The position numbers and the translations under genes were made by a program. A stretch of DNA of 64,000 nucleotides from Anaerolineales bacterium. Lineage in GTDB: Bacteria > Chloroflexota > Anaerolineae > Anaerolineales > Villigracilaceae. The stretch spans positions 1 to 64,000 of the forward strand of contig JACMLM010000056.1 in the NCBI GenBank assembly GCA_014379595.1. The letters are read 5' to 3'. Below, in pieces: positions 1 to 64,000 of this stretch; the first letter of the stretch is position 1, and each line of letters begins with the position of its first letter. The notes beneath the pieces are model-generated. The model did not search any database. It had not been told where the DNA came from and saw only the letters and a list, made by a program, of their open reading frames with translations.

Positions 1-384
1 AAACCTTTAGCTTTGATCATCGAAGACGACTTTGACTTGTCAGAAATTTTTTCTGACGCCTTACAAGGGGATGGTTTCGAAACAGAAATTGTGCGCGATG
101 GAAAAACGGCAATTGAGAGACTGGCAGGCATTGCGCCCTCCATTATTGTATTGGATTTGCACCTGCCCTATGTTGGCGGGGCCACTATCTTGCAAAGCAT
201 ACATGCCACCGAACACTTTTCCAAAACTGGTGTTATTGTCGCTACCGCAGATGCGCAGCAGGCAGATGGCTTGAGAGGCAAAGCAGACTTGGTTTTACTT
301 AAACCGGTCAGTGTTGGTCAATTGCGAGAGCTGGCCAAACGTTTACTTTTACGCTGGCAGGCAAACGATACTGCAAATCCTTGA
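1..384 (+). CDS. Response regulator receiver domain protein (5' truncated by window start)
   Basis: Frame is open to base 1 (KPLALIIEDDFDLSEIF...); acidic EDD, ...IIVLDLHLP..., ...LLKPVSVGQL... match REC domain landmarks. The ORF-track start at 13 is an internal TTG. Confidence 0.8.
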   Translation, partial: KPLALIIEDDFDLSEIFSDALQGDGFETEIVRDGKTAIERLAGIAPSIIVLDLHLPYVGGATILQSIHATEHFSKTGVIVATADAQQADGLRGKADLVLLKPVSVGQLRELAKRLLLRWQANDTANP

Positions 385-410
385 CATATCTTATTTTATT
401 GGTGTAAACT
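381..410 (+). promoter_or_regulatory. Sigma70-like promoter for leader ORF 1 (TTGACA-N18-TAAACT)
   Basis: TTGACA at 381-386, TAAACT at 405-410; part of the CAAATCCTTGACAT box (374-387) found identically upstream of leader ORF 2. Confidence 0.5.
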
Positions 411-453
411 CGAACCATAGCAAGACAAATCTAAAGAAAGGAGCGTGCTCGAA

Positions 454-531
454 ATGTTATTAAATGTAATCTTTATTCCAGATGCTGCTGGTAACTTACC
501 TTTTCGTAGTGCGCCTATAGACCATACCTAG
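454..531 (+). CDS. 25-aa leader peptide ORF, MLLNVIFIPDAAGNLPFRSAPIDHT
   Basis: AAAGGAG SD about 10 nt upstream of the ATG, intrinsic terminator directly downstream, ABC exporter operon next. Confidence 0.6.
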   Translation: MLLNVIFIPDAAGNLPFRSAPIDHT

Positions 532-557
532 GTCTTTCCAGTTCCTCGTTTTTTATG

Positions 558-588
558 GGCTGTGACGCACTCGTCACAGCCTTTTTTG
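558..588 (+). terminator. Intrinsic terminator/attenuator upstream of the ABC exporter operon
   Basis: GGCTGTGACG-CACT-CGTCACAGCC followed by TTTTTTG; lies between leader ORF and CDS at 618. Confidence 0.85.
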
Positions 589-617
589 TTTAATTTTATA
601 TATGTCCGGAGAATGAC

Positions 618-2465
618 ATGACCACATTACAACCCGTTCACGAACCTGCACTTACATTTGACTTCCGCCCCACCCTGCAAGACAACCGCCTCAAAGGATT
701 ATGGCAGATGATGTCAGATTATCGTCTGTCTTATATTGCAGCGACCATTGCGCTGGCGATCTCTGCCCTCTCCAAAACCTTTACCTACCTCCTCTTGCGC
801 TTCTTTGCCGACGATGTACTTGCCCAGCAAAAATTTATTGGGGGATCATTGACATCATCCCTGGTGTGGATCGGACTGGGATTCATTGGCCTCGCTGTCG
901 TTGAAGGCGGCTTCGCGTTTCTTTCTGGACGTTTAGCTGCCTATACCGCCGAGGGCATTACCCGCCGTTTGAGAGATTTTCTTTTTGACCATATTCAGAG
1001 GCTTAGCTTCTCGTATCATGCAACAACTCCTACAGGTGACTTGATCGAGCGCGTCACTTCTGATGTAGATACGTTACGCCGCTTCTTTAGCGAACAAGCC
1101 ATCGGCGTGGGACGCATCGTACTATTGTTTGTCATCAACTTTGTAGCGATCTATAACTTAAATTCAGAATTGGCACTGGTATCTGTTGTAGTGATACCGA
1201 TCATCCTGCTTGTGTCTATTTGGTTCTTCAAGAAAGTGACCAAAGCCTACGAAGAATATCAAGCACAAGAGGCATTGCTCTCTACAACTCTGCAAGAGAA
1301 TCTAACAGGTGTGCGCGTGGTAAAGGCCTTCGCACGGCAGGATTACGAAAAGAGCAAATTCGAGAAGGACAACTGGGGCAAGTATTTGAAAGGCAAGATA
1401 TTGCTTCTCATGCATTCCTTGTTCTGGCCGCTCTCAGATATTGTGCTTGGCTTTCAAATGTTGTTCGGCTTTGTGTATGGCGCAAACATGACGATCAACG
1501 GCGAGATTTCAATCGGTACATATATTGCTTATATTGGGCTGGTCGTTTGGTTGATTTGGCCTATCCGTAACCTTGGGCGCATTATCGTTTCAACGTCAAC
1601 AGGTATGGTTTCGTATGCGCGCCTGATGGAAGTGGTTAAGCAGCAGCGTGAACCACTGTTTGATGGACGGCACCAGCCTACAGGTCCAGCAAGAGGCGAT
1701 CTACTTTTTGAGGATGTTTCCTTCATGTACTCCGATGGCAAGTCGGATGTGCTGAAGAATGTCTCATTCCATGCGAAACCAGGTCAGGCTATTGCATTGC
1801 TTGGTTCAACTGGTTCGGGCAAAACATCGCTTATGAATCTTTTGCCGCGTTTTCATGAATACACGGGTGGACGAGTCCTGCTCGACGGCGTGGAGCTGAA
1901 AGATTATTCGCGCGCGTACCTGCGCCAACAGATTGGCATTGTAGAGCAGGAACCGTTTTTGTTCAGCCGCACGATCCGTGAAAATATAATGTATGGAGTT
2001 GGGCGTGACGTGCCACAGGAAGAAGTGGAACGCGCTGCAAAAGCTGCCGCTGTACATGATGTGATCCTGACTTTTCCCGATGGCTATAGCACACTGGTCG
2101 GCGAGAAGGGCGTCACACTTTCTGGCGGACAAAAGCAGCGTGTTGCCATTGCACGTACATTGTTGAAGAATCCGCGCATATTGATCCTCGATGACTCAAC
2201 TTCATCAGTGGATACAGAAACCGAAGCAGAGATCCGTGAAGCGCTGAATGGACTGATGAAAAATAGAACCACGTTCATCATCGCACATCGTATTCAATCC
2301 GTGATGGTCGCTGATTTGATCTTGGTCTTGGATAAAGGTGAAGTTGTTCAAATGGGTACACATGATGAATTACTAAAAGATAAAAGCGGTATGTATCGCA
2401 GAATTTATGACATTCAGACGAAGATTGATGAAGAGTTGGAAGAAGAAATTGCGAGAGTAAATTAA
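618..2465 (+). CDS. ABC exporter, permease-ATPase, non-catalytic-site subunit of a heterodimer
   Basis: N-terminal TM region; Walker A GSTGSGKT, signature LSGGQ, Walker B ILILDDSTSSVDT (Asp where catalytic Glu is expected). Confidence 0.93.
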   Translation: MTTLQPVHEPALTFDFRPTLQDNRLKGLWQMMSDYRLSYIAATIALAISALSKTFTYLLLRFFADDVLAQQKFIGGSLTSSLVWIGLGFIGLAVVEGGFAFLSGRLAAYTAEGITRRLRDFLFDHIQRLSFSYHATTPTGDLIERVTSDVDTLRRFFSEQAIGVGRIVLLFVINFVAIYNLNSELALVSVVVIPIILLVSIWFFKKVTKAYEEYQAQEALLSTTLQENLTGVRVVKAFARQDYEKSKFEKDNWGKYLKGKILLLMHSLFWPLSDIVLGFQMLFGFVYGANMTINGEISIGTYIAYIGLVVWLIWPIRNLGRIIVSTSTGMVSYARLMEVVKQQREPLFDGRHQPTGPARGDLLFEDVSFMYSDGKSDVLKNVSFHAKPGQAIALLGSTGSGKTSLMNLLPRFHEYTGGRVLLDGVELKDYSRAYLRQQIGIVEQEPFLFSRTIRENIMYGVGRDVPQEEVERAAKAAAVHDVILTFPDGYSTLVGEKGVTLSGGQKQRVAIARTLLKNPRILILDDSTSSVDTETEAEIREALNGLMKNRTTFIIAHRIQSVMVADLILVLDKGEVVQMGTHDELLKDKSGMYRRIYDIQTKIDEELEEEIARVN

Positions 2466-2481
2466 TGTCTTATCTATCCCC

Positions 2482-2618
2482 TGGTGGTCGAGTAGCCCCG
2501 CCGCTCTTCGCGGGGCATATCGAGACTACCAAGTAACATGTAAACAGAAGATTGCAAGATAGTTCAAGATGTGGTCTCGATACGCTTCTCGCTACCACTC
2601 GAAGCTACTCGACCACCA
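2482..2618. repeat. REP/REPIN-like palindromic element between the two ABC genes
   Basis: TGGTGGTCGAGTAG (2482-2495) inverted as CTACTCGACCACCA (2605-2618); TATCGAGAC (2518-2526) inverted as GTCTCGATA (2574-2582); internal CCCCGC...GCGGGG. Confidence 0.75.
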
Positions 2619-2637
2619 TTTGTAACGGAGAATAACC

Positions 2638-4533
2638 ATGAGTGACGAACTTATCGAACTCGAAGAAGAAGAATTTACTTCACAACTGACTGGCCCTGTC
2701 TTGAAACGTATCCTTGGCCTGCTAAAGCCGCATTGGAAATGGGTTGCTGGCTTTCTATTCACCATCGCCATCACCTCGGCATTGGATGCGTACTTCACGT
2801 TCCTGACCAAGCAATTCATTGATCAGGGTATTGCATTGAAAGACAGCGCGCGGATCATGTCCCTTGCCACGATCTACGGCGGATTAATCCTCGTCCAATC
2901 AGGTACAGTGTTCACGTTCATTTATCTCGCAGGTGTGCTAGGCGAGCGCATTCAATATGACCTGCGGAAGCTGCTATTCAATCACCTGCAAGATCTTTCG
3001 CTCTCCTACTATGCTCAAAACGCGGTTGGGCGTTTGATCGCGCGTGTCACATCTGATACAGGACGCGTATCTGAACTGCTGACATGGGGTCTCGTGGATA
3101 GCACATGGTCGGCGATGAACATTATCTCATCAGCGATCTTCATGATGATCATTAACTGGCGGTTAGGCTTGGTCGTGTTGATCATCATCCCGATCATGAT
3201 CTTGATTGCAATTGAATTCCGCAAGAGAATTCTGGCGCAGTTCCGCATTTCACGCCGCGCCAACAGCAAGATCACAGGCGCATTCAACGAAAACTTTCAA
3301 GGAACACGCGTGATAAAAGCGCTAGGTCGCGAAGATGATAATACACGCGAGTTTCAAGAACTTACCTCGCGCATGTATCATGCGTCTTATCGTGCCGCAT
3401 GGCTTTCTGCACTCTTCCTCCCCACTGTACAGATCATTGCTGCACTCGCACTGGGTTTCATTGTTGGGTATGGCGGCTTGCAAATTCAACTTGGCAATAT
3501 GACCATCGGCGGTATTCAAGCTTTCGTGTTCTACCTCACATTTATGTTGTGGCCGATTCAGGAGCTGGCGCGTGTGTATGCGGAAACCCAGCACAGCATT
3601 GCATCAGCGGAGCGAATTTTCAAATTGGCCGACACCCCGTCCGACGTCCATGATAGAAGCGATGCAGTCGAAGCGAAAACTTTACTCGGCGAGATCGAAT
3701 TCGATCATGTGGATTTTTTCTACGAGGACAGAAAATCCGTATTGACAGATTTCACGCTGAAAGTGAATCCAGGCGAGATGATCGCTCTGGTCGGGCCGAC
3801 AGGTGGCGGCAAAAGCACGATCGTGAATCTACTCTGCCGCTTTTACGAACCCAGGAACGGAGTGATACGGATAAACGGAATGGATTATATGGACTACAAG
3901 TTGGAGTCCATTCACAATAAGATCGGTATCGTGCTGCAAACGCCGCACCTGTTCTCTGGGACAGTGCGCGAGAACATTCGTTATGGACGTTTGGAAGCGA
4001 ATGATGAGCAAGTAGAAGAAGCCGCGAAGATCGCGGGCGCACATGATTTCATTGTGACTCTTGAAAAGGGTTATGAGCAGAACGTGGGTGAAAGCGGAAA
4101 TTTACTTTCGGTTGGTCAGAAGCAGTTGATCAGCCTCGCGCGCGCCGTGCTTGCCAAGCCTGAGTTGTTTATCATGGACGAAGCCACTTCATCGGTGGAT
4201 ACATTGACTGAGGCCCTCATCCAGCGGGGTATGGAAGCCTTGATGAAAGGCCGCACATCATTCGTCATTGCACATCGCTTATCTACTATTCGGCGCGCCA
4301 ACAGAATTCTCGTAATCGAAAACGGAAAGATCGCGGAGCAAGGTACACATGCTGAGTTGTTGAAACTGCATGGTCATTACTATCGCCTGTATACACAACA
4401 GTTCCGCCATCAATTAGAAGTGCATTATGGTGTGGCAGAAGAAATAGAGAATAATGAGCGCGAGAATGTTTCGGCTGATTCGATCATGATGAAACGTGAG
4501 AAGCCAAAGGAAGAACCAACTGCGGCTGATTAA
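2638..4533 (+). CDS. ABC exporter, permease-ATPase, catalytic Walker B subunit with degenerate signature
   Basis: Walker A GPTGGGKS, signature LSVGQ (not LSGGQ), Walker B LFIMDEATSSVDT. Confidence 0.93.
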   Translation: MSDELIELEEEEFTSQLTGPVLKRILGLLKPHWKWVAGFLFTIAITSALDAYFTFLTKQFIDQGIALKDSARIMSLATIYGGLILVQSGTVFTFIYLAGVLGERIQYDLRKLLFNHLQDLSLSYYAQNAVGRLIARVTSDTGRVSELLTWGLVDSTWSAMNIISSAIFMMIINWRLGLVVLIIIPIMILIAIEFRKRILAQFRISRRANSKITGAFNENFQGTRVIKALGREDDNTREFQELTSRMYHASYRAAWLSALFLPTVQIIAALALGFIVGYGGLQIQLGNMTIGGIQAFVFYLTFMLWPIQELARVYAETQHSIASAERIFKLADTPSDVHDRSDAVEAKTLLGEIEFDHVDFFYEDRKSVLTDFTLKVNPGEMIALVGPTGGGKSTIVNLLCRFYEPRNGVIRINGMDYMDYKLESIHNKIGIVLQTPHLFSGTVRENIRYGRLEANDEQVEEAAKIAGAHDFIVTLEKGYEQNVGESGNLLSVGQKQLISLARAVLAKPELFIMDEATSSVDTLTEALIQRGMEALMKGRTSFVIAHRLSTIRRANRILVIENGKIAEQGTHAELLKLHGHYYRLYTQQFRHQLEVHYGVAEEIENNERENVSADSIMMKREKPKEEPTAAD

Positions 4534-4545
4534 TTGAATTAAAAC

Positions 4546-4578
4546 AGACCTCCGAGTTCTTTAAGAACTCGGAGGTCT
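4546..4578 (+). terminator. Long perfect hairpin after the ABC operon (terminator or REP)
   Basis: AGACCTCCGAGTTCT-TTA-AGAACTCGGAGGTCT, 15-bp perfect arms. Confidence 0.6.
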
Positions 4579-4602
4579 TAACTTGAGGCCTTAGTAGTAA
4601 TT

Positions 4603-5598
4603 ATGAAAACAGAATATTTACCTTTTACAGAACAAATGATTCCCGAAGCGGGGAATTTATTAGCGCAACGACATAAGCGCAACCGCGCGAGTTTATCTTT
4701 ATTACCCCCACGCTTTGAAGATACAGGGATAGCCACTAAGGCTATCGAAGCCTTGTGGAAAAAGAAATTTACGAACGGCTATGCTGCTTTTCGTAATGGC
4801 AATATGACCGCTTATTTGTTAGGTCATTTTGTGCTTCAGCCGTGGGCGCGCTGCGGATATGTTTATTTACCAGGCTATGCACTTGCGGATGGTGAAAGCA
4901 CAATGACCATTCAAGATCTATATGTTTTGCTTGGTGATGACTGGGTGAAGAAAGGCATCTTCAGCCATGGGCTTTATATCTCAGCAGCAGATGTGCATGT
5001 GATCGATGCTTTATTTTCACTTGGCTTTGGCAAAGAACGTGTAGATGGTCTTATGGATTTAAGTACGATGGTCATTCCAGAAATTGAAGAACCTGCTGGC
5101 ATAATTATTCGTCAGGCTGGAAAAGGTGACAATGATCATCTCGGCAGCCTCTCGCATATTATTATGTCTTCACTAGCCAATGCACCTTATTGGCATCCTA
5201 CTGTTCCTGAAGATTGGGAAGACTTGCGTGAAGGTTGGGCCGAACTGGCTGATGAAAAAGATTGGACAGTTTGGATGGCACTCGAAGATAAGCAGGTGCT
5301 TGGCAGCCTCGCATTCCATCTTGAGGAAGAAGATGATATAGAAATGCTCATCTCACCACGAACTACAACATTTACTATAGCAGCCACAAAACCAGAAGCT
5401 CGCGGACGTGGAATCGGAACTGCTCTTACCTGGCATGGATTGGAACAAGCACGCAAAGAAGGATTTGGAATTTGTTATACCGATTGGATCAGCCCGAACC
5501 TGCCAGCATCACGCTTCTGGCCGCGCTTCGGTTTGAAAGATGTTGCATATCGTCTTTCAAAAAGAGTTGACCCGATGATTGCTTGGACAAAGAGGTAG
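4603..5598 (+). CDS. GNAT family N-acetyltransferase
   Basis: C-terminal ...TKPEARGRGIGTALTWHGLEQARKEGFGICYTDW... acetyl-CoA binding motif. Confidence 0.85.
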   Translation: MKTEYLPFTEQMIPEAGNLLAQRHKRNRASLSLLPPRFEDTGIATKAIEALWKKKFTNGYAAFRNGNMTAYLLGHFVLQPWARCGYVYLPGYALADGESTMTIQDLYVLLGDDWVKKGIFSHGLYISAADVHVIDALFSLGFGKERVDGLMDLSTMVIPEIEEPAGIIIRQAGKGDNDHLGSLSHIIMSSLANAPYWHPTVPEDWEDLREGWAELADEKDWTVWMALEDKQVLGSLAFHLEEEDDIEMLISPRTTTFTIAATKPEARGRGIGTALTWHGLEQARKEGFGICYTDWISPNLPASRFWPRFGLKDVAYRLSKRVDPMIAWTKR

Positions 5599-5656
5599 TG
5601 CTTTATTCGCACAGATAATGGGACGTTTTGCGTCTGAAATATAAGCGTATAATCTA

Positions 5657-5965
5657 TTGATGGACACAAACATCAAGAGAACATACTTTGGATTTGCTGC
5701 CTTACTAACCGGGATCATTTCTGACGTATTTATAGGTGCCAACATTGGTGTTTCGTATCTAGAAATTACACCCGCCTTGTTTAGCCAGTTGAATGTTTGG
5801 ACCGCCCAGATTTATTGCATTTCCACCCCGCTTGCTTTTATTTTGGGAATTTTGGGGTTTGTGCGCCAGGATGATTCGAAGATACTTTCTAGCATTGCGA
5901 TCGTACTGGTTGCAATCCCCTTCACAATTCTATTGATACAACTTGCTTCTTCATTTTTGAGATAA
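5657..5965 (+). CDS. Small multi-pass membrane protein, unknown function
   Basis: 102 aa with hydrophobic helices. Confidence 0.6.
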   Translation: MMDTNIKRTYFGFAALLTGIISDVFIGANIGVSYLEITPALFSQLNVWTAQIYCISTPLAFILGILGFVRQDDSKILSSIAIVLVAIPFTILLIQLASSFLR

Positions 5966-5974
5966 TAAGATAAC

Positions 5975-6922
5975 TTAGGGCTCTACAAGAACTTTGAGCA
6001 TGCCTGGTTGAGCGGCGTGCTCAAATGCTTTAAGCACATCTTCAAGTTTATATTGCGCGGTGATAAGCACAGTAGGATCAACTTCTTTACTTTCAAGTAA
6101 GCGCAGAGCGGGTTCAAAAGGTCCGCAGCGAGAGCCAAGAATTGTAATCTCATCCACAACAATGGATGAGAAATTTACATTCATCTCGCCTTTATAAGTG
6201 GACTTCAACAGAATCGTTCCACGCGGACGAACTGCTTGACGTGCGAGATTGAATCCATCGGGTGAGCCTGTCGCTTCGACGACGATATCCCATTTGCGCG
6301 GCTGAATTTCGTCTTGTGTTATCAAATGAATGCCGCATGCGCTTAGTAAATTTTGCTGATGCGGATGTCGAGCGACGACACATAAGTTACAGCCAGTAAG
6401 TACCAGAGTCTGTGCGATCAATTGTCCCAGCCTGCCTGCGCCAACTAGTAATACTCTGTCTGTCGGTTTGATCTGTATTTGCTGTTGAATCTCCAAGGCG
6501 GCTGCCAATGGTTCTGTAAAGACTGCGGCTTCGTCTGAAACAGAATCAGGAACGCGATGTAAGTTCTTCAGGGGCAGAGTTGTATATTCAGAAAATATCC
6601 CATCTCGATTGACGATGCCAAGCACAGTACGATTTTCACAATGTGTTGGCCGTCCATTCAAACAAGCTTCACAAGAGCCGCAGACTGCATTGATCTCTCC
6701 CACTACGCGTTGACCAATCCATGACGGGTCAGATGCAATCAGCACTTCACCAACAAATTCATGCCCGAGAATGCCCGTGTACGGATAATAGCCTTTTACC
6801 AATTCAAGGTCAGTGCTGCAAATGCCCGCTTTGCGAATACGGATCAATGCCTCGTTTTGTTTATCTGGCTGCTGAACAGCGCGCAATGAAATTTGATTCT
6901 CTTCAAGCCATAATGCTTGCAT
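5975..6922 (-). CDS. Zinc-dependent medium-chain alcohol/polyol dehydrogenase
   Basis: GHEFVGEV, CGSCEACLNGRPTHCENR structural zinc loop, Rossmann VLLVGAGRLGQL. Confidence 0.9.
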   Translation of the reverse strand: MQALWLEENQISLRAVQQPDKQNEALIRIRKAGICSTDLELVKGYYPYTGILGHEFVGEVLIASDPSWIGQRVVGEINAVCGSCEACLNGRPTHCENRTVLGIVNRDGIFSEYTTLPLKNLHRVPDSVSDEAAVFTEPLAAALEIQQQIQIKPTDRVLLVGAGRLGQLIAQTLVLTGCNLCVVARHPHQQNLLSACGIHLITQDEIQPRKWDIVVEATGSPDGFNLARQAVRPRGTILLKSTYKGEMNVNFSSIVVDEITILGSRCGPFEPALRLLESKEVDPTVLITAQYKLEDVLKAFEHAAQPGMLKVLVEP

Positions 6923-6925
6923 AGT

Positions 6926-7747
6926 TTATGCTCGTCTCGTTCGAATATATCCAATATATCCAACTATGCCAAGTACCAGCATGATGAATAAATATGCCAA
7001 ATATCCTATGTTGACAATACTCAACCAGTTCACTTCGTTTGCATAGCGCACCATGGCAATCATGGGTAACACGCCAAAAATAATATGCCCAATAGACATG
7101 ATCTTCACACGCTGCCAGTCGTTCTCCCAAATTGTTTGAAAATCAACAATACTGAAAGATATCAACCAGGCGGACAAGGCTTTTGTAGTGAGCGGAGTCA
7201 AAACCCACGGCCAAATGGGTATGATGACTTGTGGAGTGAAAAATAGCAATAAACCAAATATACATCCAACAATTCCATGTGCAAAAAGAAGAGTACGAGT
7301 CCATGCAGGTATATTTGAAGTTCGTTCAGGCTCATTTCCCAGAGTGCGCATTTGCATGATCAACATAATAACCAACATGGGTTGCATAAGAAAATAAATT
7401 GATATCCACAGCCATGCGGCTGCTCTGGAAAACCAGTTCGGACTAGTAAGATGGAATTTATCAAGATGTAAAACTGTAGCCAGCAGTGTAAGTGTTAGAA
7501 ATGCGAATAACCCCAAAGCAGGGCCGCGTACATTCGCCCAAAGGCGCTCACGTCCACTTAAAAAACCGAATATCATGGTGCCAAAATAAAATGCACCCAA
7601 TGTTGCAGCGGTTAGTGGAGATTGAATGGTCCACGCAAAATATGTTTCAGTTTGTTCAGAAAGTAAAAAGAGTTGAATGCCCGCCATCAGACTAAGAAAA
7701 AAACCTGCATAAAAAATGTTACGAAGTCCGGGGTGTATTTGTCTCAT
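6926..7747 (-). CDS. Multi-pass membrane protein
   Basis: 273 aa, many hydrophobic segments. Confidence 0.7.
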   Translation of the reverse strand: MRQIHPGLRNIFYAGFFLSLMAGIQLFLLSEQTETYFAWTIQSPLTAATLGAFYFGTMIFGFLSGRERLWANVRGPALGLFAFLTLTLLATVLHLDKFHLTSPNWFSRAAAWLWISIYFLMQPMLVIMLIMQMRTLGNEPERTSNIPAWTRTLLFAHGIVGCIFGLLLFFTPQVIIPIWPWVLTPLTTKALSAWLISFSIVDFQTIWENDWQRVKIMSIGHIIFGVLPMIAMVRYANEVNWLSIVNIGYLAYLFIMLVLGIVGYIGYIRTRRA

Positions 7748-8529
7748 AAAATTTTACTAACTTCTCTCTGCCGTATAGCTTCATATGTGATCAATGCGGT
7801 TGCAATCGAAACATTTAATGAATTCACTTTGCCCATCATCTCGATTTTCACCTGGACATCTGCACTTCTCATCCAGAAATCTGACAGGCCTGCATCTTCA
7901 GTACCGACTGCGATTGCGGTGGGCACTTTCATGTCAATGTGTGTGTATGTGGTCTCAGCAGAGGGTGTGGCTGCAAGCACGCGCATCTCTTTGGACTTTA
8001 GCCATACAAGAGCAGTCGAGCTTTCTACTTCAACAATGGGCACTGTGAAAACTGTCCCGCGGCTGGCGCGGATCACATTGGGATTCCATACATCCACACG
8101 CGGGTCACAGACAATCACTGCATCTACGTTTGCCGCATCAGCAGTACGTAGGATGGCGCCGAGGTTACCGGGCTTCTCAACAGACTCAGCTACGATCACG
8201 AGCGGACAATCTGATAATGTTAAAGTTTCAAGTGTTGTTTTGGGAATAGGAAATATACCAAGCCAGCCGTCCGGGTTATCGCGATAGGACATTTTCTCGA
8301 AAACTACGCGATTGGCGTTAATAATTTCAGCGTCGCCGCTGTCGATCGTTTGTGTGGCAAGCTCGGGCGCGGTAATAAGCGTGTGCGGCTTGAGTCCAGC
8401 GCTGAGGGCGAGAGTCAACTCATCGTAGCCTTCCACAAGCATTAATCCATCTTGTTGACGCTGACGTTTGTCCTCACGAAGTTTGACGATGTATTTTACT
8501 TTTGGGTTTTGAACACTGATGATATCCAT
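7744..8529 (-). CDS. TrmH/SpoU family RNA 2'-O-methyltransferase
   Basis: Substrate-binding N-term VKYIVKLREDKRQRQQDGLMLVEGYDEL; SPOUT motifs VAESVEKPGNLGAILRTADAANVDAVI, VNSLNVSIATALITYEAIRQR. Confidence 0.9.
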   Translation of the reverse strand: MDIISVQNPKVKYIVKLREDKRQRQQDGLMLVEGYDELTLALSAGLKPHTLITAPELATQTIDSGDAEIINANRVVFEKMSYRDNPDGWLGIFPIPKTTLETLTLSDCPLVIVAESVEKPGNLGAILRTADAANVDAVIVCDPRVDVWNPNVIRASRGTVFTVPIVEVESSTALVWLKSKEMRVLAATPSAETTYTHIDMKVPTAIAVGTEDAGLSDFWMRSADVQVKIEMMGKVNSLNVSIATALITYEAIRQREVSKIL

Positions 8530-8585
8530 AATGGGGGGCCTTCATGATCACTGGGATGTATTGGTTTTCGCTGTTCGGGTCGCCC

Positions 8586-9578
8586 CTACTTAATCAGAAG
8601 CAGACACGCAGCTTGATGAGTTTTACTCAGTGGAACAAATGGAGGATCGCTTGCTTTGCAAGCTTCAATGGCCACTGGGCAGCGAGGATGAAAGCGGCAA
8701 CCGGTTGGCACATCAATAGGGTTGGGAGTTTCACCTTGTAGAATGGTGCGTTCGCGTCGTAAGCGGGGATTGGGCACAGGGATCACGGAGAGCAATGCCT
8801 TTGTATAAGGGTGACCTGGCTTCTCTAACACTTCAAGCATGGTGCCGATCTCAACAATGCGGCCCAGATACATTACAGCCACGCGGTCAGCAAAGAAGCC
8901 TACAGAACCGAGATCATGTGTGATAAAGATGACCGCGATCTGACGCGTGATGCGAAGTTCGGCAAGCAGGTTGATGATCTCCGCACGGATGGATACATCC
9001 AACATGGATACGGGTTCATCTGCAAGAATGATCTCAGGCTCAAGTACCAGTGCTGCGGCAATAACCACACGCTGGCGCTGTCCGCCGGAGAGTTCATGCG
9101 GATAACGCCCCAGATAAACTTCAGCAGGTTTCAAGCCCGAATCTTCCAATGCTTTCCTTACTCGCTGATCCCGTTCGCCTTTTTCTTTTGCAATGCCATG
9201 CACATGCAGAGGCTCAGAGATAATCTCTTCAATTGTTTGTGTGGGGTTTAAAGATTCATATGGGTCTTGAAATACCATTTGGATCTTGCGCCGCACGTCT
9301 TTGCGTTGACGATCATTTAGATGAGTGATATCGCGCCCGTCAAATGTGACTGTGCCGGCAGTTGGGTCTTCAAGCCCCATTAATAAGAGCGCCAATGTGG
9401 ATTTACCACAACCGCTCTCTCCCACCAACGCGATCACTTCGCTATGATGGAGGTCAAAATCAACTCCATCCACTGCATGAACATGGCGGATATCGCGCGA
9501 CCTGGTAAACAAACCCGGGCGGCCCGCATCAAAATACTTTTTTAAACCACGAACTTCCAGAAAATGATCTTTGTTCAT
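8586..9578 (-). CDS. Oligo/dipeptide ABC importer ATPase, OppF/DppF type
   Basis: Walker [19 protein letters not shown]-terminal [15 protein letters not shown] cluster. Confidence 0.92.
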   Translation of the reverse strand: MNKDHFLEVRGLKKYFDAGRPGLFTRSRDIRHVHAVDGVDFDLHHSEVIALVGESGCGKSTLALLLMGLEDPTAGTVTFDGRDITHLNDRQRKDVRRKIQMVFQDPYESLNPTQTIEEIISEPLHVHGIAKEKGERDQRVRKALEDSGLKPAEVYLGRYPHELSGGQRQRVVIAAALVLEPEIILADEPVSMLDVSIRAEIINLLAELRITRQIAVIFITHDLGSVGFFADRVAVMYLGRIVEIGTMLEVLEKPGHPYTKALLSVIPVPNPRLRRERTILQGETPNPIDVPTGCRFHPRCPVAIEACKASDPPFVPLSKTHQAACLLLIK

Positions 9579-11524
9579 TTCGAACCTTCAACGAGATGGC
9601 AGCTCGCGAAATGCATATCACCTAATTTATGAAGCGGTGGTTGTTCTATATGGCAGCGGTCAAATACAGCTGGGCATCTTGGCGCAAAACGACAGCCCGC
9701 GGGGAGGGCATCCAGCCGAGGAGGATAGCCGGGGATGGATGTCAATTTTTTTTTCGGCTTGGTCAGGTCAGGGAAAGCTTTGATCAGTTCCTGCGTATAT
9801 GGATGGCGAGGCTCATTGTATACGGTATCCACGTCAGCATATTCGGCGGTCACACCGCCATACATTACCAATACCTTATCGCAAATTTCTGCAACAACAC
9901 CCAAATCATGGGTCACGAAAATTATGGCAAGTCCGAGTTTCTTGCGAAGGTCGTCCAATAGCTCCAATATCTGCGCCTGGATCATTACATCCAATGCAGT
10001 GGTCGGTTCATCTGCAATAACCACTTGAGGGTTGCAAGCCAGTGCCATGGCGATCATTGCGCGCTGACGCATTCCGCCGGAATATTGATGAGGAAAATTT
10101 TCTTTTTGATCAGAGGCAATTCCAACGAGGTCAAGTAACTCGATCACACGCTCATCCAGCCGTTTATCTCGCGGGAAGTCCGGCAAATGTCTGATGATCG
10201 CTTCGCTGATCTGGTCGCCAACGGTGCGGACCGGGTTAAGTGCATTCATGGCTCCCTGAAAAATGATGGAGATCCCGCTCCATCGTACAATGTTCAATTC
10301 CTCCTCATTGAGCGCAGTCAGGTCTTTTTCTTTGAAGAAGACTTTTCCATTTACGATCTGCCCGGCAGATGGAAGCAATCGTAATAATGAAAGCATTAGG
10401 GTAGTTTTTCCACAACCGCTTTCACCAACCAAACCCATCAATTCACCTTCTTTAAGTGTGAAACTAACATTTTCAACTGCCCGAGCAGGGGGCCTTCCAT
10501 CGGCTACATAATTGACCGAAAGGTTTTGCACATCCAGCAAAATATTCCCACTCTTTTCATCTGCTGATTTGCCTGAACCAAATTCATCGCGCTCATTCTG
10601 GACGACAGGCCTGCCCGGTGTTAAATGATGTGTCTCCAGCCTTGGGTTTAATACCTGTTCAAGCCCCTGTCCAAGCAATGTCAGCCCAAGGACTACCCAC
10701 ACGATACCAATGCCTGGTACAGCTAACGCCCACCAGGCACCGATGGACATGGCGCCGCGGCCAAACGCGTAATTCAGCATTTGACCCCATGAGAGTGCGG
10801 AAGGGTCTCCTAGTCCCAGAAAAGCCAGCGTACTTTCAGTAAGAACCGCATTCGAAACAACAAGCACTGCCTGCACAACAAGAATAGGCATAACAAGAGG
10901 CAGGATATGATGGGAAATGATGTGACGGTTTCCCGCTCCGATGCCTCTGGCACGCAGAACGAATTTTCGCGATTTCACTGCCAATGTTTGCGACCGGACA
11001 ACACGCGCAGTGGTTGTCCAGCCAAGCAGGCCAACTACGATAATGATATTCAGAAGGGAAGGTTTTGTCAGCGCCACCAGCACCACGATCAAAGGCAAGT
11101 CTGGGATCACAAGCATGATATCTGTGAAGCGCATAATGAGATTATCGGTACGGCCGCCATTAAACCCGGCAATTAACCCAAGAGTACCACCAATGATTAT
11201 GGATATAAAGGCTGCAAAGGTGCCCACGATAAGCGAAACTCGGGTACCAAAAATAAAATTGGACAAAATATCCTGGCCAGCGTCATCGGTTCCAAGCAGA
11301 TGCGCTGCGCTAGGTGGGTTGTAGATATCGCCAATTTGGGCGGATTCTGTTGAGGAGGAATCATATGGAGCGATCAGGGGCGCAAAAATTGCTATGATCA
11401 CAAGCGTGCCAATCATGCCAAGCCCAATAACACCCATACGGTTTTTATTAAATACGCGCCAGAATTCAAGAAGGCGGGCAGTCCATTGGTTTTTTGGTTC
11501 AGTGATCTTTGTTGAAGATTGCAT
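9575..11524 (-). CDS. Fused oligo/dipeptide ABC permease (DppC-type) and ATPase (DppD-type)
   Basis: One uninterrupted 649-aa frame: N-terminal DppC-like TM domain then ATPase with [32 protein letters not shown]. Confidence 0.9.
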   Translation of the reverse strand: MQSSTKITEPKNQWTARLLEFWRVFNKNRMGVIGLGMIGTLVIIAIFAPLIAPYDSSSTESAQIGDIYNPPSAAHLLGTDDAGQDILSNFIFGTRVSLIVGTFAAFISIIIGGTLGLIAGFNGGRTDNLIMRFTDIMLVIPDLPLIVVLVALTKPSLLNIIIVVGLLGWTTTARVVRSQTLAVKSRKFVLRARGIGAGNRHIISHHILPLVMPILVVQAVLVVSNAVLTESTLAFLGLGDPSALSWGQMLNYAFGRGAMSIGAWWALAVPGIGIVWVVLGLTLLGQGLEQVLNPRLETHHLTPGRPVVQNERDEFGSGKSADEKSGNILLDVQNLSVNYVADGRPPARAVENVSFTLKEGELMGLVGESGCGKTTLMLSLLRLLPSAGQIVNGKVFFKEKDLTALNEEELNIVRWSGISIIFQGAMNALNPVRTVGDQISEAIIRHLPDFPRDKRLDERVIELLDLVGIASDQKENFPHQYSGGMRQRAMIAMALACNPQVVIADEPTTALDVMIQAQILELLDDLRKKLGLAIIFVTHDLGVVAEICDKVLVMYGGVTAEYADVDTVYNEPRHPYTQELIKAFPDLTKPKKKLTSIPGYPPRLDALPAGCRFAPRCPAVFDRCHIEQPPLHKLGDMHFASCHLVEGSK

Positions 11525-11530
11525 TAACTA

Positions 11531-12622
11531 CTACTCCGTTTGCACGCGAGGATCAAGATAAGTATAAGTAAGGTCAGCAAGGAGGTTGGCAAAAATCACT
11601 GATATTGCAAGGAGCAGGAATGCACCTTGCAGTATAGGGAAATCACGCCGGGCAACTGCTTCAAAGATCGCCAAACCCAAACCAGGCCATGAAAAAACAG
11701 ATTCAATCTGAACTGCGCCACCGACAGTGAAACCAAGATTAATGGCGATGACCGTCACCAGGGGCAGCATGGCATTTTTGAGTGCATGATCCTTTAGAAT
11801 TTGAAAGGTACTTAATCCTTTGGCTTTGGCTGTCAATATATAATCTTCCGAGAGCACATCCATCAGGGATGAGCGCATGATCAAAGTATATTCAGCCATA
11901 AAAATGATCGTGTAAGTAAGGGTGGGCAGGAACATGTGGCGGGCAATATCTCCCCATTGCTGTAAAAGGGGATATGTGCTTGCCCCAGGTGTTGCCTTGC
12001 CGGCTAAAGGCAGGCCGAATTTGCTTCCCCAAAAAAGCAGAATAATTCCGAGCCAGAAGGTGGGCAGGCTCCAGGCGACCAAACTTGAGATAACAGCTGC
12101 ACGGTCAATGGAAGTGCGGGCTTTCCATGCAGCAAAAACACCAAAAACAACTCCAATAAATATGGAAAGTATCTGGCCTGCGCCAATTAGCAAAATCGTA
12201 TTCCACAATCTTTCACCCAGAACTTCTGCTACGGGCCTGTTCGTGTGATAACTAATTCCCAATTCGCCTTGCAACAAATTACGGACATAAATAAAGAACT
12301 GAGTGTCCAATGGGTTTACATTGCAGCTTCCCAGTTTAACTGGATTCAAGGATTCAAAGCAGTTTATGACTGGTTTATCCAACCCAAATCGGACTCTCAA
12401 CATTTCAATCGCTTCCGCTTTCAATCTGGGGTCGCGAATACCGGCGCGGGCTGGGTCACCAGGCAGAACACGAAATATGAAAAAATTGAGAACAATCACA
12501 AATAGTATGGTGAATAACGCCCAGGCTATTTTTCTTAGAAGAATGCGAGTTCTATTCAAGGCACTCCTTGAAGTTGTAAATGATTTTAAGTTATGTGGGC
12601 GTGGAAATAATTCCACGCCCAC
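11531..12622 (-). CDS. Oligo/dipeptide ABC permease, DppB type
   Basis: DppB-type N-term FRVLPGDPARAG, ...GGAVQIESVFSWPGLGLAIFEAVARRDFPILQG.... Confidence 0.92.
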   Translation of the reverse strand: MGVELFPRPHNLKSFTTSRSALNRTRILLRKIAWALFTILFVIVLNFFIFRVLPGDPARAGIRDPRLKAEAIEMLRVRFGLDKPVINCFESLNPVKLGSCNVNPLDTQFFIYVRNLLQGELGISYHTNRPVAEVLGERLWNTILLIGAGQILSIFIGVVFGVFAAWKARTSIDRAAVISSLVAWSLPTFWLGIILLFWGSKFGLPLAGKATPGASTYPLLQQWGDIARHMFLPTLTYTIIFMAEYTLIMRSSLMDVLSEDYILTAKAKGLSTFQILKDHALKNAMLPLVTVIAINLGFTVGGAVQIESVFSWPGLGLAIFEAVARRDFPILQGAFLLLAISVIFANLLADLTYTYLDPRVQTE

Positions 12623-12631
12623 ATAAAATTC

Positions 12632-14263
12632 CTATTTAACCGGCTCGATCACAACTAGTGAGGTTACGTCTTCGAGTGCCAGTTTTGGCTGATCGGTAAG
12701 CCAGCCAGTGAAACGGTCCGTACGATACGCTTGTACCTGCACGTCGTAGGATGGAATAATATAAACAACATCATCATGCACGATCTGTTGCATTTCCCAA
12801 ACAATAGCTTTGCGGGCCTCAAAATTCAATTCCGTCTGTTGCTGCGCGTAAAGTTCATCGTATTTCGGATTTGAATATCCTGTTTCATTTGATCCAAATG
12901 GGATGCCTTCCGTTGTATAAACGTATAGCAATGCACTTGGGTCAGGATCAGACACCCACCCCCATATGATGAGGTCAAAATCAAAGGCTGGGCAGCATTG
13001 GGAAGTCAGCGCATCCGGATCGATTGCTTGCAGTTCCACTGAAATACCGATCTTGTCCCACATTTCGCTTAACAATTCAGCGGTTCGCGGTGAGGTGATG
13101 CTGTCGCTTGGCCAGTTCAGGCGGAAGGTCAGCGGTCGTGAACCGTCAGGCATATCTCTTGTTCCATCTCCATCCGCATCTGCATAGCCAGCATCATCCA
13201 GGATCTGATTTGCTTTTGCAACATCAAATTCAAAATCCTTGATCGTATTGTTGTACCAGACACCAGTTCCTTCGGGAATTAGGGTCAACCCTGGTGTGCC
13301 AAGCCCAACCAATACCAAATCTATCAATTTCTGTTTATCTGTAGCATGTGACATTGCTAGGCGGACATTTCGGTCACGCAGCGCCGGATGACCGGTACAG
13401 AGACCGCCCTCATCAGTGGGACAATTTTCGGGTTCGGTTTGGTTGAAGATAATATCGGTCACGCCGGGAGAAAGCGGCGCGCCAATAACCAACTCAACAT
13501 TCTCTGCGCTTTTCAATGAATCAGCGGCTGTGTTGGGCATTTCGGTGATCATATCCACCTGGCCGGTTTTTATTGCCTGCACAAGGGCATCCTGATTTTC
13601 AAATGTTTGGAAAGTTACACCGTCCACTTTGGCTGGTGTGTCAAAGTAATCCTTGTTGACAACGAGGCGAACAAACTCATTTTGAACATATTCGGCCATT
13701 TTGAATGGGCCAGAGCCGATCATTTCAAAATTTTCATACTCAAGTTTATCCACGCTTTCCCAAATATGCCTGGGGAGAATATAAAGAAAAACCAACTGAC
13801 TTTCAATGTTGGGAATTGCTTCAGTCAGGGTAATGACAACCTCGTTATTTTCGGTGGCGGTGATCGTATCGAAGTATGTAGTGTAATAGCCGTTCAGGTA
13901 CGGGTATTCGGGAGTGTCTTTGTAGAGGTTATACGTAAATGAAATATCCTCAGCCGTAAGCGGCTTGCCATCATGCCACTTGATCCCATCTTTGATCTTA
14001 TAGGTATAGGTTAAGCCATCCTCAGAGACGGCCATGCTTTCGGCAAGGCTAAGCTTAAAAGAGCCATCCAGATTAAGATCATACATGGAGTCGTAGACCA
14101 ACTCAAAGATAGTATATGCTGCGGCCAGGATCGCCATGCCTGGGTTGAGGTTGTCCGGGCTATTAGGTTTTCCGATGCGTACGACAGAAGCTTGTCCGCC
14201 ACCTCCGCATGCAGCAAGGATCAACGACATGATTACAAGAACAAATAACAGTTTGTGTTTCAT
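12632..14263 (-). CDS. Oligo/dipeptide ABC substrate-binding lipoprotein (SBP family 5)
   Basis: Lipobox LILAACGGG; DGLTYTYKIKDGIKWHDGKPLTAEDI. Confidence 0.92.
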   Translation of the reverse strand: MKHKLLFVLVIMSLILAACGGGGQASVVRIGKPNSPDNLNPGMAILAAAYTIFELVYDSMYDLNLDGSFKLSLAESMAVSEDGLTYTYKIKDGIKWHDGKPLTAEDISFTYNLYKDTPEYPYLNGYYTTYFDTITATENNEVVITLTEAIPNIESQLVFLYILPRHIWESVDKLEYENFEMIGSGPFKMAEYVQNEFVRLVVNKDYFDTPAKVDGVTFQTFENQDALVQAIKTGQVDMITEMPNTAADSLKSAENVELVIGAPLSPGVTDIIFNQTEPENCPTDEGGLCTGHPALRDRNVRLAMSHATDKQKLIDLVLVGLGTPGLTLIPEGTGVWYNNTIKDFEFDVAKANQILDDAGYADADGDGTRDMPDGSRPLTFRLNWPSDSITSPRTAELLSEMWDKIGISVELQAIDPDALTSQCCPAFDFDLIIWGWVSDPDPSALLYVYTTEGIPFGSNETGYSNPKYDELYAQQQTELNFEARKAIVWEMQQIVHDDVVYIIPSYDVQVQAYRTDRFTGWLTDQPKLALEDVTSLVVIEPVK

Positions 14264-14446
14264 ACACTCTCCTCTCCGGGGTCAATGAAAATTGTTCTTT
14301 CCATTAAACGATATGTGCCATAACAGAACTCATCTGCCATGGCACAGTGGGTTATCGTTATCAGTCGTAACGAAACGGCGTTTCAAGCGCATTAAGGGAA
14401 TATCCACTAGTCAGGAATTTTACTGTAAATTTGGAATTAGGGAAAG

Positions 14447-15433
14447 TTAATTCACCAAATGACATGCAACCCAATGCTGTGGTGACACTTCACGCCATTC
14501 CGGAACGATATCCTTGCATTTTTCAATGGCCACGGGACAGCGCGGATGAAAGCGGCAGCCGGATGGTGGGTTGATCGGGCTGGGAACATCTCCAACAAGA
14601 ATGGTGCGCTTGCGAGCACGTTCCTTGCGCGGATCAGGCACTGGCACTGCTGACAGTAAGGCTTGAGTATAAGGATGAAGAGGATTTTCATACAATTCAT
14701 TTTGTTCGGCAATTTCGACGATCACACCAAGATACATCACAGCTACGCGATCACAAATATGACGCACCATGCTAAGATCGTGAGCAACAAAAAGATAGGT
14801 GAGGCTTAATTGATCCTGCAATTTTTCAAGAAGATTAACCACCTGCGCTTGAATGGATACATCCAGCGCAGAGATCGGTTCGTCACAAACAATGAACAGC
14901 GGATCGGACGCAAGCGCGCGGGCAATGCCAATCCTTTGGCGCTGTCCGCCGGAAAACTCATGGGGGAAGCGATTTAATAAATGTGGACTGAGCCCCACCA
15001 TGCCCAATAGATCCTTAGCGCGTTCGGAGCGTTCCTTTTCTGTTGCAAATAATTTATGCACGCGCATGGGTTCGCTAACAATAGAATTCACCGTCCAGCG
15101 CGGATTAAGGGACGCATACGGGTCCTGAAAAATTATCTGTGCTTTTCGGCGGATCTTCAACTGATCTTTTCCACGCGCATGCAGTATGTCATCTCCATCA
15201 ATTATCACCGACCCGTCTGTTGCGGGGTACAAACCAAGCATGGTGCGGCCGGCAGTTGTCTTGCCGCATCCACTCTCCCCCACCATGCCCAATGTTTCGC
15301 CGCGCTGGATCGAAAATGAAATCCCATCCACTGCTCGAACAACCCCGACTTTGCGTTGTAAAATAATTCCACGAGTTACGGGAAAATGTTTTTTGAGATT
15401 TTTCACTTCCACAAGTGTATTGGAATCGCTCAT
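14447..15433 (-). CDS. oppF: Oligopeptide ABC importer ATPase, OppF type
   Basis: [32 protein letters not shown]; start MSDSN overlaps the preceding stop. Confidence 0.9.
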
Positions 15434-16419
15434 CGAGGCGCTCCTGTTTTTACATCCACCCAACAAGCAGATGAATGATTTTTTTCAATTTGTATTAATG
15501 GGGGATTCTCCTGCCTGCATTTTTCAATCACAAACTCACAGCGTGGCGCAAATGGGCATCCATGAGGTGCTACCAAAAGATTTGGAGGTGACCCCGCAAT
15601 AGACTTTAAATGATGATCGCGGCGGCGGTCAATACGAGGTAATGCGGCCAGCAGAGCCAAAGTATAAGGATGGCCGGGTGAATCGTATAAATCATTAACA
15701 TCTGCCTCTTCTACAATGAAACCAGCGTACATTACGATCACACGGTCAGCCATACCTGCGACAACACCCAAATCATGCGTGATCCAAATAATAGCCATGT
15801 GCAGTGATTCACGTATACGTGCCACCAGCTCTACGATTTGGGCCTGAATGGTAACGTCCAATGCAGTGGTTGGCTCGTCGGCAATTAGAAGGCTGGGTGC
15901 ACACGATAATGCCATGGCGATCATCACACGCTGGCGCATTCCGCCTGAAAATTGATGCGGATACTCATTGATGCGGCGTCTTGCATCTGGTATGCCAACC
16001 TGTTCAAGCATTTGAACTGCGCGTTCTTCTGCTTGTTCTTTGGTAAAGCCCAAATGCTCCCGCATGGATTCTGTGAGCTGTCTGCCAAGTGTCAGTACAG
16101 GATTCAAGGAAGTCATTGGGTCCTGAAAGATCATGGCAATGTCCTTGCCACGAATATCCTCCATTTCCCGTTCAGACTTTTGGAGCAGGTCAGTCCCTCG
16201 ATAGATCGCTGTCCCGGAAGATATTTCACCTGGCGGAGTTGGGATCAACTTAAGCAGCGACATCATGCTCACAGATTTTCCGCATCCACTCTCGCCGACA
16301 ATTGCCACCGTTTCCCCTTCATTGATGTGAAACGAGATACCGTTCACCGCATGGACAATCCCCTCGGGGGTATGGAATCGAGTTTGCAGGTCGGTTACTT
16401 GTAATAAGGCGCTGGTCAC
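15430..16419 (-). CDS. oppD: Oligopeptide ABC importer ATPase, OppD type
   Basis: [32 protein letters not shown]. Confidence 0.9.
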
Positions 16420-16428
16420 AAGATTCTC

Positions 16429-17373
16429 CTAAATTGTCCGACTGCGCGGGTCTAATGCATCGCGCATTCCATCACCAATAAAGTTAATGCTCAACACAGT
16501 CAACAAAATCAGCATACCCGGGAAGAACCAAAGCCACGGGGCAGAGTCTAAATATTTTGCTGAACTTTCCAGCATATTACCCCACGTGGCAGTGGGAGGC
16601 ATAACACCCAAACCAAGAAAACTGATATACGCCTCTGCAAGAATTGCGTTCGCCACACTAAGCGTTGATGACACGATAATCGGCGCAACTGTATTGGGCA
16701 GGATATGGTAAAAGATAATTTGAGAATTGGAAGTGCCAGTGGCGCGCGCCGCAAGAATAAATTCATTTTCTTTAAGTGATAAAAACTCTGCTCGGACGAT
16801 ACGGGCAAGATACATCCAACTTGTTGCGCCGATAATAACAATAATAACGATCACACTGCCGCTGAATACTCGTCCCGCAATTTCGATCTCGGGCACATTG
16901 CCACCAAAAAACTTTGCCATGACGATCAAAAGAAAAATGGTGGGAATATTCAACATGGCTTCCGTGATTCGCATGAGTATCGCGTCAATGACGCCGCCAT
17001 AATATCCCGCCAATGCACCGATGATAATTCCCAAAATGGTTTCAATGATTACTGAAACCAGGCCAATGAACAGTGAAATCTGACCGCCATAGATCGTTCG
17101 GGCAAGAATATCCCTGCCAATTGAATCAGTGCCAAAAGGATGCTCCGCTGAAGGAGCCAGCAGGCGCTGGGAAGTATCATTAAAGTTGGCGTATTTTTCC
17201 GTATACAGGAATGCGCCGCCAAACGCAAAAATGAATAACAGAATCAAAATAACACCGCCAAAGAGCGCCATCTTATGACGACGAAACCTTAACCAGCCAA
17301 GCTGCCAGAGGGTTAAGGGTGGAGTTATTAGGTCATCTGCAAGTTCAGAAAGGGTTGGAGTTTGATTATTCAT
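16429..17373 (-). CDS. oppC: Oligopeptide ABC permease, OppC type
   Basis: HPFGTDSIGRDILARTIYGGQISLFIG; TM architecture. Confidence 0.92.
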   Translation of the reverse strand: MNNQTPTLSELADDLITPPLTLWQLGWLRFRRHKMALFGGVILILLFIFAFGGAFLYTEKYANFNDTSQRLLAPSAEHPFGTDSIGRDILARTIYGGQISLFIGLVSVIIETILGIIIGALAGYYGGVIDAILMRITEAMLNIPTIFLLIVMAKFFGGNVPEIEIAGRVFSGSVIVIIVIIGATSWMYLARIVRAEFLSLKENEFILAARATGTSNSQIIFYHILPNTVAPIIVSSTLSVANAILAEAYISFLGLGVMPPTATWGNMLESSAKYLDSAPWLWFFPGMLILLTVLSINFIGDGMRDALDPRSRTI

Positions 17374-17382
17374 AAATACCTG

Positions 17383-18429
17383 TTAATCAAAACGAATCCG
17401 TGGATCAAGCCACGCATAGATAATATCAGTGATGATTTGAAATACTACAACTGCTGTTGCAACGAGCATCAATATTCCCATTACGACCGGCAAATCAGAT
17501 CGCGAAACATGGTCGAGGAACAACCGACCCATTCCGGGCCAGGCAAAGATGCGTTCCGTAACGACCGCGCCTCCCAGGAGGAAGGGCAAGTCGAGTCCGA
17601 TCACAGTCACGATTGGCAAGGCGGCATTTTTTAGAGCGTGGATGTAAACCACCTGCCGCCTGGGCAATCCTTTTGATCGTGCGGTGCGAACGTAATCCTG
17701 ACTCAAGACTTCAAGCATGGTACTGCGAATGTAACGGCTGTACGCGGCAAAATATGTAACAGACAGGCTGAACACAGGCAGTATCATATGAATGAAAATC
17801 TGCCAGGGAGTCTTCCCAACTTGTGGATCGAACATGCCAACGGTGGGCAGATAAGGTAATCCCCATTTTTTGAATAACACTGCGAAAATATACATGGACA
17901 TGAGGGAAACAAAAAAGATCGGCATGGAATAGGCAATGAACAATAATGCCGTCATAATATTATCCATTACAGAGTATTGACGTAATGCAGAATAAATACC
18001 AAACAACAGCGCGAAAAAAACTGTCACGACCTCCGAAGCTACCATCAGCAACAGCGTATTTGGAATACGTTCACCGATGAGTTCTGTAACTGGTTTTCGA
18101 GTGACAAGGGAAGTTCCAAAATCTCCGCGCAGAATCCCATGCCGCGTTCCGTAGTTATCAGGAATTCCATCCCCGTCAGAATCCACCTTTGTCCAGTCAT
18201 TCCCAATTAGCCAATATAGATATTGAACCGAAATGGGTTTATCCAACCCAAGCTGGCGCGTGAGCCTTTCCCGATCTGACTGACGGGTAATCGTTCGCCC
18301 ACCCATTGTGGCAATCGGGTCACCTATGTTCATCATCAACAGGAACAAGGTAATGCTGATAACGAGTAACAGAGGAAGGCCCTGAAACAGGCGTTTAACT
18401 ATATATCGAACCATGGCAAGTATTTGCAA
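17383..18429 (-). CDS. oppB: Oligopeptide ABC permease, OppB type
   Basis: GGAVVTERIFAWPGMGRLFLDHVSRSDLPVVMG; TM architecture. Confidence 0.92.
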   Translation of the reverse strand: MQILAMVRYIVKRLFQGLPLLLVISITLFLLMMNIGDPIATMGGRTITRQSDRERLTRQLGLDKPISVQYLYWLIGNDWTKVDSDGDGIPDNYGTRHGILRGDFGTSLVTRKPVTELIGERIPNTLLLMVASEVVTVFFALLFGIYSALRQYSVMDNIMTALLFIAYSMPIFFVSLMSMYIFAVLFKKWGLPYLPTVGMFDPQVGKTPWQIFIHMILPVFSLSVTYFAAYSRYIRSTMLEVLSQDYVRTARSKGLPRRQVVYIHALKNAALPIVTVIGLDLPFLLGGAVVTERIFAWPGMGRLFLDHVSRSDLPVVMGILMLVATAVVVFQIITDIIYAWLDPRIRFD

Positions 18430-18489
18430 TAATATATTTTGTGGCAGATTGAATTTGGCTCAATCTGCCACAAAACTATTTAGCAAACT

Positions 18490-20184
18490 CTATTTAATAT
18501 CCCATTCTGTAATGTTGAAGAACGGGGTGACGCCGGAGAACTTCACACCTGTAAGGCGTGAGCTTACCGCCCACACATCTGGATCCTGCCAGGCACCAAT
18601 CCAATAAACCTTGTCGTGGAAGATTTGATTGATCTTTGAGACAGTTTCCTGGCGCTCGGCTGGATCAAGCTGGGAAGCCTGCTCCTGGATCAGTGCATCC
18701 AATTCCTCGTCGCATATATAAAAACTGTTTGTGCCGCTTGGATTATCATCGCTTGGAACTTCACTGCACAACCAGTAGTAAATATCAGGATCAGGAAAAC
18801 CGGAAGGAGTATCTGACCATTCCTGAAGATCCAATTCACCGCTATATGTAGGGCCTGCATCAGCATAGGTGGCAAAGAAGAGATCAGCATCGAAATTGAG
18901 GATTTCCAATTCTATACCTACATCTGCCAATTGCTGTTGGGCAACCGCCTGCAACTCCTGGCGAACTTCACGCGTAGTGGCGCCATGTTGAATTATGAAT
19001 TCAACGCCATCCTTATCGCGTGTTCCATCTTCGTTTGAATCAACCCAGCCAGCTGCATCCAATAAAGCTTTGGCTCCTTCTGGGTCGTAAGGATATGGTT
19101 CAACAGGCGGATCGTTGTAGTATGGGAGCGCATCCCAGAAACTGCCTGGAGTCTTTACAAGTCCCAGGTTGACATCTTGATTGAATGAATCAAAATCAAT
19201 CGACATCGCAACGGCTTTACGCACATTCACATCCAGCATAGCTGGATGTGAGAAATCTTCGCTAACTTGAAGGAAAATGCCTTCGTTAAAGCCGGAAGGC
19301 TGGGTCATGATCTCCACCCCAGCTTCCTTCAACCTGGGCACCTCGCTGTAAGGGATAAACGCACCGAGATCCGCATCGCCAGCGACCAAAGCCGTAGTCT
19401 GAGCTGTATCATCAGGCACGAAGCGGATGAAAATCTCATCGATCTTCGCAGGTGCATCAAAGTAATTATCGTTGCGGACGAAGCGGGCATAACTGCCAGA
19501 TTCCCATTCTGCAAAGTTATAGGGTCCGCATCCCACAGAAGGATTGTTATTCCACTCGGCATTGTCAAGCGTGCCTTCTGCATCATAAACAGGTTGAAGA
19601 ATATGGGCGGGCACGATACCCGTGAAAAGACTCTGCCATGCAACAGATGGAGTATCAAAGTGCAAAACGACAGTCTGAGCATCTGGCGTATCAATGGATG
19701 TGACTAGATCTTCTGGGTAGGTTGAACTCACAATGTTCTTCGGGTCAATATTCATAGCCCATGAGAATCTAAAATCCTCTGATGTGATCGGTTCGTTATC
19801 TGACCATTTAATGTCATCGCGCAGATGCAGTGTAATGGTCAACCCATCTTCGCTGATACCTCCGTTTTCGAAGCTTGGCATTTCAGTGACGAGATATGGA
19901 TAGGGCTCATTATTTTCGTCATAGTTCCACGCCCAACAATTCCAAAATTGTTGGGTAACCGCAGTAAACCAACCCGTTGAATAAAGTGGGCTTAAAGAAG
20001 TAAACTCCTGTGTCCAGCTGAATGTGACAACCTTCTTTTCGGAGGCTGGGGCGTCAGTTGCTGGTACCTCGGTAGCATCACCGGGTTGTTCGGGCACACT
20101 TGTTGCAGCGCTTCCGCCGCCGCACGCTGAAAGCAACAGCATGGCAACAACCATCAAGAACAATACAGACTTCATGTGATTCAT
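18490..20184 (-). CDS. oppA: Oligopeptide ABC substrate-binding lipoprotein
   Basis: Lipobox LLLSACGGG; AAAAGGAGAAG SD upstream of MNHMKS at 20184 favours this start over the track start at 20238. Confidence 0.9.
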   Translation of the reverse strand: MNHMKSVLFLMVVAMLLLSACGGGSAATSVPEQPGDATEVPATDAPASEKKVVTFSWTQEFTSLSPLYSTGWFTAVTQQFWNCWAWNYDENNEPYPYLVTEMPSFENGGISEDGLTITLHLRDDIKWSDNEPITSEDFRFSWAMNIDPKNIVSSTYPEDLVTSIDTPDAQTVVLHFDTPSVAWQSLFTGIVPAHILQPVYDAEGTLDNAEWNNNPSVGCGPYNFAEWESGSYARFVRNDNYFDAPAKIDEIFIRFVPDDTAQTTALVAGDADLGAFIPYSEVPRLKEAGVEIMTQPSGFNEGIFLQVSEDFSHPAMLDVNVRKAVAMSIDFDSFNQDVNLGLVKTPGSFWDALPYYNDPPVEPYPYDPEGAKALLDAAGWVDSNEDGTRDKDGVEFIIQHGATTREVRQELQAVAQQQLADVGIELEILNFDADLFFATYADAGPTYSGELDLQEWSDTPSGFPDPDIYYWLCSEVPSDDNPSGTNSFYICDEELDALIQEQASQLDPAERQETVSKINQIFHDKVYWIGAWQDPDVWAVSSRLTGVKFSGVTPFFNITEWDIK

Positions 20185-20230
20185 TTTTTCTTCTCCTTTT
20201 TTGATTTGATCAACGCATGGACGCCACGCG

Positions 20231-21037
20231 CTATTCACTGATTAATTCAGGCAGCGGGATCTTTGCCTTACGGGTATTAATGTTAAACGAACAGCCATGC
20301 GTTAAAACATGAATACGGACACCGCTAACCGCAACCGCTCCTCCACTTTCAATTTCCGCCACATTTGTAGCTTCTATCATGCTCCCATCCACAATCATGA
20401 CCGCGCCCGAGCCTGCCACTGTTATCCAAGATTCATCTTCCACGATGGCGGCTGTATTCTCATCAATACCAACACCAAGCAATCCAGGATGTGCCGAAAT
20501 CACATACAGCAATCTTCCAAGCCTATCACGTTGGCGAAAGTGCTGGTCAAACACAATATTTTCCGTAAGCCCTAATCCGGCCGAATATTGAGCAATGCCT
20601 TCACGTGGAGTAGGCCCGCTTTTGCCATAAGCGATCATCACCTTAGACATGACGGCTGCCCCTGCACTCGTCCCAGCAATGATCGCGCCGCGTTGATAAG
20701 CGGAAAGGATTTCTGCTTCCAGTGGAGTGCCGCCAATCATTGCTGGTAAGCGCATTTGAGTCCCACCTGAAATAAAAATACCGCTCGCTAATTGCACTGC
20801 TTTAAGAAAACTTTCATCAAAAGATTCGGAACGGATACGAAATTCCAGGCTTCGGGCAGAGTGAGCGCCCAACTCTAAAAATAGATGAGCATAGTCATCG
20901 CCTGTTTTTCTCAAAATAGATGGTTGTGGAAAAATAATAATATTCGCGCTTTCACCCCCTGCACGGTGTACAAATTCCTGCAAGACAATAGGCTTCCTAT
21001 GATTCTCGTTGCCGCCAATGGGCATTAGAGTCCTCAT
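20231..21037 (-). CDS. Cyanophycinase-like peptidase, S51 family
   Basis: GTSAGAAVMS nucleophile elbow; FISGGTQMRL; start MRTLMPIGGNE preferred (AAAGG upstream). Confidence 0.82.
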   Translation of the reverse strand: MRTLMPIGGNENHRKPIVLQEFVHRAGGESANIIIFPQPSILRKTGDDYAHLFLELGAHSARSLEFRIRSESFDESFLKAVQLASGIFISGGTQMRLPAMIGGTPLEAEILSAYQRGAIIAGTSAGAAVMSKVMIAYGKSGPTPREGIAQYSAGLGLTENIVFDQHFRQRDRLGRLLYVISAHPGLLGVGIDENTAAIVEDESWITVAGSGAVMIVDGSMIEATNVAEIESGGAVAVSGVRIHVLTHGCSFNINTRKAKIPLPELISE

Positions 21038-21205
21038 GATTTTGCCTTTAGATATCATCCATGCGTAGAATAACACAACGTGCTTATCGAGGTCAATAGT
21101 CATGGAGAGTTAATTTCTTTGTGCAGGATTGGATTTATATATGAGTGGTGGAAAATGCATCGGAAAGCAAAATTATTGGTAGAATTTCAGTAAAGGCAGG
21201 TACTT

Positions 21206-23059
21206 ATGGAAAACCCCATCAAGCTTACAGAAAAATATGAACGTAATGGCTGGCCATCGTTAAAGAGACCTGATCTAAAACCACCAGCTGGATTAAATTT
21301 ATCGCTTCTTACTTCCCTCGAGCGGATTCGGTCTCATGCGCTTTCTTCTCAGGGTGATATTGTCTACATCAAAGACGGCGAAACACTTTCAGATGTTTTT
21401 ACCATATCTGCAAACGGTAGTTGGCCATCGCGCATCACAACAGAACGTCCGCTGGCAGCCTATTGGGATGACGAAACTCCAGAATGGTCACCTGATGGAA
21501 ACTGGCTGACATTTGGAATCAACGGACATGTTCACATTGTTCCTCGCACAGGTGGGTTACCCAAGAAAATAACCGACTTCGCTGCATCTGCAAGCGGCGC
21601 ACGCTGGATGCCTGATTCAAAAGGATTAATCGTTACGGTTGAAAGAAACGATACCGATCAATTGTTGCTTACTGATTATGAAGGTTCCTGGCCTCGTGCT
21701 TTAACCACAGATACGGTCGGCGATCACTGGGATGCACGCCCATCACCTGACGGAAAATTTATCATCTTCAACTTACGTCGCTTTGATGACCTGAACAGAC
21801 TCGATGTTGTTTTACTTGAAATTGCTACAGGTAAACAAGTGACTTTATATGGGAAACCTTCCACACGTGCGCTTTCGCCGAATTGGTCACCTGATGGCAA
21901 ATGGATCTCATTCATCTCACAGGAGACGGGTCGTGAAGAGTTGTATCTCATTAAACCAGATGGCGAAGGCTTACATCAACTGACCCAGGCAGGCTTGGAT
22001 ATTTTTCAATATGTTTGGTCGCCTGATGGGAATCAAATGCTCGTTATTCAGAATCGAAATGGCGCGTTTGAGTTAATGCTCCTTGAAACAGAATCAGGTT
22101 CAACGGTTGAATTAAGAAACGACGTTGGTCTTCATTCAAATCCAAACTGGTCCAAAGATGGGTCATATATAACATTCGAATTCGAGAGTCCGCTTTTACC
22201 ACCCGATCTGTATCGCATGGAAATTTCCAATAAAAAAGTTACACAACTCACATTTTCAAATCCGCCTGCATTGCAAAATAATAAATTCATCGTGCCCGAA
22301 AGTGTTTCCTATAAAAGTTATGATGGGCTTGAAATTCCTGCATTTCTCTATCGCCCTGAAAAATCAAATGGTGCCGCGATCTTATATCCACATGGCGGGC
22401 CAAAAGATCAATATGGTTTAGGGTGGGATGAACTTGCACAATATTTTGTTGCGAAGGGATATACATATCTTGCACCCAACTATCGCGGCTCTACAGGATA
22501 CGGCCAGGAATTTGAACGTGCTAATTATGATGATTGGGGTGTCGGCGATACAAAAGATTGTTTATATGGCGCCAAGTATTTACAAACGCTAAAAGATATA
22601 AGCCCTGACCGAATTGGAATTTCAGGCGGCAGCTATGGCGGATACATGACCATCAATGCACTTTCACGCGACCCTGAGTATCTTTTTGCATGCGGTGTTT
22701 CCAAGTACGGTGATTCAAATCTTGTCAGCTCGTGGGCGTTGTGTGAAAAACGCCTGCGGCTTTATACTGAAATATTTCTTGGGCATCCTTCACAAAATTT
22801 GCAAATTTATTTAAAGGGCTCCCCCATCACCGAAGCGAAGAATATTCAAAAGCCTGTCTTGATCTTACATGGCTTACTCGATACAGTTGTTCCTCCCGCA
22901 GCAAGCGAAGAATGGGTCGAAGCTCTGCGCCGCGAAGGGAAGACCTTTGAATATAAAACTTATGATGATGAACCGCATGGCTTCCTGCGCCGAGAAAATC
23001 TTTATGATGTATATGAACGCATTGAGAGGTTTCTTGATTGGTATCTTCTTCCTAATTGA
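21206..23059 (+). CDS. S9 family prolyl oligopeptidase-like peptidase with TolB-like propeller
   Basis: Repeated WSPDG blades; GISGGSYGGYMT, HGLLDTVVPP, DDEPHGF. Confidence 0.92.
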   Translation: MENPIKLTEKYERNGWPSLKRPDLKPPAGLNLSLLTSLERIRSHALSSQGDIVYIKDGETLSDVFTISANGSWPSRITTERPLAAYWDDETPEWSPDGNWLTFGINGHVHIVPRTGGLPKKITDFAASASGARWMPDSKGLIVTVERNDTDQLLLTDYEGSWPRALTTDTVGDHWDARPSPDGKFIIFNLRRFDDLNRLDVVLLEIATGKQVTLYGKPSTRALSPNWSPDGKWISFISQETGREELYLIKPDGEGLHQLTQAGLDIFQYVWSPDGNQMLVIQNRNGAFELMLLETESGSTVELRNDVGLHSNPNWSKDGSYITFEFESPLLPPDLYRMEISNKKVTQLTFSNPPALQNNKFIVPESVSYKSYDGLEIPAFLYRPEKSNGAAILYPHGGPKDQYGLGWDELAQYFVAKGYTYLAPNYRGSTGYGQEFERANYDDWGVGDTKDCLYGAKYLQTLKDISPDRIGISGGSYGGYMTINALSRDPEYLFACGVSKYGDSNLVSSWALCEKRLRLYTEIFLGHPSQNLQIYLKGSPITEAKNIQKPVLILHGLLDTVVPPAASEEWVEALRREGKTFEYKTYDDEPHGFLRRENLYDVYERIERFLDWYLLPN

Positions 23060-23077
23060 AAAAAGAAAGAATAAAAA

Positions 23078-24286
23078 ATGAATAGTGATTTACTGGCTAC
23101 ACGAAGTATTGAATTCTTCAAATATGACGAGATGACTTGGGATGCTGTTGCTGAGCTGCCTCGTGATACTCCTCTTATTCTCCCACTCGGTTCGGGCTAT
23201 GACCTAGACCTGCTCGCTGACCAATTAAGTAATCCTCCCCGAGTCGGACTCCTGCCAGCTTTCCCATTTGGCTGGCGTGGCAGCGGACTGGAATTGCCCG
23301 ATCACATCTTTGCTCAATATATTTTCAACCTGCTGGATAGTTTACGTGATGACGGCTTTACAAGAGTTTATTGTCTCGCTCCGCAAGGATTTGATCCGCA
23401 ATCATTTTTTCTCGGAGGATATTCTTCCTCCATCTTGCGGCTGCCACATTCATCACATAATACTTCCATGAATTTTCTTCCACCCGACAGCGAACGTGGA
23501 AAAGTTATCCTGATTCCAATTGGTCATACAGAGCAGCATGGGTTTCATCTCCCCCTCTCAGTCGATACTATTATTATTGATTCAATAGCAAAAGGCACAG
23601 CTACCAAAATGCCTACGCGCAGTTGGGCTATGCCTGTCATGCCCTATGGAGTTAGTACACATCGTTCATCTTTTGCGGCAACTATGAATGCAGGCGGACG
23701 TGCCTTTGAAGATTTTTGGGTAGCAGTAATTGATGTACTCGTCGCACGAGGATTTGACCGCTTCTATCTAATGAGCGGACACGGCGGCAATAGTTCATTT
23801 CTTGTAAACATTGTCAAATATGCAGGCGAGCGTCATCGTAGAATATTTTGTGCCACAGCCTTTTTACATACATCAGGAAGAATCGGTGCAGAGGCATTAG
23901 CAAAATATCGCACGTCACCAATCGGAGGTATGGGCCATGCCTGTGAATTGGAAACAGCCTATCTCCTTCATTTACGCCCAGACTTATGTCACATGGAACG
24001 CGTTGTAGACGAAATAGATTTTGTTTCCACCCCTGACTATTATATGGATTGGATCGAAGGCGGCTCATTAGTGGCTAATCCACCCTGGGACGATGATACG
24101 AAAACAGGTGCATATGGAGCGGGAAGTCATGCAACAGCAGAAAAAGGCCGCTTATGGCTTGAAGCTGCTATTGAAGAGAAAGCAGATCACGTAGAGCAAA
24201 TCCACGAACAGCATGAGCGGCGTGAGAAGCGGCGAAATGAAGGGTATGGATTATGGGGAAAGTTTACTCAGCCACATCAAAAGTGA
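23078..24286 (+). CDS. Creatininase family amidohydrolase
   Basis: PIGHTEQHGFHLPLSVDT, HRSSFAATMNAGGRAF, MSGHGGN, GGMGHACELETA. Confidence 0.88.
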   Translation: MNSDLLATRSIEFFKYDEMTWDAVAELPRDTPLILPLGSGYDLDLLADQLSNPPRVGLLPAFPFGWRGSGLELPDHIFAQYIFNLLDSLRDDGFTRVYCLAPQGFDPQSFFLGGYSSSILRLPHSSHNTSMNFLPPDSERGKVILIPIGHTEQHGFHLPLSVDTIIIDSIAKGTATKMPTRSWAMPVMPYGVSTHRSSFAATMNAGGRAFEDFWVAVIDVLVARGFDRFYLMSGHGGNSSFLVNIVKYAGERHRRIFCATAFLHTSGRIGAEALAKYRTSPIGGMGHACELETAYLLHLRPDLCHMERVVDEIDFVSTPDYYMDWIEGGSLVANPPWDDDTKTGAYGAGSHATAEKGRLWLEAAIEEKADHVEQIHEQHERREKRRNEGYGLWGKFTQPHQK

Positions 24287-24977
24287 TTTTCATCGGGCAA
24301 AAACTTCTTCTCCCTACTTTCAATGTCCAGATGGTGCTATAGGTGCCTGATCTATTTGGAGTAGTCAATTGTATTTTAAGAGTAATTTCATTGCCCGGAG
24401 CAAGAGTGAATGGTAAATCTTGAATTCTTCTACCATCCATACGAAAACCACCCCGATAAATAAAATCAACGCCATTATTGGTCCAAGTCTTCGTACCTGT
24501 ATTTAATAGTGTCCAATACGCAGTAATCGTTTGTTCCTGCTTAATCACTGCACCTTTCCCCGGATATTTTGCAGTAACTAGACAAGTCCATTCTTTGTCA
24601 GTAAATACACTATCTTCATCATCTTTGTTCTCATTTCCATTGCCGCTGCCACCCGCTGAAATAGGTACGATGGCGGTTTCAGTAGGTATTGGTGTGGCTG
24701 TAGATAATAATGAAAAGATAAAAGTTGGGGTGGATGTAGGAGTTATTGTTGGAGTAAAAGTAATGGTGGGCGTAAGGGTTGATGTAGGTAATACCAGAGC
24801 TGTTTTTGTTTGAGCCGCTTCGGCTGTTTGAACAATACTAGTTCCTAACTGATCAGACGATTGAGAGATCGGTGTTTGTATAGTCGCAGGGGCAGCTACA
24901 GACGGGAAGACACAACCAAGAATTACCAAACCAGTTATCAGCCAGAGACGTACTCGGGAGGCATGTTTATTATCCAT
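24264..24977 (-). CDS. Secreted protein with C-terminal NBR1/Ig-like domain
   Basis: Signal peptide, Thr/Pro-rich linker, domain with ITAYWTLLNTGTKTW...LPFTLAPGNEITLKIQLTTPNRSGTYSTIWTL. Confidence 0.7.
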   Translation of the reverse strand: MDNKHASRVRLWLITGLVILGCVFPSVAAPATIQTPISQSSDQLGTSIVQTAEAAQTKTALVLPTSTLTPTITFTPTITPTSTPTFIFSLLSTATPIPTETAIVPISAGGSGNGNENKDDEDSVFTDKEWTCLVTAKYPGKGAVIKQEQTITAYWTLLNTGTKTWTNNGVDFIYRGGFRMDGRRIQDLPFTLAPGNEITLKIQLTTPNRSGTYSTIWTLKVGRRSFCPMKITFDVAE

Positions 24978-24999
24978 TTCACCAAAATTATAGCATGTA

Positions 25000-26415
25000 T
25001 CAACTTATGTGATTCTTGATAAACTCCTCACCTTTCCCAATAAACTCATCATGATCATCGGGTGCGGCGGCAGAAGCCAATAGATCTTGTGTCTTCTCGC
25101 GCAATACTTGATGTGCAGGCAGCTCGCCAGCCTTTTGCCAATTCTCCATACTGTAATGCGGATACACATTGCTGACATAATATCCGTTTTTATAATTTCG
25201 CATGGTAGATGGTTGATTCAAAAAGTTCTTACCAGGCCCAACTTTATGTATCTCATCCAAGGCGGAATTCATATCGTCCAGCTGAAAACCGTTTTGGAAG
25301 CGAAGGGCCTGGTCAATGATCTCGTGGACATGAACAATCGTCGTTGGCGAGATGGACTTTGAGCCATGAGAATCTCCGATAAACGGAGCCAGGTGTCCGC
25401 TTGAGAGAAGAAGCGCGAGGGTGTTCATCCAATAGCTGTCTGCGGCGATCAAATCCATGCCCCAACCTGAACCGCTGCCTGATGTGGATGCGTGCGGAAT
25501 TCCATAGTGCTTCATCATTTCAGAACAAGCAACACTGATGAGGATGGTTTGCGGGTCATAAAAATTCAGCATGGTTCTCATATCAAAATAAACAGGTAAC
25601 ATACCCAATAAAATCTGTGCACCTTTTTTAATAGTTTGGCTAATCACAAGGCCTGCCAATAATTCTGCCATTAACAAAGTAAGTGTGCCTGCTGGCGTAA
25701 GCGGCGTTGACGCCCCTGCCATGCTGTAATTAGAAAAAATAATTGGCAAGCTGCGTTCGATGGATATTTTCATTTTATCCACGGTACCAGCATTCATCAC
25801 CAGCGGACTAACAGGGTTAAAATATGGAATGATAAACGGCTTATTTCCGAGGTCGCCGTGAAGCAGCTCGAACATTTGGATTACTTCAGGATATTTATTT
25901 TCGTCTGAAACCAGCAGGACCATAGGCTTGGTTGTGTTTGCAATATGTTCAAGCGAACCGTATAAATCTGTCATTTCCTCAGGCACATCACGAATGATGC
26001 CAACCGTGGAAACGACATCATAATGTTTTAGACTTGAACCGAGGCGAACAAGGTCTTGAAAATTTTTACGTTTGAAGATATCCAGTTTTTCATCAAAAGG
26101 ATTCTGATAGAACAACGCGGTAACCCCCACCCCAAAACGCAGGCGATCTTCACCAAGTTTAAATTTATATTCGCCGCGACGATCATAAATGTCAATTGTC
26201 TTCGGTGTCGATTTGATTGCATCTTCCACAACTTCAGGTGGAAATTTAATAATGCGATCCTGTGATTTCAGGCCAAGCTTCTGTTCAAGCATTTGCAAAA
26301 TCGCAGGCGAATCAACACGCACGCCAGTTTCGATTAATACTTTCAAAACATTATTATGAGCTTCCTGAATCTGCTCTTCAGTCATCATCGTCAATCGCGG
26401 GCGGACGTTGTTCAT
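25000..26415 (-). CDS. Trimethylamine methyltransferase (MttB) superfamily protein, no in-frame amber
   Basis: 471-aa uninterrupted frame; ETGVRVDSPAILQMLE, PVSPLVMNAGTVDKM, STSGSGSGWGMDLIAADSYWMNTLALLLSSGH. Confidence 0.82.
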   Translation of the reverse strand: MNNVRPRLTMMTEEQIQEAHNNVLKVLIETGVRVDSPAILQMLEQKLGLKSQDRIIKFPPEVVEDAIKSTPKTIDIYDRRGEYKFKLGEDRLRFGVGVTALFYQNPFDEKLDIFKRKNFQDLVRLGSSLKHYDVVSTVGIIRDVPEEMTDLYGSLEHIANTTKPMVLLVSDENKYPEVIQMFELLHGDLGNKPFIIPYFNPVSPLVMNAGTVDKMKISIERSLPIIFSNYSMAGASTPLTPAGTLTLLMAELLAGLVISQTIKKGAQILLGMLPVYFDMRTMLNFYDPQTILISVACSEMMKHYGIPHASTSGSGSGWGMDLIAADSYWMNTLALLLSSGHLAPFIGDSHGSKSISPTTIVHVHEIIDQALRFQNGFQLDDMNSALDEIHKVGPGKNFLNQPSTMRNYKNGYYVSNVYPHYSMENWQKAGELPAHQVLREKTQDLLASAAAPDDHDEFIGKGEEFIKNHIS

Positions 26416-26468
26416 AGGATCGATCTCCTCGAATGCAATTTTACAGGATTAACACATCCAGCAGATTC

Positions 26469-26532
26469 AGACTTCGGAAGTCTTTAACAAGACGCGCCAG
26501 TCGAGGTGCATGATGGCAGACTTCCGAAGTCT
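26469..26532. repeat. Pair of inverted palindromes (REP-like)
   Basis: AGACTTCGGAAGTCT (26469-26483) and AGACTTCCGAAGTCT (26518-26532), each self-palindromic and mutually inverted. Confidence 0.65.
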
Positions 26533-26537
26533 CACTC

Positions 26538-27569
26538 TTACATTTTTTTTTGCTTTTCCCAAATTTTGCGATCTTCAGGTTTTTCAGAGTCCAAGTATTT
26601 AGGGTCAACTTCTTTGATGATCTTGTGCCCATGTGATGCCCATAGATCAGATGCAATTTTGTATGCATCACACTCCACGCCTTGTGTCGAAAAATACTGA
26701 CAAATGCGGGTTACATCGCGCAGGAAGATACTCCATGATGCAGGATTCGATTCAGGGATCACCACCTGTGGAAAATCGATCAGGGTGATATCGCCTTCCC
26801 AATACAAAATATTATAGGCAGAAAGGTCGCCGTGAATGCGTCCATGAGCAAGCATGATGTCGATGTTGAGCATCACATGTTTGAAGAGCGGTTCAGCTTC
26901 GTCAATGTCCAAAGTTATGGAACTAAGCGCGGGAGCAGCAGTTGCATAGTCACCGACAAAGCCCATTAGGATCGCATTCTTTTCCATTGCATAAGGCTTG
27001 GGCACATCTGCGCCCGCCTCATACAACAATTCAAGCGTACTGAATTCATATGCGATCCAGGATTGATGGCGCAGACCTTCTCCATACTTCGAGCGCTTCT
27101 GCATGGCATAAATATCATCTGCTTTCACGATGGCATTCCCCTCTTCGTTCAAGTCTGTACGACCTTCACGATATTGACCATCATTCTTGAGATTACGAAG
27201 TGACCGCGGGCGATACACTTTGGCAGCGACAAAAGGCGCATCCACCGCAACCCCGGGCTTGCATTGGTAAACTGATGCTTCTTTTCCACCTTTGACTCGT
27301 TTCAAAACATCCACGATCCATTTGTGTTCGTAGAAATCGCCAAGCGAGTCAAGCAGCCACCATTCTTCGAAGCGGGCGGCTTTATAAGTGAATTTGAAAT
27401 TACTGCGCGAGTCATCCTGCTTGGAGAGGAACTGAAGATCTGCCTCGGGCACCTTCTTGGGGTTACGCGGAGGAAAACGCTCGCGGCGCTTGTCAGATTG
27501 TATAAAGTTATTTGTTTGTTCGTTATCGTCTAATTCATTAAAGAAATCGATGTAGTTGTTAGCATCCAT
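26538..27569 (-). CDS. RIO-type serine kinase-like protein
   Basis: GKEASVYQC nucleotide loop, VAAKVYRPRSLRNLKNDGQYREGR, HGDLSAYNILYWEGDITLIDFPQ catalytic/metal loops. Start MDANN. Confidence 0.85.
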   Translation of the reverse strand: MDANNYIDFFNELDDNEQTNNFIQSDKRRERFPPRNPKKVPEADLQFLSKQDDSRSNFKFTYKAARFEEWWLLDSLGDFYEHKWIVDVLKRVKGGKEASVYQCKPGVAVDAPFVAAKVYRPRSLRNLKNDGQYREGRTDLNEEGNAIVKADDIYAMQKRSKYGEGLRHQSWIAYEFSTLELLYEAGADVPKPYAMEKNAILMGFVGDYATAAPALSSITLDIDEAEPLFKHVMLNIDIMLAHGRIHGDLSAYNILYWEGDITLIDFPQVVIPESNPASWSIFLRDVTRICQYFSTQGVECDAYKIASDLWASHGHKIIKEVDPKYLDSEKPEDRKIWEKQKKM

Positions 27570-27630
27570 TGTTGTTGCCTTATTAAATAAAAAACCACAG
27601 GAAACGACCTCCCGCGGCAAGGATTAAATC

Positions 27631-27660
27631 AAAAACCGCAGGGCGAGACGCGCCTGCGGT
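27631..27660 (-). terminator. Intrinsic terminator/attenuator upstream of the RIO-type kinase
   Basis: Minus strand ACCGCAGG-CGCGTCTCGC-CCTGCGGTTTTT; lies between leader ORF 2 and the kinase start. Confidence 0.85.
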
Positions 27661-27701
27661 TGAATGTAAATTTTACAATTGGGCGACCATAAAGGTCATC
27701 C

Positions 27702-27764
27702 CTACATATCAATTGCAAGAGGCGCGCTTAAAACAAATTGGTTGGATAACAAGATGGCTTTCAT
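27702..27764 (-). CDS. 20-aa leader peptide ORF, MKAILLSNQFVLSAPLAIDM
   Basis: AAGGAGG SD 7-9 nt upstream of ATG, terminator downstream, then kinase gene. Confidence 0.65.
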   Translation of the reverse strand: MKAILLSNQFVLSAPLAIDM

Positions 27765-27804
27765 TAAGTCGTACCTCCTTTTGTAGTTGAATAACAATAA
27801 CGTG

Positions 27805-27833
27805 ATTTTATGTGACTCACCTGTGAATGTCAA
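27805..27833 (-). promoter_or_regulatory. Sigma70-like promoter for leader ORF 2 (TTGACA-N17-TAAAAT)
   Basis: Minus strand TTGACA (27833-27828), 17-nt spacer, TAAAAT (27810-27805). Confidence 0.75.
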
Positions 27834-28936
27834 GGATTTGGCCTGACGTGTTTATCAAAGAATTGTGCAGAACGCGCCATGAATACGAACCATGGGTCGC
27901 CTATGAAGGAATGGCCTTCATCTTTTTGAGGAAATATCTCAGCATCTTTGCCTGCCTCGATGAAAGCATCGTACATTTTTATTGACCACTGCGGAGGCGT
28001 GCCCGCATAGGTCAGCCCGTCTTTGGTGCCGTATGCAATTTGGACAGGAGCCGTCACAAGGTCTACATGATACAGCGGAGAAACTGCTTTGAGCATTTCA
28101 GAATCAGTTGAGGCTTTAAAGTAGGATTCGATCAAATCATTTGGCAAATCTACAGGGATGACATCCGAAGAATTACATCCAAATGCATTTTCACCATCAA
28201 ATACATCACCAAGACAACCTGTACCCCAACGACCGATGATGTCACCAAAATCAGCACTGACCGATGAATATAAAACAGCAGCTTTGATGCGAGAGTCGAG
28301 AGTCAACACTTTTACTGTTACTCCCCCACCCATGCTATGACCCCACATGCCGATGTGATCTGTATCGGCTTCTGGAACAGATGGAAGGGCATTCATCAAA
28401 TTGATGACATCAATTGCGAGACCGGAGTAAAACAAACTTTCGCCTGTTTCAGCATCGCCCCAGGTACGATAATCTGATGAGACCGTTAGATAGCCGCGGC
28501 GATTTAGAAATTCGGCAGCGCGATCAGTGCCATCTCCTGAACTGAAAATTGTTCGCGAAAAGAAACCATGATTCATCACAATGACGGGGTAAGGCGGCTC
28601 ACCAACCGTTGGCACCTGCAAAATACCGGTAATGGTCAGGCCGTCACTTGGGTACTCGATAAGATAACGCGTGAAATTATTTGTTTCAAGCAGTGTTTCG
28701 CGAATCTTAATAATGCCGCTTTCAAATTCGTGTTCACGCAAACCATCAATCGTATATGGATAAATCGCTTCTTTCATCGTTTGCGTTGCAGTAGGAAGCG
28801 GCGTATTCGTAGGTGTACGCGTAGCGGGAATAATCGTCACACTTGGAGTTGGCAGACTCTGCGTTGAATTTCGGACGCAAGCCGAAAATATAAAGACCAG
28901 TAAGAATAAAGTGTATCGAAAGTTATTTTTCATCAT
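27830..28936 (-). CDS. Alpha/beta-hydrolase (dienelactone hydrolase-like) lipoprotein
   Basis: Lipobox IFSACV; MWGHSMGGG nucleophile elbow; QKDEGHSF. Confidence 0.85.
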   Translation of the reverse strand: MMKNNFRYTLFLLVFIFSACVRNSTQSLPTPSVTIIPATRTPTNTPLPTATQTMKEAIYPYTIDGLREHEFESGIIKIRETLLETNNFTRYLIEYPSDGLTITGILQVPTVGEPPYPVIVMNHGFFSRTIFSSGDGTDRAAEFLNRRGYLTVSSDYRTWGDAETGESLFYSGLAIDVINLMNALPSVPEADTDHIGMWGHSMGGGVTVKVLTLDSRIKAAVLYSSVSADFGDIIGRWGTGCLGDVFDGENAFGCNSSDVIPVDLPNDLIESYFKASTDSEMLKAVSPLYHVDLVTAPVQIAYGTKDGLTYAGTPPQWSIKMYDAFIEAGKDAEIFPQKDEGHSFIGDPWFVFMARSAQFFDKHVRPNP

Positions 28937-28938
28937 AC

Positions 28939-30066
28939 TTATTTTAATGTTTCATCAAAGAAATTCACTGCGCGATCCATAAATATAAACCAGGCATCGC
29001 TTGTAAATGAATGTCGTTGACCATCATAAACGAACAGCTCCACATCTTTCTCTGCATCCAACAAGCCTTGATTTAATTTATATGACCATTCAGGCGGCGT
29101 AGACCCAATGTAATCACCGTCAGCAGAACCAATATGAATTTGAATAGGAACAGAGACATTTTCCAGATGATAGAAGGGAGCAATCTCACGCATCCTCTCC
29201 ACGCTGGAAGCTGAAGCTACATAATCAGCAATGACCTCAGCCGACAATGTGTCCGGGATCACATCGGCAGAGTTACAGGTTTGCAACAACTCGCCAGCGG
29301 ATATATCGCCGATACAGCCATATCCCCAACGCTTGATCAAATCTGCGTCGTCTGCTGAATTCGGTGCATACAACACAGCCGCACGGACAGGCGACTCAAG
29401 TGTGAGAATCTTCGTTGTGATTCCACCCCCCATACTATGCCCCCACATGCCAATACGAGAAACATCTGCTTGTGGAATTGACGAAAGAGAAGCAATCAAG
29501 TTCATTACATCTGCTACGAGTCCAGTATGGAAGAATGAATAGCCAATATCAGAGCCTCCCCAGCTTCTAAAATCAGAAGCAATCGTGATATATCCGCGTT
29601 CTACAAGATATTGTGCTGCACGGTCTGTGCCATCACCAGAGACATATTCACTGCGATTGGAAAAGCCATGATTCATGACAATAACTGGAAACGGACCATC
29701 TCCCGCAGGGATTTGTAAAACACCTGTAATCGTGAGTCCATCAGATGGGTAGTCGATCAAATACTGTGTATAGGTTTCAGCCTGTATCTGAATTTGAAGA
29801 ATCCGAATCTCTCCACCTATAAATTGACGTTCGCGCAGTCCAGCAATTGTATAGGGATACATCAAATACGGAAGCTGAGTTGGTGATGGAATGATGGTTG
29901 GTGTTTGAGTAAATGGAATCAATGTGGGAGTATCAGTTGGACGAATAATTGTGACAATTGGAGAAGGTAACCCTGGAGTTGGATTCACTTGCGCAGGTGT
30001 ACAAGCAGTCCCAAACGCGCCGAGCGCTAGGAAAATAAAAATGAACAGGCAAAGGCTCTGTTTCAT
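28939..30066 (-). CDS. Alpha/beta-hydrolase lipoprotein, tandem paralog of the 27830-28936 gene
   Basis: Same domain order and motifs (MNHGF, GDGTDRAA, MWGHSMGGG, GQRHSF). Confidence 0.85.
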   Translation of the reverse strand: MKQSLCLFIFIFLALGAFGTACTPAQVNPTPGLPSPIVTIIRPTDTPTLIPFTQTPTIIPSPTQLPYLMYPYTIAGLRERQFIGGEIRILQIQIQAETYTQYLIDYPSDGLTITGVLQIPAGDGPFPVIVMNHGFSNRSEYVSGDGTDRAAQYLVERGYITIASDFRSWGGSDIGYSFFHTGLVADVMNLIASLSSIPQADVSRIGMWGHSMGGGITTKILTLESPVRAAVLYAPNSADDADLIKRWGYGCIGDISAGELLQTCNSADVIPDTLSAEVIADYVASASSVERMREIAPFYHLENVSVPIQIHIGSADGDYIGSTPPEWSYKLNQGLLDAEKDVELFVYDGQRHSFTSDAWFIFMDRAVNFFDETLK

Positions 30067-30145
30067 AAATTGATTGTATCAAAAATTTAATTGAGAGTTA
30101 AGCACTACTCGCTCGGTAGGGTATCCACCCCCCACCGAGCGAGTT

Positions 30146-30505
30146 CTAAAAACTCACAAGGAAAAATAAATCCGATATGATCGAGTATATAAAGGCTAGA
30201 GAGAAGCCAAGTAAAGCACCCTGGAAAATCAATTGATTTATTCGCAAATTGTTGAATTCGAGACTATCTATATGGATATACTTCCAAACTCTATATTTTA
30301 TAGTTATAAAAGTATATATTACGATTTTAATGATGAGCAGGACGAGTATTAACGAATGTAACTTGGATGATGATACTCTTAGCAAAAGCCATCCTCTAAT
30401 TACATTGAGAATTGATTCAGTGGCTAGCCAAGTGGTAGCGAGGCTTATTACAAGAATTATTAAGATCAATATAGGACTGATTTTCAATTTTATTTCTTGT
30501 TTCAT
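30146..30505 (-). CDS. Small membrane protein, unknown
   Basis: Hydrophobic helices; MKQEIK start preferred. Confidence 0.5.
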   Translation of the reverse strand: MKQEIKLKISPILILIILVISLATTWLATESILNVIRGWLLLRVSSSKLHSLILVLLIIKIVIYTFITIKYRVWKYIHIDSLEFNNLRINQLIFQGALLGFSLAFIYSIISDLFFLVSF

Positions 30506-30698
30506 ATTCCTCTCCGCTATCCTCGCTCGGTGAGGGACTCTGTCCCGCCGAAATATGACCAACAGTCTTGATTCAATCCCAATCTATTTCTAATAACTCT
30601 AACTTATTCGGATGCCGTGTGGGTCACCAAAACCCAGAAAAAACATAAATGAACAGACAAAGAACCTGTTCATCGTTTAATAATTGTATCAATTTTAT

Positions 30699-30923
30699 TT
30701 ATTGACCATATTCAATTATATCTTCAATAACCCCTTGTGAGGATACATTTTCTGCATCATTTAATAAACGGAGTGCAACATCTTCGCCTACATATGACTC
30801 GCCACAGCTGGGACAAACTCGGGCAGGCACGTTATTAATCACCAATCGAAATTCGCCGCGTTCAAAGGTTATGGAGGTGAGTCCATCCACTGTTTCAGAT
30901 AGTGTGCAAATAACGCATTTCAT
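30699..30923 (-). CDS. YgiT-type zinc finger protein, candidate antitoxin
   Basis: MKCVIC...VCPSCGESYVGEDVALRLLN, CxxC pairs; follows a DUF4258-like gene. Confidence 0.8.
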   Translation of the reverse strand: MKCVICTLSETVDGLTSITFERGEFRLVINNVPARVCPSCGESYVGEDVALRLLNDAENVSSQGVIEDIIEYGQ

Positions 30924-31028
30924 AAAAAAAACCTGTTCACCACAGCCCACAGGGTAATAAGATCACAGAGTCCACTGAGATTTTAAAAAGGGTTTCTCTG
31001 TGCTCTTTGTGGTCTCCGTGGTGGAATC

Positions 31029-31310
31029 TCATTTTCGCCTCTTGAAATCTTTCGTCCATTGACCTGGATCGGGCGAATAGGTAGTGATTACTACGATCTC
31101 ATTCGTATCAGCATTTTCACTGACCACCATATGAATAGGACGTTTCCCTTCCCAGCCTAATATCAAGCGACTGGGACTGGTCAACTCATCTGAATGATCT
31201 TCGATGGTTTCGCCAGTTTCAAATGTTTGACGCGCTTTCTTGAGCGAAATTTTTCGTTCAAATAAACGCTGCACAGCATGGGCACGATAGATAAGAGTAG
31301 GATTTGTCAC
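31029..31310 (-). CDS. DUF4258-like protein, candidate toxin
   Basis: IYRAHAVQRLFERKISLKKARQTFETGETIEDH...; GTG start at 31310 proposed because the upstream part of the track ORF is repeat sequence. Confidence 0.75.
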   Translation of the reverse strand: MTNPTLIYRAHAVQRLFERKISLKKARQTFETGETIEDHSDELTSPSRLILGWEGKRPIHMVVSENADTNEIVVITTYSPDPGQWTKDFKRRK

Positions 31311-31367
31311 AAGAAAATTATAAGCGCAAAATGACTTAACCCTACCCCCTCCGCTGCTACCGCGGCA

Positions 31368-31436
31368 CCTCCCCCAAATCCGACAGTTAGACGCTTGATA
31401 ATTATAAAAAGTTTTTATTGTCGTATTTGGGGGAGG
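31368..31436. repeat. Inverted repeat with CCTCCCCCAAAT/ATTTGGGGGAGG arms
   Basis: 12-bp perfect arms (31368-31379 and 31425-31436) around an AT-rich centre. Confidence 0.65.
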
Positions 31437-31540
31437 CTGGGTGGGGGTTTCGACACTTAAATGACTCTCTGGTGTTTTAGTAACTGCAATGGGGACTGTA
31501 AGCCAATCCCCATATCTTATTTTAAACAAGGAGATTGACC

Positions 31541-32422
31541 ATGCAAGAGAGTGTAATTTCAACCGTAATCCTCCCATTGTCTATTGCCATCATTATGGTA
31601 ACGCTCGGAATGACGCTGACCATCGCAGATTTTCGGCGAATTTTTGTGCAGCCAAAGCTGATACTCATTGGCTTATTCTGCCAAATGGTCCTGCTCCCAT
31701 TACTTGGCTTTGCCGTGGCTGGAATCTTTGCTCTCCCGGCAGTGTATGCCATCAGCTTGATTTTGCTGGCAGTTTCACCCGATGGTGCGACTTCGAATCT
31801 CATCATCCATGCGGGAGATGGTGACCGCGCACTTGGCATCACATTAACTGCCATCACCAATATGCTGGCATTTTTAACCATTCCATTTGGATTGGGTATT
31901 GCCTATTCAATGTATGGAAGCGGCGCATTGGACATTGATTTTCCTATCGCTTCAACGATGATACAGGTTGCGGTGATCACACTTATTCCCACCCTGCTTG
32001 GTATGGGAATCCGCAGTTGGAAACCAGACTTTGCCGAGAATAGCAAACGCTGGTCGAAAACTTTTGCAACTGTTTTCCTTTTCCTTGTCATTCTTGCGCT
32101 CGTGATCCAAAACTGGGCTGTGATCGTCAGAGACGGCCCAACTTTTGCTCCTGCGTTTATCGTATTGAATATCGCAGCGTTGATCGTGGGATATTATGTT
32201 CCTAAATTGTTAGGGGTCAATTACACCCAAGCCATGACGATTGCAATTGAGACTGGCCTGCAAAATTCGACTGTTTCCATTACTGTTGCCATTACTTTAT
32301 TGAACAACAACGACATGGCGGTCATTCCTGGTTTATATGCGATCTGGATGTATGTGACCGGGTTTGCCCTGGCCTTTTGGATGGCGCGGCGAAGCCCAAG
32401 TGTAGAACCTGCAATGGCTTAA
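31541..32422 (+). CDS. Bile acid:sodium symporter (BASS) family transporter
   Basis: VTLGMTLTIADFRRIFVQPK, SPDGATSNLIIHAGDGDRALGITLTAITN, GLQNSTVSITVA. Confidence 0.88.
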   Translation: MQESVISTVILPLSIAIIMVTLGMTLTIADFRRIFVQPKLILIGLFCQMVLLPLLGFAVAGIFALPAVYAISLILLAVSPDGATSNLIIHAGDGDRALGITLTAITNMLAFLTIPFGLGIAYSMYGSGALDIDFPIASTMIQVAVITLIPTLLGMGIRSWKPDFAENSKRWSKTFATVFLFLVILALVIQNWAVIVRDGPTFAPAFIVLNIAALIVGYYVPKLLGVNYTQAMTIAIETGLQNSTVSITVAITLLNNNDMAVIPGLYAIWMYVTGFALAFWMARRSPSVEPAMA

Positions 32423-32466
32423 TAAGAAAGCGGACGAAGGAAACCTTCGTCCGCTTTCTTATTTTT
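32421..32466 (+). terminator. Intrinsic terminator
   Basis: AATAAGAAAGCGGACGAAGG-AAA-CCTTCGTCCGCTTTCTTATT then TTT. Confidence 0.85.
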
Positions 32467-32518
32467 GATAACTAAAAAATTCTGTATCGCATATTGAAAC
32501 GTTTCACCTTCAGAGTTG

Positions 32519-33016
32519 TCAAGTTATTAATTTAGAAGCTATTTTCCTTATTCGCGCGAAAATGCTATCTGGGGACTTGTCACTAGAATGTTTTTCAACA
32601 GGATAAAGTATATGATTGATTATCAAATCTCCCGTCCGCACCTGCGAAATGTATTCCGTCAGGGTTATCAGAAACATTAGAGGTATGTTTATCAGTATGG
32701 GATAAACGAGAAAAAGGATTAAGCCTGTAAATATATCTGTCAAGTCTCTAGGCTTATTGAATAAAACCATAAACCCCAGATTGTTTCCATCAACGAATAA
32801 TGCGGACAGAAAAATGAAGTTAAGCACAACCGAACTAAGAATTGCAAAAGTAGTTCCTACCAATATTGAATATTTCCAACGACGCCTCACATCCACACGT
32901 CTTGTTCGAGTTATCACATAAGCAAATCCAGCATATAAAGTTAAACCAATGAACGCAACAATACTTAAAATTATCGCATTCGATATAGATAATTGAGAAT
33001 CAGATAGCATAAGCAA
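32519..33016 (-). CDS. Membrane protein, unknown
   Basis: 165 aa with hydrophobic segments. Confidence 0.5.
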   Translation of the reverse strand: MLMLSDSQLSISNAIILSIVAFIGLTLYAGFAYVITRTRRVDVRRRWKYSILVGTTFAILSSVVLNFIFLSALFVDGNNLGFMVLFNKPRDLTDIFTGLILFLVYPILINIPLMFLITLTEYISQVRTGDLIINHILYPVEKHSSDKSPDSIFARIRKIASKLIT

Positions 33017-33091
33017 ATTCTACTCGTGAAACTCTATTCTACACAACTCTTAATACAAAAGTAACAGCCGCCTTTGGTCTTATACAGGAAT

Positions 33092-33200
33092 CGTAAAAAA
33101 AAGAATTCCCTATCCCTGCTTCGCTCTCGAACCATGTCTTACCATCGTGCAAGTTTATGAAGTGCTCTACAATCTTCAAGCCTCTGTCTGGGAATTGAAT
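33092..33200 (-). pseudogene. Detached fragment of a histidine kinase C-terminus
   Basis: Minus strand translates IQFPDRGLKIVEHFINLHDGKTWFESEAGIGNSFF, closely matching GLKIVEHIVQLHDGETWFESKAGAGSSFF of the intact kinase at 33574. Confidence 0.75.
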
Positions 33201-33263
33201 TCCGCAAATTCTGTGCTAAGATGAAATGGACAAGTTTTTTCTTAATTATACAGGAGGCTCATA

Positions 33264-33539
33264 ATGAAATTCGATTCAGCCAAATTTATGGCGAAACCTC
33301 GCACACAGCTTGGATGGTGGGCAGGCGGGTTGGCAATTGCCTTCATCGTGGTGTTTCTGTTGACCACCTCATCGGTGATAATCTTCTCTGGTGTCTTAAT
33401 CTTGATCATTGGAGTGGCTGCGGGAGTCCTCGGCTTGTACGCGATGGCCAAGCAGGGCGAAGGCTCCTGGCTTGTATGGCTTGCCATACTCTGCGGCGTG
33501 TTCGCTATTCTCATCTCTCTCGCTGCCATCACCCAATAA
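33264..33539 (+). CDS. Small membrane protein
   Basis: SD GGAGG upstream of ATG; two or three hydrophobic helices. Confidence 0.65.
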   Translation: MKFDSAKFMAKPRTQLGWWAGGLAIAFIVVFLLTTSSVIIFSGVLILIIGVAAGVLGLYAMAKQGEGSWLVWLAILCGVFAILISLAAITQ

Positions 33540-33573
33540 GGCGAAGGCTGGAGGGAAATAAACATGGATCAGG

Positions 33574-34293
33574 CTAAACGGGGATGGTAAAAAAGAACGA
33601 ACTCCCTGCCCCTGCTTTACTCTCGAACCAAGTCTCGCCGTCGTGCAATTGAACGATATGCTCTACTATCTTTAATCCAAGGCCAAAGCCGAGTCGAGGG
33701 TCTTTCTTATCTTCGAGAATAGTTTCAAACGGCTCAAAGACCAGTTCCTGGTCTGCTTCTGCTATCCCAAGCCCTGTATCGCGAACTTCAAATAAAATAT
33801 TATTCGCTTCACGCGCAACGCGAACGGTGATATAGCCCTTGTCTGTAAATTTGACTGCGTTATGAATCAAATTCAATAAGACCTGTGATAGACGCATGGC
33901 GTCTCCTTCAATCGTTGGCAGGTTTTTTGCAATATCATCTTCCAATGTAACCCCGCCTTTTTGATCAACCAATTGATCTGCAATAGTCATTACACCGTCT
34001 AACAGGGCATAAATATCCACATCTTCCAGACTCAACTCCATTGTATCTGTAACGGTATGAGCATAATCTAGGAAGTCATTGACCTGCCCGATCAACGGAG
34101 CCACAGCTGCCTGCAAATGCTCAATTGGAGAATCTTTGATGTTGACATAATCTTCCAATTCTTCAATTTGATACAGCTTATTTATTTTCGCCTGCACATC
34201 AGCAAGTCCATCTCGCATGAAGACCGCAGATTTGTATAAGTATTCATTATTTTTTTCATCAGTAGTAGTCATTTTATTTCCCATTCCTTTCAT
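33574..34293 (-). CDS. Histidine kinase-like protein with intact HATPase domain
   Basis: N box LIHNAVKFTDKG, VRDTGLGI, FEPFE, GFGLGLKIVEH. Confidence 0.85.
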   Translation of the reverse strand: MKGMGNKMTTTDEKNNEYLYKSAVFMRDGLADVQAKINKLYQIEELEDYVNIKDSPIEHLQAAVAPLIGQVNDFLDYAHTVTDTMELSLEDVDIYALLDGVMTIADQLVDQKGGVTLEDDIAKNLPTIEGDAMRLSQVLLNLIHNAVKFTDKGYITVRVAREANNILFEVRDTGLGIAEADQELVFEPFETILEDKKDPRLGFGLGLKIVEHIVQLHDGETWFESKAGAGSSFFFTIPV

Positions 34294-34300
34294 ATATTTT

Positions 34301-35143
34301 TTATTGCAAAGTCAATCGTTTTGATCTCGCCCGTAAAGTTAAGGCCAGTCCGACCACGCCTGAAAAAGCAAACATGAATATGAAAGCCCAGACGCCCGGT
34401 GCAAGTAAATCAACCTGTCGTTCGGCAGGAGCAGCTACACTAGTAAGTAGAATACCAGTGATGGTCAAAAACCCGGCAGAGAGTAAATTCAGCCCAATCA
34501 CCAAATCTTCCGCTGGCGTTTCGCCATAGTACGCCAGCCACCAACATCCCACGGCCGGCGTAAGGAAGGCTGAAGCGTACATTTGACCATGAAACGCATC
34601 CACCGGCCACGGCCAAAATCTGGTCAACGACTCTGGTGCAATGAGCAACCCCAAGCCATAGGCAGTCAAAAGCAAAGCCATTCCAAACAGCAACGAACGC
34701 CAAGAGGCTGGCATCTGAGTCGCTGGTGGAGCTTCTACATTCCTATACCAATACAAGTGCAAAGCCGAGTTGATTGGCAAAAAAATGTACAACGGCCAAA
34801 AAACCAGATACGTTGCCATGCGTGACCAGGCAAAACTTTCCCAATGGATAAACATGACCAGCATCACAGATGCTGTAAATACAAAGATCATCCACAAGAT
34901 CAATCGCCCCGGCGACCAGCGTTTGGTAACCCAAAGAATGATCAAGGGAATATAGGCTGAAAAGTAAATCGTGCCTACAAAACGAGAGTTATAAGGCGGA
35001 ATTTCCCAAGCCCACAAATTCTGCGCAACACCTGGAAGAAAAAAAAGCAGAACAGCGGCCATAAAAACAACTGAACATTCTACCCATGTGATCCAATACA
35101 AATACGATGGAATAGTTGGATTCTTTTCTGAGGTATCAAACAT
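34301..35143 (-). CDS. Multi-pass membrane protein, paralog of 49543-50379
   Basis: Shares WPWPVDAFHGQMYASAF with the 49543 gene. Confidence 0.7.
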   Translation of the reverse strand: MFDTSEKNPTIPSYLYWITWVECSVVFMAAVLLFFLPGVAQNLWAWEIPPYNSRFVGTIYFSAYIPLIILWVTKRWSPGRLILWMIFVFTASVMLVMFIHWESFAWSRMATYLVFWPLYIFLPINSALHLYWYRNVEAPPATQMPASWRSLLFGMALLLTAYGLGLLIAPESLTRFWPWPVDAFHGQMYASAFLTPAVGCWWLAYYGETPAEDLVIGLNLLSAGFLTITGILLTSVAAPAERQVDLLAPGVWAFIFMFAFSGVVGLALTLRARSKRLTLQ

Positions 35144-35176
35144 GTATGTACTGCTCCAATATGAAAAGGTTTTCGA

Positions 35177-35626
35177 TCAATTCACAAGCTGCTGCTGGCT
35201 GCCAGCAAAAAATCCCAAGTATGCACCAATGACAGCCTCTAAACCGTGCAGCCAAATATCGTGCCCATAGAGTGGAAACCAACCAAACATCGTATTGTAC
35301 ATAGGGAATAAGCCCATGACTGTCAAAATGCCTAAAGTGACAGCCAAGCCTTGCGCAAAAAGCCGTGACGTTGAATATTGCTTGTAAGCCAACAAGCCCA
35401 ACACACCCACCGTGAAGTGGAATATGTTATGAAGTATATTTATCGGGAATAAACCGAGCAGATAACCATGACTGGTCGACATATTATGAAGAGGCATGGC
35501 ATCAGCAGGAGGTGGTTGAGTAATTACCGGCAAAAATCCCCCGATGCCCGCCAGGACAAATAAAATCCCCACGATCAGGGAGAAATAACGCGTAAGAGTC
35601 ACTGTTTGATTAAGGGGTTGTATCAC
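35177..35626 (-). CDS. DUF4383-like membrane protein
   Basis: VGILFVLAGIGGFLP, NILHNIFHFTVGVLGLLA. Confidence 0.7.
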   Translation of the reverse strand: MIQPLNQTVTLTRYFSLIVGILFVLAGIGGFLPVITQPPPADAMPLHNMSTSHGYLLGLFPINILHNIFHFTVGVLGLLAYKQYSTSRLFAQGLAVTLGILTVMGLFPMYNTMFGWFPLYGHDIWLHGLEAVIGAYLGFFAGSQQQLVN

Positions 35627-35714
35627 GGCTACACCTCCATCATATATTCATTGAGAATTTTACAAGAGTTTTATGAAGCCAAATTATACACTCGTTCCAC
35701 TAGCTATCTAAAAG

Positions 35715-35749
35715 AAAAACTCTTCACTGTAGCCAATGAAGAGTTTTTT
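35715..35749 (-). terminator. Intrinsic terminator after WD40-like lipoprotein gene
   Basis: AAAAACTCTTCA...TGAAGAGTTTTTT. Confidence 0.75.
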
Positions 35750-35768
35750 ATACACATTATCTATTGTA

Positions 35769-36668
35769 TTAACGCTGAGTCTGCCACAACTGCAATGTCC
35801 CCTCATAACTGAGAATTGCCAGAGTCATGCCATTTGGATTCCAAGCCATGTCAACGGATTGGTCTACAGATTTAAATCCGCCCACAATTTCACCAGAAAC
35901 GGCATCAACAATAAGTACAACGCCACGCGGATCTGAAATCGCAATTCGGCTTGCATCAGGTGAAACCGCAAAGACTTCCGCTTGTGCGACAGGAAATTTT
36001 CCAAGTTCTTCCACAGTTCCATCTGTTACTTTCATGACAAAAATTGCTGTTTGTCCAGTTAATTCGCCTGCCCCATAAAGAGAGGAACTGTCAGCATTCC
36101 AACTTAATGCCCGGCGTGGTTTGGTATAAGGCAACTCAAATTCCTGAGTCATCACCCATGTATTTGTATCCCAAAGCTGAATTACACTTTGTGCATCTCC
36201 CGCCAGCGTTGCTAATATTGCTCCATTTGGACTCCATGCCACGCCATATTGATCAGTATCCGCTTGAACATCCTGAATGTGCGCTATTTGATTATCCCCG
36301 TCAAAGTCCCAGATCGTGATCGTAGGATTCTTAAAACCGTTCACTGTGGCAAATTGAGTCTCATCAGAATTCCAAGTAACGCCAAGGGCGCCGTTATCTG
36401 GTTCCAGTACCGCTTGTATTTCGTTCAAATCATCACGCAAAAGTGTTATCTCGCCGCCAGATGCTACTGCAAGTGTTTCTCCATCGAAACTCCAGGCAAG
36501 TGTATAGGCAGTCCCTGTTTGGGTTTCGAGTTCAACTTGCCTAAGCAACATGGGGTTGGCGTCTGAAGTAGCTGATGGCATGACCGTTGGGGTCGAAGCT
36601 GGCGTCACCGCTCCGCCACATGCGGCAAGTAGTACTCCAAGTATGATTAGCAAAAATATTTTACGCAT
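35769..36668 (-). CDS. WD40-repeat lipoprotein
   Basis: Lipobox LLAACGG; repeated WSFDG/WSPNG/WNPNG and ..IQLWDT.., ..ITIWDF... Confidence 0.8.
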   Translation of the reverse strand: MRKIFLLIILGVLLAACGGAVTPASTPTVMPSATSDANPMLLRQVELETQTGTAYTLAWSFDGETLAVASGGEITLLRDDLNEIQAVLEPDNGALGVTWNSDETQFATVNGFKNPTITIWDFDGDNQIAHIQDVQADTDQYGVAWSPNGAILATLAGDAQSVIQLWDTNTWVMTQEFELPYTKPRRALSWNADSSSLYGAGELTGQTAIFVMKVTDGTVEELGKFPVAQAEVFAVSPDASRIAISDPRGVVLIVDAVSGEIVGGFKSVDQSVDMAWNPNGMTLAILSYEGTLQLWQTQR

Positions 36669-36726
36669 AGTACCTCCTGCGAACTATACACCGCATAAAG
36701 CACTGTGGTTCCCCTGCAATAATCCA

Positions 36727-38523
36727 TTACTCCTGAAATCCCGTCTTATATAGCTCGTAATACATTCCTTGTTTTCCCAACAACTCGCTATGCTTTCCTT
36801 CTTCTACGATCTTGCCATCGTGAATAACCACGATCCGATCTGCATTTGTGATGGTGGATAACCTATGTGCGATCACAAAGGATGTGCGCCCTTTCAACAA
36901 TCTGGTCAGTGCAGATTGAATGATCTGCTCCGTTTGAATATCCACTGAAGATGTGGCCTCATCCAAAATTAAAATGCGCGGGTCTGCTAACAAGGCACGC
37001 GCGAACGAGATTAACTGTCTCTGCCCCACACTTAGCAAAACACCGCCCTCTTCTACTGAAGTTTCGTATCCGTTTTTTAGCCTCAAAATAAAATCATCTG
37101 CACCAACAGCTTTCGCCGCCGCGATCACATCTTCATCACTGGCATTCAATCGTCCAAATAAAATATTTTCTTTTACCGAGCCATTAAACAAAAATGGATC
37201 CTGTAACACCATACCCATTTGTTTGCGCAGCGATTGCTGAGTCACCGTCCGCAGATCAAATCCATCCACGCGCACACAGCCGTCCGTTGGGTCATGGAAG
37301 CGCGTCAACAGCTTCACAATTGTCGTCTTGCCCGCGCCCGTCTCCCCCACAAACGCGACAGTCTCACCCGCGTGGATATCCAGATCAATTTGATCGAGGA
37401 CTAAAGTCGGATCATCGGAATAATGAAAGGAGATATTTTCGAATCGGACTCCGCCGCTAATTGCCGGCAAAGCTTGAGCATTCTCTGCATCTTGAACTTC
37501 CACCTCAGTCTTAAGCAACTCGAGGATGCGCTCCCCACCCGCCATTGTGGATTGCAACGTATCAAAGCGGCGACTCAGATCACGAATCGGTTCAAAGAAA
37601 CGGTCAACATACAATACGAATGCGATCAACACACCCGGCGTAATAGACTCGCCCAACACAGCAGTGCCGCCCACATAAATGACCAACGCCGTTGCTGCCG
37701 CACCAAGCACATCCACAACGGGAGTGAACACAGAAGCAACCTTCGCCGCATCTAGGCTGGTCTCATAAAAATAACGATTAATATAATTTCGAAAATTTAA
37801 ATAATTATGTTCCTGGCGCGAAAAGGCCTGCACCACACGCACGCCGTTAATATTTTCTGCCAGAGTTGAGTTTGCCCATGAGACCGCCGCGCGCACTTTG
37901 CGATAATTCTTACGCGCTACATTTCTGAATGCAATCGTCGCAAAAATCATAATTGGCAGTACTGCAAACGTCAGCAAGGATAATTTTAGATTTAAAGTAA
38001 GCATGGCAATCAGCGTACCTACGATGCCAAGCAAATTACGCACAATTGCCAGTACTGCCCAGGTGATAAACTCACGCAATGTGCCCACGTCATTGATCAC
38101 ACGCGTGATCACGCGACCAACACTGTAACGATTATAGAAGCCTAAAGAAAGTTTTTGCAAATGATTGAACATTGCTGTGCGCACGTCATACAATACGTAC
38201 TGTCCCACGCGTGACATGATCCGCACGCGTAAATAATTCACAAACAACTGTACAATGGATACCGCTAGAAAGATCAAGACAATATTCTTCAAAGCTACAG
38301 GGTCTTTGGCCGTGATGCCATTGTCAATTGCCAGCTTCACAAAGTATGGGCCTGAAACCGCCGCCACCGTAACCAATATCATCAGGAATAATGCGATCAG
38401 CATTTGCCCTGCATATGGCTTCACGAATTGCAAAAGTCCGCGCGCCACTTTGGGATCGTAGCCCTTATCCAGCGATTCTTCTGATTGTGTAATAAATGTT
38501 GGAGGAATGATTTTTATTGCCAT
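36727..38523 (-). CDS. ABC exporter, catalytic Walker B subunit with degenerate signature
   Basis: GETGAGKTT, LSVGQRQL, ILILDEATSSVD. Confidence 0.93.
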   Translation of the reverse strand: MAIKIIPPTFITQSEESLDKGYDPKVARGLLQFVKPYAGQMLIALFLMILVTVAAVSGPYFVKLAIDNGITAKDPVALKNIVLIFLAVSIVQLFVNYLRVRIMSRVGQYVLYDVRTAMFNHLQKLSLGFYNRYSVGRVITRVINDVGTLREFITWAVLAIVRNLLGIVGTLIAMLTLNLKLSLLTFAVLPIMIFATIAFRNVARKNYRKVRAAVSWANSTLAENINGVRVVQAFSRQEHNYLNFRNYINRYFYETSLDAAKVASVFTPVVDVLGAAATALVIYVGGTAVLGESITPGVLIAFVLYVDRFFEPIRDLSRRFDTLQSTMAGGERILELLKTEVEVQDAENAQALPAISGGVRFENISFHYSDDPTLVLDQIDLDIHAGETVAFVGETGAGKTTIVKLLTRFHDPTDGCVRVDGFDLRTVTQQSLRKQMGMVLQDPFLFNGSVKENILFGRLNASDEDVIAAAKAVGADDFILRLKNGYETSVEEGGVLLSVGQRQLISFARALLADPRILILDEATSSVDIQTEQIIQSALTRLLKGRTSFVIAHRLSTITNADRIVVIHDGKIVEEGKHSELLGKQGMYYELYKTGFQE

Positions 38524-38527
38524 AATA

Positions 38528-40357
38528 TTACGTATTTGACCTTCTCTGCATCAACGTATTCTCATGTTCTTCACGATTTGAGCTTGACTCGGCAATCTCT
38601 TCCAAAGCTTCCATCTCTTCTGTGAATGTTGCATGACCTACCAATTGCAGATCATGTATCTCTTTATATAAGCCGCCTTCACGCAGTAACTCATCATGTG
38701 TGCCGCGTTGGACAATACGTCCCTTATCCATCACCAGGATCATATCCGCGCGGCGCACAGTAGACAAACGATGAGCGATCACAAACGTGGTTCTGCCTTC
38801 CATCAATGTATCCAATGCCGACTGGATCAATTGCTCAGTTTGTGTATCCACACTTGAAAGTGAATCATCCAATATCAAAATACGTGGATTCATCAGCAAG
38901 GCGCGCGCAATTGCCACTCGCTGACGCTGTCCGCCCGACAAAGTTACGCCCCTTTCACCAACGACAGTTTCATATCCATTTGGAAAGCCTTCAATGAATT
39001 CATCCGCTTGAGCTGCTTTTGCAGCTGCAACCACTTCATCAAATGTTGCCTCAGGTCTGCCATAAGCAATATTATTTTTTATCGAATCAGAAAACAATAA
39101 CGATGTTTGCAAAACAATACCAATTTGCTTTCGTAAAGAAACCAAATCCAGTTCACGAACATCCTCCCCATCCACCATCAAAACGCCTTCACTGACATCA
39201 TAAAATCGCGGGATCAAATTTACCAAAGACGTTTTTCCCGAACCCGTTGGTCCGATCAGCGCAACGAGACGATTCGGCTCAACCTTCAAATTGATTCCGT
39301 CCAATGAGGCTATTCTTTCGTTTAGATATTTCAGACCTACATCACGAAATTCCACCTCTCCACGCAATGTCTCTAACTTGATGGCATTCGTTGATGATTG
39401 AATCTCTGGCTCAACATCCAAAACTTCCAACACGCGTTGAGCGCCCGCTGCCGCTTCTCCGCCTGCGTTCACCAAGCCTGTTAGCGCCTGTGCAGGCTCA
39501 GCCATCATCAAAATGTAAGCATTGAATGCCACGATTGTGCCGATAGTAAGAGTCCCATCCATGACCATTTGGCCGCCGAACCATAAGATCAACATCGTGC
39601 TAACTAATGTCAGCCAGTTGGTAGTTGGCATGATCTTCGCCCATTCATCGATCACCCTGATCCATGTCTTGAAAACATTTTTGTTTGCTTTTTCAAAACG
39701 TTCGATCTCATAATTCTCACGCGCAAAGGCTCGTACCACCTGCACACCTGTTACATTTTCCTGCAAACGATTTGAAACGTCACCAACAGCCGTATCCACA
39801 GCAAAGAATAATGCACTAACCTTTGTCCCAAAACTGGTTGTCATAATAATGAGGGGAATGATCGGCAGCAGGGAAATAATTGCCAGTGTTGGATTCACTG
39901 AAAACATCACCAACAAGATGCCAAGCGATAAAAACACAAAGCGCACAAGTTCAGCAATAGACGAGCCTGCAAATTTTTCAATCGAACGCACATCTTCGAT
40001 ACAACGCGAGATCAACTGTCCACTTTGGATATGGTCATGGTATGTAAATGGCAAATGCTGAATATGGTCATACATGCGATTTCGCAAGTCATAGCCCACT
40101 GCAACAGCGATCCATTCGGAAATGTAGCGGTGAAACAAATTTAGTATTGCTGAACCAAGCCCCAGTATAAATAAAAGAAGCGCCGAGCGGACAAGATTAT
40201 TGGTCTGTCCGCCAACAAGTCCATCGTCGATTACAGATTGAATAATGCGCGGCACCAGCAGGTTGAGGCCAGTGAGCGTCAACAACATCACAAGCGTAGC
40301 CGCCACCTGCCAGCGATAAGGTTTGAGGAAAATAGAGATGCGAAGTAAATTTTTCAT
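38528..40357 (-). CDS. ABC exporter, non-catalytic-site subunit
   Basis: [29 protein letters not shown]. Confidence 0.93.
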   Translation of the reverse strand: MKNLLRISIFLKPYRWQVAATLVMLLTLTGLNLLVPRIIQSVIDDGLVGGQTNNLVRSALLLFILGLGSAILNLFHRYISEWIAVAVGYDLRNRMYDHIQHLPFTYHDHIQSGQLISRCIEDVRSIEKFAGSSIAELVRFVFLSLGILLVMFSVNPTLAIISLLPIIPLIIMTTSFGTKVSALFFAVDTAVGDVSNRLQENVTGVQVVRAFARENYEIERFEKANKNVFKTWIRVIDEWAKIMPTTNWLTLVSTMLILWFGGQMVMDGTLTIGTIVAFNAYILMMAEPAQALTGLVNAGGEAAAGAQRVLEVLDVEPEIQSSTNAIKLETLRGEVEFRDVGLKYLNERIASLDGINLKVEPNRLVALIGPTGSGKTSLVNLIPRFYDVSEGVLMVDGEDVRELDLVSLRKQIGIVLQTSLLFSDSIKNNIAYGRPEATFDEVVAAAKAAQADEFIEGFPNGYETVVGERGVTLSGGQRQRVAIARALLMNPRILILDDSLSSVDTQTEQLIQSALDTLMEGRTTFVIAHRLSTVRRADMILVMDKGRIVQRGTHDELLREGGLYKEIHDLQLVGHATFTEEMEALEEIAESSSNREEHENTLMQRRSNT

Positions 40358-40439
40358 AAGCGGGGTGTTGAGGATACCATAAGAGTTGTGGAGGGTTCAA
40401 GATATTTTGTTTAGAAACTATTCCCTGACGCGATAAAAA

Positions 40440-41210
40440 CTATTTATTACCACCGCCCGTTAATTGTCCGCCGCCATTTATGCTTATGCTTAAAGTTGGT
40501 TCGCCAAAATAAGTTACATTCCCACTTCCATCAATCGTGACATCCATTTTTTCAACTGTCCATACCTGGACAGAGCCCGAACCAATTAAATCAATATTTG
40601 CATTTGTGCTTTTGAAATCTGCCCCAAGGAATGTGCCTGAGCCAAGCTCAACCATTAAGTCCGCTGTTTGGCCGCTTTCAATAATAACTGCGCCAGCATT
40701 TTTTGAAATAATAGATACAGAATTAGAATTTACAGAGTCTGCAGCAATGCTACCTGAATCATTGATAATAAATTTCAAATTGCTCACTTTGATATCACCG
40801 AGGTCCATTCTACTGGAACCATTAATCGTCAATTCAAGGTTATCTGATGTATAAGCGGGAATTTTTATAACGCCGGAGCCATTCAAAACTACACTTGATA
40901 AATCCTTTACGAAAAGCTTATAGGTTATGGATGAATTGGTTGGCAAATCTATTTCAGAGGAAATCGTCAATATTCGATCAATTACTTTGGCTGCTATGGA
41001 AGAAGTTATAGCAGGATCACCACTTATTTCTAACGACTCGTTTGTTCCTTGATAAATCTCCATAACACCGGGTGTGTTCATTGTCACAGATTCAAAATCT
41101 TTGATATCAGAATTATCTTGTACAGGGGGTTGTTCATTTACCGAGGGAGAACAACCCGAAAGAATGAAGCAAAAAATGACTAAAGAGTACACAAATATTT
41201 TTCTGCTCAT
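40440..41210 (-). CDS. DUF2807-like (head GIN) lipoprotein
   Basis: Lipobox ILSGCS; repetitive beta-strand pattern SSVVLNGSGVIKIPAY...LTINGSSRMDLGDI; start MSRKIF. Confidence 0.75.
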   Translation of the reverse strand: MSRKIFVYSLVIFCFILSGCSPSVNEQPPVQDNSDIKDFESVTMNTPGVMEIYQGTNESLEISGDPAITSSIAAKVIDRILTISSEIDLPTNSSITYKLFVKDLSSVVLNGSGVIKIPAYTSDNLELTINGSSRMDLGDIKVSNLKFIINDSGSIAADSVNSNSVSIISKNAGAVIIESGQTADLMVELGSGTFLGADFKSTNANIDLIGSGSVQVWTVEKMDVTIDGSGNVTYFGEPTLSISINGGGQLTGGGNK

Positions 41211-41232
41211 TTTTTCAACTCCTTTAAAAACA

Positions 41233-42720
41233 CTATGTCGGGGCAGAAGTCTGTTTGTAAATTCCAAAAAACTTAAATAGCAGGCGGACAGCAAGAGAAA
41301 GCCCGAGCACTAGTACCCAATCTATGATAAAGATACTGCGCGGAAAGTTTTCAAATTGACCCAGGGAATATGCTGTAAAGATAATACCAGCCAGAACTAC
41401 AGAACCAATCGTCACAGAGAGTAGAACGGGGCGAGCAAGTTGTTGAAACGAACCATATAGATTGTTTGGGTTAAAGGTATTAAAAGTCGCAGAAAGAACT
41501 GTACGCAAAAGAAAAGCTGACCAAAACATCAATAAAGCAGTTGAACGATAGGAAAGGATTTCTTTTCGACCTTCAAAGCGGAAGTTAAAGGAAATGTAAA
41601 CCGAAGCAGCAATAATCACAAGGTCCAGAATAAGAAGCGGCATACTGATATTTTTCAAAATATTCTTTAACCAGTTACGCAGCGGACGGTCAATATAAAA
41701 ATGAGCAAACACCCCAATAGCGATCATCAGCGGAATAAAGGTATAGTCAAAAACAAGCCGGGGATTGGCCAAAGATGAATTTTCCAGAGCACGTTCGTAA
41801 ATCCAGACAACGGGTACATGTAAGATATACAATGCGTACGCTGTTTCGCCTAGAGCAACCAGTGCTGGACGATTTAGAAAAATTGAAAGACGGGTTTTAT
41901 CCATGGCAAGGCTAACGATAATGAGAGTTAGTATGGGAGCCAGAAGTCCCGCCATCGGTTGAAGGTTGTACGGAAGTTGGGGGAAAATACTGCTCGCAAT
42001 TGTATAAGCTGCTGCAAGAAAAATGGATCCCGCAAGGATAAACAAATTGGTGGAGGGTTTAATAACTTGATCCTGCCCAACACGTAAAAACCAAATACCA
42101 CCCACAGCACCCATAATAAATGAATTCAAATGGAAAAGAGGAAAATAGACAATAAAATTCCGATATTGCGGATATATACCGCTCCAAAGACTCTCATAAA
42201 TAAGTTGGCTGAGCATCCACAGAATTAGTGAAGTCCAGATCAGTTTTTTCGTAGACTGCTTATATGCCCATAAAATAAAAAATGGAAACACAGCATAAAA
42301 GAAAAACTCAACGGTCATTGACCATGATGCATAATTGAAAGACTGCGCATAAGTTGGTATCCAAGCCTGCAAGACAAAAATATTCGCAAGAATTTTCTGC
42401 GGCTTGACCCTTGCAACAAAATCAATATAGTAATAACAAACCATTAAAAACGAGATGATGTACAAAGGGTAAATACGAACGAAACGCGCGGTCCAATAAC
42501 TGGCGATATCAAATTTCTCCTTGGGACGGAAATATACGAGCGACATGACAAATCCCGAAAGCACATATAAATAACTAACACCGGTTGGCGCCGCGTGTAA
42601 AAGAGCAGAGATCGGAAAAATGTTTAATAACGAAAAATACACCCCTCCCCCACCGTGATAGAACAGAACCAACAGAATTGCAATAAAACGCGTAGAAGTT
42701 AATTGATCGAGTCTTTTCAT
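41233..42720 (-). CDS. Acyltransferase 3 (OafA-type) membrane protein
   Basis: LDQLTSTRFIAILLVLFYHGG, VRIYPLYI, SWSMTVEFFFYAVFPF. Confidence 0.88.
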   Translation of the reverse strand: MKRLDQLTSTRFIAILLVLFYHGGGGVYFSLLNIFPISALLHAAPTGVSYLYVLSGFVMSLVYFRPKEKFDIASYWTARFVRIYPLYIISFLMVCYYYIDFVARVKPQKILANIFVLQAWIPTYAQSFNYASWSMTVEFFFYAVFPFFILWAYKQSTKKLIWTSLILWMLSQLIYESLWSGIYPQYRNFIVYFPLFHLNSFIMGAVGGIWFLRVGQDQVIKPSTNLFILAGSIFLAAAYTIASSIFPQLPYNLQPMAGLLAPILTLIIVSLAMDKTRLSIFLNRPALVALGETAYALYILHVPVVWIYERALENSSLANPRLVFDYTFIPLMIAIGVFAHFYIDRPLRNWLKNILKNISMPLLILDLVIIAASVYISFNFRFEGRKEILSYRSTALLMFWSAFLLRTVLSATFNTFNPNNLYGSFQQLARPVLLSVTIGSVVLAGIIFTAYSLGQFENFPRSIFIIDWVLVLGLSLAVRLLFKFFGIYKQTSAPT

Positions 42721-42830
42721 CCAGTCCTCATAAATTGGCTGCCCTATTCTACTTGAAAAAATCGGGCTGACAGTAGGTCGGCCCGATGACTAGTAAATTA
42801 AAAAAAAACGAGGTTGATCAGCTTTATACT

Positions 42831-43802
42831 TTATGGAGTCTTTTTCTTGCCTACCCACGAGCCAATCCCAGCCCCTAACAGCGCGATAAAAACAATAATA
42901 CCCACCACCATGCCGCCGCTCTGACGTGATGTAGGTGGAGCTGGCAGCGGCGTTGGAGTAGATGTAATAGTTGCTGTAACTGGCACTGTAGCGGTAGAAG
43001 TTGGAATTCCAAAAGTAGCCGTAATCACTGCTGTGGGTGTTTCTGTATTAATGACGGGTTTTCGTACCAAAAGTTTTTGCCCCTCGAAGATTTCATCGGA
43101 TGCAAGAGCATTCAAGAGCTTGAGTTGTTCGATAGTAGTTTCATAAGCAATTGCAATGCTCCACAAGGCTTGATCGGCTTCAACAATATGATACACCTCG
43201 CCACTTTCAATAGGCGTATTTACCAATACAACCGCAGATTGTGTACCTAATGTGGGTGTAAAAACTATCGAAGAAGTTGAAACAATAACGGGGTCGCCAG
43301 TGGATGCGCCAGCGTCTAAGACATAATATGTGACACCGTTGGCGACAGCAACACCAACACCAATATCCTTCAGATATAACGAGGTCATGGTATCCAAATG
43401 ATCAGGGTCACCTTGCCAATCACTTACCACACCATCAGCTGTTAAACCCGTTCCTGAATCTACATTCTCAGAAAAGAAGCCGCCTTGTGAAAGGTCACCT
43501 GCTACAGAGTAACCCGCAGTAATAGCACGTTGATATGGATATGTACCATCTGCGCTAAAGTGCGTGACAACCCCTGTGCTGGCAATATAATCCGCGTGAG
43601 ATTGGGCAATATTCATTAAGATCGCGCTTACTTCATAAGGTGGCAAATTCTTCGAGGTGCGAAGCGCGTTCACTTCAGCGACGACATCCAGCGCGGTGAG
43701 GCTAGGAGGAGAGAGATGCAGGCGTAATGCCCCTGCCCGTTCGGACGGAAGCAGGCTAAAGATCAAAAGAAGAAGCGGAATTAATAGCGCGAAGCGTTTC
43801 AT
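42831..43802 (-). CDS. CAP-domain protein with LysM and C-terminal TM anchor
   Basis: VNALRTSKNLPPYEVSAILMNIAQSHADYIASTGVVTHFSADG; LysM-like YHIVEADQALWSIAIAYETTIEQLKLLN; C-terminal TM. Confidence 0.8.
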   Translation of the reverse strand: MKRFALLIPLLLLIFSLLPSERAGALRLHLSPPSLTALDVVAEVNALRTSKNLPPYEVSAILMNIAQSHADYIASTGVVTHFSADGTYPYQRAITAGYSVAGDLSQGGFFSENVDSGTGLTADGVVSDWQGDPDHLDTMTSLYLKDIGVGVAVANGVTYYVLDAGASTGDPVIVSTSSIVFTPTLGTQSAVVLVNTPIESGEVYHIVEADQALWSIAIAYETTIEQLKLLNALASDEIFEGQKLLVRKPVINTETPTAVITATFGIPTSTATVPVTATITSTPTPLPAPPTSRQSGGMVVGIIVFIALLGAGIGSWVGKKKTP

Positions 43803-43970
43803 TAAAAGTATTATAGGGTATGTGATGTCAAGGGGAAATCCCCGTATTGGGGGACTAATCAAAAAGGAGAACATGGCGCCTATTATGGAACAAGTGGAAA
43901 TATAGAATAAACCTTATTAGCATCTTGCCAGGCTTGATTCCTAAATGGTTTTCCTGTATGCTTACTTCCA

Positions 43971-44774
43971 ATGAAACATTTTGAAGCTCATTCTGCTGCT
44001 GAAAAACTGGCATACTTGCAATCAATTTATCATGTAGACGTTCTTCCAGATTGGGGAGATGGCGAGAGCCAATGGAAAGATGGAACATGGTCGATTGGCG
44101 AATTAGATAAACTTGATCATGCCGTTACATTGTTGGCAAATGCCATGGGTGGAGAAGATCGGTTCATTCAACATCTGGGCGGCGTGATTGTAAAGAAAAG
44201 AGAGATGGGTTCACATGGCGGAGAGGCAATGCAACATCGAGTGAGCTTTTCCAACAAGGGAACGTTTTCATCATGGACAGTGATCCATGAAATGACACAT
44301 GCCTGGGATGCAAATTACGGTTGGAAATTATCCGTTGAGCTTGAAAAATATACGGGAGGCTTTACTAACCCCCTGCTCTCAAAAGTTAGAAGGTTCAGCG
44401 GTGAATGGGATGCAGGACGAAACGGCTTAGAGAGCGCTACTGGCCGCCGTGGAAGGTTACGCGGATGTAATAAAGCGGGATATTTCTATGGAGATAAGCC
44501 GAGCGGTTCAAACTGGAATTTCAATCGCAAAGAGGACTTTGCTGAATCAGTTAGCATGTATATTGGCTGGCAAAAAGATAACGATCTTTCTGAATGGGCA
44601 GAAAAAAGAATAAAGCGTTATCTTCTGGGGAATGGGATAAAAGACAATAACTTTGGTGTGGATAATTGGGCTGATTACGCAAAATATTTTTACCCAGAAG
44701 ACGGAGATTACACAAAAACGAAACGCTGGAAATTTGTAGACGAGCTGATGCGCGGTAAAATTGCTGCTGTTTAA
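43971..44774 (+). CDS. Putative HExxH metallopeptidase
   Basis: WTVIHEMTHAWDANYG plus downstream EDFAESVSMYIGW (candidate third ligand). Confidence 0.65.
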   Translation: MKHFEAHSAAEKLAYLQSIYHVDVLPDWGDGESQWKDGTWSIGELDKLDHAVTLLANAMGGEDRFIQHLGGVIVKKREMGSHGGEAMQHRVSFSNKGTFSSWTVIHEMTHAWDANYGWKLSVELEKYTGGFTNPLLSKVRRFSGEWDAGRNGLESATGRRGRLRGCNKAGYFYGDKPSGSNWNFNRKEDFAESVSMYIGWQKDNDLSEWAEKRIKRYLLGNGIKDNNFGVDNWADYAKYFYPEDGDYTKTKRWKFVDELMRGKIAAV

Positions 44775-44806
44775 ACGACACTATATATCATTAGGAGAAA
44801 GAAAGT

Positions 44807-45481
44807 ATGCTCAAACGTTTAATAGAATCGCCGCGGCTGGATATATTCATTGCGATCGTGATCGCGTTGGTTTCAGTCACAACTGCGCTCGCAGCGTGGC
44901 GGGCTAGCGCGGTCAGTTCTGCGGCTGGAGATGCGGCCCGATTGGGTTTGATCGATGCAGTGAAAAAACAGGCAGCAGAAAATGAAGACTGGCGCAAGAC
45001 CTATGAACAAGCCAGTCATGCTCAAACTTATGCAGTGACATTGGCAGAGTTGGAATCTTTTGAAGCAAGCAATAACAGCATCGCAGAAGCACAGGCCAAA
45101 AATTTACGTCAGTACCTTTTGCCGAATTTGCAATTGCTTGCAGAGCCGTTTTCAACGGATGAAAAATATCTCAAGCCAGATGGGACATATGATCTTGATC
45201 AACGTTTTGCCGACCTTAAAGCAGAGGCACCCGATCTGGCCGCGCTTGATCCGCTGGCTTCATTCGAACTGGCCGATCAATATGGAAATGAACAGCGTTG
45301 GCTTACTGTGGGAGTCGTGTTGCTGGCGATCAGCTTGTTCTGGCTGGCCATCTCCGAGTTAAGCGCAAAGCGTTCGCGTTTAATCATGTTAATGATCGGG
45401 CTGGGAATCTATCTCTTTGGTGTGGCCTGGTTCATCGTGGTGGAAATCATCTTCGTTTCAATGCGCGGAGGCGTGCTATGA
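44807..45481 (+). CDS. Membrane protein, unknown
   Basis: N-terminal TM, alpha-helical middle, two C-terminal TMs. Confidence 0.65.
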   Translation: MLKRLIESPRLDIFIAIVIALVSVTTALAAWRASAVSSAAGDAARLGLIDAVKKQAAENEDWRKTYEQASHAQTYAVTLAELESFEASNNSIAEAQAKNLRQYLLPNLQLLAEPFSTDEKYLKPDGTYDLDQRFADLKAEAPDLAALDPLASFELADQYGNEQRWLTVGVVLLAISLFWLAISELSAKRSRLIMLMIGLGIYLFGVAWFIVVEIIFVSMRGGVL

Positions 45482-46161
45482 GTGAACAAACAATTCAAGA
45501 CGCACCTGAACGATATAAGACATCGATCATGGTGCTGACCTTGATCACAACAATCGTCACCTCTATTGTGGCTGGCTTGCAGGCAGATGCAAATATACGT
45601 GCGAATAATGCCAACCGCGATTCACAATATTATGCAATTCTGGCTTCGAGCGAAGTGCATCGTACGGGACTGCAAACCACGTATGACTTAAATACGCTAA
45701 CAAGCCAGTCACGCGAGGCGCAGGAATCGCTTGTGATGCAGATCACTTCGTTGGAACTTCAGGAAGATGGAAATGAGCAAGGCGTGGCTATCAGTGATGT
45801 GATCGCGTCAGCATTGCAGGCACGCGCGGATAAACTGCAAGCTTTTTCAATTTTTTATACAGACGCACGTTATGCCCCTGCAACCGAAGATGGGCTTCCG
45901 AACCTCGAAGCGTATCTTGTTGATGTTTACGATAAGGCAAATGAGTTGACTGAAAAGCAAAACGCTGCTACAGATGCTTATCAGGAATGGAGCAGCAAAG
46001 CTGACTCTTATGTAGGCGTGTTGACCGTGATGGCCGTGGCTTTCTTTCTCTTTGGTCTCGCACAAGCTGCAGCAGGACGTATGCGGTTGACGTTTGCTGT
46101 TTTCGGAGTGGTGATTTTATTAGGTGCAAGTTTATGGACGATTTTGATTTTGGTGATATAA
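45478..46161 (+). CDS. Membrane protein, unknown, translationally coupled to upstream gene
   Basis: MSEQTIQDAPERYKTS start overlaps the previous stop (ATGA). Confidence 0.65.
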   Translation: MSEQTIQDAPERYKTSIMVLTLITTIVTSIVAGLQADANIRANNANRDSQYYAILASSEVHRTGLQTTYDLNTLTSQSREAQESLVMQITSLELQEDGNEQGVAISDVIASALQARADKLQAFSIFYTDARYAPATEDGLPNLEAYLVDVYDKANELTEKQNAATDAYQEWSSKADSYVGVLTVMAVAFFLFGLAQAAAGRMRLTFAVFGVVILLGASLWTILILVI

Positions 46162-46245
46162 AAGTTTCCTGCTGAATATAACGAGGGTTATTCCAGCAGT
46201 TCGCGAAGCGTGCCGAACCGTCAGCAGTACAACTACTGACGAAAC

Positions 46246-46275
46246 AAAAGGCCAGTCTTAAGACTGGCCTTTTTT
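46246..46275. terminator. Bidirectional intrinsic terminator
   Basis: AAAAGGCCAGTCTTAAGACTGGCCTTTTTT between convergent genes. Confidence 0.85.
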
Positions 46276-46294
46276 ATATAGAATATATTATTGC

Positions 46295-46588
46295 TTATCC
46301 GGTATGTGTCAATAATTCATTCAACAACGGACGCAGGCTTTCAGGTAGAGATGTATCGCTTGCGCGAACTGTCTGTTGGATGGTCTTGGTAGTGATTGTA
46401 ATAGTATAGATAAATTCGTCGGGACGGGATGTTTTTATTGGTTCTTCATCCAGCGTAAAGAGATCTGATTCGTCCACGAGCCGTCTCAAAGTTGTGGATT
46501 GATCCGATGGCATTTCATCCAAATCAAGGCTCACGCTGACTTTACGTCCCATGATGCCACCTGTGCGCTCGAAGATGATCTGCATCAT
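46295..46588 (-). CDS. Probable emfourin-type M4 protease inhibitor
   Basis: Small protein immediately after and overlapping (ATGA) the M4 protease; FERTGGIMGRKVSVSLDLDEMPSDQSTTLRRLVDESDLF; position and sequence style match protealysin inhibitor. Confidence 0.65.
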   Translation of the reverse strand: MMQIIFERTGGIMGRKVSVSLDLDEMPSDQSTTLRRLVDESDLFTLDEEPIKTSRPDEFIYTITITTKTIQQTVRASDTSLPESLRPLLNELLTHTG

Positions 46589-47787
46589 TTGCGTAAACCA
46601 AATGCACGCATAAGTACGGTCATACATCCCTGACCTTGCTCAGGCACGGAAACGGGTGGTACAGGAATAGGGTCTGGTATAGGAGTGGGTGTTGGTTCTT
46701 CGCTGCCAATGCCTGTAATGCTAATACCAACTTGAGACCAGCCATTCTTGACGGCTTTTTGTTCCAAACTGTTTGCGCCGAATATCTGAGCAGCTGCTTC
46801 GTAGGTAAGGTTGGCCGCGTTTTGGAAGTTGGATCCGCTCGTCAATTTTTCGGTGAGGGCGGTGTACCAGATCATACCTGCCTTCTGCCATGCAAAGCCG
46901 CCAAGCTCAGCAGCCATAATATAAAAAGCATGATTGACAATGCCAGAGTTGATATGGACGCCGCCATTATCTTCAATTGTAGTGACGTAATCTCGCATGT
47001 GTGCTGGCTGCGGATCACTGCCCAGTACAAAATCGTTATAAGCTGTGCCAGGGGCTTTTAATGAGCGAATGCCTACACCTTTAACATTCGCTGTGAATAG
47101 ACCATCGCCAATGATCCAATTTGCTTCAGCTGCGGTTTGACCAAGCTTATACTGCTTGACCAATGATCCAAAAATATCGGAGATGGCTTCGTTCAGTGCG
47201 CCTGACTGATTGTTATAGTCCAGGTTGGCTTCGTATTGTGTAACGCCATGCGTTAATTCGTGGCCGATAATATCAAGGGAAACAGTAAAACGATTGAATA
47301 ATCTTTCAGTGGAGGGCCGGTCTTCATCTCCATCTCCATAGATCATTTGCTCGCCATCCCAAAAGGCATTGTCGTAACCTTTATCATAATGAACAGTGGA
47401 GATAAGTTTTAGTCCGTTGTTATCGATGGAGTTTCTGCCAAAGGCAGTGCTGAACACATCATACGTATCGCCGCAGCCATTATAGGCTTCGTTGACAGCG
47501 GGGTCTGAAACGGGGTCATCGCCTTCACCACGCAATAATGTGCCGGGCAGTTGTGTGCTGAAATTTGCGCTATAAACGGCACGCTGTTTTAAAGTGGTTG
47601 CTGCCATTCTTGCGTGAAGCGCGCCTCTGAACGTAGCCAGGGAAAGACCGCGCCGTTTGTTGCGAATCTGTTGGGAGGCTGCTATCGAACGCGCAGCAGT
47701 CTGACGCTGTCCGCTTGTGCCGCGCTGCGCGATCTGTTCAAGCATATAGGGTGGAAGGATGCAAAGTATGGAATGACGATGAGACAT
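46585..47787 (-). CDS. M4 family (protealysin-like) metalloprotease with proline-rich C-terminal tail
   Basis: SLDIIGHELTHGVTQYEANLDYNNQSGALNEAISDIFG; short propeptide with ILPPYMLEQIAQ. Confidence 0.92.
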   Translation of the reverse strand: MSHRHSILCILPPYMLEQIAQRGTSGQRQTAARSIAASQQIRNKRRGLSLATFRGALHARMAATTLKQRAVYSANFSTQLPGTLLRGEGDDPVSDPAVNEAYNGCGDTYDVFSTAFGRNSIDNNGLKLISTVHYDKGYDNAFWDGEQMIYGDGDEDRPSTERLFNRFTVSLDIIGHELTHGVTQYEANLDYNNQSGALNEAISDIFGSLVKQYKLGQTAAEANWIIGDGLFTANVKGVGIRSLKAPGTAYNDFVLGSDPQPAHMRDYVTTIEDNGGVHINSGIVNHAFYIMAAELGGFAWQKAGMIWYTALTEKLTSGSNFQNAANLTYEAAAQIFGANSLEQKAVKNGWSQVGISITGIGSEEPTPTPIPDPIPVPPVSVPEQGQGCMTVLMRAFGLRK

Positions 47788-47881
47788 GAAAACTCCTGTT
47801 TCTTCACGTACAGGGCTGTGCTTTACTCGAGTATACGACCATGGATTTGACTTTACAATCCCCAGTTATGGTGAGTTATTA

Positions 47882-48025
47882 CATATGTCATTGCGAGGAG
47901 GGCTTTTGCTCTTCCCGACGAGGCAACCCCCAATATAACGAGGGGATTGCTCACCTGCACTGCAACAAAAGCAGTGTGGCGCAAGTGTCGGGGAAAGTAC
48001 AAGTGCGCCCTCACAACGACATATG
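47882..48025. repeat. MITE/REP-like element
   Basis: CATATGTCATTGCGAGG (47882-47898) versus CCTCACAACGACATATG (48009-48025), 15/17 inverted match. Confidence 0.7.
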
Positions 48026-48040
48026 ACAACGACATAATAG

Positions 48041-48976
48041 TTATCGAAACTTCGACATTACTTCATCAACAAATAGTTGATAAGACTCTGGGTCATTCCC
48101 TGAAAAATCCATGCAGAGATGATCTGCACCGACTTGCTGATACTCCCCTACAATATCGATCAGTCTGGATGGTGTGCCGACTAAAGCCATCCACGGTTCA
48201 ATGCCTTTCGGCAGGAGTTGGCTGATCTTCGCTTGTAATTGCGATTCGGTCGGCGCACAAATGACCATATCATAGGTAGTCTTTTCTATTGTGCTCTCGT
48301 CGCGTCCCACATCATCACAATGACGTTTAAGGGTCTCGCGCTGTTTGGTAAATTCATCAGGCGGCCCCCATAGATTGCAGGCATCTCCCAGTTCAGCAAT
48401 GATGCGCATGGTGACCTTTGGTCCCACACCGCCGATCAAGATAGGAGGATGTGGTTTTTGGAGCGGTTTCGGTTCAAGAATGGCATTCTCAACATGGAAG
48501 TATTCGCCATGAAATGTAAAGGGAGTTTCTGCCCATATGCCAAGGATGAGTTGCAGTGCTTCCTTCATTTGTGCGAGGCGGGTGGAACCTTTATCAATAA
48601 ACTCATAGCCATAGGATTTATATTCAGGCTTGTAGCCTCCCCCGCCAAAACCAAAGTTCATACGCCCATTGCTGATGTGATCGAGGCTGGATGCCATACG
48701 AGCGAGCAACGCAGGGTTACGATATGCAACGGGGCTAACCATCGCGCCGATTCTTATCTGACTGGTAACTGCCGCCAGCGCAGGCAGAACTGTCCAAGCG
48801 TCGAGGAAGGGTTCGTGCTCGGAACCATGTGAGGGCAGCTGATAGAAATGATCCATCACCCAAAACGAGTCGAAGCCATCACGTTCAGCACGCTGGATGT
48901 GGGCTTTGGTATCTGCCCAGATATCACCCGTTCCATTAGGGTATACATAAGAGACATTGCGCAGGCCAAATTTCAT
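48041..48976 (-). CDS. Luciferase-like monooxygenase (LLM/F420-type)
   Basis: GFDSFWVMDHFYQ, SQIRIGAMVSPVAYRNPALLARMASSLDHISNGRMNFGFGGG. Confidence 0.9.
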   Translation of the reverse strand: MKFGLRNVSYVYPNGTGDIWADTKAHIQRAERDGFDSFWVMDHFYQLPSHGSEHEPFLDAWTVLPALAAVTSQIRIGAMVSPVAYRNPALLARMASSLDHISNGRMNFGFGGGGYKPEYKSYGYEFIDKGSTRLAQMKEALQLILGIWAETPFTFHGEYFHVENAILEPKPLQKPHPPILIGGVGPKVTMRIIAELGDACNLWGPPDEFTKQRETLKRHCDDVGRDESTIEKTTYDMVICAPTESQLQAKISQLLPKGIEPWMALVGTPSRLIDIVGEYQQVGADHLCMDFSGNDPESYQLFVDEVMSKFR

Positions 48977-49214
48977 AAGTCTATTGTACTCAAGTTTTAT
49001 ATATAGTACTGAAATGGGGAGTCCACTAGGCAATGATTAATATTACAACCATCATTCATCTGCGACATCGCGTATGACCCGCTGAACATAGTAGATTATG
49101 ATATTCTGAAGCTACACATCACCCCGGCTTGCCCAGTTTTACCAAGCAAATTAAAATCAGCATATTGCCATGAAGTAGATACTGACAATATAATATTAAA
49201 TAAGGAGAAATATC

Positions 49215-49538
49215 ATGAACCAATCCAATGATCCACAACAAATAGAATACGGCGTGCCCCCTACGCAACTGCCAACCAGCACTCTAGCCATGGTCAGCAT
49301 GATCGCAGGCCTCCTGGGATTCGGTGTCTTTCCAGTGATCGGTACGATCATTGCTATCATCACCGGGTACATGGCAAGGAAGGAGACACGCGCTGTTCCG
49401 CCCAAGTTTGCAGGCGATGGCATGGCAACCGCAGGAATCATTATGGGTTACATTCAAGTCGGCTTGATTGTCATTAGCATCTGCTGTTTTATTGCATACT
49501 TCGTATTCATTTTTGTAGCAGTAGGCACTGGTAATTAA
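49215..49538 (+). CDS. DUF4190-like membrane protein
   Basis: STLAMVSMIAGLLGF..., GYMARKETR...., DGMATAGIIMGYIQVGL. Confidence 0.75.
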   Translation: MNQSNDPQQIEYGVPPTQLPTSTLAMVSMIAGLLGFGVFPVIGTIIAIITGYMARKETRAVPPKFAGDGMATAGIIMGYIQVGLIVISICCFIAYFVFIFVAVGTGN

Positions 49539-49542
49539 GATA

Positions 49543-50379
49543 TTGATGAATACAAGTCCACCCAGCTCAAACAATCCAATACTACCGGCCCTGCTAAGGG
49601 TCTTCAATTGGACTGAAGCCATGCTGCTTTTAATTGCAGGCAGTGTATTCTTTTTACCTGACCTGGTACGCCCACACTGGCCCTGGGTCATTGCGCCATT
49701 CAATGCAGGTTTCGTAGGAGCGGTTTATCTCGGTTCTTTTACTGCCACAGCATTGATGGTCTTGCACAATCGGTGGGCGCCAGCGCGAATTGTTTTGCCA
49801 ATGATCTTTGTGTTCACAACCATAGTCCTTGGCATCATATTATTCAACCTTGATAAATTTGATTTCCAAAACCCCGTCACATTTGTATGGATCTTATTTT
49901 ATATCGCTCTGCCTATCAATAGCGCCTATCATCTTTGGCTCCTAAGAGACCTTGCGCCTGCTAATGCACACCCTACCAACGAACGTTGGCGATATTTTCT
50001 TTTCGCATTTGCAGCCTTGCTTGGTTTATATGGGTTGACATTGATCGTTGCGCCCGTAGCTGCATCCGCTTTTTGGCCCTGGCCGATTGATGCCTTTCAC
50101 GGTCAAATGTACAGCGGCGCTTTCATTACCATGGCAGTGGGTTCATATTTAATCGCACGCAAAGCCGCATCTGTTGAGTGGCAAACTCTCGGCTTGACCC
50201 TTATCGTCATCGCTGCAACTTCCATTGTGGGGCTGGTGTGGGTCAACGCCACAGTTCCATTAGATAAGAAAGTCAACTGGGCATTGAGCGGCACATGGGC
50301 ATGGCTGATATTAATAGCTGTAATTGGTGCCACAGGCGTAGCTATGTTTTCACATTCGCGTCAGATTAAAAATCCATAA
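49543..50379 (+). CDS. Multi-pass membrane protein, paralog of 34301-35143
   Basis: FWPWPIDAFHGQMYSGAF. Confidence 0.7.
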   Translation: MMNTSPPSSNNPILPALLRVFNWTEAMLLLIAGSVFFLPDLVRPHWPWVIAPFNAGFVGAVYLGSFTATALMVLHNRWAPARIVLPMIFVFTTIVLGIILFNLDKFDFQNPVTFVWILFYIALPINSAYHLWLLRDLAPANAHPTNERWRYFLFAFAALLGLYGLTLIVAPVAASAFWPWPIDAFHGQMYSGAFITMAVGSYLIARKAASVEWQTLGLTLIVIAATSIVGLVWVNATVPLDKKVNWALSGTWAWLILIAVIGATGVAMFSHSRQIKNP

Positions 50380-50388
50380 CGGAGAGCC

Positions 50389-51246
50389 ATGATACCCACC
50401 CTTCTTTTTGGCCGCACCGGCCATGAAAGCACCCGTACCATCTTTGGTGCCGCCGCATTTTGGGAGACGCCTCAAAAAGATGTAGACGCGACCATGGACT
50501 TGATCTTGCAAAACGGAATCAACCATGTCGATACTGCTTCAAGCTATGGTCAATCTGAAAAGCTGTTAGGAGATTGGATTCGCCGCAACGGGAAACAATT
50601 TTTCCTCGCGACCAAAACAGGTGAACGTACGAAGCAGACTGCGTATGATCAAATCCGCCGCTCGCTTGACCTGTTACATGTTCCCCAAGTGGACATGATC
50701 CAGCTCCACGGTTTGCACGAAGAACCTGATTGGAGCACTGCGTTCGGTCCCGGCGGCGTAATGGAAGCGGTCATCCAGGCACGTGATGAAGGACTGGTAC
50801 GCTTCATCGGCGTCACCGGGCATGGCGTACCAGTGACAGAGTTTCATCTGCGCTCATTGGAACAGTTTGATTTTGACTCTGTGTTGCTGCCATACAATCA
50901 TGTGATGATGCAAAATCAGGGCTATGCAGAAGGCTTCAATAAATTGTTTGCAGTGTGCAAGGAACGCACCATTGCGGTGCAAACGATTAAGGGCATTACA
51001 AGATCCCCCTGGAATGATACACAGCAAAACCGTACCACATGGTATCGTCCGCTTGAAGAACAAGCCGACATTGATCTAGCAGTGCATTGGGTTTTTGGTA
51101 ATTCACAAGTATTCCTCAACACCGCAGGTGATATAAATATTTTGCCGCGCACACTTGATGCGGCTCATCGTTTTGAGTCACGCCCCAGTGAGCAGGATAT
51201 GCACGCACTCACCGAACGCCTTACGATGGAACCACTGTTTACATAG
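50389..51246 (+). CDS. Aldo/keto reductase family protein
   Basis: NGINHVDTASSYGQSEKLLGDWI, FFLATKTGERT, RSLDLLHVPQVDMIQLHGL. Confidence 0.9.
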   Translation: MIPTLLFGRTGHESTRTIFGAAAFWETPQKDVDATMDLILQNGINHVDTASSYGQSEKLLGDWIRRNGKQFFLATKTGERTKQTAYDQIRRSLDLLHVPQVDMIQLHGLHEEPDWSTAFGPGGVMEAVIQARDEGLVRFIGVTGHGVPVTEFHLRSLEQFDFDSVLLPYNHVMMQNQGYAEGFNKLFAVCKERTIAVQTIKGITRSPWNDTQQNRTTWYRPLEEQADIDLAVHWVFGNSQVFLNTAGDINILPRTLDAAHRFESRPSEQDMHALTERLTMEPLFT

Positions 51247-51253
51247 GTAGACT

Positions 51254-51478
51254 ATGTCTAGTGAACAATCCAATGATCCTCTGCATGGCATCACACTGGA
51301 AATGATCCTTAATCATCTGGTACAGCAATATGGCTTTGAAGAATTAGGGACGAGGATCGCGATCAAGTGTTTTACAGATAACCCAAGTATAAAATCCAGC
51401 TTGAAGTTTTTGAGAAGAACACCATGGGCGAGAAAAAAGGTTGAAGAGTTATATCTGACGTCTATAAAAAGGAAATAA
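51254..51478 (+). CDS. VF530 family protein
   Basis: [28 protein letters not shown]...[30 protein letters not shown]. Confidence 0.85.
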
Positions 51479-51480
51479 CA

Positions 51481-51813
51481 ATGCAGACCCTCTTATTCAT
51501 TTATATTGTCGGCGGGTTATTACTGGTGCTCATTGCTCTTCCATTAATCGCTGGCAAGATCAAGCCAAATCTGTATTACGGCTTTCGCGTGCCCACTACT
51601 TTGAAAAACCCAGAGATATGGTATGCCACCAACAAGCATTTCGCCGAACGTCTGCTCATCAGCGCAGTAATCGAAATAGCTGTTGCAATAGGATTATATT
51701 TTTGGCCGAATATAAGCGTGGATGTATACGCGCTGTCTATATTGGGAGTGTTCGTAATCACATCTGCGGTTGCATTTATTCAGAGTTGGAGATACATGAA
51801 AACCCTGAGCTAA
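51481..51813 (+). CDS. SdpI family membrane protein
   Basis: IKPNLYYGFRVPTTLKNPEIWYATNKHF. Confidence 0.82.
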   Translation: MQTLLFIYIVGGLLLVLIALPLIAGKIKPNLYYGFRVPTTLKNPEIWYATNKHFAERLLISAVIEIAVAIGLYFWPNISVDVYALSILGVFVITSAVAFIQSWRYMKTLS

Positions 51814-51850
51814 ATATAAACTCCCTGCTAGATTAGCAGGGAGTTTATAT
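51814..51850. terminator. Bidirectional intrinsic terminator
   Basis: ATATAAACTCCCTGCTA-GAT-TAGCAGGGAGTTTATAT. Confidence 0.8.
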
Positions 51851-51872
51851 TTTAAAAAGTATGCTGTGTTGA

Positions 51873-52157
51873 TCACGCACTGGGTCTACGCATCAAGGCT
51901 ACAAGAGCAAGCAGGAAAGCCACACCAGCGATCATCAGTACACCAATAATCAGCACCGTATTCATTCCAACGCCACCAGTCACAGGGACCTGTTCCGGGG
52001 CAGCTGTTTCACCCGGCAAAACAACTGTCACTCCTACGACCGGCGTGGGATCATCTTGAAGATAAGGCGCAGCGTTCACAGCCGAAACAGATTGAAAAGC
52101 TACTAATACCATTGCAGCCAAAATCAGCATATATACGAAAATCGATCTTTTATTCAT
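51873..52157 (-). CDS. Small secreted protein with PVTGG motif, TM helix and basic tail
   Basis: Signal peptide, EQVPVTGGVGMNTVLIIGVLMIAGVAFLLALVALMRRPSA. Confidence 0.65.
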   Translation of the reverse strand: MNKRSIFVYMLILAAMVLVAFQSVSAVNAAPYLQDDPTPVVGVTVVLPGETAAPEQVPVTGGVGMNTVLIIGVLMIAGVAFLLALVALMRRPSA

Positions 52158-52313
52158 TAGTACCTCCAGACATTCCCATATATAAAGGGACGTCAATTCG
52201 TGGAATTTGTATTACATTATGTGTAACGATTATCTTTATAAAGTGTTATATCCAGCCAGATGTATAGGTTACGCATATAAAAGCATCAAGATCACCTTTG
52301 AGAGGAGAATGAT

Positions 52314-52694
52314 ATGCAAAACAAAGTAGTAGTTCCCGGTAAGGTCAAGAAAGAGAGCAACAAAAAATATAAGATCGAGAAAGATAAAAGCTCTGAATCA
52401 GATGTAACGGTTGAACTGACAGGCGATGGAGATTATCAGGTGGAAAAGTTAAGCGTGGACGGGCTCCCCACCAATATGATTGACGGCAACCCCATTCGCT
52501 GGTTCAACAATTTTGCCATCAAAAAGAATGGCCAATATATCAACGAAATATTTTTTGTGACGATTCCAGATCCGGGAAAATCACGCGTGGTAATCTTCGA
52601 TGGCAACGGGAATCCATACTATTACACCGGCGAAGTAATAAAAAACACCATCGAACTGACCGATGGCGATCCTGCGGGTGGCTTTTCCCCATAA
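52314..52694 (+). CDS. Hypothetical protein
   Basis: GAGAGGAG SD; 126 aa. Confidence 0.6.
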   Translation: MQNKVVVPGKVKKESNKKYKIEKDKSSESDVTVELTGDGDYQVEKLSVDGLPTNMIDGNPIRWFNNFAIKKNGQYINEIFFVTIPDPGKSRVVIFDGNGNPYYYTGEVIKNTIELTDGDPAGGFSP

Positions 52695-55600
52695 TCAGTT
52701 AAGTAAACCGTTTGTTTTTGCCACTTCCTGAATGGTGCGCCGCCACGGCACGTTTTCTATAAACATCAGGCGTGCATCTTCTGAACGTAACTTTAAGACC
52801 TGCGCATTCAACAGTTGAATTGCATTTTGCAAAACGACTGTAAGACGCGGGTCTTTTGTATTCTCTAAAAATCGAATCAATGACAAATAAATTCGAAGCG
52901 GCTCTTCAGCGCCTTCAAATGACTTGTCTTTATCCATATATTGAACGATATGTTGAGCCTCAAGCTTCGCAGGCTCAGAAACCGCATCATTTGTTTTCAG
53001 ATAAGCATTGAGCAATCCCGCACGGGCCTCGACAACCAGTATGGGAGTATTTATTTCTGATCTAATCTCGATACTCTTTAAAAATGCTTTTATCGCTTCA
53101 TCTGTTTCATTCTTTAGTAAGAAGGCATATCCCAAACAAAAATAAGCCCAACCATCTCCTGTCCGATCTCCAAGTTTTGTAGAAAGCTCAAGCGCCTTTT
53201 GCGCCCACTGATATGCGTCCTGCGCCAAACCCTGCCCGACTGCACTTGCGCTCAAGTTAAAGTATGCATACATCTCCAAAGATTGATTGCCAGCTTCACG
53301 CAAGAGGGTTAAAGCCTGTTCATGATAATGAATTGCTTTAGAGTAATCACCTAAAATTCCCGTCACCCAACCCAAATTCATTAGAACACCGCCCTTGTAT
53401 TTTATATTTCCAAGCTCATGAAAAACAGAGTACGCCTGGTCAAAATAGTCCCGCGCAGTAGAAAAATCTCCTTGAGATAAGCCCACCGTATTGGCGAGAT
53501 TGTTTAGTGCCATAGCTTCCAGGTATCTATCCTTCATCTCTCTTGCGATTACAAGTGCCTGTTCATGATGTGTCATCGCAACACTTGGGCTATCCCTTTC
53601 AAGAGAGATCAAACCCAATGTCGTTAAAGCACGCCCTTCTTCGCTACAAGTTTTGTTTTTTCGAGTGAACTCAAGTGCATCTCTCGCATATTGATAAGCT
53701 TCATCAACCTTTCCGACACGCAAAAATGCATTTGGCAAAACCATATAGGTTGCGAGAACAGTTTCTGCATCTCCCATTTCTTCAGCAAGACCTTTTGCCT
53801 GCAATGCATATGTAAGCACGCCTTGGAAATCTCCCAACCCTGAAAAATAATATGCGCGGCGCATATTGGCGCGTGCCAACAACCCGTCATCTGTGAGCAT
53901 CTTCGCCAACTCGTCAAGAACATCCAGATCCTTTAGCTGTTCGGTGGGATTGCTGATATTGTAATGACACTCCGCGCGCAAAAGCAACAGATCAAATTTT
54001 ATGCGCAAGTCGTCAGGTGACACAAAGGTTAATGCACGCGTGAAGTAATCAATAGCCTGAGTATTCTGATATACACTCAACGAAAGTTTCCCCGCCATGC
54101 TTAAGTAATGAAGTGCTTTATCTTTCAAGTCTGCTTTTTCAGCATGATATGCCAATTCAGGATAATGAGATTCAAGATCATTACCGTAAACTACTTCCAT
54201 TGCAGCAAGAGCAAAACCATGCAATTCCTTTAATCGCCCAGTCAATTGCATAAAGTAAGCTGCGTCACGCAGTAATGCATGCTTAAATATATATTCCATT
54301 TCTGTCAGGGGCATCCAGATATTTGCTTTTTCAGCTTGCTTCACATGCTGTAGAAATTCATCATCAGAGCTAAGCATTTCAGCAAGTACGCGCATTTCAA
54401 ATTCACGACCTAATACAGATGCAGTTTGTACAGTTTCATGCACACGCTGACCCAAACGGTCCAGGCGCGCTACGAGTACAGCACGCACATCTGTCGGCAT
54501 GGATGTCTGCGCCCGTTCATTCGCAAAATATTTTCCACTTGCATCCAAAGCCAATGCGCCATTCTCAAATAGATAACGCAGGATTTGTTCAGCAAAAAAC
54601 GGGTTGCCATCGGCACGATCATCCAGTAGTTTTGTTAATAAGCTTGAAATCGGCTTGCCTAGAATTTCTTGCGCAAGCTGGTTCATACTGGCCGTGGACA
54701 ACTTCCCAAGCCGTATGCCTGCCATTGAAACTTCATCCATTATCTTGACTGAATCGCCTTCGGGGCGCTGTGTGGCGATGATGGCAATCGGATATTGCTT
54801 ATCTGGCTCTGCAAGCAGAGTGCGCACAAAATAAGAAAGGAAAGCGCCCGTATCTTCGTCCAGCCAGTGCGTATCTTCCATGAAAAGGATCAACGGCTTT
54901 TGTAAACTCTCGGCGCGAAAGAGCACGCTCAAACCAGTCAACGTATTATCGTAACGACCCTTCGCATCTAAACTTTCGTACAATGAACCTGGCTGGCTGA
55001 TATTGACCAATGCCGCAAGCACCGAGCTGGTACGCATCAACTCGGCGGCAAGTTCAGCATCTGTTGTGGCAACTACTAATTCCTGTATGTTGCGCGAGAA
55101 TGCGATCAAATTAATTTCATCGGACTGGTCTTCCAACAATTGAAAGCGCTTCTTCAACCAATCTTTAAGTGGGTTAAATGACAAACGTAGGATCTGATCC
55201 ACCTGACAAACCACCCAACGCGTGGGTTGATCGTGAAAATAATCTGATAGCTGGAAGGTGTGTACGAGACGACTCTTGCCAATGCCTGCTTCACCTTTCA
55301 GCACCATCACGCCAGCGAATTGTCCCTGCTTTAACGGATCAATAAATGCGGCAAGTGACTCCATCTCACGCTTGCGCCCCACCAAATGACCCTGATAGAC
55401 AGTCTCCGCAACTTCCTTACGGCCTAATAAAGTAAAAGTTTTTTGTTTACGCTTGAAACCTTTGAATTGATATTCATCAAGAAATTTTAAGTTGAACTGT
55501 TTTTCAGCGCGTCGAGCTACTTCTTCATCCAGCCAAAACTCACTGGGGCCAGCATGTTCCATCAAACGCGCGGCGAGGTTCACACCCCAGCCGTACGCTG

Positions 55601-56639
55601 TGTAATCTTCGAGTTGACTCGCGCCAATAAAACCCGCATATGCCATACGATATGAAAGGCCCGCGCGTAAAGACAGGCGTGTACGTGCAGAAAGTTCAAG
55701 AATAAAATTCAAGGCACGCTCTACATCATTTTCATGTGCGGCAGGTGCACCCCAGATCATGAGCAAATTAAATCCTTTATCGCCCAGGTCTGGCCGTAAA
55801 AAATATCCACCATATTGTTCCTGCAATAAATATACAGTTTGCATGAATGGTGCAATCAAGGCTTCATCAGAAATGCCCGCAGGAATATCTATAAAAAGAT
55901 TTACTGCCTGACGAAACTCACCTGCCAGCGGCAGGCGGGCAACTGAATCAGGGAAGAAAATACCGACGAGGTCATCTGCAGGCATCGGCGGAGAAACAGG
56001 AAGCGGCTCTGGCAGTACATCCGCATCAACATTTTTAATTAGAAAACAATCGGCCACATTCGAAACATGCACTGTGTCTTTTAGGAGCGCATACAAATTT
56101 GCATCGGTAACAATATCACCAGGGCGGCAACATTCCTCGGCTGCAACAGCACCAGTGAGGCTGTCACCACGAAACCAATATGTGGCATGTGCGTCATCTA
56201 CAGATTTGAAAATTTGCCATCTCGTTTCGCCGAAGCCAATACCAACTTTGATATGAATGGGAAAGTTTCCATAAGCAGTAGATATCTGTGAATGAGATTT
56301 GACTTGCGACTGGATCGCCATTGCGGAGGCCAGACAGCGCTTCGCTATATCACCCTCAACCTGTTCACTAGGGAAAACAGCATTGAACGCATCCCCGGCA
56401 TAGCCAATGACAAACCCGCCTTGTGCATATACAGCATTGACCAATGGCTCGAAGACAACGCGCATCATTTCGGCTAAAACTTCGGCACCATGTGAGCCAT
56501 GCTGTGAAAGCGTATCGGTCATTGTGGAGAAGCCAGATAGATCTGCAAACATGGATGCACCCTGAAAGGAACCGCGCATTTCACCTGCACGATAACGATC
56601 ATAAATAAAATCAGGGACGAGTCGATGATATATCTGCAT
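52695..56639 (-). CDS. Tandem class III nucleotidyl cyclase-like domains + AAA ATPase + TPR protein
   Basis: FADLSGFSTMTDTL...GYAGDAFNAVFP; second domain LFIDIPAGIS...AYGWGVNLAARLMEHAG; GEAGIGKSRL Walker A; multiple TPR units. Confidence 0.88.
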   Translation of the reverse strand: MQIYHRLVPDFIYDRYRAGEMRGSFQGASMFADLSGFSTMTDTLSQHGSHGAEVLAEMMRVVFEPLVNAVYAQGGFVIGYAGDAFNAVFPSEQVEGDIAKRCLASAMAIQSQVKSHSQISTAYGNFPIHIKVGIGFGETRWQIFKSVDDAHATYWFRGDSLTGAVAAEECCRPGDIVTDANLYALLKDTVHVSNVADCFLIKNVDADVLPEPLPVSPPMPADDLVGIFFPDSVARLPLAGEFRQAVNLFIDIPAGISDEALIAPFMQTVYLLQEQYGGYFLRPDLGDKGFNLLMIWGAPAAHENDVERALNFILELSARTRLSLRAGLSYRMAYAGFIGASQLEDYTAYGWGVNLAARLMEHAGPSEFWLDEEVARRAEKQFNLKFLDEYQFKGFKRKQKTFTLLGRKEVAETVYQGHLVGRKREMESLAAFIDPLKQGQFAGVMVLKGEAGIGKSRLVHTFQLSDYFHDQPTRWVVCQVDQILRLSFNPLKDWLKKRFQLLEDQSDEINLIAFSRNIQELVVATTDAELAAELMRTSSVLAALVNISQPGSLYESLDAKGRYDNTLTGLSVLFRAESLQKPLILFMEDTHWLDEDTGAFLSYFVRTLLAEPDKQYPIAIIATQRPEGDSVKIMDEVSMAGIRLGKLSTASMNQLAQEILGKPISSLLTKLLDDRADGNPFFAEQILRYLFENGALALDASGKYFANERAQTSMPTDVRAVLVARLDRLGQRVHETVQTASVLGREFEMRVLAEMLSSDDEFLQHVKQAEKANIWMPLTEMEYIFKHALLRDAAYFMQLTGRLKELHGFALAAMEVVYGNDLESHYPELAYHAEKADLKDKALHYLSMAGKLSLSVYQNTQAIDYFTRALTFVSPDDLRIKFDLLLLRAECHYNISNPTEQLKDLDVLDELAKMLTDDGLLARANMRRAYYFSGLGDFQGVLTYALQAKGLAEEMGDAETVLATYMVLPNAFLRVGKVDEAYQYARDALEFTRKNKTCSEEGRALTTLGLISLERDSPSVAMTHHEQALVIAREMKDRYLEAMALNNLANTVGLSQGDFSTARDYFDQAYSVFHELGNIKYKGGVLMNLGWVTGILGDYSKAIHYHEQALTLLREAGNQSLEMYAYFNLSASAVGQGLAQDAYQWAQKALELSTKLGDRTGDGWAYFCLGYAFLLKNETDEAIKAFLKSIEIRSEINTPILVVEARAGLLNAYLKTNDAVSEPAKLEAQHIVQYMDKDKSFEGAEEPLRIYLSLIRFLENTKDPRLTVVLQNAIQLLNAQVLKLRSEDARLMFIENVPWRRTIQEVAKTNGLLN

Positions 56640-56754
56640 TTGTATTGGATTTTACCGCTTGTTGTGTTAATTAATAACTTTCTTAAGCACAAGCGAATAT
56701 AATCAGAGCCATGCCGATATCATGTTTTGTATTCAGCAGTAAAACTGCTCGTTG

Positions 56755-56801
56755 CGCCGTCCTCGACGCGAGGTTCACACCAAACGCCGTCGAGGACGGC
56801 G
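56755..56801. repeat. Extragenic palindrome
   Basis: CGCCGTCCTCGACG (56755-56768) / CGTCGAGGACGGCG (56788-56801). Confidence 0.7.
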
Positions 56802-56817
56802 GCTTGAGCCTTTAGTT

Positions 56818-57498
56818 ATGCCAATATCATCTTTTGAGATCAGAGTTTGTTTAAGCTGTGGGTTGCGTTATCCGCTGGCCGAGGGACATTCTTTCGGTGT
56901 GCGCTGCCCGCAATGTTTGGGGGAAACAAAAGTTGTCTTGAAAAAGAAAATCAATGATAGTAAAGTTTTTGAAGAGATAGAGAAACCTGTCCTCCCAAAA
57001 AAACATCGGGACGATGTGAGCAAAGCCGAAGGGAAAAATAATAAAGTGAAAGCTGTGTTATTGGATAATATCCGCTCGGCGTGGAATGTTGGCTCGATCT
57101 TGCGCAGTGCGGATGGGTTTGGTTTTACACACGCCTATTTATGCGGTATTACACCAACGCCTGAAATAGAAGCAGTGCGCAAGACAGCTCTTGGCGCAGA
57201 TGACTATGTGACGTGGTCGCATCATAAAGATGCGGTCAAACTAATTAAGAGATTGAAGAAAGAGGGTTGGAAGATACTTGCGTTGGAAGAACATGAGAAT
57301 GCGGTTTCAATACAGGTTTTGAATTCGTCGAGCACAGGAAACAATATAGTGTTGATGCTAGGGAGTGAAGTGACAGGTGTTGACCCTGAACTACTTGACC
57401 TTGCAGACGAGATTTTCTACATTCCCATGCAAGGACAGAAACGTTCGTTCAATGTAGCTAATGCGTTTTCCATCGCGGCGTATGCATTGAGTAGTTAA
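56818..57498 (+). CDS. TrmH/SpoU family RNA methyltransferase with N-terminal zinc ribbon
   Basis: CLSCGLRYPL...VRCPQCLGE; LLDNIRSAWNVGSILRSADGFGFTHAYLCG; QKRSFNVANAFSIAAYAL. Confidence 0.9.
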   Translation: MPISSFEIRVCLSCGLRYPLAEGHSFGVRCPQCLGETKVVLKKKINDSKVFEEIEKPVLPKKHRDDVSKAEGKNNKVKAVLLDNIRSAWNVGSILRSADGFGFTHAYLCGITPTPEIEAVRKTALGADDYVTWSHHKDAVKLIKRLKKEGWKILALEEHENAVSIQVLNSSSTGNNIVLMLGSEVTGVDPELLDLADEIFYIPMQGQKRSFNVANAFSIAAYALSS

Positions 57499-57500
57499 TC

Positions 57501-57596
57501 TAATGTCGTTGCGAGGGCAGTTTTCGCGAAGCAATTCCCTGTTATGAGGAGATTGCTTCGTCGCAAAGTACAAGAGCGCTCCTCGCAACGACATTA
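57501..57596. repeat. MITE/REP-like element between convergent genes
   Basis: Perfect 16-bp terminal inverted repeats TAATGTCGTTGCGAGG / CCTCGCAACGACATTA. Confidence 0.8.
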
Positions 57597-57598
57597 TT

Positions 57599-58492
57599 TT
57601 AATTAAGTAAGACCGCTAATGTATCAAACCATTTCTGGGCGATGATATCGTAGCCAGCGGCGTTGGGGTGATTGCCATCGTCATATAAAGTGGCGGGGTT
57701 GGTGAAGATATCTGTTGAATAAAAATCGACAGTCAAGGCGCCGTATTGCGCGGCTTTCTCTGAAATGATCTCGTTATAGCGTGTGACCTGCAAAGACATG
57801 CGGGCTAATTCGTCTGGTGTGATGGAGGTGAAGGCTTGCCCATTAATAGCAACTGGACGTTTGGTCTGATCGTCCAGTAAGGCAATGATCACCTCTGCCC
57901 CCGCAGCTCGCAGTTGGGTCAGAATCACATCCAGATTGGTTGAGAAATGTTCAGCATCCAGCGCATCGTTTTCATTTGTGCCTTCGCCATATTCATATAA
58001 ATACCACAGGTCATTGCTGCCGATCCAAACAAAAGCTACTGCGCCGCGTCCTTCTGCAGAGGCAATTTGCAGTTCGCCCAATGACCTTTCCAGCTGACCG
58101 GAAAATCCCTGATCGCCATTGATGAGCGCATCTGAGTTCCAGCCCGATTGACCAAAGTTGGTCATCGTGGAACCAGGTCGTATCGCATTGACCATATCTA
58201 GCAGGCGCACGGTATAACCGCGGCCCGTGTCGTCACCGTCACCTTGGGTTAAGCTATCGCCTAGCGCAACCATGGCCACAGGTCCAGCGGGAAGCGGAGC
58301 AGGAGCCACATAAGCAAAGGTTGAGGCCGGAACCGCTGTTGCTATCACAGCAGCAGTAGCCTCTTCAACTATCACTTCAGGAAGTAATGCGGCCTCTGTA
58401 GTTTCAGTCGGAACAAAAGGTTGGGAGGTTAAAGGGATTTCCTGCGAGCAGGCAGTGAGCAGAAAGGTAAAGGCAAGAATAATTCTTTTCAT
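57599..58492 (-). CDS. SGNH/GDSL hydrolase lipoprotein
   Basis: Lipobox LLTACS; VALGDSLTQGDG, VWIGSNDLW, DDGNHPNAAGYD. Confidence 0.88.
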   Translation of the reverse strand: MKRIILAFTFLLTACSQEIPLTSQPFVPTETTEAALLPEVIVEEATAAVIATAVPASTFAYVAPAPLPAGPVAMVALGDSLTQGDGDDTGRGYTVRLLDMVNAIRPGSTMTNFGQSGWNSDALINGDQGFSGQLERSLGELQIASAEGRGAVAFVWIGSNDLWYLYEYGEGTNENDALDAEHFSTNLDVILTQLRAAGAEVIIALLDDQTKRPVAINGQAFTSITPDELARMSLQVTRYNEIISEKAAQYGALTVDFYSTDIFTNPATLYDDGNHPNAAGYDIIAQKWFDTLAVLLN

Positions 58493-58681
58493 TTTGACTC
58501 CATTGATATGCATTGAATTATAAGCCTTTATCCTATATCACTTTATCAGATTATCCATAAAAGCAGGCCCGCTTTAGTTTGCATAACTGTAAATCACTTT
58601 AAATTCGATTGGTTGTAGAATAAGTAAGCTTCCCCTAAAAAAGAAAAAAGACCATAAACACCTTAAGTTAGGAGTTAAGTC

Positions 58682-58960
58682 ATGACAGTTCAATATCAGG
58701 TAAATGGCAACATTTTTTCGGAAATAACCGCTACTTGGCTTTGCGTTTATGTCAACGAATTCATGATAAAAGCACGTCAGCTTGATATCGATGAGGATGG
58801 TAACACCATCGAATATTTTCAATTAAATGACGGCCGAGTGTTTTCAAGGCTGGCTCCAAACCCACGGGCGGTGCATATTTCCAAAGTTTCCGAGCTCCGC
58901 CGGCGAAACACACAACCAGCAATAGCAATACGTGAGCATTCTGTAGCACATTCAGGATAA
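58682..58960 (+). CDS. Hypothetical protein
   Basis: TTAGGAG SD, followed by a terminator. Confidence 0.55.
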   Translation: MTVQYQVNGNIFSEITATWLCVYVNEFMIKARQLDIDEDGNTIEYFQLNDGRVFSRLAPNPRAVHISKVSELRRRNTQPAIAIREHSVAHSG

Positions 58961-58987
58961 TCCTGATTGCCAAACTAAGAATAATTT

Positions 58988-59016
58988 AAATACTCTCCGA
59001 TGGAGAGTATTTTTTA
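58988..59016 (+). terminator. Intrinsic terminator
   Basis: AAATACTCTCC-GAT-GGAGAGTATTTTTTA. Confidence 0.85.
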
Positions 59017-59077
59017 TTTTAACGCTACAAGAAAATATAGTGAGGCTGGATCATGCAATGTGCAAACCTTGTTCAAA

Positions 59078-59115
59078 CAAACTGGCGCAGGTCAGGAGAT
59101 CTTGCGCCAGTTATT
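59078..59115. repeat. Hairpin direct repeat, copy 1
   Basis: CAAACTGGCGCAGGTCAGGAGATCTTGCGCCAGTTATT. Confidence 0.75.
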
Positions 59116-59117
59116 GC

Positions 59118-59747
59118 TTATACACGCAGTGTAAAGCTATAAATGCCATCTTGCAATTGAAAGCCCATACGTTTTAAATAGGCTTCATGGCGCGGGCTAC
59201 CGGCCTGAGATACAAAACGCTTAATGCCTTTTTGTTGAAAGTACGCAGCGCTTTCTTCAAATAGAAATTTACCTGCGCGAAAATCGCGATAGTTGGGGAT
59301 GACAAAATCAAGAAAGATTTCGGCCTGCTCCATTTGAGCCTGCGGTTTGACGATAAGCAGGCCTGCAGGAACCATATTTCGCAAAACAAAAACTGTCAGC
59401 TGGTCTGGCTGCGGCTTGAATAAATAACTGGGGAAAAATTCACTAATCTCTTTTTGGTAAAAGTCTACAAAGTTTTTTAAATAGCGGCTATCATGCGAGA
59501 CTTCCAACAGTTTGAAATAATCCTTTTGCTTCCACATCCGCGTCAGATAATAGACATTGACCACAACAATGAGTGTGTTCAGAAAAGCTACGGGAAACGC
59601 ACCGATCAGAAGGCCATATATGACAAAGAACAATGCGCCCACCAAATTGATCATGCGCAGTCTGACGAGGGATTTCATCATTAATGAAACAGCCACAAGC
59701 ACGGAGCCTGCATAGCCAATGAGTTCGTAGAAAAAAGAGGGTTGCAT
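59118..59747 (-). CDS. YgjV-like membrane domain fused to a GNAT-like domain
   Basis: N-term GYAGSVLVAVSLMMKSLVRLRMINLVGALFFVIYG; C-term ...AGKFLFEESAAYFQQKGIKRFVSQAGSPRHEAYLKRMGFQ. Confidence 0.7.
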   Translation of the reverse strand: MQPSFFYELIGYAGSVLVAVSLMMKSLVRLRMINLVGALFFVIYGLLIGAFPVAFLNTLIVVVNVYYLTRMWKQKDYFKLLEVSHDSRYLKNFVDFYQKEISEFFPSYLFKPQPDQLTVFVLRNMVPAGLLIVKPQAQMEQAEIFLDFVIPNYRDFRAGKFLFEESAAYFQQKGIKRFVSQAGSPRHEAYLKRMGFQLQDGIYSFTLRV

Positions 59748-59801
59748 TGATTTGCCTTGGTTTATGTTTTATCGTTTAGAAACAGCCACTATAAGTATAA
59801 C

Positions 59802-59839
59802 CAAACTGGCGCAGGTCAGAAGACCATGCGCCAGTTATT
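59802..59839. repeat. Hairpin direct repeat, copy 2
   Basis: CAAACTGGCGCAGGTCAGAAGACCATGCGCCAGTTATT; differs from copy 1 at a few central positions. Confidence 0.75.
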
Positions 59840-59866
59840 TTATTCAGGTTTTCCAAATGAGATGGA

Positions 59867-60088
59867 TCACTTTTGAGCGTTGATCTCTGCCAATACTTTC
59901 GTTACCATTTCCTCGGTAACACCGGCCTGTTTGGCTTGCGGCATGGCAAGGAGTTGTTTTAAACTCATGCCTTTTGCCAACCAGATCAAAGGATTCTTAG
60001 CGACACCTGGAGCATATTTTTCCAAAATTTCCATCGCGTTGTCGTCTTTCATAATTTCACCGACTTCTGTGTCTAATGTGTATGCCAT
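59867..60088 (-). CDS. Small helical hypothetical protein
   Basis: MAYTLDTEVGEIMKDDNAMEILEKYAPGV... Confidence 0.6.
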   Translation of the reverse strand: MAYTLDTEVGEIMKDDNAMEILEKYAPGVAKNPLIWLAKGMSLKQLLAMPQAKQAGVTEEMVTKVLAEINAQK

Positions 60089-60174
60089 TTTATTCTCCAT
60101 GGTTTGATAAGGTTCCAAAAACGGATAATGGATTGATATGCTTATTATACGGCAATATTAATGAGGCGAGATCA

Positions 60175-60435
60175 CTACCCCACGCGTACTAACTTCACCT
60201 GCTCCTTTTTGAAGTTTACCTCATCTATCTTCCAACCAGCATTAGTCCATGACCGCCCATTGACATGGTTGCCTTCCTTCTCATGATCCCACCAGCGCCG
60301 GTCTTCATAGGCAGACGATGGCAGGTTGCTATTCAATATTTTTTCGATCTGTTGAAAAGACAAAGTAATTTCCCTTTGAGTTGTAGGAAGATCACGCAAG
60401 TAATTTTCAAGCGGAGTATATTTGCCAGCCATCAT
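60175..60435 (-). CDS. Small protein resembling the DUF7662 type
   Basis: YTPLENYLRDLPTTQREITLSFQQIEKILNSNLPSSAYEDRRWWDHEK...SWTNAGWKIDEV. Confidence 0.6.
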   Translation of the reverse strand: MMAGKYTPLENYLRDLPTTQREITLSFQQIEKILNSNLPSSAYEDRRWWDHEKEGNHVNGRSWTNAGWKIDEVNFKKEQVKLVRVG

Positions 60436-60674
60436 TATGCCTTTCTTTTCAGAAATTTCCTGAGCAAAAAGTAAAGCGCCAACCCAGTTGGGAAGATGGC
60501 AAGGAAACCGAATGCGCCTAGGAAGAGAATGGAATCACCAAATGCAGACATGCCCGCCGAGGCTTGTGAAGGGTCTTGTATAAATAATCCATTCACATAC
60601 ACAGCGCCATAGGCGAGCAGACATGCTGCTATATACCCGCCGATAACAAGACACAATTTCGTCAGCCAGCTCAT
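60435..60674 (-). CDS. Small membrane protein
   Basis: Two hydrophobic helices. Confidence 0.6.
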   Translation of the reverse strand: MSWLTKLCLVIGGYIAACLLAYGAVYVNGLFIQDPSQASAGMSAFGDSILFLGAFGFLAIFPTGLALYFLLRKFLKRKA

Positions 60675-60693
60675 CTTTGACGTACCAGTGGAT

Positions 60694-62448
60694 TTATTTC
60701 GTCAATACGGCCTGGCTGCGTGCGCGCAGTGCTGAGAGTTTCTGCCGCAACTCGGCCAGGATCGACTCGGCACTATCGATGCGTTCGCGTTCACTGCGGA
60801 CGTAGCGTGTATAGGGAGCCACACCATCTTTCAGGCGGGCGAGGACGCTCTCTCTCTCGTTGTTGAATTGCGTCGTCAGAGCGCTGAGCAGTTTTGTGCG
60901 CAGAACGAGCATCTTCTCTTTAAAGTTTTCCTTGACCTGATGGCGTTTGAATGGGATCACGAAAAAGCCCAGGATGGCCAGCGTGCTGGCAGCCAGGACA
61001 CCGGTGATATCCAGGGTGGAAGAGAGCACAGCAACTGTAACCAGCGCTCCCAAACCCACAGCCCCTGCTTCCAACAGAGCGGTCTGGGCTACGGCAGCTT
61101 CAACACTTGCGGCCAGTTCACTGGCTTCCCGATTGCGGTCATAACTTTCCACAATGGTCTGGACGCTTCTGCCCACGGTATCGACAAGTTCGCGCCGGCG
61201 CGTCTCCCGCGGACCGTAGCTCTCGCCGACCATATGTTCCATGTTTTGCGCGCGGCGGCGCTGCAGATAGCTCATCACTTGCTGCCACTCATGCAGGTCT
61301 TTCTGCACCAGCCAATCGATCAGGCGCTGGACCTGATCTTCGATCTGCTGCGGGACATCTGCCAGGACGTGTTTTTCGAACTCGGCACGGACCCTGTCGC
61401 CGCGGATCAGGTTTTGAACGTTGGTCAGGCGCATGGTGCTGTCGAAAAAGTCGAGGCCGCGCTGTTCGAGGCGGTGGAGGATATTCTCAACTTCTGCCAG
61501 CCGTGGAGGAAGTTCGCTGAGCAGTTCACGTTCGTATGCGGTGATGACCGTTTCCAAGGATGTGGCGGTCACTTTGTCTTCATTCAGGTCTTCGGATTGG
61601 GCAGATAGATCCTGTGCGGCATCTGAGATCAAGTGATCGGCCACGCCCAGTGGATTGTTAAACTTTAGATGCAGGCGGGCGGTATCGTCGAGTGTGGCGC
61701 TGATGAACTGCTCGAGATCATCGAGGCGGCTGAGGCTGCGCAGACGGGCACGTTCTGCCGGGTCTGATTCAGCGAGGGCGCGCTGTGCCAGTTTGGCGGA
61801 GACAGGAAACAGCTGGGGTTGATCGCCGAGGATCGTGGCGCCATGCTTCAGGATGAAGTCGCTCACTTCCTGCAAGGCAGCGTCGTCTTCAAAGATATCC
61901 AGCTTGTTCATCACAAAGACCACTTTCTTGCCCCAGGTCAGGATGCGTTCCAGAAATTGCCGCTCGCTTTCGGTAAGCGGATGATCGGCCGAGGTGATGA
62001 ACAGCACCAGATCACTTCGTGGAACGAACTCATTCGTTAGGCGCTCATGTTGGCGGATGATGGCATTCGTACCTGGCGTGTCTACAATATTTAGCTCTTT
62101 GAGAAGCGGCAAGGGGTGGGTAAAGATGGCGAAGGATTCGTCGACGATTTGCTCAGCGGCCTGTTCACCCCATTTGACCAAAGTGACACGCGCAGTGGTG
62201 GGAGTGGTGCCTTCGGTTAAAACTTTTTGGCCGAGCAGCGCGTTGATCAGTGCGCTCTTGCCAGCGTTGAACTCCCCAGCGACGACGATCAGGAAAAGTT
62301 CGTCCAGTTGCAGGATAGCTTTTTGCAGGCTATCCATAGCTTCAGCTGGCAGGTCTAATTTAGCAAGGGCGAGCTGCATCCCGGCCAGGGCTTCTTTTTC
62401 TTCGCGCAGGAATTGAGCCTGCTGTTCGGTGAGTACAGACTGACGCAT
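60694..62448 (-). CDS. Bacterial dynamin-like GTPase
   Basis: VVAGEFNAGKSALINALLG (G1), TTPTT (G2), DTPGTN (G3), NKLD (G4); long helical region and hydrophobic hairpin. Confidence 0.88.
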   Translation of the reverse strand: MRQSVLTEQQAQFLREEKEALAGMQLALAKLDLPAEAMDSLQKAILQLDELFLIVVAGEFNAGKSALINALLGQKVLTEGTTPTTARVTLVKWGEQAAEQIVDESFAIFTHPLPLLKELNIVDTPGTNAIIRQHERLTNEFVPRSDLVLFITSADHPLTESERQFLERILTWGKKVVFVMNKLDIFEDDAALQEVSDFILKHGATILGDQPQLFPVSAKLAQRALAESDPAERARLRSLSRLDDLEQFISATLDDTARLHLKFNNPLGVADHLISDAAQDLSAQSEDLNEDKVTATSLETVITAYERELLSELPPRLAEVENILHRLEQRGLDFFDSTMRLTNVQNLIRGDRVRAEFEKHVLADVPQQIEDQVQRLIDWLVQKDLHEWQQVMSYLQRRRAQNMEHMVGESYGPRETRRRELVDTVGRSVQTIVESYDRNREASELAASVEAAVAQTALLEAGAVGLGALVTVAVLSSTLDITGVLAASTLAILGFFVIPFKRHQVKENFKEKMLVLRTKLLSALTTQFNNERESVLARLKDGVAPYTRYVRSERERIDSAESILAELRQKLSALRARSQAVLTK

Positions 62449-62519
62449 GGGATTCTCCTGATTAATGGTTACAAAATGTCATGCGCAATTATACAGCCGA
62501 CCTATCCAACACGAACATC

Positions 62520-62552
62520 GTCCACTTGTAGGACATCGTCCCATTGTGGGAC
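62520..62552. promoter_or_regulatory. Tandem dyad-symmetric candidate operators
   Basis: GTCCACTTGTAGGAC (62520-62534) and GTCCCATTGTGGGAC (62538-62552), centres 18 bp apart. Confidence 0.4.
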
Positions 62553-62757
62553 GTCAGCCGCGCTCGTCGAAGGTCTCGCGTAAGCGATAAGTTATCAAGA
62601 TATGCTACGATGCACATCTATTCGTTCATCACAATTCAAGAATTCTTTTTATGTCGTTTCGAAGGAATAACACCTTTGATTCTTCGCGAACTACTTCAAT
62701 TATAAAAGAACTTGCCCTGATAAAGACTTCAACATCAAGTACAGAGAATGGTGCAAC

Positions 62758-64000
62758 CTAATGTACTGGGCAAGTCGATCCCTGATCAGTAATACCAAAC
62801 TGCAATCGTTCATCAGAAGTTAAGTCGCGTGTCAGTAACGCGCAGACAGCATCAATTGTATTACGGTAGTCAGTTAGCCACAGCCTTGCACTGCCATCAT
62901 TGCTCGCAGTTAGAATGTATTTCCCATCCAGCGAAAAAGATCCGTTGCGCACTTCATTTGTATGTCCCAAAAAGCGCCGTACTTCCTTTCCAGTTTGCAC
63001 ATCCCATAAGCGGGCAGTCGCATCAGCGCCGCTCGACAGTATGTGTTTGCCATCTGGAGAAAAGACAACATTAAAAACCCAACCCCGATGACCCATGAAG
63101 AGACGTACTTGGTTACCGTTGGCAACATCCCATAACTGTACACTGCCATCGTAACTGCCTGTGACCAGATACTTGCCGTCTGGCGAGAAGTCGACTCCGG
63201 TCACACCATCATCATGTTTGAAAATCATTAGATCCTTACCGGTTAGTGGCTCCCAGATTCGAGCTGTGTCATCATCACCACTAGTAGCCACCATTGTGCC
63301 ATCAGACGAAAAAGCGACGCGGTTTACATGAGCCGAATCTTGATTGCGGAAGATCAAAATCGTTTTTCCGGTCTCCGTGTCCCAAACTCGTGCTGTATTA
63401 TCCCAACTGGCTGTAACTATATACCTGGCATTTGGGGAGAAAACTGCCCGGTAGACTACATCGGTGTGACCCTCAAAGCGCAGTAACTCCTTACCGCTCA
63501 TAACATCCCAAAGCCTGGCTGTACGATCTTCACTGGCCGTGAGCGCCATCTTGCCATCAGGAGAAAATACAGCGCCGCGTACTATGCCTATATGTCCGAT
63601 AAGAGTGATCATTGTTTGACCAGTAGCCGCATCCCATATACGAGCGGTGCCATCTTCGTTAGCTGTAACTATCTGCCTACCATCTGGTGAGAACGAGGCC
63701 TGACCAACTGCCCCACCATGCCCAATGAAGACAACTCCCTCAGGCGAGGCCTGCAGGTTCCATACTCTTGCAATCTTATCGTTGCCAACTGTGGCAACCA
63801 GTGCTCCATCGGCTGAGAATGCCACATCCTGGATAAAGTCTGTGTTGCCGCCAAAAATACGGGTTTGTTTGCCGGTGGAAATATCCCAAAGACGTGCAGT
63901 TCTATCGCCGCTGCCTGTGAACAGGAAGCGACCATCTGGAGAGAATTGAATACCAGAGATCCAGGTTTGATGGCCAGAAAATTCCTGCACCACCTTCGCA
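62758..64000 (-). CDS. WD40-repeat protein (truncated by window end)
   Basis: About ten FSPDG...ARLWD repeats; frame open to the window edge. Confidence 0.9.
   Translation of the reverse strand, partial: AKVVQEFSGHQTWISGIQFSPDGRFLFTGSGDRTARLWDISTGKQTRIFGGNTDFIQDVAFSADGALVATVGNDKIARVWNLQASPEGVVFIGHGGAVGQASFSPDGRQIVTANEDGTARIWDAATGQTMITLIGHIGIVRGAVFSPDGKMALTASEDRTARLWDVMSGKELLRFEGHTDVVYRAVFSPNARYIVTASWDNTARVWDTETGKTILIFRNQDSAHVNRVAFSSDGTMVATSGDDDTARIWEPLTGKDLMIFKHDDGVTGVDFSPDGKYLVTGSYDGSVQLWDVANGNQVRLFMGHRGWVFNVVFSPDGKHILSSGADATARLWDVQTGKEVRRFLGHTNEVRNGSFSLDGKYILTASNDGSARLWLTDYRNTIDAVCALLTRDLTSDERLQFGITDQGSTCPVH

Follow-up and report, generated by a model that had tools for sequence, protein, structure and literature searches.

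Does the gene for a RIO-type protein kinase in an Anaerolineales bacterium lie behind a leader that reads the state of the ribosome? In the window (the whole stretch of DNA that was analysed, 64,000 nucleotides), a short open reading frame (ORF) and a terminator lie between a promoter and the kinase start codon. The first-pass annotation had proposed that pairing between a segment of this ORF and the 5' arm of the terminator would be mutually exclusive with the terminator. The evidence set out below makes it probable that the leader is a ribosome-mediated transcription attenuator, in which the competing pairings share one segment (the hub) and a ribosome held at the start is the ON condition.

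Elements of the leader and its target gene

The kinase gene (26538..27569, minus strand, ATG at 27569) encodes a RIO1-type protein kinase of 343 aa, with intact catalytic motifs HGDLSAYN and DFPQ. The RIO-type identity given in the first-pass annotation holds: the protein matched Pfam RIO1 (E 9e-33) and archaeal/eukaryotic Rio1 structures (best E 4e-18) and has the HGD..N and DFP/G motifs. Its best NCBIfam match, the PA4780 family, was below the cut-off (137 vs 350 bits). The kinase is followed by an MttB-like methyltransferase gene (25000..26415, minus strand); such a gene adjoined the RIO kinase in 32 of the 45 kinase loci examined, and the gene order suggests that the two are possibly co-transcribed. 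The gap between them (26415-26538, minus strand) contains two 15-nt copies, AGACTTCGGAAGTCT and AGACTTCCGAAGTCT, which are mutual reverse complements and could fold into a long hairpin; a U tract is absent.

The promoter of the leader transcript, TTGACA-17-TAAAAT (27805..27833, minus strand, as are all leader coordinates that follow; 11/12 matches), ranked best among 43 sigma-70-like sites when the surrounding 20 kb were scanned, and a promoter-like site (≥9/12) was present at most 90 nt upstream of the Shine-Dalgarno sequence (SD) in 58 of 82 class-A leaders. Element 1 is the leader SD itself, AAGGAGG (27774..27780), identified by its sequence and by its covariation with the hub, to which it would pair as an anti-antiterminator. 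The 20-codon ORF MKAILLSNQFVLSAPLAIDM and its stop codon span 27702..27764 (ATG at 27764, TAG at 27704-27702) and contain element 2, the hub GCGCGCCTC (27719..27727), whose core GCGCCTCC can pair either with the SD or with the 5' arm of the terminator T1. A small hairpin, GACC-TTTAT-GGTC (27681..27703, arms at 27697-27685), is located at or just after the stop codon, in the loop between hub and T1; only part of the family has such a hairpin, with differing stems. T1 (27660-27631) is formed by element 3, the 5' arm ACCGCAGGCGCG (27649..27660), and element 4, the 3' arm CCTGCGGT (27635..27642), followed by a U tract to 27631. A second terminator, T2 (27618-27594), consists of element 5, the 5' arm CCGCGGGA (27610..27617), which complements the T1 3' arm with one bulge, and element 6, the 3' arm TCCTGTGG (27595..27602), followed by a six-U run.

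The promoter, SD, 20-codon ORF, hairpin, terminator and kinase ATG were thus all found where the first-pass annotation had placed them on the minus strand, and the complementarity of CGCGCCT (27726-27720) to AGGCGCG (27655-27649) was verified in the sequence. T2, the hub:SD pairing, the conservation in relatives and the MttB-like gene after the kinase are additions to that description.

Conservation and covariation of the competing helices

At this locus alone, the 7-bp match between hub and terminator was only weakly surprising: dinucleotide-shuffled ORFs contained a Watson-Crick run of at least 7 in 2.5% of cases, and a run of at least 8 with G-U pairs allowed in 13%. The reality of the hub:T1 pairing was settled by comparative evidence rather than by the single-locus match.

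The genomes in the comparison were mostly MAGs. A RIO kinase match was obtained in 35 of 61 related genomes, and the leader was present at all of the 27 RIO-kinase loci with enough upstream DNA (30 loci in the first set), spanning several Anaerolineales families. It lies directly before the kinase in most of the 27; in four (L004, L008, L012, L017) one small SnoaL/NTF2-like gene is found between leader and kinase. Absence from orthologous loci, the check that had been proposed for a leader-controlled kinase, was observed once: the 27 testable loci all have the leader, and of three distant orthologues, at 42-49% identity and from other families, two are preceded by leader-like sequence, but no leader was found upstream of the kinase in the third (G039). 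Of the two distant carriers, G046 has a strong SD:hub and a weak hub:T1 match, and G049, by our reading, has a hub-like segment just past the stop codon.

Among the 27 RIO leaders, pairing between the hub and the T1 5' arm reached 92%, far above slid controls, and at three pairs both partners had changed. The SD:hub helix was 98.6% paired, and so was the T1 stem, which is followed by a U tract. In the window leader the SD:hub pairing was also seen in the minimum-energy fold (whole-leader z -3.2). When 67 distinct class-A leaders, belonging to several target genes, were compared, hub, SD and T1 arm co-varied, as in the SD/hub/T1 sets GGAGGC/GCGCCTCC/AGGCGC, GGAGGTA/GTACCTCC/AGGTGC and GGAGATA/GTATCTCC/AGGTAC. 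With phylogenetic relatedness left in, the observed score was reached in 0 of 5000 permutations for either helix, and in 0 and 4 of 5000 after identical cores were collapsed. In the distant leader L079, which stood outside the permutation test, we read hub and T1 arm as jointly changed, to AGCCTCCTG/CAGGAGGCT. The proposal that hub:T1 pairing and the terminator exclude each other is borne out by the 92% pairing and the compensatory changes on both sides, and an ORF-coupled terminator/antiterminator before the RIO kinase is supported by the 27 orthologous loci together with the covarying helices. Three mutually exclusive pairings around one common hub would probably constitute a new three-way attenuator design.

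For a genome-wide scan, a three-part DNA pattern was searched in 85,462 species genomes and gave 54 matches, of which 49 were leader ORFs in Chloroflexota. Where the contig extended far enough, the gene after these leaders was a RIO kinase or an ABC-2 operon, sometimes past a SnoaL-like gene. The non-Chloroflexota matches (L118, L119, L138, L139, L149) were rejected as chance, having neither a leader ORF nor a related gene. The cultured Levilinea saccharolytica KIBI-1 carries the leader (L111) on a contig that stops short of the gene, and in Levilinea sp. (L126) the kinase is downstream. A covariance model matched 16 of 399 Chloroflexota genomes, all of the order Anaerolineales. Rfam, at gathering and relaxed thresholds, gave no match in the window, the leader region or seven representative loci. 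Weak R1 matches in G000:C16 were discarded as plain palindromic terminators occurring on both strands, and L090-L092 and L096 were left out of the leader counts owing to low scores.

A recognisable T2 with the same stem sequence follows T1 in 29 class-A leaders. Pairing of the T1 3' arm with the T2 5' arm beat the mirror pair (T1 5' arm with T2 3' arm) in 35 of 43 leaders (26/29 class-A, 9/14 class-B), and in leaders lacking a recognised T2, a complement of the T1 3' arm was found downstream in 29 of 52 (p≤0.05), compared with 8 of 52 for the control arm. The presence of this complement after T1 suggests a relay, and a relay with 2:3 and 4:5 paired in the ON state is plausible from these sequences. 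Element 5 is made only once the outcome at T1 has been decided, and it is present also where T2 is absent, which counts against the explanation that we prefer. In the ABC-2 operon leaders (L070, L074, L131, L140 and similar), which have no T2, a segment (A/G)CCNNNGGGC just past the U tract complements the T1 3' arm.

Ribosome position and alternative explanations

The effect of the ribosome was modelled by footprint folding of 80 leaders, with the RNA ended just past the T1 5' arm and a ribosome placed codon by codon; footprint size and equilibrium folding are simplifications, and equilibrium is a poor proxy for co-transcriptional kinetics. When the ribosome was absent, the probability of SD:hub was 0.75 and that of the antiterminator 0.20. 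The antiterminator probability was 0.85-0.86 with the ribosome at codons 1-2 (0.86 at codon 1), 0.70 at codon 3, 0.19-0.39 at codons 4-8 and about 0 at codons 10-19. Scrambling the hub abolished both the SD:hub and the antiterminator effects, and class-B leaders followed the same trend more weakly. Since the hub also sequesters the leader SD, the ribosome-free default is predicted to be OFF, and the model predicts ON only with a ribosome held at the first codons. The window's own leader departs from the family mean: without a ribosome, and ended before the T1 3' arm, it gave an antiterminator probability of 0.87, so that a default OFF state is less evident for it than for the average member of the family; on this model, its OFF state may lean more on rapid translation. 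In full-length RNA at equilibrium T1 always won (0.99); the switch must therefore be kinetic, like other attenuators.

The attenuator would operate as follows. In the absence of a ribosome, the hub would fold onto the leader SD, T1 would form and transcription would stop. A ribosome translating normally would advance over the hub (codons 13-15); the T1 5' arm would again be left unpaired by the hub, and T1 would form. A ribosome held at the start or in the first few codons would cover the SD and free the hub, which would capture the T1 5' arm and let RNA polymerase read into the RIO kinase gene and possibly its MttB-like neighbour. Less certainly, the freed T1 3' arm would then capture the T2 5' arm by the relay, so that T2 would be disarmed too. 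The likely signal is a hindrance to ribosomes at initiation or while the first peptide bonds form; antibiotics that stall ribosomes at the start, or faults in the ribosomes themselves, are examples of possible causes. What happens in the cell is what we infer: termination and readthrough, the nature of the signal, the operation of the relay and what the kinase is for. The earlier suggestion of a ribosome-sensing switch, with RIO biology as its reason, would describe it in the same conditional sense.

The ORF itself bears on the choice between explanations. SD, start, frame and stop are conserved at the sequence level, and the SD is strong in every leader. Of 75 leaders, 72 have the hub in the reading frame of the ATG, and in 73 the ORF runs through the hub with no stop codon; the distance from ATG to hub ranges from 33 to 48 nt, with differences that are almost always whole codons. 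Codons 2-12 had a pN/pS of 0.90, as in a nearly unconstrained peptide, and the hub codons are conserved; in contrast, a peptide-type leader before an ABC-F gene of the same genus had a pN/pS of 0.49. Judged by these sequences, the leader ORF would act as a ruler rather than a message.

The main rival is an arrest peptide: the nascent peptide would be the sensor and would stall the ribosome through a RAPP-like motif, the conserved A-P(-P) encoded by the hub. RAPP-like motifs near the C-termini of small uORFs do arrest ribosomes (PMC10951233, PMC10987492, PMC12992588), all three leader classes encode Ala-Pro in the same frame, and the class C leader described below has a conserved peptide. However, arrest requires a matching N-terminal sequence (PMC10987492), codons 2-12 look neutral in class A, and the hub-encoded residues differ among class-A leaders (SAPP, CVPP, RVPP, SAPL, NAPS, DVPL, CVSP) in step with the needs of the RNA helix, as would not be seen in a RAPP-like motif constrained as peptide. 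Ala-Pro-Pro occurs at the hub, and varies there, because RNA pairing dictates those codons. In footprint folding, moreover, a ribosome stalled at A-P-P would occupy the hub and favour termination. As peptide constraint is lacking, RAPP-like arrest is disfavoured for class A, and we consider it unlikely.

The remaining alternatives have less in their favour. A riboswitch or protein-binding leader with an incidental ORF would suit the strongly structured RNA (z -3.2), but it would not account for the kept hub frame, the whole-codon changes in spacing or the universally strong SD; an aptamer-like conserved core was not found, the Rfam result was likewise negative, and this reading is very unlikely. 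The strength of T1 and the frequent T2 behind it could point to a constitutive double terminator that insulates the kinase from upstream transcription, with the pairings as by-products; the leader's own promoter, its constant-frame ORF and the fact that the antiterminator and SD pairings covary and persist in front of unrelated target genes make that highly improbable. Attenuation by amino-acid starvation (trp/his type, which depends on regulatory codons of the leader) shares the 1:2, 2:3, 3:4 hairpin logic, yet a run of regulatory codons is absent, no codon before the hub is conserved and the target genes are not biosynthetic; we regard it as the least probable of these explanations. The start-held-ribosome attenuator is the reading used below.

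The wider leader family and known attenuators

Leaders of related build are found upstream of an ABC-2 transporter operon, ABC exporters, a second RIO kinase and M24-type aminopeptidases, and one (L080) precedes an MFS transporter. The targets of class B (hub CGNAGTGCGCCT) are ABC exporters of two families and operons for GNAT acetyltransferases; 62 occurrences of the class B pattern were counted among the matches listed, in 61 genomes, all of the window's genus, and a reversed-pattern control gave a handful. Class C is a leaderless type with a conserved peptide, located before a ribosomal-protection-like ABC-F gene, and is a good candidate, from its sequence, for a drug-sensing arrest peptide. 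It consists of TATAAT-N6-ATG, 31 codons with the conserved peptide MIYxFxAGKSPLIIGVRGFI...IAPVR, and a terminator; the ABC-F gene (L206-L222; own genome G000:C53:14084-15697) matched NF000355 above the cut-off.

At least seven units of this kind were counted in the genome to which the window belongs. The one that the first-pass annotation implied as the first, by calling the kinase leader the second, is a class B leader, MLLNVIFIPDAAGNLPFRSAPIDHT with hub CGTAGTGCGCCT (438..580, plus strand), before an ABC exporter (618-2465). A near-identical leader and gene start are found at the end of contig C66 (G000:C66:69016-69094, L204), which points either to a duplication of this unit or to an assembly break within a repeat at that place. 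In the same genome, class A leader L065 (G000:C58:35011-35161) precedes a second RIO kinase, which matched APH weakly (E 2.6e-8), and class A leader L066 (G000:C22:54040-54182) precedes an ABC exporter.

Because the units belong to a family with several other targets, the finding is not kinase-specific. Judged by gene family, a set of targets that combines exporters and acetyltransferases with a possible ribosome-protection factor would fit a response to antibiotics or translation stress. A wider reading, tentative and on balance doubtful, is an order-wide Anaerolineales RNA regulon in which SD-hub-terminator switches before many genes (RIO kinases, ABC-2 and ABC exporters, GNAT, M24 peptidase) report initiation-stuck ribosomes, the relay disarms the tandem terminator (ON, 2:3 + 4:5; OFF, 1:2 + 3:4 + 5:6) and the RIO1-type kinase is a translation-stress or antibiotic-response factor. 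Such a regulon would mark out candidate genes for an antibiotic response among bacteria that are abundant yet uncultured; Levilinea saccharolytica is a carrier available in culture. The leaders constitute a candidate RNA switch family that is absent from Rfam and would tie a bacterial RIO1-type kinase to the state of the ribosome; the open-access literature searched contained neither a bacterial RIO kinase under leader control nor a Chloroflexota leader peptide or ribosome-mediated attenuator.

In the enterobacterial trp attenuator, the alternative hairpins 1:2, 2:3 and 3:4 are selected by the position of the ribosome. The Anaerolineales leader differs in having no regulatory codons, in using the SD itself as strand 1 and in requiring, for ON, a ribosome at the start rather than in mid-ORF.

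The closest working analogue is the leader of vmlR, an ABC-F resistance gene of Bacillus subtilis: its 3-codon uORF lies inside an anti-antiterminator that is disrupted by initiation-stalled ribosomes, and stalling by lincosamides or pleuromutilins lets the antiterminator beat the intrinsic terminator (PMC9226507). The Anaerolineales leader instead has a 20-codon ORF that holds the hub, which pairs directly with the SD; it also differs in phylum, targets and sequence, and has a tandem terminator with the same stem. Ribosome-targeting antibiotics induce the multidrug ABC transporter BmrCD of B. subtilis via the translated leader ORF bmrB (PMC4191407). A leader ORF, alternative stem-loops and an intrinsic terminator are common to both systems, but in bmrB the terminator is part of the coding sequence of the leader, whereas T1 follows the stop codon and its hub is shared with the SD. 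Rfam gave no homology to a catalogued leader, and the comparison with vmlR and bmrB was made by published descriptions. The Escherichia coli uORF toiL of topAI senses several antibiotic classes, start-codon stalling by tetracycline and retapamulin being among its signals (PMC12121999); it controls topAI translation and Rho-dependent termination, whereas the Anaerolineales leader uses intrinsic terminators. The RAPP-like arrest peptides ApdA/ApdP and the RQH family (PMC10951233, PMC10987492) likewise have short uORFs with Ala-Pro-Pro near the C-terminus, but in the Anaerolineales leader RNA pairing accounts for the APP codons, and conservation of the peptide is absent.

The design would thus be a ruler that reads start-codon-parked ribosomes and is built from the leader's own SD, and the relay, if real, would be a new way to chain two intrinsic terminators. 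What sets it apart from vmlR, bmrCD and toiL is the SD as strand 1, the hub inside a ruler ORF, the tandem terminator, the phylum and the targets.
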